Notes under the pieces: model-generated | What the model saw: only the letters and a program-made list of their open reading frames with translations | Told to the model about the DNA's origin: nothing | Database searches by the model: none | From: Natronococcus sp. A-GB7 | Lineage (GTDB): Archaea > Halobacteriota > Halobacteria > Halobacteriales > Natrialbaceae | NCBI RefSeq assembly: GCF_029688865.1 | Contig: NZ_JARUKV010000002.1 | Coordinates: 1-64,000 of the forward strand | Direction of reading: 5' to 3' | Length of the DNA stretch: 64,000 nt | Translations under genes and position numbers: made by a program | Part shown: positions 1-64,000 of the stretch, piece by piece | Layout of the letters: every line of letters starts with the position of its first letter | How positions within the stretch are numbered: the first letter of the stretch is position 1

Positions 1-225
1 GGAGAGTGACCACGTACCTTTTTCCGCCTCGGGATTCCTCACTGCGTTCGGAACCACTCGGCGCAAAAATCTACGCTAAAAAGGCCGCTCGCTCCCGCTG
101 GTCGCTCGCGGGTGCTGCGCTTGTGACGCTACCGCAGTGATACCGCCTCCGCCTGCATGTAACGCGGGTTTCACAAACCATCTCCTCGAACTAGCTCGTG
201 CTACTATCTGCTGGAGTGCCGTCTT
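1..225. other. Left-edge non-coding stretch
   Basis: I see no gene in the first 225 bases. The segment has short T/A runs (for example near 18-23 and 66-90) in GC-rich sequence with repeats of the kind common between haloarchaeal genes. It lies 3' of the leftward gene that ends at 226, so it may hold that operon's terminator. No tRNA-like cloverleaf was found. Confidence 0.5.
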
Positions 226-570
226 CTAGCTGTTCCAGGCCGCGTAGATGTAGAGCCCGATTCCGGCGTAGACCAGCAGCGTGCTCGCCAGATCGACGAT
301 CACCAACCCGCTGGCGAGGTGGGCGAACTGGAGGATCCCGCCTGCGATCAGACAGACTGCGGCACCCGTGACGACCGAGGTCGGTTCGTCGGCCTCTCGG
401 TAGAGGATCGCGCCGATTCCGATCGCGATCACGCCGAAGGCGAACTCGGTCGCGACCATCGCTAGCGCATCCTCGGCCAGCGTCGCGTACGCGAACAGCG
501 CGAAGTAAAACAGGATTCCGTAGACGATCAGCCGCCGCATCGACCCCGAGAGTTCGATCGTATCGCTCAT
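226..570 (-). CDS. Small four-helix membrane protein
   Basis: This 114-residue protein has about four hydrophobic segments (roughly residues 12-31, 38-58, 66-84 and 88-111) and short loops, so it is probably an integral membrane protein. I do not recognise the family. It starts 25 bases after the CPBP protease gene ends and reads the same way, so it is likely the last gene of the lonB operon. No catalytic motif is visible; a role linked to membrane proteolysis would be inference from position only. Confidence 0.75.
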   Translation of the reverse strand: MSDTIELSGSMRRLIVYGILFYFALFAYATLAEDALAMVATEFAFGVIAIGIGAILYREADEPTSVVTGAAVCLIAGGILQFAHLASGLVIVDLASTLLVYAGIGLYIYAAWNS

Positions 571-595
571 ACCCGATCCCAGCGGCCGGGGACCC

Positions 596-1552
596 TTAGC
601 TTTCGAGGGTTCGGGCCCACTCGAGGTCGATCCCCTCGTGGACGACGAACTCGAAGGCGTTGATCAGGTAGTGGGCGATGACGACCACGAGAAAGCTCTC
701 CGTCACGATAAAGACCGCCGCCAGCACGAACCCGAGCAGCCCGGTGACGACGACGCCGACGTCGCCCTGCATCCCGTGACCGAGCGCGAACGCGAGCGAG
801 GACGCCACCGCGAGCAGCCACGGCGAGATGCCGAAGCCGACCGAGAGCGCGCCGATCAGCGCCGCCCGGAACAGGAGCTCCTCGAAGACGGCGATCAGTG
901 GGAGCACGCCCCCGAGCAGCACGGCCCACCCTCGAGCCGAGTCCGGCGCCAGCAGCTCCCGGAGCTGCTCGTCGTGGTCGAACCCCAGCCGCGTCGCGAG
1001 CGCGGCGCCGAGCTCGTTGGCGACGTAGAGGACGACCCCGACCGCGGTGCCGACGACCAGCCCGGTCTCGAGATACGCCCTGGAAAACTCGATTCCCAGC
1101 GCGTCGGCCGGGACGCCGGTGTAGACGATCGCTCCGAGCAGAGCCAGCGCGAACAGCCCCTGCGAGGCCGCGACGTTCGCGAGCATCATCCCCGTCGTCA
1201 GCGAGTCGGGATCGACGCCGTCCCGCCGGTCTCGAGGGGCGGGCTCAGCCGTCTCCGCCTCGAGATCACGGTCCGTCTCGGCAGTCGCGGCTCCGTCGCC
1301 GGGAGCTGTCGACGCCGGACTCGAGGCGGGGTCGACTACCGCTTCGGAGTCAGACTTGGGATCTGATCGCGAGTCGACGGCATCGTCGGCGGTATCCGCC
1401 GCTGGAGCCTCGTCCGTCGAATCGGTCGCGGAGTCGTCTGAGCCGGCCTCGAGATCGATCTCGTCGAACGCCGACTGCGTGAGATGTGAGAGAACGAGAA
1501 GCACGAGGAGGACGGCGCCCGTGATCACCGCGAACGCCGTCCAGCTCGTCAT
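596..1552 (-). CDS. CPBP-family intramembrane metalloprotease
   Basis: This 318-residue protein has one N-terminal membrane helix (about residues 5-22), a long Asp/Ser/Thr-rich linker (about 30-115), then a multi-helix core. All three CPBP (CAAX protease and bacteriocin-processing, ABI) motifs are present: EExxxR at E224, E225, R229; FxxxH ending at H259; HxxxN at H294 and N298. The family contains eukaryotic Rce1 and cleaves within membranes. The start codon directly abuts the lonB stop with no gap, so the two genes are almost certainly co-transcribed. The acidic linker is unusual and may place the active core away from the N-terminal anchor. The substrate is unknown. Confidence 0.9.
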   Translation of the reverse strand: MTSWTAFAVITGAVLLVLLVLSHLTQSAFDEIDLEAGSDDSATDSTDEAPAADTADDAVDSRSDPKSDSEAVVDPASSPASTAPGDGAATAETDRDLEAETAEPAPRDRRDGVDPDSLTTGMMLANVAASQGLFALALLGAIVYTGVPADALGIEFSRAYLETGLVVGTAVGVVLYVANELGAALATRLGFDHDEQLRELLAPDSARGWAVLLGGVLPLIAVFEELLFRAALIGALSVGFGISPWLLAVASSLAFALGHGMQGDVGVVVTGLLGFVLAAVFIVTESFLVVVIAHYLINAFEFVVHEGIDLEWARTLES

Positions 1553-3769
1553 CTACTGCGGACTCGGGTTCGAACCGCTGACGGCCTGCTGGTCGAACGC
1601 CGATCCGGTGATCGACTTGAGCCGATCGACCAGCGAGTCCTTCTTCGGTTCGCCCATCAGGGCAACGTCGAGGACCTCGCTGATGTTCGAACAGGGGACG
1701 ATCTCGATCATCTCGGCGTACTCGTCCTCGATCATCACGTCCTGTTCGTTGGCCTTCGGGATGATGACCTTTGTACAGCCGGCCTTGGCGGCGGCCTCGA
1801 TCTTGTGGGTCACCCCGCCGACCGGAAGGACGTCGCCGCGAACCGACAGCGAGCCGGTCATGGCGACCGACTGGTCGATCGGGATATCCTCGAGGGCGCT
1901 GATGACGGCCGTCGCGACCGTGATCGACGCCGAATCGCCGTCGACACCCTGCTGGCCGGCCTGGACGAACTGGATGTGAACGTCCTTCTCCGAGAGGTTG
2001 ACGTCGGAGAACTTCTTGATGATCGCCGAGACGTTCTGGACCGACTCCTCGGCCATCTCCTTGAGCTGCCCCGTGGCGATGACCTGGCCCTGGCCCTGTG
2101 CGGGCGCGATCTCGGCCATGACGGGCAGCATGATACCCGAGTCCTCGCCCATGACGGCGAGGCCGTTGACTCGGCCCTCCATCCCGTCGTGGGTAACCTG
2201 CAGCTCGTAGTCCTTGCGCCGTTCGATGTAGTCGTCGGCGAGTTGCTGTTCGATCGAGCGCGAGCGGCCCTTGGCCTCGAGGACGTCCTCACGGGTCGTG
2301 AACTCGGCGTCCTCGGCCCGGGCGATGTCGCCGGCGACCCGGACCAGTCCGCCGAGGCTCCGGAACTCGAGGGTGAGATGCTCCTTGCGGCCTGCCCGGC
2401 GCTTGGCCTCGAGGATGACCTCCTCGACGGCCTCGCGGGTGAAGTGGGGGAGGCGACCGTCGCGGTCGATCTCCTGGGCGATAAAGCGGGCGTACTTGCG
2501 GCGCATCTCGGCGGTGTCTTCGATGGTGTCGTCCATGTACACCTCGTACCCGTAGCCCTTGATACGGCTGCGGAGCGCGGGGTGCATGTTCTCCATCGCG
2601 TCCAGGTTCCCGGCCGCGATCATGATGAAGTCACAGGGGACGGGCTCGGTCTGGACCATCGCGCCCGAGGAGCGCTCGGACTGGCCCGTGATGGCGAACT
2701 CGCCCTCCTGGATCGCGGTCATCAGCTTCTGCTGGGTGCGGACGTCGAGCGTGTTGATCTCGTCGACGAACAGCACGCCCTTGTTGGCCTTGTGGATGCC
2801 GCCGGGTTCGACCCGGTCGTGGCTCGGCGTCTCCATCCCGCCGGACTGGAACGGGTCGTGGCGGACGTCGCCCAGCAGTGCACCGGCGTGGGCGCCGGTG
2901 GCGTCCTCGAAGGGCGCCTGGCGCTGGTCGCCGTTGTCGACGATCATGTTCGGCACCATCGCGTCCGTGCCGCGGGACGTGTAGCGGAAGATAAACCAGA
3001 TGATACCCGCTGCGAGGATACCGAGCAGGATCTGCCCGGAGAGGATCGCGTAGCCGACGACGATCGCGATGATGATCCACATCAGGATCGACCGCATCTG
3101 GTTGCGCTTGCGGGCTTCCTCCTTGTGGGCGTCGATGATCTGTTCGCCCTTTCCCGCGGGGACCGTCCGGACTTTCGGCTCGTTGCCGTCGTCGGGGTTG
3201 TGGTAGACGAGGACGTCCTGGAGGTCCTCCTGGGGGAGCAGCTGGCTCATCGCCTTGGCCAGCATCGACTTCCCGGTTCCGGGCGAGCCGATCATCATCA
3301 CGTGTCGGCGCTGCTTGGCCGCCTTGATGATGATATCTCGAGCCTCGTCCTGTCCGATCACCTGGTCGACGAGTCGATCGGGGACCTCGATGTCGTCCGT
3401 CGAATCGATCTTGAGTCCGCCGAGAAGGTCGTCCTCGGCGTTCTCCTCGTCGAACTCGACCCCGGGATCGACCTCGACGGTGCTCCCGAGGTCCTCGACG
3501 GTCTCGATACCCTCGTCGGCGTCGGGTTCCTCGTCGGCGCCGGGCTCCTCGTCGAACCCGTCGGACGGACGCTGCTCGGACTCGTCGGGCTCCGACTCGC
3601 GGCCGGCTTCCTCGGTCGGCCTCCCGTCGGACTCGTCGGGCCGATCGCCGGAGTCCGTCACCGGCGGCCGGTCCCCCTGGCGGTCCGACGACTGCTCCCG
3701 CTGGCTCTCGCGGGGAGCGTCGTCAGGTGCGCCTTCGGGGGAGTCATCAACGTTCGTATCGTTACTCAT
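1553..3769 (-). CDS. lonB: ATP-dependent protease LonB (membrane-anchored archaeal Lon)
   Basis: LonB is the archaeal membrane-bound Lon protease that degrades regulatory and misfolded proteins in the cytoplasm. This 738-residue protein has an acidic tail of about 110 residues, Walker A GSPGTGKS (161-168), two hydrophobic segments inside the AAA+ domain (about 228-262), Walker B with D336 and E337, and a C-terminal protease domain. The catalytic dyad is Ser613 (in DGDSAS) and Lys656 (in GGVTHK), 43 residues apart as in other Lon proteases. A TATA-like box lies about 43 bases before the ATG. It leads an operon with the CPBP protease and a small membrane protein. The acidic N-terminal extension is longer than in non-halophilic homologues. 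Confidence 0.97.
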   Translation of the reverse strand: MSNDTNVDDSPEGAPDDAPRESQREQSSDRQGDRPPVTDSGDRPDESDGRPTEEAGRESEPDESEQRPSDGFDEEPGADEEPDADEGIETVEDLGSTVEVDPGVEFDEENAEDDLLGGLKIDSTDDIEVPDRLVDQVIGQDEARDIIIKAAKQRRHVMMIGSPGTGKSMLAKAMSQLLPQEDLQDVLVYHNPDDGNEPKVRTVPAGKGEQIIDAHKEEARKRNQMRSILMWIIIAIVVGYAILSGQILLGILAAGIIWFIFRYTSRGTDAMVPNMIVDNGDQRQAPFEDATGAHAGALLGDVRHDPFQSGGMETPSHDRVEPGGIHKANKGVLFVDEINTLDVRTQQKLMTAIQEGEFAITGQSERSSGAMVQTEPVPCDFIMIAAGNLDAMENMHPALRSRIKGYGYEVYMDDTIEDTAEMRRKYARFIAQEIDRDGRLPHFTREAVEEVILEAKRRAGRKEHLTLEFRSLGGLVRVAGDIARAEDAEFTTREDVLEAKGRSRSIEQQLADDYIERRKDYELQVTHDGMEGRVNGLAVMGEDSGIMLPVMAEIAPAQGQGQVIATGQLKEMAEESVQNVSAIIKKFSDVNLSEKDVHIQFVQAGQQGVDGDSASITVATAVISALEDIPIDQSVAMTGSLSVRGDVLPVGGVTHKIEAAAKAGCTKVIIPKANEQDVMIEDEYAEMIEIVPCSNISEVLDVALMGEPKKDSLVDRLKSITGSAFDQQAVSGSNPSPQ

Positions 3770-3806
3770 AGAACTCTGTTCAGTACCTGATCCGAAGGGA
3801 TTGCGA

Positions 3807-3819
3807 CTGATATACTTTC
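3807..3819 (-). promoter_or_regulatory. Probable lonB promoter (TATA box)
   Basis: On the minus strand this reads GAAAGTATATCAG, an archaeal TATA-like element about 43 bases upstream of the lonB start. It predicts a short 5' leader of roughly 15-18 bases. Confidence 0.5.
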
Positions 3820-3992
3820 TCCATGCGGAACGCGGCGAGGGTGGCCGTAATCCCCGACTACGGCCCTCGAGCGGCCGATCGAGCTACTGGCGACCGAGTG
3901 CGATCGCCGACCGCACCGTAAATACCGCTCCCTCCGGCGCCCTCGCGAGGGAACCCGCCACGCTTAAGCGCAACCCCGAAACAGTACCCGGC

Positions 3993-4508
3993 ATGAGGGG
4001 GTTCTACATCGGCCGCTTCCAGCCGTTTCACAACGGCCACCGCAACATGGTCGAGCAGATCGCCGGCGACGTCGACGAGCTCGTGTTGGGGATCGGAAGC
4101 GCCGACGACTCACACTCGGTGCGGAATCCGTTTACCGCCGGCGAACGGATCATGATGATCACCAAGTCGCTCGTCGACACCGATGTCGTCACCTACGCCG
4201 TCCCGATCGAGGACTTAGAGCGAAACTCGGTGTGGGTGAGCCACGTCCAGAGCATGAGTCCGCACTTCGACGTCGCCTACTCGAACAACCCGCTGGTCGT
4301 CCAGCTGTTTCGCGAGGCGAACTTCGAGGTGCGTCAGTCGCCGATGTTCAACCGCGAGGTCCTCGAGGGAACCGAGGTTCGCGAGCGGATGATCAACGGC
4401 GGCGACTGGGAGTCGCTGGTCCCCGAGCCGGTCGTCGAGGTCGTCGAGGAGATCAACGGGATCGAACGGATCCAGATGGTCAGCGGCTCCGATACGAACG
4501 GCGACTGA
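3993..4508 (+). CDS. nadM: Nicotinamide-nucleotide adenylyltransferase, archaeal type
   Basis: The enzyme joins NMN and ATP to make NAD in the cytoplasm. The 171-residue protein begins MRGFYIGRFQPFHNGH, with the nucleotidyltransferase HxGH motif at residues 13-16. The size matches archaeal NadM. The same frame stays open far upstream through lonB antisense sequence, but the family motif and a TATA-like TTAAG at 3960-3970, about 27 bases before this ATG, fix the start and predict a leaderless mRNA. The SAM hydrolase gene follows 76 bases downstream with its own promoter. Confidence 0.96.
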   Translation: MRGFYIGRFQPFHNGHRNMVEQIAGDVDELVLGIGSADDSHSVRNPFTAGERIMMITKSLVDTDVVTYAVPIEDLERNSVWVSHVQSMSPHFDVAYSNNPLVVQLFREANFEVRQSPMFNREVLEGTEVRERMINGGDWESLVPEPVVEVVEEINGIERIQMVSGSDTNGD

Positions 4509-4584
4509 TCCCCGGAACCGCTCGGTCGCGGGAACCGTGGCTCGAGCCATGTTCGTTTTTATCGATCGCGCCGTATCCGCGGCC

Positions 4585-5391
4585 ATGATCACGCTCACGT
4601 CGGACTTCGGGACGCCGTACCCCGCGGCGATGAAGGGGGTCCTGCTCGGGCGCACCGATGCGAGACTGGTCGACGTCGGGCACGACTTTCCGCGACAGGA
4701 CGTTCGCACCGCGGCGTTCTGGCTCCGGGAGACGCTGCCGTACTTCCCGCCGGCTACGCACCTCGTCGTCGTCGATCCCGGCGTCGGCACCGACCGCGAC
4801 GCGATCGCGATCCGAGCCGGAGAGCACGCGCTCGTCGGACCCGACAACGGCGTTTTGCTCCCCGCCGCTCGGCGCCTCGCCGGCGACGCCGCCCTCGAGT
4901 GTTACGTCGTCGACGAGGCGTCGCTCGAGCCGGTCGTCCCCGCGGGCGAGTCAGTCCCGGACCGCAGCGAGGGCCCGAGGAGCAACACCTTCCACGGCCG
5001 GGACGTCTTCGCGCCGACCGCCGCAGCGGTCCACGACAGCGACGGGCTCGACGCCGTGACCGCTCTGACGCCGACGGCCGATCCGGTCGACCTCGAGCTT
5101 CCCACAGCGACCCTCGAGGACGGCCGCGCCGTCGGCGAGGTGCTGGTCGTCGACGACTTCGGGAACGTGATCACGAACGTTCCCGGGGCGTTCCTCGAGA
5201 CCCGCGAGCGAGTCGTCGCGAACGGCGAGCCGGCTCCGGTCGGCGACACGTTCGCGGCCGTCCCCGCGGGCGATCGACTCGCGACCGTCGGGAGCCACGG
5301 CTACGTCGAACTCGACGTCAATCGAGGGCGAGGCGACGCGGCGTTCGACCTCGCGGTCGGCGACCGGGTCGTCCTCGAGTCCACCAATTGA
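4585..5391 (+). CDS. SAM hydrolase / SAM hydroxide adenosyltransferase (DUF62 family)
   Basis: This family splits S-adenosylmethionine with water into adenosine and methionine and is related to fluorinases and chlorinases. The 268-residue protein starts MITLTSDFGT, the typical opening, followed by VDPGVGTDRD and GPDNGV motifs of the N-terminal domain, and ends in the smaller C-terminal beta domain with DDFGNVITN. The chosen ATG is supported by a TTTTATC box at 4555-4562, 27 bases upstream. The physiological purpose of SAM hydrolysis in haloarchaea is not settled. Confidence 0.93.
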   Translation: MITLTSDFGTPYPAAMKGVLLGRTDARLVDVGHDFPRQDVRTAAFWLRETLPYFPPATHLVVVDPGVGTDRDAIAIRAGEHALVGPDNGVLLPAARRLAGDAALECYVVDEASLEPVVPAGESVPDRSEGPRSNTFHGRDVFAPTAAAVHDSDGLDAVTALTPTADPVDLELPTATLEDGRAVGEVLVVDDFGNVITNVPGAFLETRERVVANGEPAPVGDTFAAVPAGDRLATVGSHGYVELDVNRGRGDAAFDLAVGDRVVLESTN

Positions 5392-5398
5392 GAACGAA

Positions 5399-5746
5399 TC
5401 AGGAATCCGTCGACGGATCGATGACGAGTTCGCCCGAGGCGTGACAGGAGACCGTACAGCCGGCGAACCGAAACGAGGTCGTTCCGTCCTCGAGGCGGTG
5501 TCGGCCCCAGTGGGCGAACAGCGCGTCGAGTGCGTCGGGATCGACCCGCGTCGACAGCGCCTCGAGTTCCTCGAGGTCAGTCTCGAGCACTGACGCCACG
5601 GCCAACACCAGGACCGTGCTCACGGCCTCGGGGTCGCTGTCGGTCCACCAGACGTGGTAGGTATCGCGGTCCTCGTCGCGGTAAACGGTTCGACCCGCTG
5701 CATCGTCGACCGGCGTCAATCCGTCCGACGGCGGAGAGAGGGACAT
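5399..5746 (-). CDS. HalOD1 output domain protein
   Basis: This 114-residue acidic protein matches the HalOD1 pattern: a central helical part with DPDALDALF, then a short beta segment of the form F.FAGC.V...SGELVI. HalOD1 is a haloarchaeal domain thought to act as a signalling output module; no biochemical activity is established. It sits convergent to the SAM hydrolase (7-base gap) and downstream of the thermosome gene, but has its own strong promoter resembling the thermosome promoter. A second HalOD1 gene is at 30098. Confidence 0.85.
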   Translation of the reverse strand: MSLSPPSDGLTPVDDAAGRTVYRDEDRDTYHVWWTDSDPEAVSTVLVLAVASVLETDLEELEALSTRVDPDALDALFAHWGRHRLEDGTTSFRFAGCTVSCHASGELVIDPSTDS

Positions 5747-5787
5747 TCTACAGGATGGTTTGTGTGTTATTACTTAACTATATCGTC

Positions 5788-5804
5788 AAAAATATAATGT
5801 TTCG
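5788..5804 (-). promoter_or_regulatory. HalOD1 gene promoter (BRE plus TATA)
   Basis: The minus strand reads CGAAACATTATATTTTT. CGAAAC fits a BRE and ATTATATT a TATA box, placed about 50 bases upstream of the ATG at 5746. The core closely resembles the thermosome promoter at 7436-7451, suggesting shared basal factors. Confidence 0.65.
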
Positions 5805-5824
5805 TCGGGAGGACGGCCGGACAG

Positions 5825-7402
5825 TTACTCGGCGGCGATGACGTCGTCGATGCGGACGATCATCGTCGCGGCCTCGGTCGCGCTCTGGATGGCCTCTCGC
5901 TTGACGTCTGCGGGGTCGACGACGCCGTACTCGAAGGGGTCGTCGATGGTGACGGTCTCGCCGTCGGTGATGAGGCCGGCGCGCTTACCGCCCTCGTGGG
6001 CCGCTCGCAGGTCGACGAGCGTGTCGATCGGGTCCTGGCCGGTGTTGGTCGCCAGCGTCCGCGGAACGACGTCGAGCGCGTCGGCGAAGGAAGTGACCGC
6101 GAGCTGCTTGCGGCCCTCGATGCCGGCGGCTTCCGAGCGGATCTTGTCGGCGATGGCGATCTCGGTCGCGCCGGCGCCGGGAACGACCTCGCCCGAATCG
6201 AGCGCCGTCGAGACGACGTCGAGGGCGTCGCCGATGGCTCGCTCGAGCTCGTCGACGACGTGTTCGGTGCCACCGCGAACGAAGACGGTGACGGCCTCGG
6301 CGGCCGCGCCACCCTCGACGAACGCGAGATCGTCGTCGCCGTAGTTCTGGCTGCGGACGCGGTCGGCCGCGCCGAAGTCGCTCTCCTCGAGATCCTCGAG
6401 GGCGCCGACGCGGTTGGCACCGGTCGCGGAGACGATCTGGCGGGCGTCGGAGCTGCCGACGTTGTCGAAGACGAGCACGCCCTCCTTGGCGAGGAACGAG
6501 CTGATGCGCTCGTCGACGTCGTCGGTCGTGAAGACGACGTCCGCGCCGCTCTCGGCGAGCGTCTCGGCGTAGCCGCGAACCTCGCTCTCCTCGGCGTCGA
6601 TCGCCTGGTTGAGCTGGTCGATCGAGTCGATAGCGTACTCGGCGTCGATGTCGCCGGTGCGGACGCCGAGTTCGACGTCGAGGACGGCGATCGAAGCGTC
6701 CTCGACCTCGCCGGGCATCGAGTCGTGGGCGGCCTCCTCGTCGATGACGATGCCGGGGACGAGCTCGGTCGCGTTCGAGGAGGCGCCGATCTGGGTGTGA
6801 ACGGTGACGTTGTCCCGGTGGACCCCCTCGTCGTCCTCGACGTGGCGGATGGCCTCGACGACGGTCTCGGCGAGTGACTCGGCGGTCAGACCGCCGGTTC
6901 CCTTGCCCGTCATGCTGGATTCGGCGACCTGCTTGAGCACGTCGTCGTCGACGGCGTCCTGGCTGACCTGCTCGTCGATCGCCTCGAGGGCGATCTCGGC
7001 GGCCTCGTGGTAGCCCTCGACGATCGTCGTCGCGTGGACGTCCTGTTCGATGAGATCCTCGGCCTCACCCAGCAGGTTGCCGGCGATCACGGCCGCGGTC
7101 GTCGTCCCGTCGCCGACCTCCTCCTCCTGAGAGTCGGCGACCTCGACGAGCATCTGGGCCGCGGGGTGTTCGATGTCCATCTCGTTGAGAATGGTCGCGC
7201 CGTCGTTCGTGATGACGACCTCGCCGCCCGAGTCGACGAGCATCTTGTCCATCCCGCGGGGGCCGAGTGTCGTCCGTACGGATTCGGCGACGGCCTTGCC
7301 GGCCATGATGTTCGACGACTGGGCGTCCCGGCCCTGGGTTCGCTGACTGTCCTCGCTCAGAATGAACATAGGCTGTCCGCCCATGCGTCGCTGTTGTGCC
7401 AT
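5825..7402 (-). CDS. Thermosome subunit (group II chaperonin)
   Basis: This is a 525-residue cytosolic chaperonin that folds proteins in an ATP-driven double ring. The signature regions are present: [12 protein letters not shown] and NDGATIL near the N-terminus, [10 protein letters not shown] with the nucleotide-binding GDGTT, and [10 protein letters not shown] near residue 400. The C-terminus ends IDDVIAAE without the Gly/Met-rich tail carried by some haloarchaeal paralogues. The N-terminus [15 protein letters not shown] is typical of the main subunits. A strong BRE/TATA promoter precedes it, as expected for a heat-responsive gene. Which Cct paralogue it is cannot be decided without alignment. 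Confidence 0.96.
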
Positions 7403-7435
7403 TGTGGATCCTCACTAACCATGTCGTCAGCACTT

Positions 7436-7451
7436 CTATATAATTGTTTCG
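7436..7451 (-). promoter_or_regulatory. Thermosome gene promoter (BRE plus TATA)
   Basis: The minus strand reads CGAAACAATTATATAG: a purine-rich BRE followed by a TATA box centred about 38 bases before the thermosome ATG, giving a short leader of about 13 bases. This is one of the clearest promoters in the window. Confidence 0.75.
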
Positions 7452-7634
7452 CTAGCCGTCAGCGCTCCGTCTGGCGATTTTCCCTGTCACACCTCGACAC
7501 ACCCTCGAGACAACGGTTACTCGAGGTTACAGTCACCGAGGAGTTCCGATCCGCCCAGAACCGTCGCTCGAGGGTCGCTCGAGCCGCCGAACTCGGCCTG
7601 TGTCGGGTTCGCATCCGTCGAGCCGAGTGAGTCG

Positions 7635-7641
7635 ATTTATG
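7635..7641 (+). promoter_or_regulatory. TATA-like box for the DUF368 transcript
   Basis: ATTTATG is centred 28 bases upstream of the ATG at 7666 and about 78 bases upstream of the DUF368 start. The spacing suggests the mRNA begins at the small upstream reading frame rather than at the main gene. Confidence 0.4.
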
Positions 7642-7665
7642 TCGGAGCCGAAACGTTCGCTACGT

Positions 7666-7719
7666 ATGGTCGCGAAACGGGCGGTCGGTTCTCCGCCGTC
7701 GACGACGATCGGACGGTGA
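7666..7719 (+). CDS. Possible 17-residue leader peptide overlapping the DUF368 start
   Basis: ATG at 7666 opens a 17-codon frame (MVAKRAVGSPPSTTIGR) whose TGA overlaps the GTG start of the DUF368 gene as GTGA. A TATA-like box lies 28 bases before the ATG, as for a leaderless mRNA. If translated, it would couple ribosome termination to initiation of the transporter gene. The peptide has no recognisable domain; chance occurrence is possible. Confidence 0.3.
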   Translation: MVAKRAVGSPPSTTIGR

Positions 7720-8690
7720 CCCCAGCTATGTTACACGCTCTCGAACAGCGGCTCGGACCGCGGTTCTCGGTGTTGCGGGTCTACTGCTACGGTCTCTGTA
7801 TGGGAACGGCTGACGCCCTCCCCGGCGTCTCCGGGGGCACCGTCGCGCTCCTGCTCGGCTTCTACGGCCGGCTGATCGCCGCCGTCACCGCGCTCACGCC
7901 CGGGCGAGCGATCGACGTGCTCCGGGGGTACGACTCCGAGCGCCGGGGGCGCGCCAAGGAAGCGCTGCTCGAGATGGATCTGCAGTTCCTGCTTCCGCTG
8001 GGGGTGGGGATGGTGACGGCCGTCGCGCTCATCGCCGGTGCCGTCACGGCGCTGTCAGAGTCCCATCCGATCGCGCTCTTCGGCTTCTTCATCGGACTGA
8101 TCGCCGCGTCGGCAGTCGTGCTCTTTCGGAGTCTGCCCTTCGCTTCGGGAAAACACGCCCTCGCAGCCGTCGCCGGCACCGTCCTCGCCCTGCTGGTCGC
8201 CGCCAACGTCCTTCAGCTGCCGGGCAGCGGCGCCGTCCTGATCTTCCTCTCGGGCGGGCTGGCGATCAGCGCGATGATCCTCCCCGGCGTGTCGGGGTCG
8301 CTCATCCTGATCCTGCTCGGCCAGTACGTCTTTCTCTCCTCGGAACTGACCGCGTTTCTCCAGTCGATTCGGGACTTCGCCTTCGGCAACGGAACCGTCG
8401 CGGGCATCCTCGAGCCCGGAACCACCGTCGTCGTCTTCGTCGTCGGCGGGCTCGTCGGACTCGTCACGATCGCACGGATCGTCCGGTTCGCGCTGGATCG
8501 CCACCGGGAGCTGACGCTGCTCTTTCTCGTCGGCCTCATCGCCGGCTCGGTTCCTGCGCCACTCCACGAGATCGCCGACGCCCACGCGCTGACGGGTGAC
8601 GTCCTGGCGCTGACCACGGGATGGGCCGTCGTCGGCGCGCTCGCGCTCTTTGCGATCGATTGGCTTGCAGGTGGGTTCGACCCCGAGTGA
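7716..8690 (+). CDS. DUF368 membrane protein, polyprenyl-phosphate transporter family (PopT-like)
   Basis: This 324-residue polytopic protein has the DUF368 hallmarks: an N-terminal GTADALPGVSGGTVALL segment, an internal copy of the form LPGVSGSLILILLGQY around residue 190, and about eight to nine membrane helices. Bacterial DUF368 proteins (PopT) return undecaprenyl phosphate across the membrane; in archaea a dolichyl or polyprenyl phosphate carrier is the likely cargo (inference). The GTG start overlaps a short upstream frame; an ATG four codons later (7728) is an alternative. A GT2 glycosyltransferase lies 0.8 kb downstream on the other strand, consistent with lipid-linked sugar metabolism nearby. 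Confidence 0.9.
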   Translation: MTPAMLHALEQRLGPRFSVLRVYCYGLCMGTADALPGVSGGTVALLLGFYGRLIAAVTALTPGRAIDVLRGYDSERRGRAKEALLEMDLQFLLPLGVGMVTAVALIAGAVTALSESHPIALFGFFIGLIAASAVVLFRSLPFASGKHALAAVAGTVLALLVAANVLQLPGSGAVLIFLSGGLAISAMILPGVSGSLILILLGQYVFLSSELTAFLQSIRDFAFGNGTVAGILEPGTTVVVFVVGGLVGLVTIARIVRFALDRHRELTLLFLVGLIAGSVPAPLHEIADAHALTGDVLALTTGWAVVGALALFAIDWLAGGFDPE

Positions 8691-8741
8691 TCGGCCGGCT
8701 CGACCCCGTCCGTTATACTTCTGGCGTCTGATCGGTTCGCC

Positions 8742-9530
8742 ATGGAATCCGTTGGCACTGGACTCGCGGCGATCGACTGGAACGACCGACGAGCCGACGT
8801 CTACCTCGCCCGACCCGAAAAACGAAACGCGATGTCGGTCGACCTCATGCGGGATCTGACCGCGGCGTTCGAGCGCGTCGACGCCGACGAGGACGTCCGG
8901 GCGATCACTCTGCTCGGGGAGGGCCCCGTCCTCAGCGCCGGGATGGACCTCGAGATGATGCGCGACCGGGTCGAACCCGACTCCGACATCGACCGGGACG
9001 TCTTCCCCTCGCTGCTCGAGACCATCGAGCGGACCCGCCAGCCGGTCGTCGCCGGGATCAAGCGGGCCGCACCGGCCGGCGCGTTCGAACTGACGCTGCC
9101 CTGTGACTTTCGGATTCTGGGCCGCGACGCGAACTACGGACTGCTCGAGGTAACGCTCGGAACGTTCCCCCACGGCGGGGGCACCCAGCGCCTACCGCGA
9201 CTGGTCGGCCTCTCGAGGGCGAAGGAGATCGTCCTCACCGGCGAGTTCGTCGATCCCGAAGCGGCCGAACGGATGGGACTCGTCCACGAGCTCTGTGACG
9301 ACGATGACGTTGACGAGCGCGCGAAGGCGTTCGCGGACCGACTCTGCGAGAACGCACCGCTGGGCCTCGAGAACGGAAAACGCGCGCTCAACGCGGCGCT
9401 CGAGACGCCCCTCGAGCGGGGGCTCGAGTTCGAACGGGCGCTCGGGCGCGAACTCGACGACACCGACGACTATCGGGAAGGGTTCGATGCGCGACTCGCC
9501 GACCGGGAGCCGCAGTTCCGCGGGGAGTAA
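8742..9530 (+). CDS. Enoyl-CoA hydratase/isomerase family protein
   Basis: This 262-residue crotonase-fold protein probably hydrates an enoyl-CoA in fatty-acid or amino-acid breakdown. The oxyanion-hole segment SAGMDL is present, as are two Glu positions matching the hydratase acids, one in LLEVTLGTFPHGGGTQRL and one in RAKEIVLTG. The usual NGxAxGGGxEL helix is altered to KRAAPAGAFEL, which is odd. A TTATACT box at 8712-8719 is 27 bases before the ATG (leaderless). The substrate cannot be read from sequence. Confidence 0.88.
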   Translation: MESVGTGLAAIDWNDRRADVYLARPEKRNAMSVDLMRDLTAAFERVDADEDVRAITLLGEGPVLSAGMDLEMMRDRVEPDSDIDRDVFPSLLETIERTRQPVVAGIKRAAPAGAFELTLPCDFRILGRDANYGLLEVTLGTFPHGGGTQRLPRLVGLSRAKEIVLTGEFVDPEAAERMGLVHELCDDDDVDERAKAFADRLCENAPLGLENGKRALNAALETPLERGLEFERALGRELDDTDDYREGFDARLADREPQFRGE

Positions 9531-10433
9531 TTATCGGCGGTCGTAGATCCGAACGGCTCGATCGTGGCGCACCGACAGCCCGTTCGGATTGCGACGGGTC
9601 GATCGATCCGCGTAGCGGGCGCGCACGCCGTCTTTGAACCCGCCTGCGGCGTTCGTGACGACGTCGACCCCGTTGGAGAACCAGCCGGTCGGCGTCGCGT
9701 CCCCGGTGACGATCTCCCGGACCCCCGAGAGGCCGTCCCGGAGCGCGCTGCCGACCGTCCGTCCGAGCACGGTCGGTCGCGGGCCGTAGTTCTTCCCGAG
9801 GCCGTAGGCCAGTGCCCGGTACGTCGTTCCCCACTCCGGGTCGGGCTGGCCCCCGTCGGCGCCGACGTCGCTGCGGACGGCCATCGACGGCGACCAGGCG
9901 ACCTCGAAGCCCAGGCCGCCCACACGGTGGGCACAATCCCGCGCACCGTCGCTCTCGAGGTATTCGTCGAATCCGTCGAGGGCCTCGAGCGAGGTCTGAT
10001 CGAACGCGACGTTGCCGCCGTCGAAGACCGTTACGCTGCGACCGACGATCCGTTGGGTACGCTCGCTCTCCGAGGCGGTTCCGTCGGCCTCCCGAGTCGG
10101 GCCCGCGACGACGTCGGAGCCGCCGGCGGTCGCGTCCTCGAGGGCCTCGTACCAGCCGGGTTCGATCGCGTACTCGGCGTCGAGGAAGGCGACGATCTCG
10201 CCCGTCGCCACCTCGAAGCCGGCGTTACGGGAGACGTTGGGGTTTCGCTCCGATATTTCGACGAGGACGTCGACGTCCGCTCGCTCGCGGACGACCCCGG
10301 TCGTTCCGTCCGAGGAGGGGCCGTTGACGACGACGATCTCCGTCCCCGGCGGGGTTTCGGCCTCGAGCGCGTCGAGACAGGACAGCAGTCGCTCCCGGTC
10401 ATTGAGCGTCGAGACGACTACCGAGAGCTCCAT
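9531..10433 (-). CDS. Family 2 glycosyltransferase (GT-A fold)
   Basis: This 300-residue protein starts MELSVVVSTLNDRERLLSCL, typical of GT2, followed by EIVVVNGPSSDGT and the acidic metal-binding segment FLDAEY (DxE in place of DxD). It likely transfers a sugar from an activated donor to a lipid or glycan acceptor on the inner face of the membrane; no membrane helices are obvious. AglE and AglJ-type N-glycosylation enzymes belong to this broad family, but no specific assignment is justified. A TATA-like ATTTTTATCC (minus strand, 10454-10466) about 28 bases upstream supports the start. It is convergent with the enoyl-CoA hydratase with no gap. Confidence 0.87.
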   Translation of the reverse strand: MELSVVVSTLNDRERLLSCLDALEAETPPGTEIVVVNGPSSDGTTGVVRERADVDVLVEISERNPNVSRNAGFEVATGEIVAFLDAEYAIEPGWYEALEDATAGGSDVVAGPTREADGTASESERTQRIVGRSVTVFDGGNVAFDQTSLEALDGFDEYLESDGARDCAHRVGGLGFEVAWSPSMAVRSDVGADGGQPDPEWGTTYRALAYGLGKNYGPRPTVLGRTVGSALRDGLSGVREIVTGDATPTGWFSNGVDVVTNAAGGFKDGVRARYADRSTRRNPNGLSVRHDRAVRIYDRR

Positions 10434-10487
10434 ACCGTATAGTAGAATTACCCGAGGATAAAAATAGGGTGGAATTCGATCCCGCGC

Positions 10488-11195
10488 TTACCTGACGCGG
10501 GTGTTCCAGTAGGAGACCGACGCGAAATGGTCCGTCATTGGACGGCCGCCGACCGTCTCGTCGAGCGTGCGGATCGCGGTCGCCAGCCGGTTCGGAATCG
10601 ACCGGTAGAGTCCGTACGGCGCCAGGAAGTCGTCCTCGACGTCGACCAGCGTCAGGTCGGTCTTCGCGAGCAACACGCTGACCTCGCTCTTCGAGTAGAG
10701 CCGCGATCCCATCGGGAGCGCCCAGTTGTAGACGCTGCGCGCCGAAAAGCGGTTGAACGTGTCGAAGACGATCTGGTCGCGCGAGACCCGACGCATCTCC
10801 CGCAGGAACGCCTCGGGATCGTCCGCCAAGTGGAAAAACCGCATCGCGATGACGGTGTCGAAGTGATCGTCGGGAAACGGCAGTCGTCCGGCGTCGCCCC
10901 GCAGGAACTCGAGGGTCCCCTCCAGGTTTGCCGCTTGCGCTTTCTTGCGTCCCTGTTGCAGCATCGCCGCCGAAATGTCCAGTCCCACGACGTCCGCGCC
11001 ACGCTCGGCGAGCATGACGGTAAACCGCCCGGTACCACAGGCGATCTCGAGGACGTTGCGGTCCTCGACGGGCATGATGGCCTCGAGTACGGCTTCTTTC
11101 TCCCGGCGGTCGATCAGCTGGCCGCCCTGGGAGAAGCGCTTGTCGTCGTACTCGGCGGCGACGTCGTCGGCTTGGTACCACTCCTGTCCTTTCAC
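10488..11195 (-). CDS. Class I SAM-dependent methyltransferase
   Basis: The methyltransferase core begins with VLEIACGTGRF (motif I, SAM binding) and VVGLDIS (motif II), followed by LRGDAGRLPFPDDHFDTV (motifs around post-I). I chose the GTG at 11195 (VKGQEWYQADD, 235 residues) because homology-like sequence starts there and a TTTTAT box near 11222-11229 lies 28 bases upstream. The frame is open to 11390, but that extra N-terminus is low quality. The substrate is unknown. The gene is 54 bases upstream of the GT2 gene on the same strand. Confidence 0.85.
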   Translation of the reverse strand: MKGQEWYQADDVAAEYDDKRFSQGGQLIDRREKEAVLEAIMPVEDRNVLEIACGTGRFTVMLAERGADVVGLDISAAMLQQGRKKAQAANLEGTLEFLRGDAGRLPFPDDHFDTVIAMRFFHLADDPEAFLREMRRVSRDQIVFDTFNRFSARSVYNWALPMGSRLYSKSEVSVLLAKTDLTLVDVEDDFLAPYGLYRSIPNRLATAIRTLDETVGGRPMTDHFASVSYWNTRVR

Positions 11196-11461
11196 ACTGG
11201 ATCCAACTACAGCAGCGACAGGATAAAACGATACTGGAGTCCGTCGGCGATTGTCCCGGAAGTGATACGTCGATTGGGGAAGAGAGACGTCGGCAACGAC
11301 CGGCGACTGTGGCCTCGAGGCGACCTCTGGGGCGGTCGCTCCGACGAGGATGACGTTCCGGCACACTGTAATAATATTGCGTTTATACACCTATTACAAA
11401 CTGGATTGTTCGTATCTACATATAGGGAAGCTTTACCACCACCGATTCCGCTGTGGTAGGT

Positions 11462-11743
11462 ATGAGCATGAGTACCGCAGAGGACCACGCCGCTTCCGCC
11501 GAAGACTCACTCTCCGAAGAGGAGTACCGCGACCGCCTTCGCGACCTACCGCCGAGTGCGAAACTCGTCGCCAAGGTGCTCGAGGCCGACTCGCCGCTGT
11601 CGCAGGGGCAACTCGCCGAGGAATCGCTGCTGCCCGACCGGACCGTTCGTTACGCGCTCAACCGTCTCGAGGACGTCGGACTAATCGGCTCCCGGTACAG
11701 CTTCCGCGACGCGCGCAAGCAGGTGTACTTCCTCAAACGCTGA
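11462..11743 (+). CDS. Small winged-helix (MarR-type) transcription regulator
   Basis: This 93-residue protein has a Ser/Glu-rich start and then a winged-helix domain: LPPSAKLVAKVLE, LSQGQLAEESLLPDRTVRYALNRL (recognition helix) and a wing ending in RKQVYFLKR. Domain order and size match a widely conserved haloarchaeal single-domain regulator. No ligand domain is present. A CTACATATAG box at 11416-11425 suggests a leader of about 15 bases. The DNA target is unknown. Confidence 0.87.
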   Translation: MSMSTAEDHAASAEDSLSEEEYRDRLRDLPPSAKLVAKVLEADSPLSQGQLAEESLLPDRTVRYALNRLEDVGLIGSRYSFRDARKQVYFLKR

Positions 11744-11809
11744 TCGCCGACGAGGCCGAGCGCCGACGGTCTCCGATACGCCTTTTTTCGCCGCCCGCGA
11801 TGGCCGTCT

Positions 11810-12598
11810 ATGAACGTCGTGTCCGTCGCCGTCCCCGTCCGTACCCGCGCACCCGGCGGGACGACCAACGCCTACCTGCTCGGCGAGGAGCCGTCGGTGC
11901 TCGTCGATCCCGCGGCCCGCACCGACGAACTCGATCGGCTCGTCGACGAACGGTCGGTCGAGCACGTCGTCGTCACCCACACCCACCCCGACCACGTCGG
12001 CGCAGTCGACGCCTACGCGGCCGAAACCGGCGCGACCGTCTGGGGTCGGTACGGACGGAGCGAGCGGTTCCGCGAGGCGACGGGACGGGACCCCGACCGG
12101 GGGCTGCTCCCGGGGGCGACGGTCGATCTCGGCGACGAGTACGTGCGCGTTCTGGGTACCCCGGGCCACGCACCGGACCACCTCGCCTTCGGGGCCGGCG
12201 CGGACGGACCGGTCGTCTGCGGGGACTGCGCCGTCCGCGAGGGCAGCGTCGTCGTCGGTGCTCCCGACGGGGACATGCGCGCGTACCTGACGACGCTGCG
12301 CCGGCTCCGAGCGATCGACCCGCCGGCGCTGTACCCGGGCCACGGTCCCGAGATCGAGGCGCCTCGAGAAACCCTCGAGCGACTCATTGCCCACCGACTC
12401 CGGCGCGAGCGACGGGTGCTCGAGGCCGTCGACGACGGCGCCGGTTCGCTCGCGGCGATCCTGGAGGGTGCCTACGAGAAGGACCTCGAGGGGGTTCGCG
12501 ACCTCGCGCGGGCAACCGTCCGGGCCCACCTCGAGAAACTCGCCGTCGAGGGCCGACTCGAGTGGGACGGCGAGCGCGCTACGAGCCGTTCGAGGTGA
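11810..12598 (+). CDS. MBL-fold metallo-hydrolase with C-terminal helical domain (LACTB2-like)
   Basis: The 262-residue protein carries the metallo-beta-lactamase motif HxHxDH as H57, H59, D61, H62, a later GTPGHAPDH ligand segment and CGDC, and YPGHG near residue 180. The last 80 residues form a helical, winged-helix-like tail as in LACTB2 proteins. These bind two metal ions and hydrolyse thioesters or RNA; the substrate here is unknown. The stop overlaps the convergent neighbour by 20 bases. Confidence 0.88.
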   Translation: MNVVSVAVPVRTRAPGGTTNAYLLGEEPSVLVDPAARTDELDRLVDERSVEHVVVTHTHPDHVGAVDAYAAETGATVWGRYGRSERFREATGRDPDRGLLPGATVDLGDEYVRVLGTPGHAPDHLAFGAGADGPVVCGDCAVREGSVVVGAPDGDMRAYLTTLRRLRAIDPPALYPGHGPEIEAPRETLERLIAHRLRRERRVLEAVDDGAGSLAAILEGAYEKDLEGVRDLARATVRAHLEKLAVEGRLEWDGERATSRSR

Positions 12599-12845
12599 AC
12601 TGGAACTCGAAGGTGAGCTGATCCTCCATCCGCACCCGGACGCCGCCGAACTCCTCTGAGATCTGCTTGCGGGCCTCGGAGCTGGGTTCGACGGTAAGCG
12701 TGACGCTGTTGCTGTTCGCGTTGTACTCGATTCGGCTGACGGTGACGTCGAACGCGAAGAGGTCGGGGACCTCCGTTCGGAGGTGCTCGCGGACGTGATC
12801 GATCTCCGTCTGGACATCCCCCATCTCCTCGTTGAGCGATGACAT
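12579..12845 (-). CDS. Conserved acidic hypothetical protein (88 residues)
   Basis: I do not recognise a named family. The protein has an N-terminal helix (MSSLNEEMGDVQTEIDHVREHL) and a C-terminal beta-rich part with alternating polar and hydrophobic residues ending LTFEFQFTSNG. It is compact, soluble and compositionally haloarchaeal. It overlaps the MBL gene tail to tail by 20 bases, so both 3' ends constrain each other. Function is unknown. Confidence 0.7.
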   Translation of the reverse strand: MSSLNEEMGDVQTEIDHVREHLRTEVPDLFAFDVTVSRIEYNANSNSVTLTVEPSSEARKQISEEFGGVRVRMEDQLTFEFQFTSNGS

Positions 12846-12964
12846 ATGCTAGCGTAGGTCTCGAGCGATCGTAACGGTTCGTCTTCGCTCGGGAGACAGT
12901 TCGTGCTACCGGGGAGGGCGGCGCCAAGCGACCGGCTTTTCCCCCTCGAGACGTAGTTACGAAC

Positions 12965-13720
12965 GTGCGATCGCTGGAAGCCGAACTCGAGTCCGCCCGC
13001 GAGCTGGCCGTCGACGACCTGGCCGACGCCATCGAGACGATCGGCTTCGAGTGTACCCGCTGTGGCGCCTGCTGTACGGGCCACGGCGAGGACGAACACA
13101 CGGCGACGGTGTTCCCCGACGAGGTCCGCCGGCTCGAGGAGGCGGATACCGCCGCCGTCGGGAGCGACGGAGGCGACGGCGAGGCCGTCCCCGACGCCGA
13201 GGACCGCGAGTGGCGCGACGTCGCCCGGCCGATGCCGTACGGCCTCGAGGAGGGCGACGACGGCCTCGAGGGCGAGACCTTCGAGTGGGCCCTTCAGACC
13301 GACGGCTGTGGCGACTGCGCGTTCTACGCGGAGGACGAGGCCGGCGTCGGCGCCTGCACCGCCCACGAGGACCGACCGCTGATCTGTCACACCTATCCCT
13401 TCAGCGTCGGGCTCGCGGGAACGAGCCAGCCGATGGGCGAGGCCGTCGACAGCGTTTCGCTCCCCGAGGGGGGAGAAGCCGGCGACGAGAACGAGGCGGG
13501 CGTCCTCCGCGCCCACGAGTGCGAGGGGCTGGGCCGGGACATCTCCCGCGAGGACGCGGAGGAACTCGCCCGCGCGCTAAAGGAACGGGCAATCCGGGAA
13601 CTCGAGGAGGCGATCGGCGTCCGCGACGAGTACGAGCCCGCGGATCGGAAGCCGGGCGAAGTCGTCGTCCACGACTCCGAGGGTCCGAAGCGGATCGACG
13701 GCACTCCGGTCGACGAGTAG
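12965..13720 (+). CDS. YkgJ-family cysteine cluster protein
   Basis: This 251-residue protein has the CTRCGACC cluster at C30, C33, C36 and C37, and a second set in CGDCAFY, GACTAHEDRPLICHTYPF. This matches the YkgJ/CxxCxxCC family proposed to bind zinc or iron, whose role is not settled. The start is GTG; no ATG gives the conserved N-terminus. Two acidic linkers (about residues 55-80 and 150-170) look like haloarchaeal insertions. GGGP synthase follows after 71 bases on the same strand. Confidence 0.85.
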   Translation: MRSLEAELESARELAVDDLADAIETIGFECTRCGACCTGHGEDEHTATVFPDEVRRLEEADTAAVGSDGGDGEAVPDAEDREWRDVARPMPYGLEEGDDGLEGETFEWALQTDGCGDCAFYAEDEAGVGACTAHEDRPLICHTYPFSVGLAGTSQPMGEAVDSVSLPEGGEAGDENEAGVLRAHECEGLGRDISREDAEELARALKERAIRELEEAIGVRDEYEPADRKPGEVVVHDSEGPKRIDGTPVDE

Positions 13721-13791
13721 CCGGCTCGCTCTCCGCGACATCGATCGGATCGAACCGACAGGGATTTTGCCCGACCGCTGGATCCGTCCGC

Positions 13792-14556
13792 ATGAACGTC
13801 GACTGGGACGAGATCACCCACGTCACGAAGGTCGATCCGGCGAAATCCCTACCGTCGGATCTCGGCGTCCTCGAGGGAACCGATCTGGTGCTCGTCGGCG
13901 GCTCCGACGACGTCACCGAGTCGAACAGCCTCGAGGCGATCGAACGGGTCGCGGACGTCTTCTCGGAGATCCCGGTCTTTCAGGAGCCGTACAGCTCGAC
14001 GCACGTCTCGCGAGACACCATCGAGGCGGCTGACGCCGTCTCGATCCCCGCCGTCTACAACGGCGATCACGATCACTTCGTCGGCAAGCACGTCGACCTC
14101 TTCACCGAGGTCGGGCAGAAACCGGACGAGCTACTCGGCTCGAGCGTTCCCCTCGTCGGCGACCTGCTCGCCTCGAAGGGGGTCGAGGTGGTCGCAGAAC
14201 TGGCGGGCAAGCTCGTCGGGGAGGGGTACGTCGTGCAACACCTCGAGTCGACGGCCGCGGCGGTTTCGGGCGTCGAGGCGGCCTACAGTCCTGAGGAGGT
14301 CGCTGGCGCGGCCCTCGCGACGGAGACGTTCTACGACTTCCCGATCTTCTACGTCGAGTACTCGGGGACCTACGGCGGCCCTCGTGACGTCGAGGCGGCC
14401 GCCCGGTACGTAGAGGAGACCGCGCTGTTCTACGGCGGCGGGATCGACAGTTCCGAACGGGCGAGCGAGATCCTCGAGGCCGGTGCGGACGCCATCGTCG
14501 TCGGTGACTGCTTCCACGACGATCCGGAGACGTTCCGCGAGACGATCCCGGAGTAG
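13792..14556 (+). CDS. Geranylgeranylglyceryl phosphate synthase family (PcrB-like)
   Basis: The family makes the first ether bond of archaeal lipids from sn-glycerol-1-phosphate and a polyprenyl diphosphate, using a TIM barrel. The 254-residue protein shows the opening VTKVDPAKSL, LVLVGGSDDVTESN, PVFQEPYSST, and the C-terminal phosphate-binding FYGGGIDS and ADAIVVGDCF. It is the haloarchaeal variant sometimes annotated as heptaprenylglyceryl phosphate synthase; most haloarchaea also have a second, more canonical copy. Chain length is not deducible here. Confidence 0.9.
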   Translation: MNVDWDEITHVTKVDPAKSLPSDLGVLEGTDLVLVGGSDDVTESNSLEAIERVADVFSEIPVFQEPYSSTHVSRDTIEAADAVSIPAVYNGDHDHFVGKHVDLFTEVGQKPDELLGSSVPLVGDLLASKGVEVVAELAGKLVGEGYVVQHLESTAAAVSGVEAAYSPEEVAGAALATETFYDFPIFYVEYSGTYGGPRDVEAAARYVEETALFYGGGIDSSERASEILEAGADAIVVGDCFHDDPETFRETIPE

Positions 14557-14674
14557 AGTGGCTCGAGAGCCGGCAGACTACTGTAACGTTTTTGCCCGGT
14601 CTTCGGTAGGTGCGCTATACAGGCCAAGCAGGTAACGAAGTGGCGGTCGGCTTCACTGATAGCTGCCAGAAACG

Positions 14675-14704
14675 GCGTGCTGAATACAGAGCACGAGTTC
14701 AGTA
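14675..14704 (+). repeat. Left inverted repeat of a putative two-gene cassette
   Basis: GCGTGCTGAATACA at 14675-14688 is an exact inverted copy of 17291-17304, and the match continues at 19 of 21 bases. The pair brackets the regulator and FAD oxidase genes. No transposase or target-site duplication is visible. The segment 14557-14766 holds no gene otherwise. Confidence 0.6.
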
Positions 14705-14766
14705 CCGGATCGAAGGTGACTCGGGGCTCCCTCGCTAAGTTCGACGAAGATTGCAGGACGACGGTA

Positions 14767-15675
14767 TCAAGGCGAGTCGAACCGTTCCTCGAGCGGGTCG
14801 GAGTCCGCCTTGACCGATGCGTAGACGCATTCGGCCCACTCGCGAGCGATGGGCGAGTCCGTATCGACGAACACCTGCATCAGGCCCGTGCTCTCCTCGT
14901 AGCCCCCGATCCCGACTCGCTCATCGAAGATGGCGAGCCCGTACGGCAAGTCGTCGCGCGTTCGGAGCGTGAGGTGCCCGCGCTCGATCGCCTCGGTCGC
15001 TTGCGTCGGATAGGTCTCGAAGAGCTTCTCGACGATGTGAGGAAGGTAGATGATCTCGGTGTCTATCCCGTCGAACACCCGCTGGTGGAACTCGCCGAGG
15101 ACTAGCGGTGCCATGTGCGTCGTATTGAACCCGCGGAAGGCCTCCGACTCACTTACGAGCGAAATAAACCGCTCGACCGGCTGGTACGGATCGTCCGGTT
15201 CGGCGACGGTAACGGTCGCATCGACGAACGGTTCGATGACGAACTCCTGATGATCCTCACAGATGATATCCAGCAGCGGCGCCATTCGGTGGACGGTTCG
15301 CACGTTCGCTTCGAACCGGAGTACCTCGTCGGCGACGGCCTCACCCCGCCCGGTTAACTGGAACCGTCCGTCGACCTTCGCGACGAAGCCCTGCTCGTCG
15401 AGCCACTGCGTGAAGCGGTGGCTCGTCGCCCGGGACACGTCGAGGTGCGCCTCGATCTCCCGGCGATCGAGCGGCTCCTCGCGGAGCGCTTCGAGTACCG
15501 GCCCATGTCGAACGATGTCGCCGAGCAGGTCCGTATCGACGCGGTCGCCCGCAGCGTCGAGTCGCTGACCGAGAAACTTCTGGTTGCGCGCGTTCTCGAG
15601 GACCGCCTCCAGAATCGGCGAACCCGGTGGTGGAGGGAAGTCCTTGGAGTCCGGCTCGTCAGTGTGGGGGTCCAT
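14767..15675 (-). CDS. Winged-helix transcription regulator with FilR1-like C-terminal domain
   Basis: This 302-residue protein has an N-terminal winged helix (about residues 50-115, with ALREEPLDRREIEAHLDVSR and SHRFTQWLDEQGF) and a C-terminal alpha/beta domain resembling the archaeal FilR1 (DUF1724) sensor domain. It is divergently transcribed from the FAD oxidase, and the 148-base gap holds an imperfect inverted repeat (CCTCT/AGAGG arms, 15684-15700) near its own start that could be an operator. The pair is enclosed by inverted repeats, so it probably moved as a regulator-enzyme unit and controls that enzyme (inference). Confidence 0.85.
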   Translation of the reverse strand: MDPHTDEPDSKDFPPPPGSPILEAVLENARNQKFLGQRLDAAGDRVDTDLLGDIVRHGPVLEALREEPLDRREIEAHLDVSRATSHRFTQWLDEQGFVAKVDGRFQLTGRGEAVADEVLRFEANVRTVHRMAPLLDIICEDHQEFVIEPFVDATVTVAEPDDPYQPVERFISLVSESEAFRGFNTTHMAPLVLGEFHQRVFDGIDTEIIYLPHIVEKLFETYPTQATEAIERGHLTLRTRDDLPYGLAIFDERVGIGGYEESTGLMQVFVDTDSPIAREWAECVYASVKADSDPLEERFDSP

Positions 15676-15823
15676 GGGAGTCCCCTCTGTTTGAGAGAGG
15701 CTAGCATAGGAGGTAACTCTTCCTCTCGTGAACTGAAACTCGTCTCACGTGCTAAACGGCGTTCACGTCGTCGAACGCTACTTGATAGATGAGGCCAACA
15801 TCCCTGCAATCGTTCGATATTCT

Positions 15824-17224
15824 ATGGCACAGCACGCCGTCGACGACGAACGGGCCGAACAGTTCGAAGCAGGATTCCACGGCGACTTGATTCGTTCCGA
15901 TGATCCCGACTACGACGACGCCCGGGCGGTCTGGAACGGGATGATCGACAAGCGTCCCGACCTCGTTGCGCGGTGTGCGGGTGTTGCGGACGTTATCAGC
16001 GCGGTGAAGTTCGCTCGAGAGAACGATCTTCTCGTGGCGGTGAGGGGCGGCGGGCACAACGTGGCCGGCACGGCTGTCTGTGATGATGGGCTCGTCATCG
16101 ACCTCTCGGAGATGACCGGCGTCAGGGTCGATCCGGAGGCACACACCGCATGGACCCAAGCCGGTGCCACGTGGGCAGATCTCGACCACGAAACACAGGC
16201 ATTCGGGCTAGCGACACCCGGCGGTGTCGTTTCGGATACCGGTGTCGCCGGATTGACGCTCGGTGGTGGAATCGGACACCTGCGTTGCAAGTACGGCCTG
16301 AGTTGTGACAACCTCCGCTCGGTCGAACTGGTCACGGCAGAGGGCGAGTACCTGACGGCCAGCGCCGACGAGAACGCAGACCTGTTTTGGGGGTTGCGCG
16401 GGGGCGGTGGCAACTTCGGTATCGTCACTGGATTCGAGTTCGAGCTTCACCCCGTCGGTCCGGACGTAGCGACCTGTCTCGTGTTTTATTCCGGTGACCG
16501 GCTGATCGAGGTGCTGCGAGCCTACCGGGAGTTTGTTGCGACCGCTTCCGACGAGATCAGCACGCTCGTGTTCGCCGGCGAACTTCCGGAAGAGGAGCTG
16601 TTCTCCGCAGAGTGGATCCACGAACAGAAGTTCGCCATTATGGGCTGTTATGCCGGGCCTGCCGACGAGGGGGAGGCCAAACTGAAGCCCCTACGGGAGT
16701 TCGCTACTCCGATTGCTGATGTCAGCGAAACGATGCCCTACGCCGAGTTCCAGCAACTGCTCGACGAGGACTACCCCGACGGGATGCGGTACTACTGGAA
16801 GTCGCTATACCTCGACGGGCTTTCGGACTCTGCCATCGACCGGATCGAGTACTGGGCCGAGGCAGCGCCCTCGCCGCTGTCAACCGTCGATATCTGGCAG
16901 CTCGGGGGCGCCATCACCGATGTCGAGATCGAGGAAAGTGCCTTCGCCGGGCGCCACGCTCCCTTTCTCCTCGGCGTGGAGGCCAACTGGGAGAATTCAG
17001 AGAACGACGATGCCAACATCGAGTGGGTGCGCGACTGTCTTGACGATATGCGGCAGTTCTCGGACGGTTCGATCTATCTGAACTTCCCGGGATTCCTCGA
17101 GGAGGGCGACGACATGATGCGGACCACGTTCGGCCCCGCATACGAGCGACTGGTCGCGCTCAAGGATGAATACGACCCGGAGAACCTGTTCCGAACGAAC
17201 CAGAACATCGAGCCGAGCGTCTAA
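15824..17224 (+). CDS. FAD-linked oxidase, berberine-bridge-enzyme-like
   Basis: The 466-residue protein has the PP-loop FAD-binding domain: AVRGGGHNVAG, where H78 matches the usual 8-alpha-histidyl FAD site, TLGGGIGHLRCKYGLSCDNL and WGLRGGGGNFGIVTGFEF. It ends in a BBE domain with NLFRTNQNI. Such enzymes oxidise alcohols, sugars or alkaloid-like substrates with oxygen as acceptor. Cysteines in the GHLRCKYGLSC segment might allow a second flavin link, which is uncertain. The ATG at 15824 is preferred over an upstream in-frame start at 15749. Codon use is visibly less GC-biased than neighbours, consistent with recent acquisition. Confidence 0.9.
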   Translation: MAQHAVDDERAEQFEAGFHGDLIRSDDPDYDDARAVWNGMIDKRPDLVARCAGVADVISAVKFARENDLLVAVRGGGHNVAGTAVCDDGLVIDLSEMTGVRVDPEAHTAWTQAGATWADLDHETQAFGLATPGGVVSDTGVAGLTLGGGIGHLRCKYGLSCDNLRSVELVTAEGEYLTASADENADLFWGLRGGGGNFGIVTGFEFELHPVGPDVATCLVFYSGDRLIEVLRAYREFVATASDEISTLVFAGELPEEELFSAEWIHEQKFAIMGCYAGPADEGEAKLKPLREFATPIADVSETMPYAEFQQLLDEDYPDGMRYYWKSLYLDGLSDSAIDRIEYWAEAAPSPLSTVDIWQLGGAITDVEIEESAFAGRHAPFLLGVEANWENSENDDANIEWVRDCLDDMRQFSDGSIYLNFPGFLEEGDDMMRTTFGPAYERLVALKDEYDPENLFRTNQNIEPSV

Positions 17225-17272
17225 GGACTGATCGTTCACTCCTCTTCGAATCGCCAATTCACTTGATCGAGG

Positions 17273-17304
17273 CGTGCTGCATACGCGCTGTGTATTCAGC
17301 ACGC
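17273..17304 (-). repeat. Right inverted repeat and hairpin of the putative cassette
   Basis: The segment pairs with 14675-14695 as an inverted repeat and is itself nearly palindromic: GCGTGCTGCATAC against GTATTCAGCACGC, 13-base arms with one mismatch. It lies 48 bases after the FAD oxidase stop. It may be a cassette end, a terminator, or both. Confidence 0.6.
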
Positions 17305-17663
17305 TTCCTCTAAACTGTCTTCTACGTGATGGAAATAAGTACGAGAGGCTCGCACTCACTGGAACGACGGCGGCTTCGAGAACCGCCAAGTTAGTATACG
17401 GCGCACGAAGTACGCCATTTTCCCGAGCACGCCTTACTCCCGGCTTCGCCGCTCGTCTTTGTCACGGTTCTTGCCTGCGCCTTGCTCGCTCCAAACCGGT
17501 CCACGGCGCGCTCGATCATTCTCGCGAGTTCCAGAGGAGCGAGCGAGGGCTCGAGAAAGCAAGCTCTTCCGGTGGTTGTTGATCGAAGTCCGCACGCGTG
17601 AGCGCTTGCGGCCCCACCGGAATTTTTCGCTTTCTGAGGACGATTTTTGTGGGGGTGAGCGGA

Positions 17664-17733
17664 TTGCGGGCCGTCAGCCCGCAACCGGATGACGTGGCGA
17701 CGGAACCGCCACGCGACCGGCCGTAGGCCGGTC
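17664..17733. repeat. Three tandem perfect stem-loops
   Basis: Three hairpins follow each other: 17664-17684 (8-bp stem TTGCGGGC, 5-base loop), 17693-17713 (7-bp stem CGTGGCG, 7-base loop) and 17715-17733 (8-bp stem GACCGGCC, 3-base loop). Arms share no sequence with one another. They lie 29 bases beyond the stop of the leftward TRAM gene, so they could shape the 3' end of that mRNA or be part of a structured RNA. Confidence 0.65.
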
Positions 17734-17761
17734 ACGATACCCCGTGAAAGGAGTTCGTTCC

Positions 17762-18169
17762 TTAGAACGTGTCTTCGATGATCTCGCCGACCGCGAAGTT
17801 CGACTTGACCTCGGTGATCTCGACCTTGACGCGCTCGCCGACGTCGGCGCCCGGAACGATGATCACGTAGCCTCGCTCGACGCGAGCGATCCCGTCGCCC
17901 TGCTTGCCGATGTCCTCGATCTCGACGTATCGAGTCTCGTTGACGTCGACCGGTGGCTGCGGTTCCGACGGCGCAGTCTTGGGCTGGGACGTCGATGCGG
18001 ACGACTCCTCGGTTGTTTCATCACGAGAGATGAGCGCGACGCGGTAGACGTCACCGGCGTCGATATCGCCGGTTTCGACTTCCTGTCGTGGCACCTCGAT
18101 GACGTACCGATCCTCTTCCTCCGAGACTTCCGTACTGAACAAACACAGCAGTTTTTCAGATATTTCCAC
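17762..18169 (-). CDS. TRAM-domain RNA-binding protein
   Basis: The 135-residue protein has an N-terminal helical segment beginning VEISEKLLCLF, a Ser/Pro-rich linker and a C-terminal TRAM beta-barrel (VEIEDIGKQGDGIARVERGYVIIVPGADVGERV), an RNA-binding domain found in tRNA methylthiolases and archaeal cold-response RNA chaperones. I place the start at GTG 18169, because the family usually begins at EISEKLLCLF; a TTG at 18202 would add 11 residues. It follows the radical SAM gene by about 100 bases on the same strand. It probably acts as an RNA chaperone (inference). Confidence 0.87.
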   Translation of the reverse strand: MEISEKLLCLFSTEVSEEEDRYVIEVPRQEVETGDIDAGDVYRVALISRDETTEESSASTSQPKTAPSEPQPPVDVNETRYVEIEDIGKQGDGIARVERGYVIIVPGADVGERVKVEITEVKSNFAVGEIIEDTF

Positions 18170-18268
18170 AGGTAGACCCTCGACTTTGACTCTGCGTGCC
18201 AACCGTAATAGAACTACCGAACGACTACCGTGGTGTCCTGTGGCACTCGCGGGACGTCACCACACCCG

Positions 18269-19993
18269 TCAGTCGGCGCGCTCGAGCGGCCGAATCGTCG
18301 CGAACCCCTCGAGATCGACCTCGCCGCCGAACTCGGCGTCGGCAACGGAGTCGTAGGGTCGGTTGACGACGATGTCTCCTGCAGTCGAACTCCCGATGCC
18401 GGGGATGGTCGTCAGCTCGTCCATCGACGCCTCGTTGAGATCGAGCGGGTACGGCACGCCGGTCACCGACCGGTAGCCGTGGTCGACGACGGCGATGTCG
18501 GTCGTCGTTCCCAGCGGGCGCTCGCCCGGGATGCCGACCAGCAGCGGGTAGGTGCCCAGCTGGCGGCCGAACGTCTTCCCGTCCTGGTGGTACTCGAGGT
18601 GGACGTCCGGCAACACCGTTCCGAGCGGGGCGACGCGGGCGAGCATCGGGTTGTCGATCTCCTCGCGGACCTGCCGTTTGTAGCGCTTGAAGAGCTTCTT
18701 GTGCTCGTTTGCGATCTCGGCGCCGGTATCGCTCATCTCGGTGCCGTCGAACGACATCACCTGCCGGATGTTCACCCGACGGAGCATGTACCCCTCGTCG
18801 TACACCCGGTGGAGAAACTCGAGGTTGCGCTCGTAGGTCTCCTCGCGCTCGCCCTTGAGCCCGTGCAAGAGGTTGATGCCAGGCAGGAGCTTGGGGAGAC
18901 GGGTTGGCACATCCTCCTCCGGGCCGTTCGGGTCGTCCGGTCCTCCCGGCCGCCATCCCGCCTCCTCGTTGACGATCTTGACGGCCTCGAAACACTCCTC
19001 GGCGGTGACGTTGAGGTTGTTCTCCTCCTGGACCAGCGGGTCCGCGGACTCGAGGCCAAAGGCCGCGGTGTCGCCGGGCGTGTTGTGCTCGGCGATGATT
19101 CGAATCCCCTCCCGGCTCTTTTCGGGCCACTCGACGATCGTAATGGGGTTCATGTTGTCGAGGTGGAGCGTCTCGAGGTCGGGCGCGACCTCGCGGATCC
19201 CGCCGTACAGCGAGCGAAGGGCGTCGGGGTTGGGCGCCTCGCCGTCGCCGCCATAGGCGAGGATGTCGGCCTGGCGGCCGATCCGGAAGTGCCGAACGCC
19301 GAGATCGGAGAGGGCGTCGACCTCGCCGACGACTGACGGTGGCGGTCGGAACGTCGGATTCCCGTAGAGGGGTTCGGTACAGAACGAACACCGGTAGGCA
19401 CAGCCCCGCGAGGTCTCGAGTTCGGCGATCAGGTACTCGGGGTGGTTCGGGTGCTGCTCGACGATGAACGCGCCCTCCTGTGCCCACCGCGAGACCTCGT
19501 CGACATCGCGCATCCGGTTGGAAAATCCTTCGAGACCGCTCTCGACCAGATCGTGGACGGCGGCCTCGACATCACCCTTGGCGACGAAGTCGAAGTCCAG
19601 GTCCTGGCGCTCGGTTTCGGTGCCGCCGGCGTTCTCGTCGCCGACGCCGAACTTCACGGGGCCGCCCATCAGGCTCGTGCCGCTGGCGGTCCACGCCAGT
19701 TTGCGCACCTCGTCGGGCTCGGCAGGCGTGCCGCCGACGTACTTTCCGGGGACGGTCATCCCCCCCAGATAGCACAGCAGATCGGCCTCGTCTACGTCGC
19801 GCCACCGATCGGGCTCGTCGCGCAGGCCGTCGATCGTGTGGTACGTGATCTTCTCTCGGGGAACGCCCGCGTCGACAAGCGCCCCTGCGGTGTAGCGGGG
19901 GTACGTCGAGATGTACGGCGGCACCCCGAAGTGAGCGGGTTCGTCGACGTAGCCGTCGACGATCGTCACCGACAGCGTCTCGGGGTCAGTCAT
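18269..19993 (-). CDS. Radical SAM protein with N-terminal cobalamin-like region and C-terminal HhH motif
   Basis: The 574-residue protein has the CxxxCxxC iron-sulfur motif at C198, C202, C205 (SRGCAYRCSFC), an N-terminal Rossmann-like region with CYLGGMTVPGKY, and a C-terminal helix-hairpin-helix (LNEASMDELTTIPGIGSSTA) suggesting nucleic-acid contact. It fits the uncharacterised archaeal radical SAM group COG1031. The reaction is unknown; the combination with HhH and the downstream TRAM protein suggests RNA or DNA modification (inference). A perfect hairpin lies about 50 bases upstream of the start. Confidence 0.9.
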   Translation of the reverse strand: MTDPETLSVTIVDGYVDEPAHFGVPPYISTYPRYTAGALVDAGVPREKITYHTIDGLRDEPDRWRDVDEADLLCYLGGMTVPGKYVGGTPAEPDEVRKLAWTASGTSLMGGPVKFGVGDENAGGTETERQDLDFDFVAKGDVEAAVHDLVESGLEGFSNRMRDVDEVSRWAQEGAFIVEQHPNHPEYLIAELETSRGCAYRCSFCTEPLYGNPTFRPPPSVVGEVDALSDLGVRHFRIGRQADILAYGGDGEAPNPDALRSLYGGIREVAPDLETLHLDNMNPITIVEWPEKSREGIRIIAEHNTPGDTAAFGLESADPLVQEENNLNVTAEECFEAVKIVNEEAGWRPGGPDDPNGPEEDVPTRLPKLLPGINLLHGLKGEREETYERNLEFLHRVYDEGYMLRRVNIRQVMSFDGTEMSDTGAEIANEHKKLFKRYKRQVREEIDNPMLARVAPLGTVLPDVHLEYHQDGKTFGRQLGTYPLLVGIPGERPLGTTTDIAVVDHGYRSVTGVPYPLDLNEASMDELTTIPGIGSSTAGDIVVNRPYDSVADAEFGGEVDLEGFATIRPLERAD

Positions 19994-20043
19994 AGCGGCC
20001 GATAGCGCCTCGAGCGGTAAAACGGTGACTACACGAAAGCCCC

Positions 20044-20070
20044 GACGCGCCGGACCACGTCCGGCGCGTC
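20044..20070. repeat. Perfect 11-bp stem-loop upstream of radical SAM gene
   Basis: GACGCGCCGGA and TCCGGCGCGTC form a perfect 11-bp stem with a five-base loop. It sits in the 252-base gap between divergent genes, 50 bases before the radical SAM ATG. It could be a leader structure for that mRNA or an operator. Otherwise the gap holds no gene. Confidence 0.6.
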
Positions 20071-20245
20071 GCCCCCTTCAGCCCCGCCCGGCAGTGGACG
20101 GCTGGGAGGCGAAACCGCGGATCGGTCGGTCGGCCGACGCCGACGGCTCGCTCGAGGGGCGACGCCACCGTGATCGATCCGATCGGTCCGCTCGAAGCGT
20201 GCCGTAACCCCGACGTTGATGATCGTCGTGACGCTACTATCGTGT

Positions 20246-20404
20246 ATGCCACCAACCGAGGAGATCGTCTGTACCGCCGAAGACTGCTTTCTCGACCTCT
20301 TCGAGAACCACTACACCTACGACGTCCCCGACGACTTCGACGTCTCGGAGCTGTCCTGTCCGGTCTGTGGCGGCACCGACTGTCTGAAACCGGTCGAGCT
20401 GTAA
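20246..20404 (+). CDS. Small zinc-finger-like protein (52 residues)
   Basis: The peptide MPPTEEIVCTAEDCFLDLFE...LSCPVCGGTDCLKPVEL has cysteine pairs C9/C14 and CPVCGGTDC, enough for one zinc site. Strong haloarchaeal composition and tight length support a real gene. The ATG at 20246 is chosen over an upstream in-frame start at 20216. Small CxxC proteins of this kind are common in haloarchaea and often regulatory; function here is unknown. Confidence 0.8.
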   Translation: MPPTEEIVCTAEDCFLDLFENHYTYDVPDDFDVSELSCPVCGGTDCLKPVEL

Positions 20405-20488
20405 CCTCTTCCAGAAACACTGTACAGTCCCGTAGTTTCCGCGCCACAATCACTAAGAACGAGCCGAGCGTACCGTTCGAACCTGACC

Positions 20489-20560
20489 ATGATCAGGATC
20501 CCTCGGCCGTCGTCGTGCTCGGGTCGGCCGCGTTCGCTCCGCGGGGTGGGTCGCCGATGA
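20489..20560 (+). CDS. Possible 23-residue upstream frame overlapping the hsp20 start
   Basis: An ATG at 20489 opens a 23-codon frame (MIRIPRPSSCSGRPRSLRGVGRR) whose TGA overlaps the Hsp20 ATG as ATGA. It would allow translational coupling. A weak TATA-like ACTAAGA lies about 34 bases upstream. The Arg-rich product looks like out-of-frame DNA, so confidence is low. Confidence 0.2.
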   Translation: MIRIPRPSSCSGRPRSLRGVGRR

Positions 20561-21024
20561 GCCTCTCGAGTCTCGCGGACGCGGTCGGCGCCGCGCTCTA
20601 CCGCCAGGTCGGCCGCGCGAACGGTCGCGTACAGCGCCACCGCCCCCTGGCGGTCGACGTCCTCGAGAACGAGACCGGCTACCTCGTCGTCTTCGACGCC
20701 CCCGGTACCGGCCCCGACGACATCCAGGTCCGCTACCTCGAGGGGACGGTCACGGTCAAGATCGATCGCTTCCGGCAGTTCCACGACGGCTACGAGATGC
20801 GCTTTCCCGGCCGCGGGATGGAACTCGAGGGCGAGGCCGACCTCCCCGGCGACGCGCTCGTCGAACCCGATGCGGGGACGGCAACGCTCTCTGAAACGGG
20901 GGCCCTGCGGATCGAGATTCCGAAACACTCGGCGATCGACGACGGCGAGATCGAGGACGCCTCGACGGCCGAGGACGCGAGCGATACCGAGCCCGGGACC
21001 GACGAGATCCCGATCGACGACTAG
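20557..21024 (+). CDS. Hsp20/alpha-crystallin-family small heat-shock protein
   Basis: The 155-residue protein has a short N-terminal helix (MSLSSLADAVGAALY), an alpha-crystallin core (AVDVLENETGYLVVFDAPG ... VTVKIDRFRQFHDGYEMRFPGRGM) and a closing strand with LSETGALRIEIPKH matching the A-x-x-x-n-G-v-L pattern. It likely holds unfolded proteins for the thermosome. The acidic tail is halophilic. Upstream in-frame starts to 20170 encode unlikely sequence. It overlaps the convergent FAD gene by four bases. Confidence 0.9.
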   Translation: MSLSSLADAVGAALYRQVGRANGRVQRHRPLAVDVLENETGYLVVFDAPGTGPDDIQVRYLEGTVTVKIDRFRQFHDGYEMRFPGRGMELEGEADLPGDALVEPDAGTATLSETGALRIEIPKHSAIDDGEIEDASTAEDASDTEPGTDEIPIDD

Positions 21025-22214
21025 TTCTCCCGAATCGTCATCCCCTCGACGACGTCGAACGCCTCGTCGCCGTCGAAGCGGGTCGGATCGAAGGGGTCGA
21101 TCCCCTCGCCGCCCAGCACCTGGTCGGCGATGCGCTCGCCGATCGCGGGCGCGCGCATGAACCCGTGGCCCTGGAACCCGGTGGCGACGTACAGCCCGTC
21201 CTCGAGCTCGCCCACCAGCGGGTCCCGGTCGGGCGTCGCCGTGCACAGCCCCGCCCACGCCCGCACGACGTCGTCTGGCTCGAGGTGGATCCCCGAAACT
21301 CGGTGGTCGACGCGCTCGAGTAAGTCCGTCGCGAACCCCGGCGAGGCGTCGCGATCGTAGTCGTCGGGATCGGCCTCGACGTACTCGGTGCCGTCGCCCG
21401 CCAGCACCCCCTCGGCGTGGGGCCGCAGGTAGAACTCCCCGGTCGCGTCGTAACACATCGGCTCGGCGAGCGCGCAGTCGGCGACCAGCGCCTGCACGCG
21501 GTAGGGCTTCATCGCGATCGAAACCCCGGCGTCCGCGAGCACCTCCTTCGTGTGGGCGCCCGCGGCGACGAGCACGGCGTCGACCTCGTGGGCGCTCCCG
21601 TCCGCATCGCACACGACGCGGGCGGGGTCGGTCCGAACCCGAACCGGCGTCTCCGGGCGCAGCGTCGCACCGGCCCCATCGGCGGCCGCCGCGAGACAGG
21701 CCGTATACTTGGCAGGATCGGTGTAGCCCGCGGCGCCGGCGATCCCCGCGACCGCGACGTCGTCGGTCCGCAGCGCCCGGAACCGTTCCGCGAGCTCGTC
21801 GCCGTCGACCTCGAGCGCGATCGTCCCGTTCTCCTGCATGCGCGTGATCTGGTCGCGAAGCGCCTCGGCGTTGCGCTCGTCGTCCTCTCGAGCGAGCCAG
21901 ACGTAGGGACACTCGACGAACGGGAACGTATCGTCGCCCGACAGCTCCCGGAAGCGCTCGATCGAGTCGCTACCGATCTCGGCGTCCAGCGGGTCGGCGA
22001 AGGCGTCGTAACAGACTCCCGCCGCGCGCCCGCTCGAGCCGCTCGCGATCGTCCCGCGGTCGTACAGCGTCACGTCGGCGCCCTCCCGCGCCAGGTCGTA
22101 GGCCGCAGTCGCGCCGATCGCGCCCGCGCCGACGACGGCCACCTCGAGGTCCCGACCGCGCTCGGTGAAGGCGTCTGCCCCGACCGCGAGCTCGGGTGCC
22201 TCGTCTTCGCTCAT
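21021..22214 (-). CDS. FAD-dependent amine/amino-acid oxidoreductase (DAO family)
   Basis: The 397-residue protein begins with a dinucleotide-binding VAVVGAGAIGATAAYDLAREGADVTL and has SSGRAAGVCYD and the C-terminal GLYVATGFQGHGFMRAPAIGE typical of D-amino-acid or sarcosine oxidase-like enzymes. It likely oxidises a secondary amine or amino acid. The ATG overlaps the creatininase stop (ATGA), indicating a tight two-gene operon with a shared pathway. Substrate is not assigned. Confidence 0.9.
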   Translation of the reverse strand: MSEDEAPELAVGADAFTERGRDLEVAVVGAGAIGATAAYDLAREGADVTLYDRGTIASGSSGRAAGVCYDAFADPLDAEIGSDSIERFRELSGDDTFPFVECPYVWLAREDDERNAEALRDQITRMQENGTIALEVDGDELAERFRALRTDDVAVAGIAGAAGYTDPAKYTACLAAAADGAGATLRPETPVRVRTDPARVVCDADGSAHEVDAVLVAAGAHTKEVLADAGVSIAMKPYRVQALVADCALAEPMCYDATGEFYLRPHAEGVLAGDGTEYVEADPDDYDRDASPGFATDLLERVDHRVSGIHLEPDDVVRAWAGLCTATPDRDPLVGELEDGLYVATGFQGHGFMRAPAIGERIADQVLGGEGIDPFDPTRFDGDEAFDVVEGMTIREN

Positions 22215-22975
22215 CGCCCATCACGAGGCCAGCAGGCCTCGAGCGGGCGCTCGGCGAGCCAATCGAGCAGCGCCCCCAGTCGGTCGCGGCCGGTCTCGAA
22301 CAGCTGCCGACCCTTCTCGGGATCGGCCTGGGTCGGCCGTCCGACCGCGCCGCTCTCGGAGAAGTCGATCGTGTCGAAGCCGAGGACGGCGCCGTGGACC
22401 GACTCGCCCCAGCCCTCGCTCGCGCCTTCCTCGGCGGCCTCGAGCGCATCGGGTCGGACGAGGTCCTCGCGGAGGTGCCACAGCAGACTCGACTCGGCCG
22501 CGTCGGCGTGGCCGCCGTCCTCGTCGAACAGCTCGTCGGCCAGTTCGCCGACGGCGTCCCACCAGTTCCAGGGCGGGGCGAAGGCCGTCCGCTCCTCGCG
22601 CAGCCGACGGGCGGCCCGCCGGAGCGCCCCCGAGTTGCCGCCATGGCCGTTGACCACGACGACCTTCCGGACGCCCTGGTCGGCGAGGCTCGAGACCGTC
22701 TCCCGGACGTACTCCTCGAACGTCTCCGGGCCGACGTACAGCGTCCCGTCGAACTGGCGGTGGTGTTCGCTGACGCCGACGGGAAGCGTGGGGAGGACGA
22801 CCGCGTCCTCGCGGTCGGTCACTGTGTGAGCGAAGCCCTCGGCGGCCATGTGGTCCATCCCCAGCGGGAGCGCGGGGCCGTGCTGTTCGGTGCTTCCGAC
22901 GGGAAGGACGGCGACGGAAGCCGCCTCGAGGTCCTCGGCGGCCGCGGTCGTCGTCCGTTCGGCGAGCAACGTCAT
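22211..22975 (-). CDS. Creatininase-family metal hydrolase
   Basis: The 254-residue protein shows VLPVGSTEQHGPALPLGMDH, GVSEHHRQFDGT, VVVNGHGGNSG and HADAAESS, the metal-binding segments of the creatininase family. The family includes creatinine amidohydrolase, MftE and the archaeal riboflavin/F420 enzyme ArfB, so the substrate is ambiguous. The overlapping amine oxidase downstream could fit a creatinine-to-sarcosine route, but no creatinase is present. A TTATTT box (minus strand, 23001-23007) 28 bases upstream supports a leaderless mRNA. Confidence 0.88.
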   Translation of the reverse strand: MTLLAERTTTAAAEDLEAASVAVLPVGSTEQHGPALPLGMDHMAAEGFAHTVTDREDAVVLPTLPVGVSEHHRQFDGTLYVGPETFEEYVRETVSSLADQGVRKVVVVNGHGGNSGALRRAARRLREERTAFAPPWNWWDAVGELADELFDEDGGHADAAESSLLWHLREDLVRPDALEAAEEGASEGWGESVHGAVLGFDTIDFSESGAVGRPTQADPEKGRQLFETGRDRLGALLDWLAERPLEACWPRDGR

Positions 22976-23214
22976 ACCCGTCGATGGACGCCGGAGGGAC
23001 TTATTTGCACTGGACAGGATCGAAAAAATGGGATTGCAGGGATCCGTAGCGAACGATACGAGCGCGCTGTCGGATAGAGAAGTTCGACACGACGAATCAC
23101 CGTTTCACGCCGAAACCGCCGAACTATCCGCTCGCTCCCGACGAGCGTCGCCGTCCGTTCGCTCTCCACCAGGAGAACCCGAGCGGCAGATCACTACGAA
23201 AAATATCGTGAGGC

Positions 23215-23628
23215 CTACATGGCTCCAACTTGCTCTAAAAACGTGACGTTGTCCCAGTAGGCCACAATCGCAGTAATCTCGTCGTCATCGTTTCCACGGA
23301 GGATGAAGAGATGATCGATCCAGCACTCTTCGCCTCGGCTCGGGATTCCCCACAGCTCCTGCTCTTGGGTTCCACCGATAAACACTCGGATGAACGCGTC
23401 ACCGTTTTCGTCCTCGGTGATCCACTCCACCTCGTTGTGGAAGTCTGGAAAGGCGTCTATGAGCGCAGACCACGTCGCTGTGCCCACTTCGTGGACGGAC
23501 CCCCTGCCGTCTTCACCGAGCGGAACGTACCGCACCTCCGCATCCTCGGTTGCCAAACTCGCCATCCGCTCGACGTCCTGATCGTCGTACGCCTCGAAGA
23601 ACTCGCGAGCAGTGTCTTTTATTGGCAT
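23215..23628 (-). CDS. SnoaL-like/ester cyclase family protein
   Basis: This 137-residue protein has the cone-shaped NTF2 fold pattern of SnoaL-like proteins: REFFEAYDDQDVERMASLATEDAEVRYVP, FPDFHNEVEWI, and a C-terminal DHLFILRG...ITAIVAYWDNVTFLEQVG. Catalytic roles vary widely (cyclases, isomerases, binding proteins). I prefer ATG 23628 over the GTG one codon earlier. Base composition is less GC-rich than neighbours, and a TTCAGCACG motif like that at the 14.7-17.3 kb cassette lies 75-100 bases upstream of its start, hinting at acquisition. Confidence 0.85.
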   Translation of the reverse strand: MPIKDTAREFFEAYDDQDVERMASLATEDAEVRYVPLGEDGRGSVHEVGTATWSALIDAFPDFHNEVEWITEDENGDAFIRVFIGGTQEQELWGIPSRGEECWIDHLFILRGNDDDEITAIVAYWDNVTFLEQVGAM

Positions 23629-23704
23629 CACAGGGCACTATACGTTAACATACAGCATAATGCTTTCCAGGGTAGCAGTACGGATCGCAGCTCTCCGGTG
23701 TTGA

Positions 23705-23731
23705 CCGATGCAGAGCGTGGATTCAGCACGG
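23705..23731 (-). repeat. Cassette-end-like motif near the SnoaL gene
   Basis: GATTCAGCACG here resembles TATTCAGCACGC at the right end of the cassette near 17.3 kb and its inverted copy near 14.7 kb. The flanking CAGAGCG also recalls the left copy. It may be a remnant of the same mobile sequence. Confidence 0.35.
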
Positions 23732-23794
23732 CTGCTGAACCCGCTCGCTAACCGGGGGTTTCGATAGCGTGGAAAAACCGGAGACGGGCCGACG

Positions 23795-24574
23795 CTACTC
23801 GAGCAGCGGATCCAACCCTCGAGCGGGGTAGCCGACGACGGTCGTCGCGCCGGCCTCCCGGAGGGCGTCGGTCTGGTCGCTGACCTCCCGTTCGGTGCCG
23901 ACGAGCGCGTAGTCCCCCGCGGCCTTCAGCAGGACTTCACGCGCACGGCCGGTGGCGCTCGAGTCCGTCGCGCAGTCCTCGGGCAGGGCTCGAGCGACGG
24001 GGCGACGGCGGGCGACGTAGTCGCCGACGGCGTCGAGGACGGCGTCGTCCTCGTCGGCGAACACCGCGGGAGCGTAGACCGCGAGCTCACCCTCGAAGCC
24101 GGCCGCCCGCAGGGCCCGAAGCTCGCGGGGAGTCGACCGCGAGAGCAGGTCGTACTGGGTCGCCCCCGTCGCCATCGCGATCCGTTCGACGCTCTCGGAG
24201 CCCACCCAGGCGTCGGGGTCGGTCTCGAGGGCCGCACCCAGTCGGGGTGCGACGGCCCGCTCGCGTTCCTCGTCGGTGAGGTAGGCGGGGTGGCCGGCGA
24301 CCAGCACGCGCCCGACCGCGGCCGGCAGCTCGGAAAGCAGGGAGTCGTCGCCCAGCGGATCGAAGCCGTCGGCCCGGACCGGGGTCGTCACGAAGACGTC
24401 GGCGTCGGTCGACAGCGACTCGAGAACCGACGGTGCCGGGATGTGGTCCCGACCCTCGTAGTCGACGGCGATCGTCTCGGCGGGGATCGACGCGGCCAGG
24501 GAGACGTCACACTCCGCGGGTTTCAGCGCGATCCCGTCCAATCCGGCTCGGGCGACGGTGCTCGTGGTTAACAT
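23795..24574 (-). CDS. Luciferase-like hypothetical protein
   Basis: The 259-residue protein appears to be a haloarchaeal family of TIM-barrel character. The C-terminal segment KAAGDYALVGTEREVSDQTDALREAGATTVVGYP resembles the end of luciferase-like flavin or F420 monooxygenases, but N-terminal cofactor motifs are not obvious. No neighbours share its operon. Treat as hypothetical with a possible flavoenzyme ancestry. Confidence 0.7.
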   Translation of the reverse strand: MLTTSTVARAGLDGIALKPAECDVSLAASIPAETIAVDYEGRDHIPAPSVLESLSTDADVFVTTPVRADGFDPLGDDSLLSELPAAVGRVLVAGHPAYLTDEERERAVAPRLGAALETDPDAWVGSESVERIAMATGATQYDLLSRSTPRELRALRAAGFEGELAVYAPAVFADEDDAVLDAVGDYVARRRPVARALPEDCATDSSATGRAREVLLKAAGDYALVGTEREVSDQTDALREAGATTVVGYPARGLDPLLE

Positions 24575-24766
24575 TGGGACTTACCTCGCGCGACGAAAAG
24601 GTGGCTACGATCGGTGCGGAACGCGATCACTCGTCTGCGCGATCATAGACGCTCTGGGTGGTCGTCGCGCAAAAAGCTGACGTTTCGCGCAGGACTCGTC
24701 GTACCGACCTCACGGAAGACTGCAAGACGACTCGCGGTTTTCGGAACTGACGTACCGGAATCCGTG

Positions 24767-25357
24767 TTACAGCGTCGAGCGGTCGATACGCTCGGGCGCC
24801 TCGAACTCGGTCGTCAGCTCGAGCAGCTGGACCAGAATCCGACCCGTCGCTCCCCAGACGGTGTAGCCGTCGACGTGGAAGTAGTGGATAACGATGTCGC
24901 CGTAGTAGGGGTGATCGCGGCGCTCACACTCGTAGTTCGCGGGGTCGAGAAATCCCGACAGCGGAAGGACGACGATCTCCGCGACCTCGATCCCGTCGCG
25001 CTCGTACTCCCGGTCGGGCACCCGGGCGACGAAGGGGGTGACGGCGTACTCCGAGATCGTCCGAATATCGTCGAGCTGGCCGACGACCTCGGCCTCGTCG
25101 GGCTCGAGGCCGATCTCCTCGTTTGCCTCCCGCAGCGCGGTCGCGAGGATGGACTCGTCCTTCGGTTCGGCGCCGCCGCCGGGAAAGCTCATCTGGCCGG
25201 GGTGGTTGCCCAGGTCGTCGGACCGACGGGTGAACAGCAGGTAATCCTCCTCGTCGCGCTCGATCACCGGCGCGACGACGGCCGCGTCGTGTTCCTGGTC
25301 GTCGATGCCGATCGGGGGGTGGTCCGCGATCGGCGCGAGGGTCAGTCTCGGTCCCAT
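24767..25357 (-). CDS. Nudix hydrolase, CoA pyrophosphatase-like (NudL)
   Basis: The 196-residue protein has the CoA-pyrophosphatase signature LLFTRRSDDLGNHPGQMSFPGG directly before a complete Nudix box (GGGAEPKDES...REANEEIGL), with catalytic Glu residues in REANEE. It probably cleaves CoA or acyl-CoA into 4'-phosphopantetheine and 3',5'-ADP. It begins 4 bases after the upstream gene's stop, so the two are an operon. Confidence 0.9.
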   Translation of the reverse strand: MGPRLTLAPIADHPPIGIDDQEHDAAVVAPVIERDEEDYLLFTRRSDDLGNHPGQMSFPGGGAEPKDESILATALREANEEIGLEPDEAEVVGQLDDIRTISEYAVTPFVARVPDREYERDGIEVAEIVVLPLSGFLDPANYECERRDHPYYGDIVIHYFHVDGYTVWGATGRILVQLLELTTEFEAPERIDRSTL

Positions 25358-25361
25358 CTGA

Positions 25362-25859
25362 TCACTCGAGGGCGGCCTCCAGGCGCGCGCGTTCGTCCGC
25401 GAGGTCGACGGGCGCCCACGTTTCGACGTCGTAGCTCACGTCCAGCAGCGTTTCGATCCTGTCGTCGTCGCCGTCGTCGACGGCCGCGTCGGCCGCCGTG
25501 ACGAACTCCTCGCGGACCGTCTCGCCGAGGGCATCGCGGTCGGGTCGTCTGGGCTCGACGTCGAGAATGTGGGGGACGTCCTCGGCGCCGTCGGGGACAG
25601 TCGGAAACGCGGTCGGGCCGGCGACCAGCAGCGGTTCGCCGGGCTCGGTTCCGTCGGAGGCCGATGGCTCGAGGGGCTCGTAGGCGACGAGGGCGAACGA
25701 CTCGAGGGCACCGTCGATCCCCGTCTCGAGGGCGTCGGAATCGACGTCGCCGCCGTCGGCGCGAAACGCCGCCTCCGCGAGGGCTCGCTCGAGTTCGGCA
25801 CGGGTGAGCCCGCCGAAGAGGTCGACGACGCCGGCGAGTTCGTCGGCGGTCGCGTCCAT
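25362..25859 (-). CDS. Conserved haloarchaeal hypothetical protein (DUF7109-like)
   Basis: This 165-residue acidic protein starts MDATADELAGVVDLFGGLTRAELERALAEAAFR, a helical segment, then an acidic alpha/beta region with LLVAGPTAFPTVPDGAEDVPHILD. I recall it as a haloarchaeal family of unknown function that neighbours Nudix genes. The internal ATG at 25859 is preferred over 25901. Its stop is four bases from the Nudix gene start, suggesting coupled translation. Confidence 0.75.
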   Translation of the reverse strand: MDATADELAGVVDLFGGLTRAELERALAEAAFRADGGDVDSDALETGIDGALESFALVAYEPLEPSASDGTEPGEPLLVAGPTAFPTVPDGAEDVPHILDVEPRRPDRDALGETVREEFVTAADAAVDDGDDDRIETLLDVSYDVETWAPVDLADERARLEAALE

Positions 25860-25937
25860 ACGCCGTCCACGGTCGGTGCGCTGTTGAATGTTGCCCCGCA
25901 CGCGGTAGCGCGGCGGATCCGCCCTCTCGTCGAGCGG

Positions 25938-27065
25938 TCAGTCGCCTCCCGCGGAGCCGACTCGGGGTCCGTGCCACGGACGGGCCCGTTCGCGGACGGT
26001 CTCGGGATCGATCGGGGCGTCGAGCCAGCGGGGCAGTCGGCGGTCCGGCCCCGGCGGTTCGATCGCGGCGGCGTACCGCTCGAGCTGGGCGGACTCCCGG
26101 TCGGGATCGTACGCGAGCCCGTTGAACGCCGCGTCGGCGCGGTACTGGGCGATCAGCTCTCGTCCGATCTCCCGGTAGCGCCCCGGTAGCGTCTCGTAGT
26201 CGGGGTCGACGCCGCCGTTCTCGAGCACCCGCAGTAGCTCGGCACCGACGGTCCGGCTCATCCCCTCGAGCCCGGTCTCGCCGGCGACCGCGCGGTGATC
26301 GTGCTCGTGGACGCCCAGATCGACCTGTGCGGTGCCTGCGAACCCGGCGTAATCGAAGGCGTCGCCGAGGGTGCCGACCTCGAGGCCCCACGTTCGGGGC
26401 GGACGCAGCTCCCGGGCCAGGTCGGCGGTCATCGCGAACTCCCCTGCCAGGGCGTACCGGAAGGCGCCGCAGTACTCGAGGATCGGCTCGTCGTGTCGGG
26501 CCGACAGGGCCCGGAGTAGCGGCTCGTAGAACAGTCGGAACAGGCGCCCGTAGAGGCGCCCACGCTCGACGCGCGCGTAGTAGCCCTTCGAGAAGGCGAA
26601 GTCCATGGTCAGCGGCGCGAGCAGCCGACGGACGTGATCGGCCTCGTAGCTGCGGGCGTCGGCGTCGTGGACGACGACGTACTCGCCGGCCTCGGCCGCG
26701 GGGCCGAGCGCGAGCCAGACGTCTCGTCCCTTGCCGGTCTCGCCGGCGAGCCCGGCCTCCGCGAGTCGCTCCTCGAGGGGCGGTGCGTTACACCACAGCA
26801 CCTCGATCGGCAGGGCGAAGGTCTCGAGCCACTCGCGGAACGGTTCGATCCGGGTGGCCGACGCCCGGACCGGGACGACGACCGCGGCGGGCTCGAGGGA
26901 CTCGAGTTCGGCGAGTACGCGGGCCGCAGCCGGGCTCTCGTGTTCCCGTTCGGTCATCGGAACGACGACGGCCGTCTCGGCGACGGGATCGCCCTCGAGT
27001 CCCGCCGCCATCGGTTCCCCGCCGAGGTCGTGGAGCGTCGCGATCCGATCCTGGACGTACTCCAT
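25938..27065 (-). CDS. Glucosyl-3-phosphoglycerate synthase-like glycosyltransferase
   Basis: The 375-residue GT-A enzyme shows GETGKGRDVWLALG and the metal-binding VVHDADARSYEADHVRRL, followed by FAFSKGYYARVERGRLYGR and EYCGAFRYALAGEFAM, as in GpgS and mannosyl-3-phosphoglycerate synthases. These make the phosphorylated precursor of the compatible solutes glucosylglycerate or mannosylglycerate in the cytoplasm. No phosphatase partner lies adjacent. The ATG at 27065 (MEYVQDRIATLHDLGG) is preferred over 27101. The exact sugar donor is uncertain. Confidence 0.82.
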   Translation of the reverse strand: MEYVQDRIATLHDLGGEPMAAGLEGDPVAETAVVVPMTEREHESPAAARVLAELESLEPAAVVVPVRASATRIEPFREWLETFALPIEVLWCNAPPLEERLAEAGLAGETGKGRDVWLALGPAAEAGEYVVVHDADARSYEADHVRRLLAPLTMDFAFSKGYYARVERGRLYGRLFRLFYEPLLRALSARHDEPILEYCGAFRYALAGEFAMTADLARELRPPRTWGLEVGTLGDAFDYAGFAGTAQVDLGVHEHDHRAVAGETGLEGMSRTVGAELLRVLENGGVDPDYETLPGRYREIGRELIAQYRADAAFNGLAYDPDRESAQLERYAAAIEPPGPDRRLPRWLDAPIDPETVRERARPWHGPRVGSAGGD

Positions 27066-27164
27066 CGATCCACTGTTGGAGCGAGCCGGTAAAACGGCCA
27101 CGACTCCGGCGAACTGCGGTTGGTGACTCGCTGGACGCGGTGGACCGAACCGGTTCGGCCGTCG

Positions 27165-28352
27165 CTACCGCCGGCTGCCCGACATCGCCGAGAAGAGCCG
27201 ATCGTCGAACACCGCCCGCCCGCGGCCGTCCTCGGTCTCGATCGCCTCGAGGTAGTCGACCGGGATCTGTCCGCCGCCCATTCGGGCGTGGCCGCCGGCG
27301 TTGGCCATCGGGACGTCGCTGACGGCGTGGCGAAGCGTCTCGCCCATGTGGACCCGATCGTCCCGGGATCGGCCAGAGACGTGGATCGTGCCGTCGTACT
27401 CGCCGTAGACGGCGACCGCGGTGACGCCCTCGAGCTGGAGCAGCTCGTCGGCGGCCTGGGAGATCGCGTCGACGTTGGTGACCGAGCCGACGTCGCAGAC
27501 GGCGAACGAGCCCTCGATCCGCCGGTCGGTGATCGCCCGCGCCTTCGTCTTGAGAACGTCGTCGCTCACCTGCGGGTTGGCGATCCGGTCGAGCAGGTCC
27601 TCGTCGATCCCCGAGTAGAGGTAGCCACAGGCCTCGAACTCGGCCCACGAACAGCCCCGAGTCAGGTGGTTCGTATCCGACTGGATGCCGTAGAGCAGGC
27701 CTGTCGCCAGCGCCGTCGAGAGCGACGGCCCGTCCTCCGTCCCGTCGTCATCGGGCGAAACGTCCAGCTCCTCGAAGTACGTGGCGACGATCGTCGAGGC
27801 CGAGCCGTAGTCGCTGCGAACGTCGGTGAACTCGGTTCCCGTTCCGTTCCCGGGGTGGTGGTCGACGACGGCGACGGGTTCGACGACCTGTGCGCCGGTG
27901 AACCCTCGCGGCGTGTTGTGATCGACGAGCACGACCGCCTCCGCGGCGAGTTCCGAGGCCGCCTCGATGCGATCGAGTTCGAGTCCCAGGACTGTCCGAA
28001 AGGCCCGGTTCTCCTGGTGGCGGATCTCGCCGGGAAACTGCAGCGTCGCGTCGGTGTCGGCCGACGAGGCGATCTCGGCGACCCCCATCGCACACGCCAT
28101 CGCGTCGGGATCCGGGTTCGGGTGCAACAGGACGGCGACCTCGTCGTGACTCTCGAGGAGGTTTCGAAGGCGCACGCCCGGCGGACGCCGGAGCCAGCGA
28201 ACGAGCCACCAGATGCCGACCGCGACCCCGCCGACGGCGACGACGAGCAGGGAGAGCACGAGCGGGTCGAGCGATCGGATCGTCTCCGCGGCGGGCTCGA
28301 GAGCCAACGTGTCACCTCCGGCCCCGTCGCTGTCGACGCCCCGGTGTCGCAT
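27165..28352 (-). CDS. Membrane-anchored DHH/DHHA1 phosphodiesterase
   Basis: The 395-residue protein has one N-terminal membrane helix (about residues 30-52), then a DHH domain with HPNPDPDAMACA, VLVDHNT and VVDHHPG, and a DHHA1 domain ending GGHARMGGGQIP. Such proteins cleave short RNAs (NrnA/Orn-like) or cyclic dinucleotides (GdpP/PDE-like). The membrane anchor resembles GdpP-type c-di-AMP phosphodiesterases, but the PAS and degenerate GGDEF domains are missing. A c-di-AMP role is a hypothesis. Confidence 0.88.
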   Translation of the reverse strand: MRHRGVDSDGAGGDTLALEPAAETIRSLDPLVLSLLVVAVGGVAVGIWWLVRWLRRPPGVRLRNLLESHDEVAVLLHPNPDPDAMACAMGVAEIASSADTDATLQFPGEIRHQENRAFRTVLGLELDRIEAASELAAEAVVLVDHNTPRGFTGAQVVEPVAVVDHHPGNGTGTEFTDVRSDYGSASTIVATYFEELDVSPDDDGTEDGPSLSTALATGLLYGIQSDTNHLTRGCSWAEFEACGYLYSGIDEDLLDRIANPQVSDDVLKTKARAITDRRIEGSFAVCDVGSVTNVDAISQAADELLQLEGVTAVAVYGEYDGTIHVSGRSRDDRVHMGETLRHAVSDVPMANAGGHARMGGGQIPVDYLEAIETEDGRGRAVFDDRLFSAMSGSRR

Positions 28353-28415
28353 ACCGCACCATTACATCGGATCCCCAAGAAGTTTCCCATCAGGAGGGGG
28401 AACGTTTCTCGGAGC

Positions 28416-29300
28416 CTACCGACGGGCGTCGATCGCCTCGCGGTACCCCTCGCGGAACGTCGGGTATGCGAACTCGTACCCCAGTTCGCGGAGCTTCTCG
28501 TTCGAGCAGCGCTTGCTCGTCAGGATCCGACGGCGGGCGGCCTCCGAAAGGTCGTCGGCCTCGAGCCGTTCGGCCTTCGTCCGCTTCGGCGGCTGTTCGA
28601 CGCCAGCCTCGTCGGCGAGCCAGTCGGCGAAGGCCCACTTCTCGACGGGTTCGTCGTCGACAACCTGGACGACCTCGTCGCGGGCGAGGTCCTCCTCGAG
28701 CAGGTAGCGGACGGCGCCGGCGGCGTCGTCGCGGTGGATCATGTTCAGGTAGCCCTCCGTGACCGGTCCCTCGAGATAGCGCTCGAGACGGTAGCGGTCC
28801 GGGCCATACAGTCCGGCGTAGCGCGCGACGGCGCCGTCGAACCCGTACTCCGCGGGGTGCTCGAGGGCGATCCGCTCGGCCTCGGCGAGCACCTCGGTCT
28901 TCTCCGTCGTGGGCTCGATCGGGGTCTCCTCGTCGACCCAGTCGCCGTCGTGGTCGCCGTAGACGCCCGTCGAGGAGGTGTAGACCAGCCGCTCGGGCGG
29001 CTCCTCGCGTGCGCCGAACGCCTCGATCGCCGTCCGTAACCCCTCGACGTAGACCTCGCGGGCAGCGTCGGCGCCCCGGCCGCCGCTGCTGGCCGCGAAG
29101 ACGATCGCGTCGACGTCGGGGACGGCCTCGAGCGACGTCGAGTCGGTGACGTCAGCCTGAACGGCCTCCAGGCCAGCCGATTCGAGCGACTCGAGTCCGT
29201 CGTCGGACCGGCGGACGCCGATCGCGTCGTGGTCCCGTTCGACGAGCTGGCGGCCGAGTTCACGGCCGACGTAGCCACAGCCGAGAATCGCAACACGCAT
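28416..29300 (-). CDS. NAD-dependent epimerase/dehydratase, extended SDR (YeeZ-like)
   Basis: The 294-residue protein begins MRVAILGCGYVGRELGRQL (Rossmann GxGxxGxxL), with VFAASSGG, LVYTSSTGVYGD and a characteristic YeeZ-like helical C-terminus ending KRCSNEKLRELGYEFAYPTFREG. The usual YxxxK is replaced by a diverged helix, so classical SDR catalysis is doubtful. The ATG at 29300 is preferred to 29324. Function unknown. Confidence 0.85.
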   Translation of the reverse strand: MRVAILGCGYVGRELGRQLVERDHDAIGVRRSDDGLESLESAGLEAVQADVTDSTSLEAVPDVDAIVFAASSGGRGADAAREVYVEGLRTAIEAFGAREEPPERLVYTSSTGVYGDHDGDWVDEETPIEPTTEKTEVLAEAERIALEHPAEYGFDGAVARYAGLYGPDRYRLERYLEGPVTEGYLNMIHRDDAAGAVRYLLEEDLARDEVVQVVDDEPVEKWAFADWLADEAGVEQPPKRTKAERLEADDLSEAARRRILTSKRCSNEKLRELGYEFAYPTFREGYREAIDARR

Positions 29301-29398
29301 ACGCCGACTCGGGCTCCGGACCACATAATCGCACCGACGGATCGCCGAGCGAGCTGGGGTCGGAGAGAGACTATCCCGCTCTGACCCAAAGAACGGGT

Positions 29399-30043
29399 AT
29401 GAGCTTCATCGTCGAGTTCGAGCTCTCGACGCCGATCCTCCGCGAGACGGCGACCGCGGCCTCGAAACTCACGATCGAACAGGTCTACCGGTCGGAGCGC
29501 GGCGCCACGAAACTCGTCTTCTGGGCCTACGGGGACGACCTCGAGTCGGTCGCGGCCGCCCTCGAGGACGACGACTCGATCGCCGAGTTCGCCGCGCTCG
29601 AGGAACTCCCCGAGCGACGGCTCTACAGCGCGGCGCTGACCGACTGGGGAGCCGACCTCCTGACTTACCCTGCGGCCGCGGCGAACGACATCTCGTTTCT
29701 GGATATCACCGTCACCGACGACACCGCGATCCGGGCTCGCGTTCCTTCGCGCGAGGCCCTGCAGTCCTACCGCGAGAGCTGCCGGGAGCGCGAACTCCCG
29801 TTTCGGCTCCGGCGGATCGTTCAGGAGTACGAGTCCGGATCGGGTCGGTACGGCGTTTCGGAGCGACAGCGCGAGGCGCTGCTCGCCGCCCTCGAGGCGG
29901 GCTACTTCGACGTCCCGCGCGACGCGACGCTGGCCGGAATCGCCGAGGGACTCGGCATCTCCGATCAGGCGCTGTCGGCGCGGCTCCGTCGCGGACAGGC
30001 GACGCTGTTGCGGAACACGATCGCGATTGACGACCCCATTTGA
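29399..30043 (+). CDS. Bat-type helix-turn-helix regulator (bacterio-opsin activator HTH)
   Basis: This 214-residue protein has an N-terminal beta-rich sensor segment (MSFIVEFELSTPILRETATAA) and the C-terminal HTH_10 domain: YGVSERQREALLAALEAGYFDVPRDATLAGIAEGLGISDQALSARLRRG. It probably senses an unknown ligand and controls transcription. The HalOD1 gene follows 54 bases downstream in the same direction, which suggests a signal-response unit. A second Bat-type regulator is at 37594. Confidence 0.9.
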   Translation: MSFIVEFELSTPILRETATAASKLTIEQVYRSERGATKLVFWAYGDDLESVAAALEDDDSIAEFAALEELPERRLYSAALTDWGADLLTYPAAAANDISFLDITVTDDTAIRARVPSREALQSYRESCRERELPFRLRRIVQEYESGSGRYGVSERQREALLAALEAGYFDVPRDATLAGIAEGLGISDQALSARLRRGQATLLRNTIAIDDPI

Positions 30044-30097
30044 AAGGTTGGCGATCCAACCAGCGTCCTTTCACAGCTCCCGGCGATAGGGAGAGAC

Positions 30098-30394
30098 ATG
30101 ACCTCCACGACAACTACCCGGGAGACGAGTCAAACCCCGATGAACTACCAGGCAGACCCCGAACAGTCGCTCAGCGAGGCGGTTCTCGAGGCAGTTGCCG
30201 TAGCGACCGACGTCGATCAGCTCGCGCTGGCCGACGAGTTCGACCCGCTGTACCACGCGATCGACCCGTCGGCGCTCGACTCGCTGTTTCGCGAGCGATG
30301 CGAGGCCGACCGAGCGGTCGGCTCGGTCACCTTCGAGTACGCCGGCTTCCTGGTCTCGGTCGACCGAACCGGACAGGTAACGCTGACGTCCTGA
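30098..30394 (+). CDS. HalOD1 output domain protein
   Basis: This 98-residue protein has a Thr/Ser-rich tail and then the HalOD1 pattern: LSEAVLEAVAVATDVDQLALADEF, IDPSALDSLF, VTFEYAGFLVSVDRTGQVTL. It follows the Bat-type regulator and may be co-transcribed. HalOD1 function is not established; it is often linked to sensor and response modules in haloarchaea. Confidence 0.85.
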   Translation: MTSTTTTRETSQTPMNYQADPEQSLSEAVLEAVAVATDVDQLALADEFDPLYHAIDPSALDSLFRERCEADRAVGSVTFEYAGFLVSVDRTGQVTLTS

Positions 30395-30421
30395 CGCCGT
30401 CTCGGCGCTCCGACGGAGCCG

Positions 30422-30847
30422 CTACTGCGACCGACCGGCGATGACGTGTTGTAGGTGGACGTACTCCGCGAACGACATCGGTGCGCGCTGTTCGATCTTC
30501 TGTTGGACCTCCTTTGCGTCGAGATCGATCTCGAGGTGGCTCTCGACCGCGTCGACGTCGAGCACCGCCGTCGTCATGCCGAGCAGCAGGTGTTCACAGG
30601 CCATCGTCTCGATCGTCTCGGCGTCGGGTTCGTCGCTTTCCAGCGCCTGGAGCTCGGCGGCTTCCTCGAGCGAGAGCTCGGGCGACTCCCCCTCGAGCAG
30701 CGCCTCGAGGGCGTCGCGGTCGACGCTCGTGTGATCGAGGGCCGTCTCGAGGCCGTGTCGGTCGACGATCGAGGCGAGCTGTTCGTCGTACTCCCCGCGG
30801 AGCTCGGTCGGCGTCTCCGGGACGGACATCCGCTGTTCGTAGAACAT
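30422..30847 (-). CDS. Conserved haloarchaeal hypothetical protein (DUF5791-like)
   Basis: This 141-residue acidic, mostly helical protein begins MFYEQRMSVPETPTELRGEY and contains LEALLEGESPELSLEEAAEL and EVQQKIEQRAPMSFAEYVHLQHVIAG. The sequence resembles a haloarchaeal DUF5791-type family, which has no known function. The start at 30847 is chosen over 30874. It is convergent with the HalOD1 gene (27 bases apart). Confidence 0.75.
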   Translation of the reverse strand: MFYEQRMSVPETPTELRGEYDEQLASIVDRHGLETALDHTSVDRDALEALLEGESPELSLEEAAELQALESDEPDAETIETMACEHLLLGMTTAVLDVDAVESHLEIDLDAKEVQQKIEQRAPMSFAEYVHLQHVIAGRSQ

Positions 30848-31223
30848 ATCCGACACCACAGCGGTCGCCCACAAGTGGGTTGTCCTTCCGGCGACGTCGA
30901 CGATGTTTATCTACTGCGCCGGCAACCCCGAATCGGCCCAGGCGGCCCCACGCGTCCCCTGCTAACGGTTTTCACGGGTGAGCTGACCGGTACATTTAAA
31001 TTACCGGCGACAGTAGATGTGGTCACCAGAACGCCACCGGGGCGCGTATCGCTCGACGATCGATGACAGGAAATCTTATTCACCGAGGTTTCGCAGGTCG
31101 TGAGCGAACGCTGTACGCGGCGGCGCGACGAGTCGGCGATCCGCCGAACGCGCGGGTCACAACCGACGATGACCGCGTCCGTCCGCTCCCGGTGCGGGTA
31201 TGGCACAGAGGTTTGACTAACAC
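30848..31223. other. 376-base gap with a strong TATA-like element
   Basis: No gene is convincing here. A conspicuous AT block TACATTTAAATTACC at 30991-31005 would place transcription near 31025 and give the coiled-coil gene a leader of about 200 bases, unusual here. A 55-codon frame at 31063-31230 overlaps the downstream ATG but is Arg-rich and probably not real. Confidence 0.45.
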
Positions 31224-32105
31224 ATGGTAGACGAATCGAAAAACATCGAACTGACAGACGACGACCTCGAAAACAACTCCAAAGGACAGCTTATCAAGAA
31301 AGCGGGCCAGCTCCGAGATCGACGAAACGATCTCAACCAGATGGCTTCCGAGCGCGCCTCCGAGCGCGACGACCTCAACGCGAAGACTCGCGAGAAGGTC
31401 GACGAGGCCCAGGAGCACCGCGAGAAGCGCGACGAGCTCAACGAGCAGGTCCAGGAGCACAAGGACAAGCGCAACGAGCTCAACGCCGAGGCCAACGAAC
31501 TGTTCGACCGCGTCGAACAGCTCAAGTCCGACATGGAGCTCAACGAGGGCAAGGACCTGGAGGAACTCGAGGAGGAGATCGAGCAGCTCGAGTTCAAACA
31601 GCAGACCGAAGTGCTCTCGAGCGAGGAAGAGCAGGAGCTCATCGAGAAGATCGAGTCCAAGCGCGAGGAGTACGAGGAGCGCAAGCAGAAACTCGACCAG
31701 AACGAGGATCTCGAGGAGCTCGTCGAGGAAGCCGAGGAAGTGCGTTCGGAGGCCTCCCAGCACCACCAGAAGGTAACCGAGCTCGCGGACAAGGCCCAGG
31801 AACACCACAACCAGATGATCGAGGCCTACCGCGAGGCCGACGACATCCGCGACGAGGCCGACGAGATGCACGAGTCGTTCGTCGAGGCCCAGGAGGCCGC
31901 CGACCGTCACCACGAGGACTTCGTCCGCGTCCAGAAGCGCTTGCGCGAGCTGGACAAACAGGAGGAAGAACAGCGCAAGTCCCAGCGTGACAAGAAGAAA
32001 GAGGAGGCCAAAGAGGAGGCCGAGGAGATCTATCAGAAGTTCAAGGAAGGCGAGACTCTCGACACCGAGGACCTGATGAAGCTCCAGAAGACGGGACTGC
32101 TGTAG
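31224..32105 (+). CDS. Long coiled-coil protein of the archaeal COG1340 type
   Basis: The 293-residue protein is almost entirely charged heptads, for example RNDLNQMASERASERDDLNA and KRDELNEQVQEHKDKRNELN, with no membrane span. It matches the archaeal coiled-coil family sometimes annotated, wrongly, as phosphoserine phosphatase: no phosphatase DxD motif is present. The C-terminus has a short conserved tail, EEIYQKFKEGETLDTEDLMKLQKTGLL. Structural or scaffold function is inferred. Confidence 0.9.
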   Translation: MVDESKNIELTDDDLENNSKGQLIKKAGQLRDRRNDLNQMASERASERDDLNAKTREKVDEAQEHREKRDELNEQVQEHKDKRNELNAEANELFDRVEQLKSDMELNEGKDLEELEEEIEQLEFKQQTEVLSSEEEQELIEKIESKREEYEERKQKLDQNEDLEELVEEAEEVRSEASQHHQKVTELADKAQEHHNQMIEAYREADDIRDEADEMHESFVEAQEAADRHHEDFVRVQKRLRELDKQEEEQRKSQRDKKKEEAKEEAEEIYQKFKEGETLDTEDLMKLQKTGLL

Positions 32106-32351
32106 GCCGATTCGTCAACCTGTGTCTACTGCCGTTCGCTCTTTTCGGTAGTGGCCGCGTTTTTCTCCGAGTTTTTGATTCCGTTTTCGGGCGAAACGGA
32201 GGCGTACAGTCGTGACTACGGCCCGTACCCGCCCGGATGCCCCGAGTCCCGCTCTCGAGCGGTCGAGAGCCGGTAACTGACACATACAGCGCTGTAGCGG
32301 CGCCCCTCTCGGGCGACGAACGACCCGGTTTGCGGTAGTTCGGCCATAACA

Positions 32352-33680
32352 ATGCTCCCGTCGCTGGGTGATGCTCGCATGCACGAGTCCAGGGACGACG
32401 TCGCCGTCTTCGTGCCGGGGATCGACGCCCCGAGTACGGTCGCCTGTCTCCGTTCGCTTCGACCTCGCGGCATCCGGACGATCGTCGGCTCCGAGTCGGC
32501 CGCCACTCCCAGTGCGGTCTCGCGGTACTGCGACGAGTTCGTCCGCCTGCCAGATCCGACTACGGAGCTGGCCGCCTACGGCGACGCGCTCCTCTCGATC
32601 GCCCGCCGATCCGACGTCGAGACGATCATTCCGGTTCGCGAGGAGGACGTCTACTCGCTGGCGCGAAACCGGGACGCCTTCGCCGCGGAGGTCGCGACGC
32701 CGTGGCCGACGTTCGGGACGCTGCGGCAGGTCCAGGACCGCCTCGAGCTGTTCGCGGCGGCCGACCGCGCCGGCGTCGCCGCCCCCGACACCGCGCTCCT
32801 CCACGAGTGGGACGACTGGGACCGCGAGACGATAATCAAACCCCGATACACGGTCGCTGCCCCGGAGTATCTCGGCTCCGACTTCGGCCGGGTCGAGATC
32901 GGCTCGACGGCCTATCAGACGCCCGGAGAGCCGCCGAACGCGGCCGCCTGTATCGAGGCTCGCGGCCACGTTCCGCTGGTCCAGGAGCTGATCCCGGACT
33001 CGCGGGAGTACGGGTTCTTCGCGCTGTACGACCGCGGCGAGGCCGTCGCGACCTTCCAGCACTGCCAGCGGCGGGGCTGGGAGTACTGCGGCGGACCGAG
33101 CGCCTACCGCGAGTCGATCTACCTGCCCGACCTCGAGGCCGACGGGCGGGCGCTTTTAGACGAGCTCGAGTGGCACGGGCTGGCGATGGTCGAGTTCCTG
33201 CGGGACCCTCGCGACGGGCGGTTCAAGCTGATGGAGATCAACCCCCGGTTCTGGTCGTCGCTCCCGTTTACCGTCCAGGCAGGGGCGGACTTCCCGTTCT
33301 ACTACTGGCAGCTGGCGATGGGTGAGCCGATTCCGGGCCGGCCGACCTACGAGACCGGGCTCGGCGGCCACCTCCTGCGGGGCGAGCTGAGCTACCTTCA
33401 CAGCGTTCTGACCGAGGAGTACCCCCCTCTCGAGCGGCCGTCGCCGTGGACCGCGCTGGGGGAGGTCGGACTGTCGCTCGTCCGCCAGGCTCGGTTCGAC
33501 TACGCGGTTGCTGACGATCCCCTGCCGTTCGTCAGGGACGGCTGGAACGTCCTCCGGGAGTGGCTCGGCGACTGGACGGCCGATCCCGACGAGGAGCTTC
33601 CCCGCGCCGGCGGGCTCGAACGAGAGACGCGAGACGACGGGGATACCGCCGACACGCCCGGTGGCCTTCCGGCGGAGTGA
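32352..33680 (+). CDS. ATP-grasp carboxylate-amine ligase family protein
   Basis: The 442-residue protein has an N-terminal Rossmann-like preATP-grasp half (VAVFVPGIDAPSTVACLRSL, PVREEDVYSLARN) and an ATP-grasp half with ETIIKPRYT, LVQELIPDSREYGFFALY and KLMEINPRFWSSLPF, where EINPRFW carries the metal-binding Glu and Asn. It joins a carboxylate to an amine using ATP; partners are unknown. The ATG at 32352 is used; 32379 (MHESRDD) is an alternative. No biosynthetic neighbours define the pathway. Confidence 0.87.
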   Translation: MLPSLGDARMHESRDDVAVFVPGIDAPSTVACLRSLRPRGIRTIVGSESAATPSAVSRYCDEFVRLPDPTTELAAYGDALLSIARRSDVETIIPVREEDVYSLARNRDAFAAEVATPWPTFGTLRQVQDRLELFAAADRAGVAAPDTALLHEWDDWDRETIIKPRYTVAAPEYLGSDFGRVEIGSTAYQTPGEPPNAAACIEARGHVPLVQELIPDSREYGFFALYDRGEAVATFQHCQRRGWEYCGGPSAYRESIYLPDLEADGRALLDELEWHGLAMVEFLRDPRDGRFKLMEINPRFWSSLPFTVQAGADFPFYYWQLAMGEPIPGRPTYETGLGGHLLRGELSYLHSVLTEEYPPLERPSPWTALGEVGLSLVRQARFDYAVADDPLPFVRDGWNVLREWLGDWTADPDEELPRAGGLERETRDDGDTADTPGGLPAE

Positions 33681-33739
33681 CGACACCGAATCGCCAACGC
33701 TTAACGGGGTTGCGGCGTCACTCACGGGTATGACTCGAG

Positions 33740-34744
33740 GTGGCCGGAGTGGTCAGTAACGAAGGTATCGGTCGACTCGCCGTTCTCGCGGCCGGGGCCG
33801 CGGTGTTCGCCGCGATCGGCGTCGCACTGTTCGTGATCTACCCCGACACGCTGGCCGATCTCGCTGGCGTGCTCGTCGCCCTCGCCGTGATCGTCCTCGG
33901 GGTGCGAATCGCCGGCTCGATCGCCGACAGTCTCTTTCCGGCCTACGACGTCGCCGAGGTCGCCGTCGAGGGGCCGATCACCCGCGACGGCGGCGGCGGA
34001 CGGTTCCCGTCGGGACCGCGCTCGACTCCCGCTGACGACGTCGTCGAGCAGATCGACCGGGCCGACGAGGACGACAGCGTCGACGCGCTCCTCCTGAAGC
34101 TGAACACGCCCGGTGGCGAGGTCGTCCCCAGCGACGACATCAAACTCGCCGCGGAACGGTTCGACGGGCCGACGGTCGCCTACGCGACCGACGTCTGTGC
34201 CAGCGGCGGCTACTGGATCGCCAGCGGCTGTGACGAACTCTGGGCTCGGGACGGCTCCATCGTCGGGTCGATCGGCGTCATCGGCTCGCGGGTCAACGCG
34301 AGCGACTTCGCCGATAAGGTCGGCCTCTCCTACGAGCGATTCGCCGCCGGGAAGTTCAAGGACGCCGGCACACCGCTGAAGGAGATGGACGACAGCGAGC
34401 GGGCCTACCTCCAGGGGTTGATCGACGACTACTACGAGACGTTCGTCGAGCGGGTCAGCGAGGGCCGAGACCTGGAGCCGGAGTTCGTCCGCGAGACCGA
34501 GGCCCGGATCTACCTCGGCGAGCAGGCCCACGAGATGGGGCTGGTCGACGAACTCGGCACGCGTCGCGAACTCGAGGAGGAACTCGCCGACCGCCTCGAG
34601 CGCGACGAGATCGCCGTCGAGGAGTTCGAGCCCGAGCGACCGCTGATGGCTCGAGTCGGCGGCGGCGCCCGGAGCCTCGCGTACGCCTTCGGAGCCGGCG
34701 TCGCGAGCGTCGTGGGCGACCGGGAGTTCCGGCTGCGATTCTAG
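33740..34744 (+). CDS. sppA: Signal peptide peptidase SppA, archaeal type
   Basis: SppA cleaves leftover signal peptides in the membrane. The 334-residue protein has two N-terminal membrane helices (about residues 10-33 and 39-58), then the S49 domain: LLLKLNTPGGEVV, the nucleophile Ser155 in CASGGYW, and general base Lys207 in GKFKDAG. The 52-residue Ser-Lys spacing equals that of the Thermococcus enzyme. The GTG start at 33740 gives a full N-terminus. The DUF373 gene follows in the same direction. Confidence 0.92.
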   Translation: MAGVVSNEGIGRLAVLAAGAAVFAAIGVALFVIYPDTLADLAGVLVALAVIVLGVRIAGSIADSLFPAYDVAEVAVEGPITRDGGGGRFPSGPRSTPADDVVEQIDRADEDDSVDALLLKLNTPGGEVVPSDDIKLAAERFDGPTVAYATDVCASGGYWIASGCDELWARDGSIVGSIGVIGSRVNASDFADKVGLSYERFAAGKFKDAGTPLKEMDDSERAYLQGLIDDYYETFVERVSEGRDLEPEFVRETEARIYLGEQAHEMGLVDELGTRRELEEELADRLERDEIAVEEFEPERPLMARVGGGARSLAYAFGAGVASVVGDREFRLRF

Positions 34745-34786
34745 CGAGTCCGTGGTTTTATCGTTTCAGGGGATCGAACGCCTATC

Positions 34787-36061
34787 GTGACAACGCTGGT
34801 CGTCTGTCTCGACCGGACCGACGACGTCGGGCGAAAGACCGGACTTCGGTCGCCTATCGTCGGCTGGGAGGCAGTTCGTGCGCTGGTGACCGACGTCGGC
34901 CTCGCCGATCCGGAGGACTCAGGGGTCAACTCCTTGCTCGAGACCCTCCGGGTCGCCCAGAGCCTCCGCGACGAGAACGAGGACGTCGTGGTCGCGGTCG
35001 TCTCGGGCGACCGGGAGTCGATGGTCTCGGCGGACCGGTCGGTCGCACGGCAGGTCGACGACCTGATGGCCGCCCACGATCCCGACTCGGCGGTCGTGGT
35101 CATCGACAGCGCCGAGGACGAGCGGCTGGTGCCGATCGTCGAGAGCCGCGTGCAGGTCGACTCGGTCGACCGAGTGGTCGTTCGCCAGGCCCGGGACATC
35201 GAGTCGACGTACTACCTGCTCAAGCAGTTCCTGGCCGACGAGGAGCTCCGACAGACGGTCCTGGTCCCGATCGGGCTGACGCTTTTGGTGTTTCCGATGC
35301 TCGCGTGGTTCGTCGGCCCGGCGGAGGGCGCCGCCGCGATCACGACAGTTATCGGCCTCTTCTTGCTGTACAAGGGGTTCAACGTCGACGAGGTCGTCAC
35401 CGGGCTCGCCCTCCAGATCCGCGAGTCGCTGTACTCCGGGCAGGTGTCGGTCGTCACGTATGCCGTCGCAGCCGGACTGACCCTCGTCGGCGTCTTCGTC
35501 GGCGTTCTCGGCGTCTCGAACCTCGAGGAGCCGTCCGGGGTCGTGCTCCCGGCCGTCCAGTTCGCCTTCGACAGCGCCCCCTGGCTCGCCGCAGCCGCCC
35601 TGACCGCCAGCGCCGGCCGACTGCTCGACGAGGCGATCGGCGAGGAGCCGATCGGCAGCTCCTACCTCAATCTCCCCTTCATCGTCGTCTCCGTCGGGCT
35701 GGTTATCCGCGGGTTCTCGGCGTACTTCCTCGAGCAACAGGCCCTCATCGAGTCGGTTCAGGTACCCGCGATCGAACTGGGCGTGCTCTCGATCGACACG
35801 TTCGGGATCACGGCCGGCGAGCGGCTGGCGCTGTACGTCGTCAGCGCGATCGTCGTGAGTCTCGTCGGCGCCAAGGTCGCCGCGACGTTCAGCGGCGACA
35901 CCGATCGAACCGTCCTCGAGGACGTCACGCCCGAATCGGGGCTCACCGACGGCGGGCCGCGCTCGCAGCCGGCCGACGGCCAGGACGCCGACCGCGACGA
36001 GAGCGACACCGACTCGGGACGCGGAAACGAGGAGGATTCGGGGCCCGACTACCCCCGGTAG
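34787..36061 (+). CDS. DUF373 integral membrane protein
   Basis: The 424-residue protein has a soluble N-terminal domain (LVVCLDRTDDVGRKTG, VVVAVVSGD, VVRQARDIESTYYLLKQFL) and six or more membrane helices from about residue 155, matching the archaeal DUF373 family of unknown function. The tail is acidic and disordered. A GGTTTTATCG box at 34754-34763 lies about 28 bases before the GTG start, indicating a leaderless transcript separate from sppA. Confidence 0.9.
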   Translation: MTTLVVCLDRTDDVGRKTGLRSPIVGWEAVRALVTDVGLADPEDSGVNSLLETLRVAQSLRDENEDVVVAVVSGDRESMVSADRSVARQVDDLMAAHDPDSAVVVIDSAEDERLVPIVESRVQVDSVDRVVVRQARDIESTYYLLKQFLADEELRQTVLVPIGLTLLVFPMLAWFVGPAEGAAAITTVIGLFLLYKGFNVDEVVTGLALQIRESLYSGQVSVVTYAVAAGLTLVGVFVGVLGVSNLEEPSGVVLPAVQFAFDSAPWLAAAALTASAGRLLDEAIGEEPIGSSYLNLPFIVVSVGLVIRGFSAYFLEQQALIESVQVPAIELGVLSIDTFGITAGERLALYVVSAIVVSLVGAKVAATFSGDTDRTVLEDVTPESGLTDGGPRSQPADGQDADRDESDTDSGRGNEEDSGPDYPR

Positions 36062-36115
36062 TCGAGCGGCGACGAAACTCGCCACCCCTTTAGCCTCGTC
36101 GCTCGAGTAACCCGT

Positions 36116-36841
36116 ATGAGCGACGCAGACGGCGCCTGGGTCAGCCTCTTCTCGGGCGGGAAGGACTCTGCCTGGGCGCTGTACCAGGCCCTCGAGCGCG
36201 GACTGAACGTCGAGCGACTGGTTACGGTTCACCCCACAGGTGACTCCTACATGTACCACGTCCCGGCAACCGAACTCGCGGGACTGGCCGCCGAGAGCAT
36301 CGGCATCCCGCTGCTGGAGGTCGAACCCGACGACTTCGAAGCCGACGCCGCGACGGACGTAAGCGCGCAGGGCGACGACGAGCTCGAGCCCCTCGAGACC
36401 GCCCTGCGGGAACTCGACGCCGAGCTGCCGGGCGGGATCGCTGGCGTCACCGCGGGGGCCGTCGAGAGCGAGTACCAGACGAGCCGGATCGAAGGGATGT
36501 GCGACCGACTCGGCTGCGACCTGTTCGCGCCGCTGTGGCGCGAGGATCCCCGCGAACTCGCCGACGCGATGCTCGAGGCGGGCTTCGAGATCAAGATCAT
36601 CCGGGTCGCGGCCTATGGGCTCGACGAATCCTGGCTCGGACGCACGATCGACGCGGACGCCCTCGCGGAGCTCGAGGCGCTCAACGAGGAGTACGGCGTT
36701 CACATCCTGGGAGAGGGCGGCGAGTTCGAGACGCTGGTCGTCGACGGCCCGCACATGGAACGGCGGATCGACCTCGAGTACGAGACAGAGTGGGATGGGA
36801 CTCGCGGGACGGTGCGGGTGAGCGATGCGCGGTTAGCGTAA
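36116..36841 (+). CDS. dph6: Diphthine--ammonia ligase
   Basis: Dph6 performs the last, ATP-dependent amidation of diphthine to diphthamide on elongation factor 2. The 241-residue PP-loop protein has SGGKDS at residues 13-18, GVTAGAVESEYQ, LFAPLWREDPREL and EGGEFETLVVDGP near the C-terminus. The final 38 codons have a diverged second copy 267 bases downstream (36995-37108), so the present C-terminus may be the product of a local duplication or conversion. Confidence 0.95.
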   Translation: MSDADGAWVSLFSGGKDSAWALYQALERGLNVERLVTVHPTGDSYMYHVPATELAGLAAESIGIPLLEVEPDDFEADAATDVSAQGDDELEPLETALRELDAELPGGIAGVTAGAVESEYQTSRIEGMCDRLGCDLFAPLWREDPRELADAMLEAGFEIKIIRVAAYGLDESWLGRTIDADALAELEALNEEYGVHILGEGGEFETLVVDGPHMERRIDLEYETEWDGTRGTVRVSDARLA

Positions 36842-36905
36842 GCGCTCCGCTACCGCGAGTGAGCGAAGCGAACGAGCAGGTTCTTGCGAACGGAGTGAGC
36901 AAGAG

Positions 36906-36935
36906 CCGGAAGAGCTCCGCTCTTCCGGTGTTTTT
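36906..36935 (+). terminator. Stem-loop with T-run after dph6
   Basis: CCGGAAGAGC and GCTCTTCCGG form a perfect 10-bp stem with a three-base loop, followed by TGTTTTT. It lies 65 bases beyond the dph6 stop and looks like an intrinsic terminator. A second perfect 7-bp hairpin (GGGTCGC/GCGACCC) sits at 36957-36973. Confidence 0.6.
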
Positions 36936-36994
36936 GGTCCAGATTTTTGGCCGAGTGGGTCGCTTTGCGACCCCGAGGCGAAAAAGGTGGTTCT

Positions 36995-37108
36995 GAGACG
37001 CTGGTCGTCGACGGCCCGCACATGGAACGGCGGATCGACCTCGAGTGCGAGACGGAGTGGGACGGGACTCGGGGGACGCTGCGGGTGACCGACGCGGAAC
37101 TCACCTGA
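36995..37108 (+). pseudogene. Duplicated 3' end of dph6
   Basis: These 114 bases repeat dph6 36728-36841 with 15 differences by my hand alignment; the first 52 bases are identical and the stop codons align exactly. The copy encodes ETLVVDGPHMERRIDLE and ends LRVTDAELT. It has no start of its own. Either this is the old gene end displaced by insertion of 36842-36994, or a later tandem copy. Confidence 0.85.
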
Positions 37109-37176
37109 GATACCGGACCGCGAGTGAACGGAGTGACCGAGCCACGGCTGGAGTGACAGGCGGGTCTCGAGGGGAC

Positions 37177-37539
37177 TCAGGGATCGTCGCGTTCGAAGCA
37201 CGGTTCGGGGTCGCTTTCGGAGACGATCGAGAGGTACGGCTCGAGGCCGGCGAGTCGGTCGGTCGGCTCGACGAGCCCCCGGTCCCGGTCGTAGTCGACG
37301 ATCCCGAGATCCGCCAGCTTCGGGATGTGAATGTGACGGAGCGAGACGAAGATGTCGCGAACGGTCTCGGCGGGGACGTCGGTGATGAGCGGGCCCGCCT
37401 CCTCGACGGCGAGTTCCCTGGTCAGGTCGTGGACCGTCAGCCGACGGTCGTCGGCCTCGAGTACGGTCAGGGCCCTGCGACGCCGTCGGTTCGCCAGGAG
37501 ATCGAAGGCGGCGTTGGAGTCCGAAAGACCGCGTTCCAT
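37177..37539 (-). CDS. DUF7344-type winged-helix regulator
   Basis: The 120-residue protein has SNAAFDLLANRRRRRALTVL, RLTVHDLTREL, VRDIFVSLRHIHIPKLADLGIVDYDRDRGLVEPT, the haloarchaeal winged-helix signature where LRHIHIPKL is the recognition helix and the last strand pair the wing. The ATG at 37539 is preferred to 37560. It lies 54 bases downstream of a Bat-type regulator on the same strand, so both may form a regulatory pair. A related gene is at 39814. Confidence 0.85.
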   Translation of the reverse strand: MERGLSDSNAAFDLLANRRRRRALTVLEADDRRLTVHDLTRELAVEEAGPLITDVPAETVRDIFVSLRHIHIPKLADLGIVDYDRDRGLVEPTDRLAGLEPYLSIVSESDPEPCFERDDP

Positions 37540-37593
37540 AGCCGTCCGTTTACAACCCACACAATTGGTCGGGCGGGTTGTATGTTCAACCCT

Positions 37594-38289
37594 TCAAGTG
37601 TCGGGACGCTCGAGGCGGCTCTCGGTCGGCGCCGCCTCCTGGGCCGGCGGGGTGTCGGCCAAGGTGTTGCCGATCAGTGCCTCGTAGCCGCGGTGGAGCC
37701 GCTCGGAGAGCGACTGCGGGGTGATGTCGAGCTCGTCGGCGACGTCGGCGAGCGAGACCGACGACGAGGAGAAGTACCCCGTTTCCCAGGCGGTCAGCAA
37801 CGCCTCGTGTTGTTTCTCGGTCAGTTCGTACTGGCCGACGCCCCGGGGGTGTGCGCGGGCGAACAGCTGCGTCAGCCGGTAGGGGACGTCGAAGTCACTG
37901 CAGTACGTCTGAAACTCGTCGAGGCTGCTTCGGTCCGCGAACCGCATCCGGAGCTCCCACTCGTCGTACTGCGCCGACGCCTCAAGGATCGTCGCGCCGA
38001 GTTCCGTGTACGCGTAGACCAGTGAGTCGACGTTCCCGGTCCACTCGCCGCGGTACAGCATCGACCGCTCGTAGTCGTCGATGTGTTCGACGCCTCGAAT
38101 CGTCGGATCGTCGTCGGTCGCCCGCTCGAACGTTCGGTGATCGACCCCGGATACCCACAGGTACGGCGTGAGCACTTCATCCGCCGCGACGACGCGCTCG
38201 ATCTCGACGACGAGATCCGGCTCGGACTGGAGGGTCTCGTGGAGCGCGAACGCCTCGGCAGGAATTCGAAACTCCCCGAAGAGGCTCAT
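37594..38289 (-). CDS. Bat-type helix-turn-helix regulator
   Basis: This 231-residue protein has an N-terminal sensor half beginning MSLFGEFRIPAEAFALHETL and a C-terminal HTH_10 domain YELTEKQHEALLTAWETGYFSSSSVSLADVADELDITPQSLSERLHRGYEALIG. It likely regulates genes in response to an unknown signal. A perfect AT-rich TATA box 26 bases before the ATG shows a leaderless mRNA. The DUF7344 regulator is downstream. Confidence 0.9.
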   Translation of the reverse strand: MSLFGEFRIPAEAFALHETLQSEPDLVVEIERVVAADEVLTPYLWVSGVDHRTFERATDDDPTIRGVEHIDDYERSMLYRGEWTGNVDSLVYAYTELGATILEASAQYDEWELRMRFADRSSLDEFQTYCSDFDVPYRLTQLFARAHPRGVGQYELTEKQHEALLTAWETGYFSSSSVSLADVADELDITPQSLSERLHRGYEALIGNTLADTPPAQEAAPTESRLERPDT

Positions 38290-38310
38290 AGCCTCTCATT
38301 TTCCCGGAAA

Positions 38311-38320
38311 AATATAAAAA
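38311..38320 (-). promoter_or_regulatory. TATA box of the Bat-type regulator
   Basis: The minus strand reads TTTTTATATT, centred about 26 bases upstream of the ATG at 38289. This is diagnostic spacing for leaderless haloarchaeal transcription. It sits just beyond the stop of the sugar nucleotidyltransferase. Confidence 0.7.
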
Positions 38321-38340
38321 CTCGGATACTGCAAGCCCGG

Positions 38341-39303
38341 CTATCGAGTGATCGTCGTGTGGGCCCCGATGAGCGCCCCCGCAAGATCGAGCTCCTCGAG
38401 ACGGGTTCCCTCGTCGATGATCGACCGCCGAACGGCGCCGTTCTCGATGGTCGCCTTCGGGAAGACGACCGCGTGATCGAGGTCGGTGTCGATCAGCGTG
38501 ACGTCGTCCATCACGTGGACGTTCTCGCCGATCGTCGCGTTCTCGAGGGTCGCCGAGTCGGCGATCAGCGACTCGCCGTCGAGGTGCCAGGCGACGGCGT
38601 CGAGGTAGCTCTCGGGTGTGCCGATGTCGAACCACGCGCCCTCGAAGGTGTAGGCGTAGGTCGGCTCCCGATCCTGGAGCCACTGGACGAACCAGCCCGG
38701 CTCGTCGGGGTTGTTGTCACCCTCGAGGTAGGTGTCGAACAGCGACACTGCATCTCGGGGGAACGCGTAACAGGCGATCGACACCAGGGTGCTCTTGGGG
38801 TCGTCGGGTTTCTCCTGGAAGTCGACGATGCGGTCGCCCTCGAGCTCGACCAGGCCGTAGGATTTGGCCTTCTCGCGGGAGCCGACGTCGTAGGCCGCGA
38901 GCGTCGGGGCCTCCCGCTCGAAGAAGTCGTCGACGAACTCGGAGAGATCGAAGCTCATCAGGTTGTCACCAGCGACGACCAGCAGGTCGTCGTCGACGTT
39001 CTCCCGGTCGATCAGCTGGGCGAGCGCGCCGACGACGCCGAACTTGTCGTCCTCCTCGGTCGTCTCCTCGACCGACAGCGTCGGCTTCTCGAACTCGCCG
39101 TCCTCGAGGTGCGCCTCGAACTCGTCGGCGAAGCGCTCGTTCGTGCTCACGAAGACCTCGTCGATCCGATCGTCGGCCTCGAGTTCCGCGAAGATCCGGT
39201 CGATGACGGTGGCGTCGCCGATCGGGAGGAACATCTTGGGGCGATGTTTCGTAATCGGCCACATCCGGGTCGCGTACCCGCCTGCCAGAACGACGGCTTT
39301 CAT
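38341..39303 (-). CDS. Sugar-phosphate nucleotidyltransferase (NDP-sugar pyrophosphorylase)
   Basis: The 320-residue protein starts MKAVVLAGGYATRMWPIT, the GxGTR-like NTP-binding loop, with LLVVAGDNLMSFDL (metal site), VDFQEKPDDP and FEGAWFDIGTPESYLDA, then a short left-handed beta-helix-like tail with ATIGENVHV. It makes an NDP-sugar from NTP and sugar-1-phosphate for glycan synthesis. The internal ATG at 39303 is selected; upstream open sequence to 39882 is antisense to other genes. Sugar and nucleotide specificity are not decided. Confidence 0.93.
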   Translation of the reverse strand: MKAVVLAGGYATRMWPITKHRPKMFLPIGDATVIDRIFAELEADDRIDEVFVSTNERFADEFEAHLEDGEFEKPTLSVEETTEEDDKFGVVGALAQLIDRENVDDDLLVVAGDNLMSFDLSEFVDDFFEREAPTLAAYDVGSREKAKSYGLVELEGDRIVDFQEKPDDPKSTLVSIACYAFPRDAVSLFDTYLEGDNNPDEPGWFVQWLQDREPTYAYTFEGAWFDIGTPESYLDAVAWHLDGESLIADSATLENATIGENVHVMDDVTLIDTDLDHAVVFPKATIENGAVRRSIIDEGTRLEELDLAGALIGAHTTITR

Positions 39304-39406
39304 GTTACGTGTTTCACCGAGCCGATGTAAGTCGTTTACCCCTGCACGGCTTACATTCTCGCGAACGAACCGAACACCTATCCGGATCCGGGCGATGATC
39401 CCACGT

Positions 39407-39697
39407 ATGCGGGAAGCAGACGAGACGACCCGGCAACGACTCGCCGACGCGCTTCGGGCCGAGCCGGCGACGCCGAGCGAACTCGCGGTCCAGTTCGAGC
39501 TGACTCCGGAGACGATCCTTCGACACCTCGAACACGTCTCGCGGTCGGTCGACGGCGGCGACGAGCAGTTCCTCGCCGCACCGCCGACCTGTCGGGACTG
39601 CGGGTTCGACGGCTTCGACGAGCTGTTGAACCGGCCGTCGCGGTGTCCCGACTGCAAGAGCGAGGCGGTCGACGAGCCCGCGTACACGATCGAGTAG
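39407..39697 (+). CDS. HTH plus zinc-ribbon transcription regulator
   Basis: This 96-residue protein has a helix-turn-helix (LADALRAEPATPSELAVQFELTPETILRHLEHV) fused to a C-terminal zinc ribbon CRDCGFDGFDELLNRPSRCPDC. It matches the archaeal COG3357 predicted regulator. The ATG at 39407 is used; 39395 would add four residues. The divergent sugar nucleotidyltransferase starts 103 bases away, so it might be a target (inference). Confidence 0.87.
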   Translation: MREADETTRQRLADALRAEPATPSELAVQFELTPETILRHLEHVSRSVDGGDEQFLAAPPTCRDCGFDGFDELLNRPSRCPDCKSEAVDEPAYTIE

Positions 39698-39813
39698 CCC
39701 CGAGCTGCGAGCGCGGTTTCGACACGCCTATCTGTCGGCGCGGCAACGATCCGATATCGACGCCTCGAGCGGTCGATCGCCGGTCGCCGCCGGGCTCGCG
39801 ACGCAACATACGC

Positions 39814-40173
39814 ATGACCACCTCCGATTCCGACTTCGACTCCCCCGGGTTCGTTCTCGCGATGCTCGACTGGCTCGAGCACCGCGAGGAGACCCCGGCA
39901 GCAGTCGACGAGAGCCTCGAGCTGTTGGCTGATCGGCGCCGCCGACTGTTGCTCGAGGTCATGCGCACCTACGGCGAGGAGCTGACGCTACCCGACGCCG
40001 CCGAGGAGGTCGCGGTCCGCGAAACCGGCCGAAAGGTAACCGAGCTGTCGGCCGAGCGGGTCGCGAACGTCTACATCTCCTTGTACCACGACCACATGCC
40101 CCGGCTCGTCGAGGCCGACCTCATCGAGTACGACCAGGAGCGCGATCTCGTGATCCCCCTCGAGATGCGCTAG
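39814..40173 (+). CDS. DUF7344-type winged-helix regulator
   Basis: The 119-residue protein shows ESLELLADRRRRLLLEVM, LTLPDAAEEVAVRE and ERVANVYISLYHDHMPRLVEADLIEYDQERDLV, the same architecture as the regulator at 37177 with the recognition helix LYHDHMPRL. It ends with a four-base overlap on the convergent Rieske gene. Its target is unknown. Confidence 0.85.
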   Translation: MTTSDSDFDSPGFVLAMLDWLEHREETPAAVDESLELLADRRRRLLLEVMRTYGEELTLPDAAEEVAVRETGRKVTELSAERVANVYISLYHDHMPRLVEADLIEYDQERDLVIPLEMR

Positions 40174-40598
40174 AACTCGACGTTCGACGTCGAGGTCAGG
40201 TCGCCGTCGTCCTCGATCGGTCCTGCCGCGACGAACTCGTACTCGTCGTCGACGAGGTAGACGTCGCCGTCCGAGACCGTTACCTCGAGTTCGGTCAGGT
40301 ACGCCCCCTCGCAGGGGCCGAACGTACATTTCCCCGAGTCGGTCTCGAAGTACGCGCCGTGGTTCGCACAGATCACCTCGCCGTCGCGCATCGGTGCACC
40401 GTCGCCCTTGTCGAGTTTGATGTGGGTGAAGTGCTGACAGTAGTTCAGCCAGCACGAGACGTCCGCGTCGGTCGACGCTGCGCCGTCCGCGACGAGAATT
40501 GCCTCCCGACGGTCGCCCAGTTCGTCGGCGACGCGAAAGAGGAAGGTCGACTCCGCGGGGACGTTCTCCAGGGTCGTGATCCGCTGTGTAGCCGCCAT
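40170..40598 (-). CDS. Rieske [2Fe-2S] domain protein
   Basis: The 142-residue soluble protein carries a Rieske-type cluster: C54-x-H56 (CQH) and C77-x-x-H80 (CANH), ligands for a 2Fe-2S cluster. Extra cysteines in KCTFGPCEG may form a loop disulfide. It likely transfers electrons to a partner oxygenase or reductase; none is adjacent. The ATG at 40598 is selected because conserved sequence begins there; the frame stays open antisense to the saccharopine dehydrogenase-like gene. Confidence 0.88.
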   Translation of the reverse strand: MAATQRITTLENVPAESTFLFRVADELGDRREAILVADGAASTDADVSCWLNYCQHFTHIKLDKGDGAPMRDGEVICANHGAYFETDSGKCTFGPCEGAYLTELEVTVSDGDVYLVDDEYEFVAAGPIEDDGDLTSTSNVEF

Positions 40599-40682
40599 CG
40601 ACTCCCAGTTACGCGTCAGCGCTGGTGAACGTTTCGAGACCGTCTGACGGAGTTTTAACACGCCGAACGCCCAACCGGCTCC

Positions 40683-41777
40683 ATGGACTCCCTCCTCATC
40701 TACGGCTCGTACGGCTACACCGGCCGGCTGATCGCCCGCGAGGCCGCGGCTCGCGGCGGTTCGCCGACCCTCGCGGGGCGCGACGGAGACCGGGTCGCCC
40801 GACAGGCCGAGGAACTCGGTCTTCAGGGACGGGCGATCGACCTGACCGACGGCCCGCTCGAGGACGAGCTCGAGGCGTTCGACGCCGTGTTGAACTGCGC
40901 CGGCCCGTTCGAGCGAACCGCGGAACCGCTCGTGCTGGCCTGTCTCGAGGCGGGGACGGACTACCTCGACGTCACCGGCGAGTTTCCGGTGTTCGAACGC
41001 CTCCGCCAGTACGGGGAGACCGCCAGTGCGGCGGGGATCACACTGCTTCCCGGCGTCGGGTTCGACGTCGTGCCGACCGACTGTCTGGCCGCGATGCTCC
41101 ACGAGCGCCTGCCGACCGCCGATCGGCTCCACCTGGGCGTCAAGAGCGGCTACGGCTTCTCGCCCGGGACGGCCCGAACGTTCGTCGAGCTGGCGGGCCA
41201 GGGAGGCGTCATCCGACGAAACGGACGGCTGCTCAGCGTTCCCGCGGCCTTCCGCAGCCGACAGATCGACTTCGGTGACGGCCCCGAACACGCCGTGACG
41301 ATCCCGCTGGGCGACGTCGTCACCGCGGCCCACACGACCGGGATCGAGTCCGTCGAGGTCTACGGCGCCGTCCCCGAGTGGAGCGAGCCGCTGCTGTCGG
41401 CGACCGACTCGCTGCGGTGGGTCCTCGAGCGGCCGTCGGTCGAGCGCGCGGCGACCCGCGCGATCGACGCCCTCGTCGACGGCCCCGACGGGACGGCTCT
41501 GGCGACCGAATCCGCGACCGTCTGGGGCGAAGTCGTCGACGAGGACAGCGGCGAGCGACGCAGCGGTCGACTTCGGACGCCCAACCCCTACGCGCTGACG
41601 GCCGACGCCGCGGTCAGCGCCGCCGAACGCGTCCTCGAGGACGGCGGCGTCGAGGACGGGTTCCAGACCCCTGCCGGCGCGTTCGGCTCGGAGTTCGTCA
41701 CGGAGCTCGCGGGCATCGAACGGGAGTTTCTCGGGGTTGGGCCCGAGGGTTCGGCGGTGCCCGAGCCAGCTGACTGA
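40683..41777 (+). CDS. Saccharopine dehydrogenase-like (NADP-binding) protein
   Basis: The 364-residue protein starts MDSLLIYGSYGYTGRLIARE (Rossmann GxxGxxG) with VLNCAGPFE, GTDYLDVTGE, LLPGVGFDVVPTDCLAAML as in saccharopine dehydrogenase-like and trans-acting enoyl reductase families. It probably reduces a ketone or imine using NADPH. Substrate unknown. It is divergent from the Rieske gene, with an 84-base gap. Confidence 0.87.
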   Translation: MDSLLIYGSYGYTGRLIAREAAARGGSPTLAGRDGDRVARQAEELGLQGRAIDLTDGPLEDELEAFDAVLNCAGPFERTAEPLVLACLEAGTDYLDVTGEFPVFERLRQYGETASAAGITLLPGVGFDVVPTDCLAAMLHERLPTADRLHLGVKSGYGFSPGTARTFVELAGQGGVIRRNGRLLSVPAAFRSRQIDFGDGPEHAVTIPLGDVVTAAHTTGIESVEVYGAVPEWSEPLLSATDSLRWVLERPSVERAATRAIDALVDGPDGTALATESATVWGEVVDEDSGERRSGRLRTPNPYALTADAAVSAAERVLEDGGVEDGFQTPAGAFGSEFVTELAGIEREFLGVGPEGSAVPEPAD

Positions 41778-41810
41778 TCGGGGTCGGAGCGTCCGACAGC
41801 CACGTACCGA

Positions 41811-42020
41811 TCAGTCCTCGCCCGCCGCTCGAACCCCACGGATCTCGTTTCGCAAACTGGCCGCACCGACGCCAACGACCAGTCCGACGCCGAACCCGGG
41901 CAGGAAATCCGCGGGATCCCCGAGGACGGCGAGAAACGCGCCCAGACCGAGCGGCGGAGCCAGGAGGAGAACCGCCATCTCCAGAACGAAGACGTCCATG
42001 CTCTTTTCGGGTTCGTTCAT
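41811..42020 (-). CDS. Small two-helix membrane protein
   Basis: This 69-residue protein has two hydrophobic segments (about residues 10-30 and 38-56) and a charged C-terminus with RNEIRGVRAAGED. It is short, but composition and start support coding. It lies just past the stop of the saccharopine dehydrogenase-like gene on the opposite strand. Function is unknown. Confidence 0.6.
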   Translation of the reverse strand: MNEPEKSMDVFVLEMAVLLLAPPLGLGAFLAVLGDPADFLPGFGVGLVVGVGAASLRNEIRGVRAAGED

Positions 42021-42072
42021 ACGCTCGGCGATTCGTACAACTCGTTGATAGTTTCGATCCCGTATCGATCGA

Positions 42073-42942
42073 TCAGTAACAGACGCTCTCGACGCGCTCG
42101 TCGTACAGCCTCGAGAGACGATCCGTCACCGGGCCGCCGCCGAGATCGACCCCGTCGAGCGAGGCGATCGGACGCAGCTCCCAGGTGCGGTTCGTGAGGA
42201 AGGCCTCGTCGGCCTCGAGGACCTCCGCCAGTCCGTAGCTCGCCTCCTCGACCGGGAGGCCCGCCTCTCGAGCCAGTTCGAGGACCGTCTTTCGGGTGAT
42301 GCCGGGCAGGACGTCGCCGTCCGTCGTGGGGGTACAGACCGTTCCGTCGCGGACGAAAAACAGGTTGCTCGTCGCGCCCTCGGCGACGTGTCCCTCGAGA
42401 TCCGAGAGCAGCGCCTCGTCGGCCTCGCCCTCGAGTTCCGTTCGCGCGAGGATCCCGTTGAGGTAGTTGTGGGTCTTCGCACGCGAGGGAAGCGCCGCGT
42501 CGGGAATTCGCCTGGTCTCGACGCTGCGGACCGTCGCGGGTCCGTCCCAGACCGGGTCGCCCTCGAGGCCGCCCCGGGGGAGGGGGTTGGCGTAGACGAC
42601 GACCGTGGGATCGACCTCGGGCTGAGGGGTGAGCTTCCCCGGCTGGACGCCACGGGAGATCGACAGCCGGACGTAGGCATCCGCGAGGTCGTTGGCCGCG
42701 AGCGTGTCGTCGATCCGATTCCGGAGTTCGCTCCCCGAAAGGTCGTGCTCGAGGGAGAGGGCGTCGCAGGTCCCCTCGAGTCGCTCGTGGTGGGCCGCCC
42801 AGTCGAGGACGGTTCCGCCGTAGGCCCGCAGGGTCTCGAAGGCGGCGTCACCGTAGCGAAACCCCCGGTCGTCGACGCTGACGGTCGCCTCCGCAGCGGG
42901 GACGAGTTCGCCGTCGACGTGGTAGACCCGATCGTCGCTCAT
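42073..42942 (-). CDS. pabC: Class IV PLP aminotransferase, aminodeoxychorismate-lyase-like
   Basis: The 289-residue protein has the class IV fold: VDDRGFRYGDAAFETLRAYGG, a PLP-binding Lys in LPSRAKTHNYLNGI, EGATSNLFFV and LPGITRKTVLELA. Its place as the last gene of an overlapping pabB-pabA-pabC operon (ATGA overlap with pabA) supports 4-amino-4-deoxychorismate lyase, releasing p-aminobenzoate and pyruvate. A branched-chain aminotransferase role cannot be excluded by sequence alone. Confidence 0.87.
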   Translation of the reverse strand: MSDDRVYHVDGELVPAAEATVSVDDRGFRYGDAAFETLRAYGGTVLDWAAHHERLEGTCDALSLEHDLSGSELRNRIDDTLAANDLADAYVRLSISRGVQPGKLTPQPEVDPTVVVYANPLPRGGLEGDPVWDGPATVRSVETRRIPDAALPSRAKTHNYLNGILARTELEGEADEALLSDLEGHVAEGATSNLFFVRDGTVCTPTTDGDVLPGITRKTVLELAREAGLPVEEASYGLAEVLEADEAFLTNRTWELRPIASLDGVDLGGGPVTDRLSRLYDERVESVCY

Positions 42943-43679
42943 CGCTCGCCCCGCGAGTCGGATCGTTCGTGGTCGGCGGCGAACCGACAGAAGTTCTCGA
43001 CCATCCGCTTGCCGACCGACAGCGAGATCTCGCCGTCGGCGTCCTCCTCGGGGTCGCGGGTGAGGATGCTCTCGGGGTGAAACTGCACGCCCAGATGGGG
43101 TTTCTCCCGGTGGCGAACCGCCATCAGGACGCCCCGCTCGTCGGCGGTCCGGGCCGTCTCCTCGAGGCTGTCGGGCAGGTCCTCGCGTTCGACCGCAAGC
43201 GAGTGGTATCGGCCGACCTGGAACCGCTCGGGGAGCCCGTCGAACAGCCCCGAACCGTCGTGGGAGATCCGCGAGGGCTTGCCGTGGACGACGTGGGGCG
43301 CGTGGACGACCGGTGCGCCCTCGGCCGCACACAGCGCCTGGTGGCCCAGACAGACTCCGAGGATGGGGTACTCGGTCTCGGCGAACAGCGGGATCGAGAT
43401 CCCGGCCTCCTGGGGGGTTCCAGGGCCCGGCGAGACGACGATCCCCGTGGGATCCAGCTCGCGGACGCCCTCGAGGTCGATCCCGTCGTTCCGCCTGACC
43501 GCGACATCGTCGGCGACCTCGCCGACGTACTGGACGAGGTTGTACGCGAAGGAGTCGTAGTTATCGATGACCAGCAACCGTTTGCTGCGCTCACTCGCTG
43601 ACGCTCGTTCGCTGGCAAAACGTTGATGAAAACCCTGCCCCCCTCCCTCCGGTCGGTCGTTGGGCCGCTCGTCACTCAT
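42939..43679 (-). CDS. pabA: Glutamine amidotransferase of aminodeoxychorismate/anthranilate synthase
   Basis: This 246-residue class I amidotransferase supplies ammonia to its PabB partner. Seen: [26 protein letters not shown], catalytic Cys in GVCLGHQAL, and His/Glu in GVQFHPES. The usual protein starts near [11 protein letters not shown]; here about 35 extra N-terminal residues precede it (rich in Gly, Ser, Glu, Arg), coded by a repeat-like sequence containing GCGAACGAGCG and GCGAGTGAGC. The ATG at 43679 overlaps the pabB stop (ATGAGTGA). Confidence 0.93.
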
Positions 43680-45303
43680 CGTCCTCACCTCCGGTACCCT
43701 CGAGGCCCATTCCGGCCCGTTCCCCGAGCGCGTCGTCGATGGCGTTGATCAGCGCCCGCCCCTTGTCGAGGGTCTCGTCGTACTCGCTGTCTGGATCCGA
43801 GTCGTGGACGATCCCCGCCCCCACGCGAAGGTGGTACTCCTCGGCGTGGCGAACGAGCGTTCGGATGACGATGTTCAACGTCGCCCGACCGTCGAAGCCG
43901 AAGATCCCGACGCTGCCGGTGTACGGACCTCGACGGGTCGCCTCGAGTTCGTCGATGATCTCCATCGTCCGTGGTTTGGGCGCGCCCGTGATCGTCCCGC
44001 CGGGAAACGTGGCCGCGACGGCGTCGGCGAGTGTCGCGTCCGAACGCAGTCGGCCGGTGACGTTCGAGACGAGGTGCATCACCTCCGAGTAGCGGTCGAT
44101 CCGTCGGTACTCCTCGACGTCGACGCTACCGTACTCGCTGACCTTCCCGAGGTCGTTTCGCTCGAGGTCGACGAGCATCGCGTGTTCGGCGCGTTCCTTC
44201 TCGTCGGCCAGCAGGTCGGCCTCGAGCTCGACGTCCTCCTCCGGGGTCGCTCCCCGGGGACGGGTGCCAGCGATCGGCTCCGTGCGGACGAACTCGCCGT
44301 CGCGCTCTCGCGGACGGCGAGACGGCGGGGCCGCCTCGCTCGAGGTGGTTCCACCGCCTCGCCGTCCGCTCGCCGACTCCGGGGGGCGTTGCCCCCCGCA
44401 CTCGAGCAGGAGTTCCGGACTCGCGCTCACCAGGTCGGCGCTGCGGAACTCGAGCAGCCCCGAGTACGGCGCCGGATTCACCCGACGGAGGGCATCGTAG
44501 GCCGCGACGGGGTGGACCGCGGCGGGCGCGACCAGCCGCTGGGAGATGTTCGCCTGGAAGGTGTCGCCGTCCCGGACGTACTCCTTGACCCGCCGAACGC
44601 GGTCGGCGAAGGCCTCGCGGCCGCAGTCGCTCTCGAAGGTCGCCTCGGCGGTTTCGACCGGCGGCTCGCCGACCGCGGGATCACCGTCGAGACACGCCCG
44701 GGCGAGCTCGAGCGCCCGCTTTCGACCCCGATCGTAGGCGTCCGCGAGGTCGTCTCCGGGCTCGACGCGCGGGCAGGCCGCGATCCGGAGTTCAGTCCGA
44801 TCGTCGTCGGCCGTCGGCTCCTCCCAGGCTGCCAGCCGATCGTAGACGCCGACCTCGAGTTGGGGCAGCCCGCGGTCGTCGACCGCCGATTCGGGCAGCT
44901 CCTCGAGCTCGCGGACGATGTCGTAAGAGAGCCAGCCAACGGCGCCGCAGGGGTAGGGAACCTCGCAGTCCCCGCGAACCAGCTCCTCGCCGTCGAGCAG
45001 TCCCTCGAGTGCCGAAAGCGTCGGCGACTCGCCGCTTCGGTTCCGCGCGACCGCGTCCGGACCGACGGTGAGCCCGTCGACCGGGTCGGTGCCGAAGTAC
45101 CCCCAGCCGGGCTGGCCGCCGGTGGTCTCGAGGTAGACGCCGCCGTCGCCGTCGCGGGCGCGACGGTAGGCGAGAAAGGGATCGGGGACGGAGAGACGAA
45201 CGGTAACCGGAACGCGGACGGCGCCCGTTCCGTCGCCGTCGACTCCGTCGCGGGCGGCGGCGCGAAACGAGTCGGCCGTCGTGACGACGCGCGGATCGCT
45301 CAT
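43672..45303 (-). CDS. pabB: Chorismate-binding synthase component I (PabB/TrpE family)
   Basis: The 543-residue protein has the chorismate-binding domain: [63 protein letters not shown]. The operon with pabA and pabC favours aminodeoxychorismate synthase, yet the active-site motif is PIAGT, as in anthranilate synthase, rather than PIKGT of many PabB enzymes. An in-frame insertion of about 32 codons lies between LLLEC and DGEFVRTEP and is palindromic at DNA level. A weak TATA-like GATTAG is 28 bases upstream. Confidence 0.92.
44310..44397. repeat. Palindromic in-frame insertion inside pabB
   Basis: Within pabB three hairpins occur: a long pair 44310-44325 with 44354-44369 (16-base arms, one mismatch), a small GGTGG-TT-CCACC at 44344-44355, and a perfect GGGGGGC/GCCCCCC at 44381-44397. 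The encoded insert is Gly, Arg, Ser and Pro-rich, is absent from typical TrpE/PabB proteins between LLLE and the PIAGT segment, and keeps the frame. Confidence 0.75.
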
Positions 45304-45354
45304 ACCCTCGCGGAGGGCCGTGACCCTAATCAGTGTACGGTTCTCCTGACGCGG

Positions 45355-46146
45355 CTACCGGACCTTCGCTCGGTCGATCCAGCCCTGGATGCGCTTCTCG
45401 GAGATGTCGGTCTCGGACTCGAGGCGGGCGGCGTCGGCGTCGGCGAGTTCGGCGACGGTCTCGACGCCGGCGTCGGCCAGTCGGTCCGCGTACGCCGGAC
45501 CGATCCCCTTGACGACGTCGACGGGTTCGTCCGGAACCGCCGGCGTCTCGTCGTCGGACTCCGTCTCGGGCTCGGGCTCGGGCTCGGCCTCGGTCGCCGC
45601 CTCCGGTTCGTCGGCGTCACTCTCGACCGACGTCGGTTCATCCGGCGTCTCGGCCTCCGACTCGACCTCGGCTGCGGCGTCGGGGCCGCTCGAATCCGCG
45701 GCCGGTTCGGATTCGAGTTCGGGTTCCGCCGACTCCTCGAGACCGTCGGATTCGGCCGATTCGATCAGGTCGTCCGGCTCCTCGGCCTCGGTTTCGGGTT
45801 CGGCTTCGGTCTCGCTTTCGGGTTCGGCCTCGAGCTCCGAGTCGTCGCCCACGACCTCCTCGTCGCGAACGCCCGTCTCACCGGGCGCTTTCGATTCGGT
45901 CGGCGTCGCGTCCGACTGCGTCGGTCCCGTCGCCTCGGCGGGCTCCGCCGCGGTGTGCGGTGTGTCGTTCGCCTCGGTCATCGACCCCGTCGAGGCCGAA
46001 GCCGTCGTTTCGGCGGCCGCCGACTCCTCGTCGGGATCGGCGCCGCGCTCTCGTTCGACCGTGACCCCGACGTCCCGAGCGTCCCCACGCTCCGAGCTAG
46101 AGTCGTCGAACCCCAGCAGCGACTTCAGCTTTTGGAGGATTGCCAT
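45355..46146 (-). CDS. Acidic protein with C-terminal helix-hairpin-helix domain
   Basis: The 263-residue protein begins MAILQKLKSLLGFDD, continues as a very long Glu/Asp/Ala/Pro/Thr-rich disordered region, and ends in a HhH domain PVDVVKGIGPAYADRLADAGVETVAELA...ISEKRIQGWIDRAK, similar to the tail of archaeal ribosomal- and DNA-linked HhH proteins. It likely binds nucleic acid or a protein partner. A CACTTAAATT box at 46171-46180 lies 28 bases upstream (leaderless). It is the gene before pabB, 51 bases away. Confidence 0.85.
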   Translation of the reverse strand: MAILQKLKSLLGFDDSSSERGDARDVGVTVERERGADPDEESAAAETTASASTGSMTEANDTPHTAAEPAEATGPTQSDATPTESKAPGETGVRDEEVVGDDSELEAEPESETEAEPETEAEEPDDLIESAESDGLEESAEPELESEPAADSSGPDAAAEVESEAETPDEPTSVESDADEPEAATEAEPEPEPETESDDETPAVPDEPVDVVKGIGPAYADRLADAGVETVAELADADAARLESETDISEKRIQGWIDRAKVR

Positions 46147-46222
46147 TAGCTGGATATAGTTAACTCGCACCACTTAAATTCGCCTGATGAACGCGGTGAA
46201 CGACGGCGTCGCCGATCGGCGT

Positions 46223-47029
46223 CTACAGCCTCGAGCGCAGCGCCTCGTTCATGGCCTCGACGGGCGCCTCCCGGTCCGTCCACAGCTCGAGCGCCTCGAC
46301 GCCCTGGTAGAGCAGCATCCAGGCGCCGTCGACCGTCGTCGCGCCGACCGACGCCGCGTCCCGCAGGAGTCGCGTCTCGAGCGGGCGATACACCGCGTCG
46401 AGCACCGCCAGCTCCCCGTGGAGCGCTTCGGCCGGCACCGGCGTCGCGTCCTCCTCCATCCCGACGTTGGTCGCGTTGACGAGCACGTCGGCGTCGGCGA
46501 GGACCCCTTCGAGATCCTCGAGCCCCTGACCAGCGGCGCCAGGGACCTCCTCGGCGAGGGTGTGGGCCTTCGAGGCGGTTCGATTGGCGATCGTCACCGA
46601 CGCGTCGGCGTCGGCGAGCCCGAACGCGATCGCCCGCCCGGCGCCGCCGGCGCCGACGACGACCGCACTCGCGTCCTCGAGCGCGACGTCGTGATCCCGG
46701 AGCGCGCGAAGCGCGCCGACGGCGTCGGTGTTGTGGCCGGTGGGCTCGTCACCGGAGAAGTCGATCGTGTTCACCGCGCCGATTCGAGTCGCCAGCTCGT
46801 CGGCCGCGACGAGATCGAGAGCCTCCTGCTTGAACGGGATCGTCACGTTCAGCCCGCAGACACCGAGCGCGTCGGCGCCCCGGATCGCCGCCTCGAGCTC
46901 GTCGGGGGCGGGTTCGAAGGTGACGTAGCGGGCGTCGATAGCGAGCTCGTCGTAGGCCGCCTCGTGCATCGGCGGTGACAGCGAGTGTCCGACGGGGTTA
47001 CCGACCAGTCCGAAGACGTCCATCGCCAT
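46223..47029 (-). CDS. aroE: Shikimate dehydrogenase
   Basis: AroE reduces 3-dehydroshikimate to shikimate with NADPH in the cytoplasm. The 268-residue protein has [31 protein letters not shown] (catalytic Lys), [26 protein letters not shown], the NADP-type NRTASKA and VNATNVGM. The ATG at 47029 is chosen because the family starts here; a second ATG is two codons later. Its product feeds chorismate, the substrate of the nearby pab operon. Confidence 0.96.
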
Positions 47030-47076
47030 AGCCGGTACTCGCCGCCGGGAGGGTATAACCGGTGGGGATTCGGCAG

Positions 47077-48656
47077 TTACTCCTCGGCCGGCTGGAGGGG
47101 AAACGAGAACGTGGTTCCCTCGCCGAGTTCGGAGTCGACTCGGATCTCCCCGCCGTGGCGCTCGACGATCCGCTCGCAGATCGCGAGCCCGAGGCCGGTT
47201 CCCTCGTACTCCTCGGAGCCGTGGAGGCGCTGGAAGATCTCGAAGATCCGCTCCTGGTCCTCGGGATCGATCCCGATCCCCTCGTCGCCGACCCACACAA
47301 CCCACTCGCCGTCCCTTCGCTCGGCCCCGACGTCGATCCGCGGCGGCTCGTCGCCGGAGTACGCGACCGCGTTCGAGAGGAGGTTCTGGAACAGCTGCCG
47401 GAGCTGCCCGCGGTCGCCCCGGACGCGCGGTAGCGACTCCGTCGTGACCGCGGCGTCGTGTCCGTCGTGACCGCGGCGTCGTGTTCCTCGAGCTGCAGGT
47501 GGATGTCCTCGAGAACCTCGTCGAGCTCGACCGGCTCGAGCGGCTCGCCGCGGGTCTCGATACGCGAGTACGTGAGCAGTCCGTCGATCATCTCGCGCAT
47601 CCGCTCGGCGCCGTCGACCGCGTACGCGAGGAACTCCTCGCCGTCCTCGTCGAGCCGATCGCCGTACCGATCCTCGATCAGTCCGAGGTAGCTCGTGACC
47701 ATCCGGAGGGGTTCCTGCAGGTCGTGGGAGACGGCGTAGGCGAACCCCTCGAGGCGGTCGTTCGACTCCTCGAGCTCGCGCTCCCGACGCCTGCGCTCGA
47801 GTTCGTAGCTCACCCAGTTTCCGAGCAGTTCGACGAACGTTCGGTCCCACTCCGAGAACGAGTCGGGACGGGCTTCCGTATCGTAGAAACAGAAGCTACC
47901 GTACACCTCGCCGTCGACGAACACGGGCGTCCCGAGGTAGCAGGCGACCCCCCACTCCGCGTTCCCCGCTCGGTCGGCCAGCTCCGGCGCGTCGGTCCGT
48001 ACGTCGCCGAGCACGAGCGTCCGCTCGGTGTCGACGACCCGTTCGCAGTTCGTTGCTTGGAGCGGCATCGTTTTGCCCGCCTCGAGGTCGGCGTCCTCCG
48101 GGGCGAGGACGTGCTCGAAAACGTACTCGCCGGCTCCCTCGTGAACCCGCGACAGCGTCGCGTAGTCGGTCCCGATCACGTCGCTGACGGTGGTCAGAAG
48201 GTCGTCGACCTGCTCCCGAAACGTCCGGTCGGGATCCGCGACGATCTCGTAGGCGCGACGCAGCGCGCGTTCGCGCTTCCGGAGTTCGGCTCCCTCGTCG
48301 CCGGCCGCTTCCTCTCGGTCAGCGTCGCGGCAGTAGACGGAAGCTCCGCTTTCCGACGGGTAGACGCGAACGTCGACCCAGCCGCCGAACGGTCGGGAAA
48401 GCGTCTCGAGAGTGACGGGCTCCGTCGTCTCGATCGCCCGTTCGCAGGCCCGTCGAAACGCCGGATCGAACGCCTGCTCCCAGGCCCGGGTTCCGAGCAG
48501 TTCCGGCTCCGGCTCCCGAAACGCGTCCGCGGCCCGCTCGTTGAGATACGAGAGCCGCAACCTCTCGTCGAGCGTGAAGACGGCGTCGCTGACCCGGTCG
48601 TGAACGTCGGCTGCGGAGTCGGCAGCGAACGTCGCCGACTCCGAGTGGTCGCTCAT
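47077..48656 (-). pseudogene. Sensor histidine kinase broken by a 23-bp tandem duplication
   Basis: Frame one encodes a PAS-like region (about residues 15-105), a GAF domain (about 135-285), and a HisKA region with H311 in AYAVSHDLQEPLR. It then runs out of frame after HDAAVTT. The second frame resumes with [16 protein letters not shown]-box [14 protein letters not shown]1 DEGIGIDP and G2 GTGLGLAI to the stop at 47077. Removing one copy of the 23-base direct repeat (47438-47483) restores one continuous 518-residue kinase. The unshifted frame would end at 46998 with a scrambled tail lacking the ATP-binding domain. It is a pseudogene, an assembly or sequencing error, or a reversible switch. Confidence 0.88.
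47438..47483. repeat. Perfect 23-bp tandem duplication in the histidine kinase
   Basis: TCCGTCGTGACCGCGGCGTC plus GTG occurs twice in a row at 47438-47460 and 47461-47483. Because 23 is not a multiple of three, the extra copy shifts the reading frame of the kinase between its HisKA and ATPase domains. Confidence 0.95.
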
Positions 48657-48748
48657 CTGTCGTGATCGTTTGTTGTCGATACGTAATAGCTTCTCGCTAC
48701 TCGCAGACTCCGCGTCGCTTATACGCCGGTCTCGAGTATCCGGGCCAT

Positions 48749-49693
48749 ATGCTCTCGGAGACCGCCGTCTCGGTTCTCCTGTTGGCGGCCGGAATCGTCG
48801 CGCTGTACGCCGGCGCGGAGCTGCTGGTCGCCGGTGCCGGCCGCCTCGCGCTCGGGATCGGCCTCCGGGCGGCGACCGTCGGCGTGACGGTGATCGCGTT
48901 CGCGACGACCGCCCCCGAGCTGTTCGTCGCGACGATCGGGGCCCTCGACGTCTCGACCGACATCGGGCTGGGCGCGGTCGTCGGCTCGAACATCGCCAAC
49001 GTCGGGCTGGTGCTCGGCGTCGCCGCGCTCATCAGGCCGCTGTCGGTCAGCGAGACCGTGATGAAACGCCACGTCCCCTTCATGGTGTTCGCGGCGCTAC
49101 TGTTGGTCGCCTTCGGGTCGAACGGCCGGATCGGCCGACTCGAGGGAGCGATCTTCCTGCTGGTGCTCGCGGGGTTCACCGCCTACCTGCTGTACTACGT
49201 CAACGCCGACCCGATGCCGGCCGAGGAGAAACCCGAGGCCAGCGACGGGGTCTCCGGTCGGGACCTCGCGCTCGTCGGCGGCGGGCTGCTCGCGCTCGTC
49301 GTCGGCTCGCGGTGGCTCGTCGCCGGCGGCACCGACCTGCTGCTCGAGCTGGGCTTCTCCGAGCTGTTCGTCGGCCTCACCGTACTGGCACTCGGGACGT
49401 CGCTCCCCGAACTTGCTGCCTCGGCCGTCGGGGCCGTCCGCGGCGAAACCGGGTTCGCGATCGGCAACGTCGTCGGCTCGAACATCTACAACGTGCTCGC
49501 GGTGCTCGGCATCGTCGCGCTGATCACGCCCATCGAGATCGCCTCGAGCACGCTCCGGTTCGAACTTCCGATACTGGTCGGCTTCACCGTCGTGCTGGTC
49601 GCGATGATGGGGTACGGACGGCGGCTCTCGCGGCTCGACGGCGCCGTTCTCCTCGTCGGCTACGCCGGCTTCCTCTACCTGCTCGTTCCCTAA
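48749..49693 (+). CDS. Sodium/calcium exchanger family membrane protein (CaCA, YrbG-type)
   Basis: The 314-residue protein has about ten membrane helices and the two inverted alpha repeats: TAPELFVATIGA with GSNIANVGLVLG in the first half, and TSLPELAASAVGA with GSNIYNVLAVLG in the second. Conserved Glu and Asn residues in these repeats bind the ions. It extrudes calcium in exchange for sodium or potassium. The ATG at 48749 is supported by TTATAC at 48719-48724, 28 bases before. Confidence 0.92.
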   Translation: MLSETAVSVLLLAAGIVALYAGAELLVAGAGRLALGIGLRAATVGVTVIAFATTAPELFVATIGALDVSTDIGLGAVVGSNIANVGLVLGVAALIRPLSVSETVMKRHVPFMVFAALLLVAFGSNGRIGRLEGAIFLLVLAGFTAYLLYYVNADPMPAEEKPEASDGVSGRDLALVGGGLLALVVGSRWLVAGGTDLLLELGFSELFVGLTVLALGTSLPELAASAVGAVRGETGFAIGNVVGSNIYNVLAVLGIVALITPIEIASSTLRFELPILVGFTVVLVAMMGYGRRLSRLDGAVLLVGYAGFLYLLVP

Positions 49694-49747
49694 GTTGCCC
49701 AAAGAATTTGGGAGTGGACTTTACGGGATACCCGTTGTACAAAACGT

Positions 49748-50215
49748 ATGAGCGAATCGAAAGAAATCACGTACGTCGGGAAGGCCTGTGCGTACATCAC
49801 CCGGGAGACGGGCGAGTTGCTCGTCTTCGAAGGGCCGGGACATGAGGGCCTACAGATTCCGAAGGGCACCCTCGAGGGCGACGAGTCCCCTCGAGAGGGG
49901 GTGTTCCGCGAGGTACGCGAGGAGAGCGGTCTCGCGACGCTGCAGGGAACCGAACACCTTACGACCGACATCTGGGTTCGACGCCAGTCTCCGCCGAAGT
50001 GTTACGTCCGCCACTTCTTCCACGCGACCGTCCACGAACCCCGCGACCGCTGGACCCACACGGTTCGGGACGGCGGCGACGAGCACGGCTCGGAGTTCGA
50101 GTTCCGATGGATCGAGCCGACGACCGATCGAGCGTTCGCGCTCGATCTCGACGACTACGTCGGCCTGCTGCCGTCCGCGACGGTCGGCCAGAGCCGACAG
50201 GTCGCCTCCGACTGA
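49748..50215 (+). CDS. Nudix hydrolase
   Basis: This 155-residue protein carries a complete Nudix box, GTLEGDESPREGVFREVREESGL, with catalytic Glu residues in REVREESG, preceded by LQIPKG. It hydrolyses a nucleoside diphosphate derivative; the substrate is not clear. CTTTACG at 49716-49722 lies about 28 bases upstream. It is one of three Nudix genes in the window. Confidence 0.88.
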   Translation: MSESKEITYVGKACAYITRETGELLVFEGPGHEGLQIPKGTLEGDESPREGVFREVREESGLATLQGTEHLTTDIWVRRQSPPKCYVRHFFHATVHEPRDRWTHTVRDGGDEHGSEFEFRWIEPTTDRAFALDLDDYVGLLPSATVGQSRQVASD

Positions 50216-50275
50216 GTTCCTTCTCTACGGATCGAAAGCGGAGCGTATTCGAGGCCCCGCCCCCGAGGACTCGAC

Positions 50276-51595
50276 GTGATCGCAATCGTCGAGAGCCGCG
50301 CCGATCGTGCCTCCGTCCACGTCTGCGAGCAGCTTCGCTCGCTGGCCGACTGGACCGAACGCGAGGACCCCGACCGTCCCGCGGCCGACGGCGGCGGCAC
50401 CTACTACCGACTCGAGGACGCCGAGTTGCGCTCGTTCGACGATCTGCACCTCGACCTCGAGCGCCCCGCCGAGGTCTTCGACTGCGACCCCGAGCTGCTG
50501 GTCTTTGCCTCCCGTCACTCCGGCGACACCGGCGCCCTGCTGACGGGCCACTTCACCGGGAACTTCGGCTCGGCGGAGTTCGGCGGCGAGGACGACGCCC
50601 TCGCCGAGGCCTGCCCGAACGCCCTCGCCCGACTGCTCGCGGCCTTCGAGGCGTACGCCCCCGAGGGGTACGACGTCGGCATGGAGTGTACCCACCACGG
50701 GCCGAGCGACGTCGGCTGTCCCTCGCTGTTCGCGGAGCTCGGAAGCGACGACGAGCAGTGGGACGACCCCGACGGCGCCGCGGCCGTCGCGCGTGGGATC
50801 CTCGAGCTCCGCGGGGTCGACGCCCACCGCGACAGGCAGGTCGTCGGCTTCGGGGGCAACCACTATGCGCCCCGCTTCCAGCGGGTCGTCGAGGAGACCG
50901 AGTGGGCGGTCGGCCACATCGCTGCCGACTGGGCCCTCGAGTCGATGGGCCACCCCGAAAACCACCGGAACGTGATCGAACGAGCCTTCGAGACGAGCGG
51001 CGCCGAGCTGGCGGTGCTCGACGGCGAGTGGCCCGTCCTCAAGGAGCTCCTGTCCGAGCTCGGTCACCGGATCGTCGGCGAAACCTGGCTGCGCGCGGTC
51101 GGCGACCGCCCGCTCGAACTGGTCGAGAGCGTCGAGTCCGAGGTCGGCCGCGTCGAGGACGGGATTCGATTCGGCGACCCTCGGGAGGAGTCGTTCGCCG
51201 TCCGCGAGCTACCAGCCGACTTGCTCGAGACCGCCCAGGGGATCGACCCCGACCGGGTTCGGGAGCTGGTCGAACGCCACGCGGTGGCCTTCGAGACCGA
51301 GAACGCCGGCAGCCGGGTCGGAAGCCGCGTCGCCCTCCCCGACTCCGGGGCGAAACGGGAGCTTATCGAGGCCGTGGCCGACGTCCTCGAGACGAAGTTC
51401 GAGCGTGTCGCGGTCGAAGACGGCGCCGTCGTCGCGGAGGAGCTGGCGTTCGACCCCGAACTCGCCCGGACGCTCGGCGTCCCCGAGGGGCCGGCGTTCG
51501 GCGCACTCTCGGACGGGGAGGCGGTGACCGTCGACGGCGAACGGATCGACCCCGAGGTCGTCCACCGCGAGCGCACCCACCGGTACGAGTTCTGA
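50276..51595 (+). CDS. dtdA: D-aminoacyl-tRNA deacylase (archaeal DtdA/DTD2)
   Basis: The enzyme removes D-amino acids from mischarged tRNA. The 439-residue protein starts MIAIVESRADRASVHV, with FASRHSGDTGALLTGH, MECTHHGPSD and VGFGGNHYAPRF, all hallmarks of archaeal DtdA. The C-terminal 150 residues form the extra domain seen in several archaeal homologues. The GTG at 50276 fits the conserved N-terminus. Confidence 0.93.
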   Translation: MIAIVESRADRASVHVCEQLRSLADWTEREDPDRPAADGGGTYYRLEDAELRSFDDLHLDLERPAEVFDCDPELLVFASRHSGDTGALLTGHFTGNFGSAEFGGEDDALAEACPNALARLLAAFEAYAPEGYDVGMECTHHGPSDVGCPSLFAELGSDDEQWDDPDGAAAVARGILELRGVDAHRDRQVVGFGGNHYAPRFQRVVEETEWAVGHIAADWALESMGHPENHRNVIERAFETSGAELAVLDGEWPVLKELLSELGHRIVGETWLRAVGDRPLELVESVESEVGRVEDGIRFGDPREESFAVRELPADLLETAQGIDPDRVRELVERHAVAFETENAGSRVGSRVALPDSGAKRELIEAVADVLETKFERVAVEDGAVVAEELAFDPELARTLGVPEGPAFGALSDGEAVTVDGERIDPEVVHRERTHRYEF

Positions 51596-51752
51596 CCGGT
51601 CGGGTCGGGGAGGGAAGTCCCCGGTTGTCCCGCCGTGGGTTGCGGTCGATCGGTTCTCGACTCCCGACACGTAACTGCGCCTTATCCCGCCTCCGGGCGT
51701 CTGACGTGTAGGGGAAAGGTAATTATGCTCCATCTACTACTGGCTCCCAGGA

Positions 51753-52934
51753 ATGGACTCTCTTATCGAAGACGCGATCGACGAGGCCGAGAACGCGGAG
51801 GGGGACGTCCCCGACGCGTCGGGGTCGGACCGGTCGGGCGCGAACGGCGTCGACAACAGCGGCACGATGACCGACGACGAACTCGAGGACGTTCTGCAGG
51901 ATCTCCAGACTGACATTACGGTCGTCGGCTGCGGCGGCGCCGGCGGGAACACCGTCAACCGAATGCACGAGGAGGGGATCCACGGGGCGAAGCTCGTCGC
52001 GGCCAACACCGACGTCCAGCACTTGGTCGAGATCGAGGCCGACACCAAGATCCTGATGGGCGAGGACAAGACCGGCGGCCGAGGCGCCGGCTCGCTCCCG
52101 CAGGTCGGCGAGGAGGCCGCCCTCGAGAGCCAGGAGGACATCTCCGGCGCGATCGACGGCTCCGACATGGTGTTCGTCACCGCGGGGCTCGGCGGCGGCA
52201 CCGGCACCGGCTCGGCGCCAGTTGTCGCGAAGGCCGCTCGAGAGTCCGGAGCGCTCACTATCTCGATCGTCACCACGCCGTTTACCGCGGAGGGCGAGGT
52301 CCGCCGGACCAACGCCGAGGCCGGCCTCGAGCGCCTGCGTGACGTCTCCGATACGGTGATCGTCGTCCCCAACGACCGTCTGCTCGACTCCGTCGGCAAG
52401 CTGCCGGTTCGACAGGCGTTCAAGGTCAGCGACGAGGTGCTGATGCGCTCGGTGAAGGGGATCACCGAACTCATTACCAAGCCCGGTCTCGTCAACCTCG
52501 ACTTCGCCGACGTTCGGACCGTCATGGAACGTGGCGGGGTCGCCATGATCGGCCTCGGCGAGTCCGACTCCGAGGCCAAGGCTGAGGACTCGGTCAAGAC
52601 CGCGCTGCGATCGCCGCTGCTGGACGTCGACATCTCCGGGGCGACCTCCGCGCTGGTCAACGTCACCGGCGGCAACGACATGTCCATCGAAGAAGCGGAG
52701 GGCGTCGTCGAGGAGATCTACGACCGGATCGACCCCGATGCCCGCATCATCTGGGGGACCTCGATCGACGAGAGCCTCGAGGGCAGCATGCGGACGATGA
52801 TCGTCGTCACGGGCGTCGAGTCACCACAGATCTACGGCAACGGCGACGAGGAGCCGACCCAGACCGAGCGCGGCTCCCAGGCTCGAGGTCGGGGCGGCGC
52901 TCGCGGCGAGGACGACATCGACTTCGTCAACTAA
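51753..52934 (+). CDS. ftsZ1: Cell-division tubulin homologue FtsZ1
   Basis: FtsZ1 polymerises with GTP and organises division and shape in haloarchaea. The 393-residue protein has [16 protein letters not shown], the tubulin signature [10 protein letters not shown], and VPNDRLL and FADVRTVM of the T7 region. The N-terminal [15 protein letters not shown] extension and [12 protein letters not shown] match haloarchaeal FtsZ1 rather than FtsZ2. The C-terminus has an acidic, Arg/Gly-rich tail ending EDDIDFVN, likely a partner-binding tail. TAATTATG near 51719-51727 is about 29 bases upstream. Confidence 0.95.
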
Positions 52935-53538
52935 CCGGTCGGCCGTTTTTTGTATCCACCAGCCCGCCCACGTAGACCAGACTCCCCAGCAACAGCACGA
53001 CTCCGAGCGGCAACAGCCACGGGAGGACCGTTATGACGGTACCGCTCACCTGCACGCCAAGCGCGATGACGATCACCGGCGCACAGCAGGCGGTTCCCGA
53101 GAGCAGCGCCGGGACCGACGCCGCCGCACCCGCGCCGGCGCCGAGTCCACAGGAGCGGGGCTGGACGAGCGCGAGGTACGCGAGTGCGAGGTTGAGCCCC
53201 ACGAGCGCCGCAAGCGTGGCGCCGACGAAGAGGTCGATCGGCGAGAGGAGCAGACGGACGACCCACAGATCGACCAGCGCGACGGGCTCGAACTGGAGCT
53301 GACCGGTTCGCTCGAACGCTCTCGCCAGCGGCTCGTCGACGACGGTCACGGAGCTCCCGAGCCCGCTCCGGACCGAGAGCCGGTCGGTCGCCCAGAGGTA
53401 TCCCGCGAGGTAGGCCGCCGCGACGAGCCCGGCGACCGCGAGCGCGTCGAGCCGGCCGACGGCGAGGCGGCTCGCCCGGCCCGTATCGCGGAGTCGAGCT
53501 CGGATCCGCTCCGGAAGGGTCTCTGTCACTGGGATCAC
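52927..53538 (-). CDS. Polytopic membrane protein with CC pair, partner of DUF3179 protein
   Basis: The 203-residue protein has about five membrane helices and a conserved-looking [15 protein letters not shown] segment with two adjacent cysteines, recalling metal or redox membrane proteins such as MerT (only a resemblance). The GTG start overlaps the DUF3179 stop by GTGA, so the two are translationally coupled. The 3' end overlaps the ftsZ1 stop. A role in copper or mercury handling or thiol redox is conjecture. Confidence 0.75.
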
Positions 53539-54671
53539 CCGAACTGCGCGCTGTCGGGGTAGAAGCCGGTCCAGGCGAACCACATCGCGTCGTAGGCGTA
53601 CACCCGCTCGAGGGACGCCTCGTCCGGCTCGTAGGAGTCGCCGTCCGCGTCGACGAGTCGGTCGTCCGCGAGTTCGAACGCCTCCCCGTCGGGGTTGCGG
53701 TAGAGGTGGCCGACGTCGATCGATCGGTCGTGAACCGCGAGCAGCGTCGCGTCCTCGTGGTCGATCTCGAGCAGTCGTTCCGCCGCGAGCGTCTCGTGGT
53801 CGATCGAGAGCGGTCCCTCGGGCGGTCGGGCGCCCAGAACCATCCGTTTTGGCGGCTCGTCGTCGTCGCTTCGCAGCGGCTCGAAGATCGGATCGCTGTC
53901 CTCCCGGTAGTAGCCGCTGACCGGGTTGTACATCCCGTAAGGGTCGTCGTCGTAGTCCCTGACGTACCCGGTGTCCTCTGTGAGCACCGTCGAGTCCGGA
54001 TACCGCTCCCGCCAGTCGCTCCAAGTGCTCCAGTGGACCGGAAACTCCCGGAGCGAGGCCGCCTCGAGGGGCCCCTCGATCGCCGTCCCGAGCATCTGGG
54101 GCCACATGCTCTCGCCCTCCCGATCGTACATGACGAGGTTGCTGTTCACCAGGTTCCCGGAGACGCCGAACTCGACGCCGCCCCGCTCGAACCCCATCGC
54201 GGTCCCCGTCAGCGGACAGTAGGTGACGGCGACCGACTCGCCCCCGATCTCGTCGTTGACGATCTCGTGGTGGACGAGGATCGACTGCGGGTAGGCCCGC
54301 GCCTCCCCCTCCCGGACGACGCCGAAGACGGGATCGTCCTCGCGGAAGCGGTCGTCGACGTCCTCGACGGGCTCGAACACCGGGTCGTCGATCGAAGGGA
54401 TGCCGTCCTGGGGGACGCCGCCGTCGATGACTTCACCCCGGAGCGTCTCGAGCGAGTAGCTGACGGGGAGCTGATCGTCCGCGATCGGGATCGCCGTCTC
54501 GGCGACGGCGTCCTCGTCGGGCGATGCGGTCATCTCTTCGGGAGTCGCCCCTCCGGACTCCCCGTCGGGTTCGTACGGGCCGATCGCGTCCGTGTCGCCG
54601 ACACAACCCGCGAGCGACGCCGTCGTAACCGCCGCGGCCGTCGCGAGCAGCCCGCGCCTCGTGGGGTCCAT
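53535..54671 (-). CDS. DUF3179 domain lipoprotein (Tat substrate)
   Basis: The 378-residue protein has a twin-arginine signal (TRRGLLATAAAVTTASLAGC) with lipobox Cys23, so it is probably a Tat-exported, lipid-anchored surface protein. The mature part has the DUF3179 hallmark YCPLTGTAMGFERG, SGNLVNSNLVMYDRE and FPVHWSTWSDWRERYP. The family function is unknown. It overlaps the downstream membrane protein gene, suggesting a two-component surface system. Confidence 0.9.
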   Translation of the reverse strand: MDPTRRGLLATAAAVTTASLAGCVGDTDAIGPYEPDGESGGATPEEMTASPDEDAVAETAIPIADDQLPVSYSLETLRGEVIDGGVPQDGIPSIDDPVFEPVEDVDDRFREDDPVFGVVREGEARAYPQSILVHHEIVNDEIGGESVAVTYCPLTGTAMGFERGGVEFGVSGNLVNSNLVMYDREGESMWPQMLGTAIEGPLEAASLREFPVHWSTWSDWRERYPDSTVLTEDTGYVRDYDDDPYGMYNPVSGYYREDSDPIFEPLRSDDDEPPKRMVLGARPPEGPLSIDHETLAAERLLEIDHEDATLLAVHDRSIDVGHLYRNPDGEAFELADDRLVDADGDSYEPDEASLERVYAYDAMWFAWTGFYPDSAQFG

Positions 54672-54746
54672 ACCGTCCGTAGTACGATGGCGCGGGAATC
54701 CCTACCGCGGGTGTGCGAGAGCGACGCACGACCGTCTCCCGTCGTG

Positions 54747-55073
54747 TCAGTCGTCGGCCATCGCCGGCTCGTCGCCCGCGAGGTCGCCCTCGATGCTCGG
54801 CGGGTACTTCCCGCGCTCGAGTTTGAGATCCGACTGGGGACGGGCCATACAGGTTAGCGCGTAGTTCTCGGCCTCCTCCTCGGTGAACCCTCGCGCCGCG
54901 GGCTGGGTAACCTCCCCCTCGAGGATCTCGGCGGTACAGGCCAGACACATCCCCACCCGACAGGAGAACTCCTGGGCGATCCCCTCCTCGAGACAGCGGC
55001 TGAGGATCGTCTCCGTGTCCGTGCAGGTGATCGACTCCCCCGTGCCGACGAACTCGACGGTGTACTCGGTCAT
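54747..55073 (-). CDS. Plant-type [2Fe-2S] ferredoxin
   Basis: This 108-residue electron carrier begins MTEYTVEFVGTGESITCTD and has cysteine ligands in SCRVGMCLACTAE plus a fourth Cys in ALTCMARPQSDLKLE, the CxxxxCxxC...C arrangement. The ATG at 55073 is selected over 55100. It sits 75 bases downstream of DUF3179 on the same strand; divergent from the geranylgeranyl reductase, which needs reduced electron donors (possible partner, inference). Confidence 0.92.
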   Translation of the reverse strand: MTEYTVEFVGTGESITCTDTETILSRCLEEGIAQEFSCRVGMCLACTAEILEGEVTQPAARGFTEEEAENYALTCMARPQSDLKLERGKYPPSIEGDLAGDEPAMADD

Positions 55074-55246
55074 ACGGATCGATACGAACGACCCGGTCAA
55101 AACTCTTTATTAGCTTCCGCTGTGACGAATCCGTCGCCGTGGTCCCGCCGCACCGCACTCGACCTCCTCCTACCCCTGAAGCCGTGGGTTTTCGCCTCGT
55201 ACTTTCTATAAAACGTTTTCTTACCTCGCAGTTCATACTGTTCCAT

Positions 55247-56653
55247 ATGAGTACGCAGGAGCAGTCGGCCGCCGGCGCGGTCTCCGAGACTCGGTCGCCG
55301 GACGTGGTCGTCGTCGGCGCCGGAACCGCGGGCAGCTACGCCGCGGCGACCGTTGCACGCGAGGGGTACGACGTGGTTCTTCTCGAGCGAAAGTCCGAGC
55401 AGGAGGCGGGCCACATCGCCTGCGGGGACGCCCTGAAGGGCGCGGCGGACTTTCCCGACGCGATTCCCCGGTCCCAGATCGAGCCCGCCTTCACGAACAC
55501 CGACGTCGACCACGGTCGCTTCGAGATTCCCCAGGAGGACACCGTCCTCGAGATTCCGATTCCCGGCGAGCTCGCCGTCATCGACCGCTGGGAGTACGGA
55601 CGGCTCGTCATCGAGGGCGCCGCGAAGGCGGGTGCGGAGATCCACTACGACACTGTCGTCCAGAACGTCACGCAGGCCGAGGACGGCCGGGTAACGGGCG
55701 TCCGGGCGGTGCGGAGGGGCGACCCGATCGAGTACGAGGCCGAGGTCGTCATCGACGCGGCTGGCTCGCTGTCGGTGTTGCAGGATCACGTCGACTTCTC
55801 GGAGTCGACGTTCGACACGAACGTCAACTACACTCACTTCTGTTCGGGCTACCGCGAGGTCGTCCACGTCGACGAGCCCGTCGAGTGGTCCGACGCCCTG
55901 GTTTTCAAGCCGACCGAGCGCGCGGCGGGCTACCTCTGGTACTTCCCACGCACGGAAACCGAGATCAACGCCGGGCTCGGCTTCCAGATGACCGAGGAGC
56001 CGATGAAGCTCGTCGAGAGTCTAAAACACGATCTCCGGAGCCGATCGGAGTTCGAGGGCGCGACGGTCGACGACAAGCTCGGCGCAGCCCTCCCGACGCG
56101 TCGGCCCTACGACTCGGCGGTCCACCCGGGGTACATGGCCGTCGGCGACGCAGCCGGCCACGTCAACCCGACGACGGGTGGGGGGATCGCCGGCGCGGCC
56201 TACGCCGGCAAGTACGCTGCGGAGGCCGCCGTCGAGGGGATCGAGGCCGGCGACGTCGGCGAGCGCGCTCTCTGGGAGTACAACCAGCGGGTGATGGACC
56301 ACTTCGGCGCCCGCTACGCCGCGCTGGACGTCTACAACGTTCTCTCGACGGCGGTCGACGTCGACGACCTCATGGGGCTGCTCGCGGCGATGCCAGGCGA
56401 CAAGCTCGCCGAGGCGCTGTACTCCGGCAGCACGGACATCGGCACGAAGCTCAAGCTCGAGGCGATGCTCAAGAGCCGCGACCACTGGGGAACGATCTGG
56501 ACCCTCTACAGGACGAAGCAGTGTGCGGACGACCTGCTCGAGCACTACGGTCACTACCCCTCACATCCCGGCGCGCTCGACAGCTGGCAGGATCGCCGTG
56601 ACGATCTGATGGAGGCGGTGTACGAGACGACGGGCGCTGACCCCAAGTACTAG
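55247..56653 (+). CDS. Geranylgeranyl reductase-family flavoprotein
   Basis: The enzyme saturates isoprenoid chains of archaeal lipids with FAD. The 468-residue protein has the dinucleotide site VVVVGAGTAGSYAA, ERKSEQEAGHIACGDALKG, and YMAVGDAAGHVNPTTGGGIAGA of the family. Whether it acts on digeranylgeranylglycerophospholipid or geranylgeranyl diphosphate is not resolvable. A TTTCTATAAAACG box at 55203-55215 puts the start about 10 bases upstream of the ATG. It ends beside the DUF4397 gene. Confidence 0.9.
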   Translation: MSTQEQSAAGAVSETRSPDVVVVGAGTAGSYAAATVAREGYDVVLLERKSEQEAGHIACGDALKGAADFPDAIPRSQIEPAFTNTDVDHGRFEIPQEDTVLEIPIPGELAVIDRWEYGRLVIEGAAKAGAEIHYDTVVQNVTQAEDGRVTGVRAVRRGDPIEYEAEVVIDAAGSLSVLQDHVDFSESTFDTNVNYTHFCSGYREVVHVDEPVEWSDALVFKPTERAAGYLWYFPRTETEINAGLGFQMTEEPMKLVESLKHDLRSRSEFEGATVDDKLGAALPTRRPYDSAVHPGYMAVGDAAGHVNPTTGGGIAGAAYAGKYAAEAAVEGIEAGDVGERALWEYNQRVMDHFGARYAALDVYNVLSTAVDVDDLMGLLAAMPGDKLAEALYSGSTDIGTKLKLEAMLKSRDHWGTIWTLYRTKQCADDLLEHYGHYPSHPGALDSWQDRRDDLMEAVYETTGADPKY

Positions 56654-56873
56654 CGTCGCGGCTCTTCGCTCGGCGGGTAACGTAGCTGTGACGCGGCGCC
56701 GTCGCTCCGAGTCGGTCTACCCGACGCTTCCCCCCGAGTAAGCGTCGTGCGTTCGGGACGCGCGGAAGAACTCGTCCGTCCGACAGGCTCCACTTCGGAC
56801 CGGTTTTGCCGGTTCTCCTCTCCCTACCTGGTTAGGGGCGCTCCATAATATTACGAACGTCCAACATGTGTCT

Positions 56874-57791
56874 ATGTCGCAAGGACATACCCGCAGACGC
56901 GCACTAACGTTGATCGGAGCCACCGGAGCCGGGCTGGTTGCAGCCAGTTTCAGCGGGACGAGCGACGAGCACGGGGGGGACGACGACGATCACGACGACG
57001 ACGATCACGACGACTACGACGACCACGACGAGGAAGCGGAGGTGGCGGAGGTACGGGCAGCCCACCTCTCGCCGGACGCGCCGAACGTCGACGTCAGCGT
57101 CGAGGGCGACACCGTCCTCGAGGACGTCCCGTTCCGCGCCGTGAGCGAGTATCTCGAGCTGCCGGTCGGAGCCGCCAACGTCGCCATCTCAGCGGCGGAG
57201 GATCCGGACACCGTCGTCTTCGACGAGGAGCTCGAACTCGCCGAGGGCGCGTTCACGATCGCCGCGCTGGGCGAACTGAGCGAGGAGAATCAGCCCTTCG
57301 CACCGGCCGTCCTCGAGGACGACGTGAGCGATCCGGGCGAGGACGCCCGAGTTCGCCTCGTCCACGCCTCGCCCGACGCGCCGGCCGTCGACGTCACCGT
57401 CGGTGACGGCGAGACGGTGCTGTTCGAGGACGTCGCCTTCGGCGAGGCAGGCGCGGTCGAAGTGCCCCCGGGTGACTACTGTCTCGAGATCCGACCCGCA
57501 ACCGAGTGCAACGACGGCGACGTCGTCGCAACCTTCGAAGTCAGCCCCGAGGCCGGAAACGTTTACAGCGCCTTCGCGGTCGGCTACCTCGACCCCGACG
57601 CTGCGCCCGCCGACGAACCCTTCGACCTCGAGGTCGTCCTCGACGCCGCACCCGACGACGAGGAAGACGAAATGGACGAGGAGGACTACGACGAAGAAGA
57701 CGACTACGACGATCACGACGAAGAACACGAAGACGAAGACGACTACGACGATCACGACGAAGAACACGAAGACGAAGACGACGACTACTGA
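56874..57791 (+). CDS. DUF4397 domain surface protein with Asp/His-rich repeats
   Basis: The 305-residue protein has a Tat-type signal (HTRRRALTLIGATGAGLVA), a short DDDDHDDDDHDDYDDHDEE cluster (about residues 37-55), two DUF4397 units (VRAAHLSPDAPNVDVSVEG and VRLVHASPDAPAVDVTVGD) and an Asp/Glu/His tail made of two 13-residue units. It is probably exported. The acidic/His stretches could bind divalent metal ions. TATA CATAATATTAC at 56844-56854 is 26 bases upstream; GTG 56868 is an alternative start. Confidence 0.85.
   Translation: MSQGHTRRRALTLIGATGAGLVAASFSGTSDEHGGDDDDHDDDDHDDYDDHDEEAEVAEVRAAHLSPDAPNVDVSVEGDTVLEDVPFRAVSEYLELPVGAANVAISAAEDPDTVVFDEELELAEGAFTIAALGELSEENQPFAPAVLEDDVSDPGEDARVRLVHASPDAPAVDVTVGDGETVLFEDVAFGEAGAVEVPPGDYCLEIRPATECNDGDVVATFEVSPEAGNVYSAFAVGYLDPDAAPADEPFDLEVVLDAAPDDEEDEMDEEDYDEEDDYDDHDEEHEDEDDYDDHDEEHEDEDDDY
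57699..57776 (+). repeat. Two perfect 39-bp tandem copies in the DUF4397 gene
   Basis: Positions 57699-57737 and 57738-57776 are identical 39-bp units coding DDYDDHDEEHEDE. Perfect identity means the duplication is recent or actively maintained. Copy number probably varies among strains. Confidence 0.9.
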
Positions 57792-57952
57792 TCGGTCGAC
57801 ACCGACGCCGTCTCCGTCCGTCTGAGGCGGCCGATCGATCCGTCGCCGGTTCGCCCGAGGACGCTCCAGTCTCGTTCCCGTGCGGACCGTAACGTTTCGC
57901 TACGATTCGAACCGTCCCGTTCGCTTTTGTTCTCGCGTCGCCGGCCTCGAGT

Positions 57953-59698
57953 ATGGGCACGAACGTTCGCCGTCGGGAGTTGCTGGTAACGAGCGCCGGA
58001 GCCGGCGCCGTAGGTCTCGGGGGCTGTGCCGGATTCTCCAGCGAGGGGCCCATGGAACAGTCGGGCGAGGACCGGCGGGCCGTCGTCTCCCAGCACCACC
58101 TCGCGACCGAGGCCGGCCTCGAGACCCTCGAGGACGGCGGGACGGCCGCCGACGCCGCCGTCGCGGTCGCCTGCGCCCTGAGCGTCGTCGAACCCTGGTT
58201 CTCCTCGGCGCTGGGCGGGGGGACCTGGGCGCTGTACTACGACGCCGAGACCGACGAGGTGACCAGTCTGGACGGGGTCGGCCCGGTCGGACTGGAGGCG
58301 ACCCCCGAGGACTACGAGGAGCGCGCGGACGAGGCGGGGATCCACCAGGCCGTCGTCCCCGGCGCCTGGGACGGCTGGATGCTGTGGCTCGACGAGTACG
58401 GCGAACTCGATCTCGGGGACGTCCTCGAGCCCGCGATCACCCTCGCCCGGGAGGGGTATCCCGTCAGCCCGGAGATGGAAGGCTGGCTCGAGGGCGAGGC
58501 CGATCTGATCGCGGATCGACCCGCTGCGGCCGAGCTCTACCACGTCGACGGCGACCTCGTCGAGGAAGGCGACACCGTCACCCAGGACGCGATGGCCGAC
58601 ACGTTCGAGGAGCTGGCCGACGCGTACGCCGACGAGGACGACCGATCGGACGGGATCCAGGCCGCACGGGACTACTTCTACCGTGGCCCGATCGCCGAGG
58701 CGATCGTCGACCACGCCGACGAGCACGGTGGCTACCTGACCCTCGAGGAGTTCCGCGGGTTCGAGGCCGAGATCGTCGAGCCGCTCTCGATCGCGTACGA
58801 CGAGGACGTCGAGGTCTACCAGAACCCGCCCAACAGCCAGGGGATCACTCAGCTACTGGCGCTGAACGTCCTGAAGGAGTACGAGTTCGACGATCTCGAG
58901 CCCGACGACGCCGACGCGGTCCACCTCCAGACCGAGGCGATCAAGCTCGCGTTCGCGGATCGGTACCACCACGTCGGCGATCCCGACCGGGTCGACGTCC
59001 CCGTTGCGGACCTGCTCGACGACGACTACGCCGCCGACCAGCGCGACCGGATCGACATGGACGAGGCGATGGCGTGGCCGATCGACACCGGACTCGAGGA
59101 GACCGACGCCGACCACACCACCACGTTCCACGTCGTCGACGACGACGGCAACGCGGCCGCGGTGACGACCAGCCTGGGTGCGCAGTTCCTCGTGATCGGC
59201 GACACCGGGATCCACGTCAACAACCGGATGCGGATGCTCGCCCTCGAGGACGACGACCCGAACCGGCTGACGCCCGGCTACACTGTTCGACACACCTCGA
59301 ACCCCTATATGGCGCTCCGGGACGGCGACCCGTACGTGCTGGGTGGCGTCACCGGCGTCGACACCCAGCCCCAGGGCCAGACCCAGCAGTTTCTCAACGT
59401 CGCCGAGTTCGGGTTGGACGCCCAGGCCGCAGTCGACCGCCCGCGGTTCGTCAGCACCGCCTTCCCCTCGACGGACTACCCCTACGAGGCCGACGACACC
59501 CTCCAGATCGAGACCGAGTTCCCCGAGTCCGTCCGCGAGGACCTCGAGGACAGGGGCCACGACCTCGAGGAGGGTGCCGGGATGTTCGGTACGGGGAACG
59601 TGATCGTTCTCGAGGACGACGACCTCCAGGTCGGCGCCGAGCCGCGACACTCCACGGCCGAGGGAACGGTCTCGCGGGCGGACGACGACTCGAGCTAA
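57953..59698 (+). CDS. Gamma-glutamyltransferase family lipoprotein
   Basis: The 581-residue protein has a Tat-type signal (VRRRELLVTSAGAGAVGLGGC, lipobox Cys25) and the GGT fold: GTAADAAVAVACALSVVEPW, SALGGGTWALYY, and the autocleavage site with Thr389 in DHTTTFHVVD. It cleaves gamma-glutamyl bonds outside the cell. The 161-base upstream gap has no extra gene. The GGT cut is expected just before Thr389; the HTTTF variant differs from the common TTHYS, so activity should be tested rather than assumed. Confidence 0.9.
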   Translation: MGTNVRRRELLVTSAGAGAVGLGGCAGFSSEGPMEQSGEDRRAVVSQHHLATEAGLETLEDGGTAADAAVAVACALSVVEPWFSSALGGGTWALYYDAETDEVTSLDGVGPVGLEATPEDYEERADEAGIHQAVVPGAWDGWMLWLDEYGELDLGDVLEPAITLAREGYPVSPEMEGWLEGEADLIADRPAAAELYHVDGDLVEEGDTVTQDAMADTFEELADAYADEDDRSDGIQAARDYFYRGPIAEAIVDHADEHGGYLTLEEFRGFEAEIVEPLSIAYDEDVEVYQNPPNSQGITQLLALNVLKEYEFDDLEPDDADAVHLQTEAIKLAFADRYHHVGDPDRVDVPVADLLDDDYAADQRDRIDMDEAMAWPIDTGLEETDADHTTTFHVVDDDGNAAAVTTSLGAQFLVIGDTGIHVNNRMRMLALEDDDPNRLTPGYTVRHTSNPYMALRDGDPYVLGGVTGVDTQPQGQTQQFLNVAEFGLDAQAAVDRPRFVSTAFPSTDYPYEADDTLQIETEFPESVREDLEDRGHDLEEGAGMFGTGNVIVLEDDDLQVGAEPRHSTAEGTVSRADDDSS

Positions 59699-59718
59699 GC
59701 GGGTTAGCGAGCCGCTCA

Positions 59719-61383
59719 CTACATGCGAGCCCGGAGCCGATCGATCCGGCGCTCGGTCGCGGGATGGGTCCCGAACAGTCCGCGAGCCACGAGGCGTCGC
59801 GTCCGGTCGAAGAATCGATGTTCCTCCCACGGCGGCGGAACGATCGAGAACGCCGTCGTCACGTCCTGCTTCCGGAGATCCGACTCCGGACGGCGCTCGA
59901 GCTCAGTGTCGAGCGTCTCGAGTGCGCTCGCCAGCCCCGCCGGATCGCCGGTGATCGCGACGGCCGCGTCGTCGGCCGCGTACTCCCGGCTGCGGGCGAC
60001 GAACGCGACGGCGGCGCGGCTGACCGCGTTCGTAAGCATCGCCAGGGGCTCGAGGACGGGATTGAACCCGTACCGACCGGTCGCCGTCCGCGCGACGGCG
60101 CCGGGTGCCGCCAGCGCGGTCAGTACGGCCGCGTCGCGGTTCGCAACGTGGGCGAGCTCGTGGGCTACCACGGCCTCGAGCTCCTGGCCCTCGAGCGAGT
60201 TGACGATCCCTCGCGAGAGCACGATCGTCGATGTCGCGGGTCGGTAGCCGACGGCGAGCGCGGTCGGCGCTTGCTGATCCGCGAATCGAAGGTCGGGAGC
60301 TGGAACGTCGGCCTAGCGAGCGAGCCGAGCGACGGTCGCTCGAGGCCCGTCGGGTTCGGGTTCGTTCCCCGTCGCCTCGGGTGGGCTGGAGGCGACATCG
60401 ATCTCGAGCTGCCGAAGAACCGCGGCCTCGCCGTCGAACTCGCCGCGGACCGCGCTGCCGAAGTGGCCGCCGACGAACGCCAGCGCGGCCGCCGCACCGA
60501 CCGCAAGAGCCAGCGTCTCGAGCGCCAGAACCGTCGCCGCCGCGTAGCTCCCGGCGACGAGGACGAGACCGCCCGCCGCGAGCAACCCCGATCGCGGGCC
60601 CGGGGCGCGCTCGAGGCGGGTCGCCAGTCGCCGGGATTCGTCGGCGATACCGTGGTACGTGTCCTCGGACGTTGTCTCGACTTCGCTCCCGTCTCCGTCC
60701 TCCACGTACGCCACGAGACGAGACCGGACGACGTCGAGCGTATCGGGGGCGAGTGCCGCAGCCAGGCCGACCGCGACGAGTCCGACCACGAGCACGACGG
60801 CGAACAGCTCCGAGTACGCGAGGCTCAGGTAGCCGACGGCGAGTACGGCGACGAGCAGTTGATCGCCCGCGGCGCTTCGCTCGAGCCGATCCGTGTCGTC
60901 GCTTCGCGAGCGGACCCAGGCTCGAGCGGCCCAGACGTACGAGATCGTAAGCAGGTAGAAGGCGCCGAACACGACGAGCGCGGCGAAGACGGGTCCGGGG
61001 AGGACGCCGGCCGCGAACGGCAGGACTGCCAGCGCGACCAGCAGCGAGGACAGCAGGAGGACGTACGCGCCCAGCTCGACGACGCCCTCCGCGATCGGGC
61101 CGGGTCGCACCGAATCCGCGTTCTCACGGGCCGTCCGAAGCGATCGAAGAGCCAGTTCGACGGCGAACAGCGAGAGGGCGACGGCGGCGACCGCGAGGAC
61201 CGCCGCGATCGGTGCCGGGAGGACGAACGCGAGGATGTCGACCGCGTACCAGACGAAGCCGGCGACCGGAACGGCGACGAGCACCAGCCCGGCGCCGACG
61301 ACGGCGCCGACCAGCAGGAGACAGAGCGCCGACGCGAGGGCCATACGCGCCCAGAGACCGAACCGGACACGGGTCGAGCTCAC
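59719..61383 (-). pseudogene. M48 family metallopeptidase interrupted by in-frame TAG
   Basis: The N-terminal part (61383-60316, 356 residues) has several membrane helices and ends RATVARLAR. TAG at 60315-60313 follows, and the same frame then continues ADVPAPDLRFADQQAPTALAVGYRPATSTIVLSRGI and the zinc site HELAH with a later REYAADD to the stop at 59719. The family normally has Gln where TAG stands (RLAQQADVPAP), so a CAG to TAG change explains it. As annotated the protease domain is not translated unless the stop is read through. Confidence 0.9.
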
Positions 61384-61554
61384 GGCTCGATCACCGCCCG
61401 ATAGCGCTCTCGAGGTTCAGGGAACGAACAGCGGGGCTGCGGGCGGGTTCGCATCACTACGCGACTGTTTCGATCGAGCGACAATAAAGTTCATCCGGTA
61501 GATAGGTTCGTTTCGATCCGGCGTCGGAGCCAACCGGTTGCGGGAGGGACGTCG
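61384..61554. other. Gap between M48 remnant and AbgA gene
   Basis: No gene is recognised in these 171 bases. They include the AT-rich CAATAAAGTTC near 61488-61498, which could serve as an upstream element for the M48 gene, and a few scattered short repeats. Confidence 0.35.
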
Positions 61555-62832
61555 TCAGGGACGGTCCCGGCCGATCCGCTCGATCGCGCCGGCGACCGTC
61601 TCGACTCCCTGACCGATGCTGTCCTCGTCGACGTCGAACGTCGACGTGTGGTGGCCGCCCGGGTGGTCGGTACCGACGCCGACGTAACACGCCAGCCCGC
61701 CGTTTTGCTGAACCTCGCGCATCAGGAAGGTGGCGTCCTCGCTGCCGCCGAGCTGGTCGCGCTCGAGGACGTTCTCGACGCCCTCGACGCTACCGGCGAC
61801 GTCGGCGACGACGTCGACGAGCGCCTGATCGCTCGTGGCGCTCGGCGCGGCCGCGCCGATCTCGAGGTCGACCTCGCAGTCGTGCATCTCGGCGGCCGAT
61901 CGCATCACGCGCTCGGCCTTCTCGTACATGTACTCCATGAGTTCGGTCGTCTCGCCTCGCACCTCGGCGACGATGCTGGCTTCCTCGGGGATGACGTTCG
62001 CGGCGCTGCCACCCTCGACGACGCCCGCGTTGATCCGCGTGGCGCCGTCGCTGTGTCGGGGGATGCCGTAGCAGTTCTGGACGGCTGTCGCCATCGCCTG
62101 GACGGCGTTGCGACCCTGTTCGGGGTGGCCGCCCGCGTGAGCCGGCTCGCCGGTGAACGTCGCCTCGAGGTGTCGCACTGCGAGGAAGCCGTCGATACCG
62201 GCGACGATCTCGCCGGTGGGGTGGTCGAGGCCGACGTGGAGCCCGAGCAGGTAGTCGACGTCCGCGATGTGGTCGCTTTTCGCCATTGACTTCCCGCCGC
62301 CGACGACCTCCTCGGCGGGCTGGAAGAAGACCTTCAGCGTCCCCTCGAACTCGCTGTCGGCGATTCGCTCGAGGACGCCGATCCCGATCGTCGCGTGGGC
62401 GTCGTGGCCGCAGGCGTGCATCGCGTCGTCGTGTTCGGAGCGAAAGCTCTCGGCGACGGGCAGGTGGTCCGAATCCTCCGACTCGGGCTGGGGGAGGCCG
62501 TCGATGTCGACTCGGAGTCCGACCGTTGGCCCCTCGCCGCGCTCGAGGACGGCGACGGCGCCCGTGTACCCGCCCTCGAGGGACTCGAGGACCGACTCGT
62601 CGGCGCCGTGCTCGCGAGCCTGCTCGTACCACGTCGCGAGGTCGGGCTCGTCGGGAACGCCCATGCGGTGTTCGGCCGCGATGGCGTCGGGGCCGACGTG
62701 GAGCTCGTCGAGCTCGAGGCGATCCTCGAGCTCCTCGACGATCCGTGCAGTGGTGTAAAACTCCCGCCAGGCGGGTTCGGGTTTGCGGTGGAGGTCTCGG
62801 CGCAGCGAAACGAGGTCCGGATCGGTGGACAT
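61555..62832 (-). CDS. M20 amidohydrolase, p-aminobenzoyl-glutamate hydrolase subunit A-like
   Basis: The 425-residue enzyme has M20 metal motifs HACGHDAHATIG, LKVFFQPAEEVVGGG, and DHPGGHHTSTF. The stretch RMGVPDEPDLATWYEQA and the LRRDLHRKPEPAWREF opening resemble Escherichia coli AbgA, which hydrolyses p-aminobenzoyl-glutamate, a folate breakdown product. The ATG at 62832 is chosen over 62859. No AbgB partner lies beside it. The pab operon in this window concerns the same metabolite. Confidence 0.9.
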   Translation of the reverse strand: MSTDPDLVSLRRDLHRKPEPAWREFYTTARIVEELEDRLELDELHVGPDAIAAEHRMGVPDEPDLATWYEQAREHGADESVLESLEGGYTGAVAVLERGEGPTVGLRVDIDGLPQPESEDSDHLPVAESFRSEHDDAMHACGHDAHATIGIGVLERIADSEFEGTLKVFFQPAEEVVGGGKSMAKSDHIADVDYLLGLHVGLDHPTGEIVAGIDGFLAVRHLEATFTGEPAHAGGHPEQGRNAVQAMATAVQNCYGIPRHSDGATRINAGVVEGGSAANVIPEEASIVAEVRGETTELMEYMYEKAERVMRSAAEMHDCEVDLEIGAAAPSATSDQALVDVVADVAGSVEGVENVLERDQLGGSEDATFLMREVQQNGGLACYVGVGTDHPGGHHTSTFDVDEDSIGQGVETVAGAIERIGRDRP

Positions 62833-62901
62833 AGCGCCGTCTTGGGAGGCGGAGCCCAAAGCAGTGGCGGGTTCGGTTCGTCGGTCCGCGAGACGGCGGC
62901 G

Positions 62902-63378
62902 TCAGTCGTGGTCCGCTTCCGGTTCGGATCCCGTTGTCCGGGCGACTGGAGCGTCCAGCTCGCGAAGCGCCTGCGTGACCACGTGTGCCTGGACGAGGTC
63001 CCGATCCGACGGCGGGTACTCGGTGTCGCCGGCGAGGACCCGTCGGCTCTCCCGCCAGAACCGCTCCTCGATCGGCTGCTGGTCGGGCTCCTCGCGCGTG
63101 CGGCCGGTGAACGCCTCGAAGTCCGCCCGCAGATCGAACGAGGCGCGGGCGACGTTACAGCGGGGCAACGGCGACATTCCGGTCTCGAGGACGAGCTGCC
63201 GGACCGTCTCCCAGTCGGACGCACAGAAGTGGATCGACACCTCGCCGACGACGTCCCGCCAGGCGACGGCCTCGCTGTGTTGCAGCCGTTGGATGAGCCG
63301 CGGCGGCAGATCGATCCGGCGGTGGATCTCGGGATCGTCGCAGAGACAGCACGGTTTCTCGACCTTGCCCGTGTACAT
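62902..63378 (-). CDS. Conserved haloarchaeal protein with zinc-like Cys motif
   Basis: The 158-residue protein begins MYTGKVEKPCCLCDDPEIHRRIDLPPRLIQRL with CCLCDD and later FCASDW and SPLPRCNVARASFD, enough cysteine and histidine for a metal site. The protein appears restricted to haloarchaea. The ATG at 63378 is used; 63405 is upstream but less likely. Function unknown. Confidence 0.75.
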   Translation of the reverse strand: MYTGKVEKPCCLCDDPEIHRRIDLPPRLIQRLQHSEAVAWRDVVGEVSIHFCASDWETVRQLVLETGMSPLPRCNVARASFDLRADFEAFTGRTREEPDQQPIEERFWRESRRVLAGDTEYPPSDRDLVQAHVVTQALRELDAPVARTTGSEPEADHD

Positions 63379-63467
63379 CGCTCGAGCGTTCGACCGAGCG
63401 TACAAAAGTCCCTCGCTCGCGGCGACCCCGTCGAGTCGGGCGTTCCGCCTCGATACCCGGCCGACCG

Positions 63468-63803
63468 TCAGTTGCCCCGGCCCGCGCCGTGGATCTGCTC
63501 GACCTCGGCCTCGATGTGGACCGAGTCCGGGAAGTCGTGCTCGGCGATGTTACGTGCGAGGTCGTCGTGACCGTGGATCTCGAGTTCCCGGGTGAAGACG
63601 GTGTAGTTCCAGGAGTCGAACCGTCGCTCGTCGTCGCCGTGCAGGCGAGCGTGCTGAGGGACGGTCAGCTTCTCGGGCGGGTGGGAGTGGGGTCCCTTCA
63701 GCGCGGCGCCCTTACGCTCGGCGGTGGATTTGATGTCGTCGACGATGCCGTCGAGTGCGACTCGATCGCCGCTCTGAAGCGTGAGGCGGGTAACGAAGGT
63801 CAT
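63468..63803 (-). CDS. uS10/mL48-like ribosomal-protein-fold protein
   Basis: The 111-residue protein reads MTFVTRLTLQSGDRVALDGIVDDIKSTAERKGAALKGPHSHPPE...WNYTVFTRELEIHGHDDLARNIAEHDFPDSVHIEAEVEQIHG, which has the S10 pattern of paired strands and the KGPHSHPPE loop. It differs from haloarchaeal ribosomal uS10, so it is probably a second, paralogous member. It sits alone, not in a ribosomal operon. Confidence 0.88.
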   Translation of the reverse strand: MTFVTRLTLQSGDRVALDGIVDDIKSTAERKGAALKGPHSHPPEKLTVPQHARLHGDDERRFDSWNYTVFTRELEIHGHDDLARNIAEHDFPDSVHIEAEVEQIHGAGRGN

Positions 63804-63912
63804 AGCTGGTGTTATCCACTCTGGACGCCCGGCGTGTAAAAACCTGCTGAGATACGGCTCGGGCGGAGCACAGTCCGATATTCTCTTAACGTCGGGCACG
63901 TTACTCGAGGTA

Positions 63913-64000
63913 ATGGCAGTCGAAGCTACGAGCGCAGGCGCGATCCTCTTCCGCGATACGCGGGGCCGGCGCGAGTATCTTCTACTCAAGAGCCGCCCGG
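63913..64000 (+). CDS. Nudix hydrolase, start of gene cut by the window edge
   Basis: From ATG 63913 the frame reads MAVEATSAGAILFRDTRGRREYLLLKSRP and is open to the window end. This is the opening of a bis(5'-nucleosyl)-tetraphosphatase-type Nudix protein (SAGAILFR...YLLL). The Nudix box is beyond the edge. A TATA-like element (TTCTCTTAAC, near 63880-63890) about 28 bases upstream fits a leaderless mRNA. Confidence 0.7.
   Translation, partial: MAVEATSAGAILFRDTRGRREYLLLKSRP

Follow-up and report, generated by a model that had tools for sequence, protein, structure and literature searches.

The divergent genes for a FilR1-like regulator and an FAD-linked oxidase, located between a PcrB-family gene and a TRAM-domain gene in the window (the whole stretch of 64,000 nucleotides analysed here, which is contig C12 of G000, a haloarchaeal genome of 4.88 Mb), are likely to be a one-cassette example of a wider haloarchaeal cassette-exchange system in the Natrialbaceae. 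The pair is enclosed by two unlike end units, designated B and A, and the cargo between these two units at this locus differs among sister genomes. The enzyme involved is unproven, as no recombinase was shown to act on the unit cores; a tyrosine recombinase acting in trans is inferred from the architecture of the sites. Within this overall reading, the role of the outer ends of the units and the share of homologous recombination are uncertain. The features of the locus are presented in Table 1.

Table 1. Features of the regulator-oxidase locus in the window
Feature	Position	Strand	Basis
PcrB-family gene, left syntenic flank, outside the cassette	13783..14556	+	Pfam; synteny
Type B end unit: outer end (TIR-like, consensus GCGnTACGTACAGG), body and inner core	14611..14706	+	HMM/CM 81.6 and 76.6 bits; alignment of B copies
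Core (dyad) of the B unit, left arm of the inverted repeat	14675..14705	+	Similarity to G005 stops at 14705
Cargo between both cores	14706..17272		GC 61.8%
FilR1-like winged-helix regulator, 302 aa	14767..15675	-	Pfam HVO_A0261_N and FilR1_middle
FAD-linked oxidase, 466 aa from ATG 15824	15824..17224	+	Pfam FAD_binding_4 and BBE
Type A end unit, facing inward	17272..17366	-	HMM/CM 63.4 and 61.9 bits; alignment of A copies
Core (dyad) of the A unit, right arm of the inverted repeat; 12-bp hairpin fold	17272..17304	-	Similarity to G005 restarts at 17273
TRAM-domain gene, right syntenic flank, outside the cassette	17762..18202	-	Pfam; synteny

A first-pass annotation, made from sequence alone, had described a 14-base exact inverted repeat (19 of 21 positions when extended) around a divergent FilR1-like regulator and FAD oxidase gene, with lower GC and codon use than in the neighbouring DNA and no transposase. 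All of these claims held. Exact copies of GCGTGCTGAATACA were located at 14675-14688 (+) and 17291-17304 (-), with 19 of 21 positions matching upon extension, and the complete arms (14675-14705 on the plus strand and 17274-17304 on the minus strand) were 31 nt long and 81% complementary. Both gene assignments were supported by Pfam, the NCBIfam matches of the oxidase being below cut-off. The GC content of the cargo was lower than that of the 10 kb on either side (67.5% and 68.0%), GC3 was 76-82% in the cargo genes compared with 88-89% in three neighbour genes, and no transposase or recombinase gene was present between the cores. The extent originally given (14675-17304) was too short, as the end units extend outward as far as 14611 and 17366. 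A 14-base inverted repeat alone is unremarkable in 6 kb, as 19.5% of 200 Markov simulations contained one. The repeat is taken as real because its arms belong to a dispersed family, and not on account of its length alone; with up to two mismatches, the 14-mer was found 50 times in G000, compared with 4 times for the reversed control. PADLOC analysis of 10 proteins gave just weak HTH-type matches, in two of them, and a reading of the region as a defence island was rejected.

The PcrB and TRAM flanks were kept in all eight sister genomes examined, and the regulator-oxidase pair was absent from this place in all eight. For G005, similarity to the window stopped and restarted at the exact inner ends of the two cores (Table 1), and an HTH/ABC/MMPL operon of approximately 5.1 kb was present between the units (reconstructed from two contigs joined by a 121-bp overlap of 100% identity, with the genes named from their translations and without a family search). 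In G008, the B and A units enclosed 742 bp. G003 retained the B unit only, G001 had a gap of approximately 0.3 kb with a B-like remnant (read by eye), and G006 and G007 had another 1.7 kb in common. G002 and G004 carried the operon of G005, but inverted and without units, and the breaks in these two genomes were at the outer ends of the units. The cores are thus not the sole boundary, and the outer ends are also breakpoints; G004 presented the same kind of break at a second locus, on contig C76.

The annotation had also proposed a non-autonomous cassette moved by a recombinase encoded elsewhere. This is supported, with the recombinase part only inferred: the many further copies of the ends in the genome, and the absence of the pair from a syntenic place in the sister genomes, favour mobility. 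Some sister genomes lacked units, and two held other cargo between both units. Occurrence at the same place in distant haloarchaea would have argued against mobility, and no similarity to the window flanks was found beyond 14774-17228 in 32 loci with relatives of the oxidase. The cassette reading is further limited, as the recurrent event appears to be replacement of the cargo between two resident sites no less than free jumping of a cassette.

Alignment of the A and B copies revealed two kinds of unit of approximately 95 bp, each composed of an outer end, a body of its own type (A or B) and, on the inner side, a dyad core. The outer motif CG(T/C)TACGTA(C/G)AGG is common to A and B units, in inverted orientation. 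The core (consensus CGTGCTGAATACAnAGCGCGAATGnnGCACG) has arms of about 12 bp around a 7-bp centre. The units were mostly 70-80% alike. Models of A and B were run over three genomes, and the units scoring approximately 30 bits or more were 28 A and 24 B in G000, 24 A and 21 B in G003, and 30 A and 36 B in G008. The pairing test used 163 of the 230 model matches, those under about 30 bits being excluded; one B match of 30.1 bits (G000:C34:141193) was also missing, by oversight. Among 62 pairs of neighbouring units no more than 6 kb apart, 40 joined an A to a B unit with both cores facing inward, compared with a mean of 7.7 and a maximum of 18 in 2000 label shuffles. A and B units thus pair, cores inward, far above chance. 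The remaining pairs were mostly array members or adjacent elements, with no convergent B-B pair and two convergent A-A pairs. The units bound cargo of either orientation and were found upstream as well as downstream of genes.

The core is a conserved symmetry and not a case of RNA covariation. Its helix cells paired in 75% (A) and 83% (B) of cases, compared with 14-54% when slid; compensatory changes in the core were not beyond those of shuffles, and RNAalifold on the mixed unit alignment returned no structure and no pairs. A structured RNA family was rejected on these grounds and for lack of an Rfam match (nothing at E ≤ 1 over 10-24 kb of the window). The outer core arm was conserved at 88-96% and the inner arm at 74-76%. 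Target-site duplication was not beyond chance in 28 elements, with a mean longest flank repeat of 3.8 compared with 3.5 for shuffled partners.

Cargo between paired units measured about 0.3-5 kb, usually 0.3-4.5 kb, and usually consisted of one or a few ORFs, accessory genes. Of 30 proteins searched with Pfam, 27 were cargo proteins from outside the window and the C76 array, the other three being two recombinases and the product of one flanking gene. Histidine kinases, methyltransferases, a phosphate transporter, an ABC component, an SDR, another FAD oxidase, another FilR1-like regulator and unknowns were found among these 27, and none was a tyrosine recombinase. One element among the scanned cargo carried an IS110 transposase. 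Some loci are arrays, in which cassettes of approximately 1 kb are separated by double cores. The array on contig C76 (L200), flanked by an ABC transporter gene and an FKBP gene, spans about 8.8 kb between a full A and a full B unit. Further cores lie inside it, and several are double (core, approximately 36 bp, core). The cores are spaced about 1-1.5 kb apart, with one to two genes per cassette, including those for an HTH protein with DUF2178, a DUF3267 peptidase, a CAAX peptidase, two alpha/beta hydrolases, a choloylglycine-hydrolase relative and an SDR. A second copy of array cassette 5 (95-99%) was observed in G000, split over two contig ends (the end of C47 and the start of C46); a full A unit precedes the core from which it starts. 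Several cassette genes also occurred at loci without detectable units (L283, L289 and L290).

Cassettes common to different loci break at the cores. Comparison of the C76 array with G002 showed both full units in common and breaks at L200 positions 2330 and 11121, each within a core; G002 has 1.7 kb of different cargo there. At the same locus, G005 had 18 bp instead of the array, and G004 had kept the A core and was missing the B unit. At C5 of G000, the flank and the B unit were in common with G007 and the cargo was different. Cassette 4 of the array was also found in G001, between a B unit and a partial A unit, where its left end lies in a B context and not an A context. The cassette-side sequence agreed from the core centre inward and the other side was that of the resident unit, so that the switch from A to B context is inside the core. 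Ends of similarity were also counted over 69 loci, only those chosen for holding units or shared cassettes, excluding 31 of 216 ends at locus borders. Of the 185 inner HSP ends, 16 had a core no more than 20 bp away at both loci (0.07 expected) and 30 at one locus or both (7.9 expected).

The regulator-oxidase pair itself is likely a recent entry from another haloarchaeal lineage, because identity is higher outside the genus and the GC content is low. Full-length relatives of the pair within the genus, at least in G003, G006 and G008, were at other places with 76-78% identity, and outside the genus the pair loci of Halorussus and of two further records were 83.5-85.3% identical. The regulator was also matched in 23 of the 32 loci with oxidase relatives, and the window flanks in none. 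A core was present within 220 bp of the edge of the pair in 7 of these 32 loci from other genomes (8 sites), and none was found at the tested edges in the other 25. The remaining sequence of the 32 loci, 20 times longer, contained 9 core sites, so that core density at the edges was 18-fold higher (p = 4e-7). In L009 (Halorussus) and L010 (YIM A00010) the pair had its inner core arm in common with the window, in a different outer context, and in G008 the edge of the pair lay about 0.1 kb from a B core.

Units were also detected on plasmids, with the B unit in 19 plasmid records and the A unit in 13, from genera of the Natrialbaceae and from Halalkalicoccus. In Halostagnicola larsenii (NZ_CP007056.1) one hypothetical gene lies between B at 307309 and A at 308599, and in Halomontanus rarus (NZ_CP135526.1) four genes lie between A at 72949 and B at 77172. 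Phage records, searched with the B unit only, gave no match.

In the proposed mechanism, a tyrosine recombinase supplied in trans would cut the centre of the core, and cargo would then be inverted, swapped (as in recombinase-mediated cassette exchange) or added. A tyrosine-recombinase core site consists of such dyad arms around a short centre. The involvement of this type of enzyme is inferred because of the core layout, the lack of target duplication, the exchange inside the core and the lower conservation of the inner arm. The inner arm would travel with each cassette and the outer arm would stay with the resident unit, and an inner arm less conserved than the outer is what would be expected if it moves with the cargo. 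The inverted arrangement of the B and A cores does not predict simple excision of a circle, and inversion is expected; a single recombination would invert the cargo, and swapping would be a double exchange. The regulator-oxidase pair would have entered a standing site in the lineage of G000 from another haloarchaeal lineage.

Tyrosine-recombinase matches (PF00589) numbered 10 in G000 and 38 over G000, G003 and G008. A 417-codon recombinase ORF on C32 starts about 3 bp outside an A unit, and a 232-codon recombinase ORF in G008 overlaps the outer end of a B unit; the recombinases of C49 and C57 had only partial unit ends nearby, and most of the 10 genes in G000 had no unit nearby. Naming the recombinase by its neighbourhood (PF00589 in G000, G003 and G008) was rejected, the neighbours being suggestive and not consistent. 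A well-conserved XerA-like gene of 438-439 codons, present in G000 and G003, is another candidate, none of the candidates being proven. On C49 (L269, 10.7 kb) and C57 (L270, 6.6 kb), a 211-aa tyrosine recombinase was observed among small ORFs, which on C49 are separated by CGTTACGTA ends and a repeated spacer of approximately 45 bp. These contigs may be plasmids with a divergent version of the cassette system. The 211-aa recombinase is also present on small haloarchaeal plasmids, two of which had no units.

Four other explanations were considered. In the first, the elements are non-autonomous transposons that carry passenger genes; the outer ends would be terminal inverted repeats for a transposase in trans, and the cores only subterminal binding sites. 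This would account for the inverted outer motif common to both unit types, the breaks of G002 and G004 at outer ends and the nesting of elements at L232 and L254. This explanation is unlikely, as target duplication was not above chance in the 28 elements, cargo changed at the cores with the units unmoved (at the window locus, C76 and C5), and one cassette end passed from an A into a B context within a core. Also improbable is homologous recombination between incoming DNA and the dispersed repeats, with the units as patches of homology. It is compatible with dispersed similar units, syntenic flanks and replaced cargo, and may underlie the deletion-coupled insertions of Haloquadratum, where unrelated sequences occupy identical positions (PMC3119063). 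However, units of approximately 95 bp, mostly 70-80% alike, are short for this; a single cassette end was found in both contexts although the bodies of A and B are unlike; and breakpoints coincided with the core of approximately 31 bp.

A function of the hairpins as bidirectional terminators of convergent genes, the inverted repeat being incidental, is suggested by both window units lying between convergent genes, and is very unlikely given the units upstream and downstream of genes, the cargo in either orientation, the pairing of A and B far above shuffles and the lack of a conserved RNA structure. Ends of IS200/IS605-type elements or palindrome-associated derivatives (PATEs) would likewise have near-terminal palindromes and no target duplication (PMC3119063), but this source of the repeats was rejected as very improbable, since the two window ends are inverted copies of each other and a unit was present at only 1 of 27 TnpB/Y1 loci of G000, as the outer element, with that TnpB inside an A..B element.

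The exchange system proposed here resembles several known systems in part. As in integrons, there are arrays of mostly one-gene accessory cassettes with short palindromic sites between them (as on C76), and cassettes are common to several loci and genomes. Integron sites are in direct orientation along the array, whereas the haloarchaeal cassettes have two unlike sites (A and B) facing each other around each cargo, occur in both orientations, and had no integrase beside the C76 array. Six of the 38 tyrosine-recombinase matches from G000, G003 and G008 were scanned with the integron-integrase model integrase_gron, and the best score was 39.7 bits, below the cut-off of 265. The ends of attC are RYYYAAC...GTTRRRY; neither was present, by eye, in the core consensus CGTGCTGAATACAnAGCGCGAATGnnGCACG, and a lone ACCTAAC in the A body was judged not to be attC. 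Haloarchaea were unmentioned in the text searched of the report on archaeal integrons by Ghaly et al. 2022 (PMC9668308). The core sites of tyrosine recombinases and their inversion systems, reviewed in PMC8371274, likewise have dyad arms of approximately 12 bp around a centre of approximately 7 bp, with inversion expected between inverted sites; the units differ in having two site types, long conserved outer bodies and no demonstrated recombinase. MITEs and cargo-bearing non-autonomous transposons are similarly dispersed, with inverted ends and no internal transposase, but here there is no target duplication, cargo is replaced and the ends stay in place.

In the deletion-coupled insertions of Haloquadratum, sister strains likewise have unrelated cargo at the same positions, by an undescribed mechanism, but no conserved sequence was reported there, and the SMRs were treated as insertions into other elements (PMC3119063). 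SMR-A comprises repeats of approximately 110 bp with inverted ends, no target duplication and unexplained mobilisation (PMC3119063). A relationship of the deletion-coupled insertions or SMR-A to the units is conceivable.

A bolder reading, for which belief and doubt are evenly balanced, is that of an undescribed archaeal gene-cassette system, a functional counterpart of the integron. Two unlike inverted sites at fixed chromosomal places would form a natural cassette-exchange dock, at which a host or plasmid tyrosine recombinase would swap, invert and string genes or small operons into arrays, and accessory genes would be spread across haloarchaeal genera. If true, this would be a second, independently built gene-cassette platform besides integrons. 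Haloarchaea exchange genes heavily and carry unrelated genes at identical chromosomal positions, for which no accepted mechanism is known to us. A site pair with differing cargo predicts the places of gene entry, the end sequences and the reaction needed from the enzyme. No description of a paired-site system in haloarchaea was found in the literature searched, and the core letters used as a query returned only unrelated work in the part of the results examined.

Further observations were made on the surroundings of the units. In G008, a common promoter-like motif, TTTCTTTAT..GTGAAAC.., was present just outside several B units (L241, L243, L248 and L249). A conserved gene of approximately 440 codons without a Pfam match was found just outside B units at several loci (L217, L218, L220 and, in G002, L298), where DNA conservation extended as far as the B core. 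Several cores have in their inner half the beginning of a recurring sequence resembling GCCTTGTTTAGACGC (L096, L122, L020, and L200 near 8828), which might be the end of an insertion sequence targeting cores. At L232 and L254, the space between the cores of one element was filled almost exactly by a second element, oppositely oriented. Within the window, a weak third A-like core (CCGTGCTGAATCCA, 9.6 bits) was observed at 23717-23740 on the minus strand, in a low-GC stretch at approximately 23.0-23.7 kb, and may represent a decayed element.

Follow-up and report, generated by a model that had tools for sequence, protein, structure and literature searches.

The window analysed here (the whole 64,000-nucleotide stretch from Natronococcus sp. 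A-GB7) contains a gene for an M48-type membrane metalloprotease that is interrupted by an in-frame TAG. The question raised by this locus is whether the codon ends the protein, is decoded in at least some molecules, separates two independently translated products, or is an error in the genome sequence, a 4.88 Mb draft assembly of 77 contigs. A literature search found no published report on the disrupted gene.

Results

Layout of the disrupted gene

The elements of the locus, all on the minus strand, are as follows.

59719..61383, minus strand: gene for an M48-type (HtpX-like) membrane metalloprotease, beginning with GTG; 554 codons counting the in-frame TAG, then a terminal TAG; full-length orthologs in 17 Natrialbaceae genomes
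60316..61383, minus strand: upstream part, 356 amino acids; mostly long helices (membrane part) predicted in a low-confidence model
60313..60315, minus strand: in-frame TAG, codon 357; CAG (Gln) in 17/17 full-length orthologs; yields CTAG at 60313-60316
59722..60312, minus strand: downstream part, 197 codons; contains HELAH and REYAADD within the M48 catalytic domain (Pfam PF01435, 4.5e-20)
59719..60222, minus strand: longest internal open reading frame past the TAG, from a GTG at 60222 (codon 388); predicted open reading frame only

The plus strand of the assembly reads CTA at 60313-60315, giving a minus-strand TAG that lies in frame within the protease gene, as the initial annotation had stated. 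Another 197 sense codons follow in the same frame before a second TAG is reached (59719-59721), and the downstream half has neither frameshift nor gap relative to congeners, so that the earlier description of a continuous frame holds. A long open frame by itself means little in this high-GC genome; that this one exceeds chance follows from its protein identity of 81-83% to three congeners, whose genes also begin at this GTG and are preceded by a comparable upstream region.

Membership of the M48 family is indicated by the presence in the disrupted gene of the Pfam M48 domain (PF01435, 76.5 bits against a cut-off of 20.3, with the downstream part alone reaching 4.5e-20), of HExxH and of the third Glu ligand motif; HELAH occupies residues 408-412 and REYAADD residues 466-472. 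A search of Pfam and NCBIfam with the upstream 356 residues alone gave no match, and the AlphaFold model of the protein is poor (mean pLDDT 54.9). Elsewhere in the window, the plus-strand gene at 56868-57791 encodes a 307-residue secreted-type protein with a long, low-complexity C-terminal tail rich in Asp, Glu, His and Tyr and containing repeated DEEHEDEDDYDDH units; a shadow open reading frame lies opposite it.

Orthologs and the site of the stop

A search of 99 related genomes returned 18 full-length matches (51-83% identity), none with an internal stop, and 17 of these, one per genome and all from Natrialbaceae, were aligned. Codon 357 is CAG in all 17 and the Gln column is invariant (in an alignment into which the TAG of the disrupted gene was entered as Q by choice), bearing out the proposal that the stop falls at a conserved Gln position. 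Since every aligned ortholog has CAG, a single C-to-T change (CAG to TAG) would, on sequence comparison, be sufficient to account for the stop, as had been suggested. The TAG is a singleton, a stop being present here in none of the relatives examined, and the sense codon in all 17 orthologs marks it as lineage-specific, which supports a nonsense allele. Two details of the initial annotation require correction: relatives read RLAGQADVP or RLARQADVP at this site, not RLAQQADVP, and the protease domain, described as fully conserved, does retain HELAH and REYAADD but has Ser in place of a Gly, beside the latter motif, that is invariant in 17/17 relatives. Other congeners likewise show single changes at invariant positions.

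This comparison also bears on whether the gene now works as two, one part giving a membrane stub and the other a catalytic fragment with a start of its own, at the GTG at 60222 or by reinitiation after the TAG. An open reading frame of 167 amino acids carrying both HELAH and REYAADD does begin about 30 codons past the TAG; a start at 60222, however, would fall within the strand that a low-confidence model places last in the domain, at the cost of helix 345-357 and two strands from the beginning of the catalytic domain, and the fragment would contain none of the membrane part. It is accordingly unlikely, as judged from the model, that a fragment begun at this GTG would give a folded enzyme. The site is common to no ortholog and there is thus no sign of a selected split, an arrangement that we regard as extremely improbable.

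Constraint on the downstream half

Pairwise dN/dS for the downstream half is 0.20-0.29 between the disrupted gene and three congeners, against 0.16-0.19 among those congeners. Polarised changes comprise four synonymous and three nonsynonymous on the lineage of the disrupted gene versus 15 and 10 in the congeners (Fisher p = 1, on counts without power), and a mixture estimate puts the fraction of the branch that evolved free of constraint anywhere between 0 and 1 when changes are polarised, or between 0 and 0.67 when they are not. There is hence no detectable relaxation of constraint, in agreement with a young mutation, on counts too small to date it. The initial annotation had held that the downstream half still looks under selection: this overstates the data, which do not show selection after the stop, as the low ratio of nonsynonymous to synonymous change is largely a record of the period preceding the mutation, and the counts specific to this lineage lack power. 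The lack of detectable relaxation counts against a nonsense allele in that, although expected of a young mutation, it is equally expected of a sequencing error or of readthrough.

Sequence context and the integrity of the contig

The principal rival explanation is a base-call or consensus error in the assembly, the gene being intact in the organism. The draft state of the assembly (77 contigs) and the absence of relaxation downstream are both in keeping with this, as is the fact that a single substitution is the sole defect of the gene. The change also falls within a palindromic CTAG (60313-60316), generated by the new stop, and this tetranucleotide is avoided by the genome: the window (1-64000) has 14 copies where dinucleotide shuffles predict about 99, a deficit that agrees with the underrepresentation of CTAG in haloarchaea (PMC6471742). 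Such avoidance weakly favours a young site and is silent as to error versus mutation. Three of the 14 sites lie within the first 465 bases of the window.

Open reading frames of the contig were also scanned against a congener (G002), using a codon-position GC filter that removed most of the shadow open reading frames typical of high GC. Over the 270 kb contig the disrupted protease gene is the only real gene found to be truncated relative to this congener, and the occurrence of one clear gene-truncating change in 270 kb argues that the assembly is not error-rich. Substitution errors in short-read consensus sequence are, moreover, rare. An assembly error at this position is, on balance, unlikely, although it is the alternative to which we give most weight.

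Is TAG decoded in this genome?

A further possibility, readthrough or suppression, was also raised by the initial annotation: the TAG may be decoded in some molecules, by a suppressor tRNA, by pyrrolysine insertion or through context-driven readthrough, to yield a full-length protease. The intact frame, the conserved catalytic domain past the stop and the single base change are all compatible with this. Amber suppressor tRNA and pyrrolysine genes, proposed earlier as a check, were searched for: the PylS profile gave a weak match only (29.8 bits, the cut-off being 178), sub-cut-off matches also being obtained in most control genomes, and no CUA anticodon is present among the 44 tRNA genes recovered. 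These 44 include neither tRNA-Trp nor tRNA-Gln-CTG, and the search therefore probably overlooked some tRNAs with introns; a DNA search with tRNA-Gln-TTG revealed no second Gln-like tRNA copy.

The use of TAG elsewhere was surveyed over contig C12, the 270 kb contig containing the gene, and in three large families. TAG terminates 46 of the 154 coding open reading frames of the contig (30%), compared with 48/152 and 21/70 in two congeners. Among the 62 TAG-ended frames comparable with congener G002 (a set that may still include overlapping shadow frames), 61 end within 5 amino acids of the end in the congener, the sole exception being the disrupted protease gene, whose own terminal codon is also TAG. 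Sampled genome-wide, 170 domain matches from the three families contain no in-frame TAG; a single TGA, in a histidine-kinase domain that is split, is the only in-frame stop amongst them. This domain, a histidine-kinase ATPase domain on the minus strand of another contig of the same genome (C22:52505-52827), is broken into two matches that overlap but differ in frame, the TGA lying in one of them, and apparently represents a decayed kinase gene.

Given, over contig C12, a TAG frequency like that of congeners and gene ends that are unchanged, TAG is an ordinary terminator in this genome, and general reassignment of the codon is rejected. Local decoding must also be set against the restriction of the stop to this genome and against the archaeal precedents, demonstrated readthrough in archaea being that of selenocysteine and pyrrolysine (review PMC8211752). 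We consider decoding of this TAG, in favour of which the analysis yielded no evidence, very unlikely. Slighter still is the chance of its narrower form, in which this single amber codon would be read by a suppressor tRNA that is minor or contains an intron and escaped the search, or by virtue of its context, to give a mixture of stub and full-length protease. If true, readthrough would mean amber decoding in haloarchaea without pyrrolysine.

Other M48 genes and tolerance of loss

Five other M48 genes are present in the genome, all without an internal stop, and four of eight congeners gave no match at E <= 1e-100; loss of this protease is therefore plausibly tolerated. One M48 (HtpX-like) gene without an internal stop lies past the end of the window on the minus strand of the same contig (C12:71798-72403), about 11 kb from the disrupted gene.

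Discussion

The locus is probably best explained by a recent nonsense mutation in a dispensable chromosomal gene for an M48 membrane protease, now an incipient pseudogene. A C-to-T change would have turned CAG into TAG at codon 357; translation would then stop at this codon, and the product would be a membrane stub from which the zinc-binding catalytic domain, with both zinc motifs, is missing. The protease would consequently be inactive. Of the options offered by the initial annotation (very recent mutation, readthrough or suppression), recent mutation is thus the best, though the synonymous and nonsynonymous counts cannot date it.

In its protein family the gene resembles other HtpX-like M48 peptidases in its above-cut-off PF01435 match and its HExxH and downstream Glu motifs, and the encoded protein has a sequence match to the solved HtpX homolog 3cqb. 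It differs in its long N-terminal multi-helix part, for which Pfam and NCBIfam hold no match, and the protein falls under the cut-offs of all the NCBIfam HtpX equivalogs. A parallel is offered by methanogenic archaea that read UAG as pyrrolysine, where a conserved domain likewise lies beyond an in-frame UAG; here, however, PylS was not found, nor was a CUA tRNA among the 44 tRNA genes recovered, the protein is not a methylamine methyltransferase, and the stop is not conserved, relatives having Gln.

The closest likeness is to the single-nonsense pseudogene, a common class in prokaryote annotation ('internal stop'), with which this gene shares a reading frame undamaged but for a single internal stop, relatives without the stop, and membership of a family that has paralogs and is patchily distributed. 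Nothing notable sets the present case apart, the disrupted gene showing little or no further decay. The finding is an ordinary one: with no sign of an altered code, its import beyond annotation is small, and the M48 gene should be annotated as disrupted.
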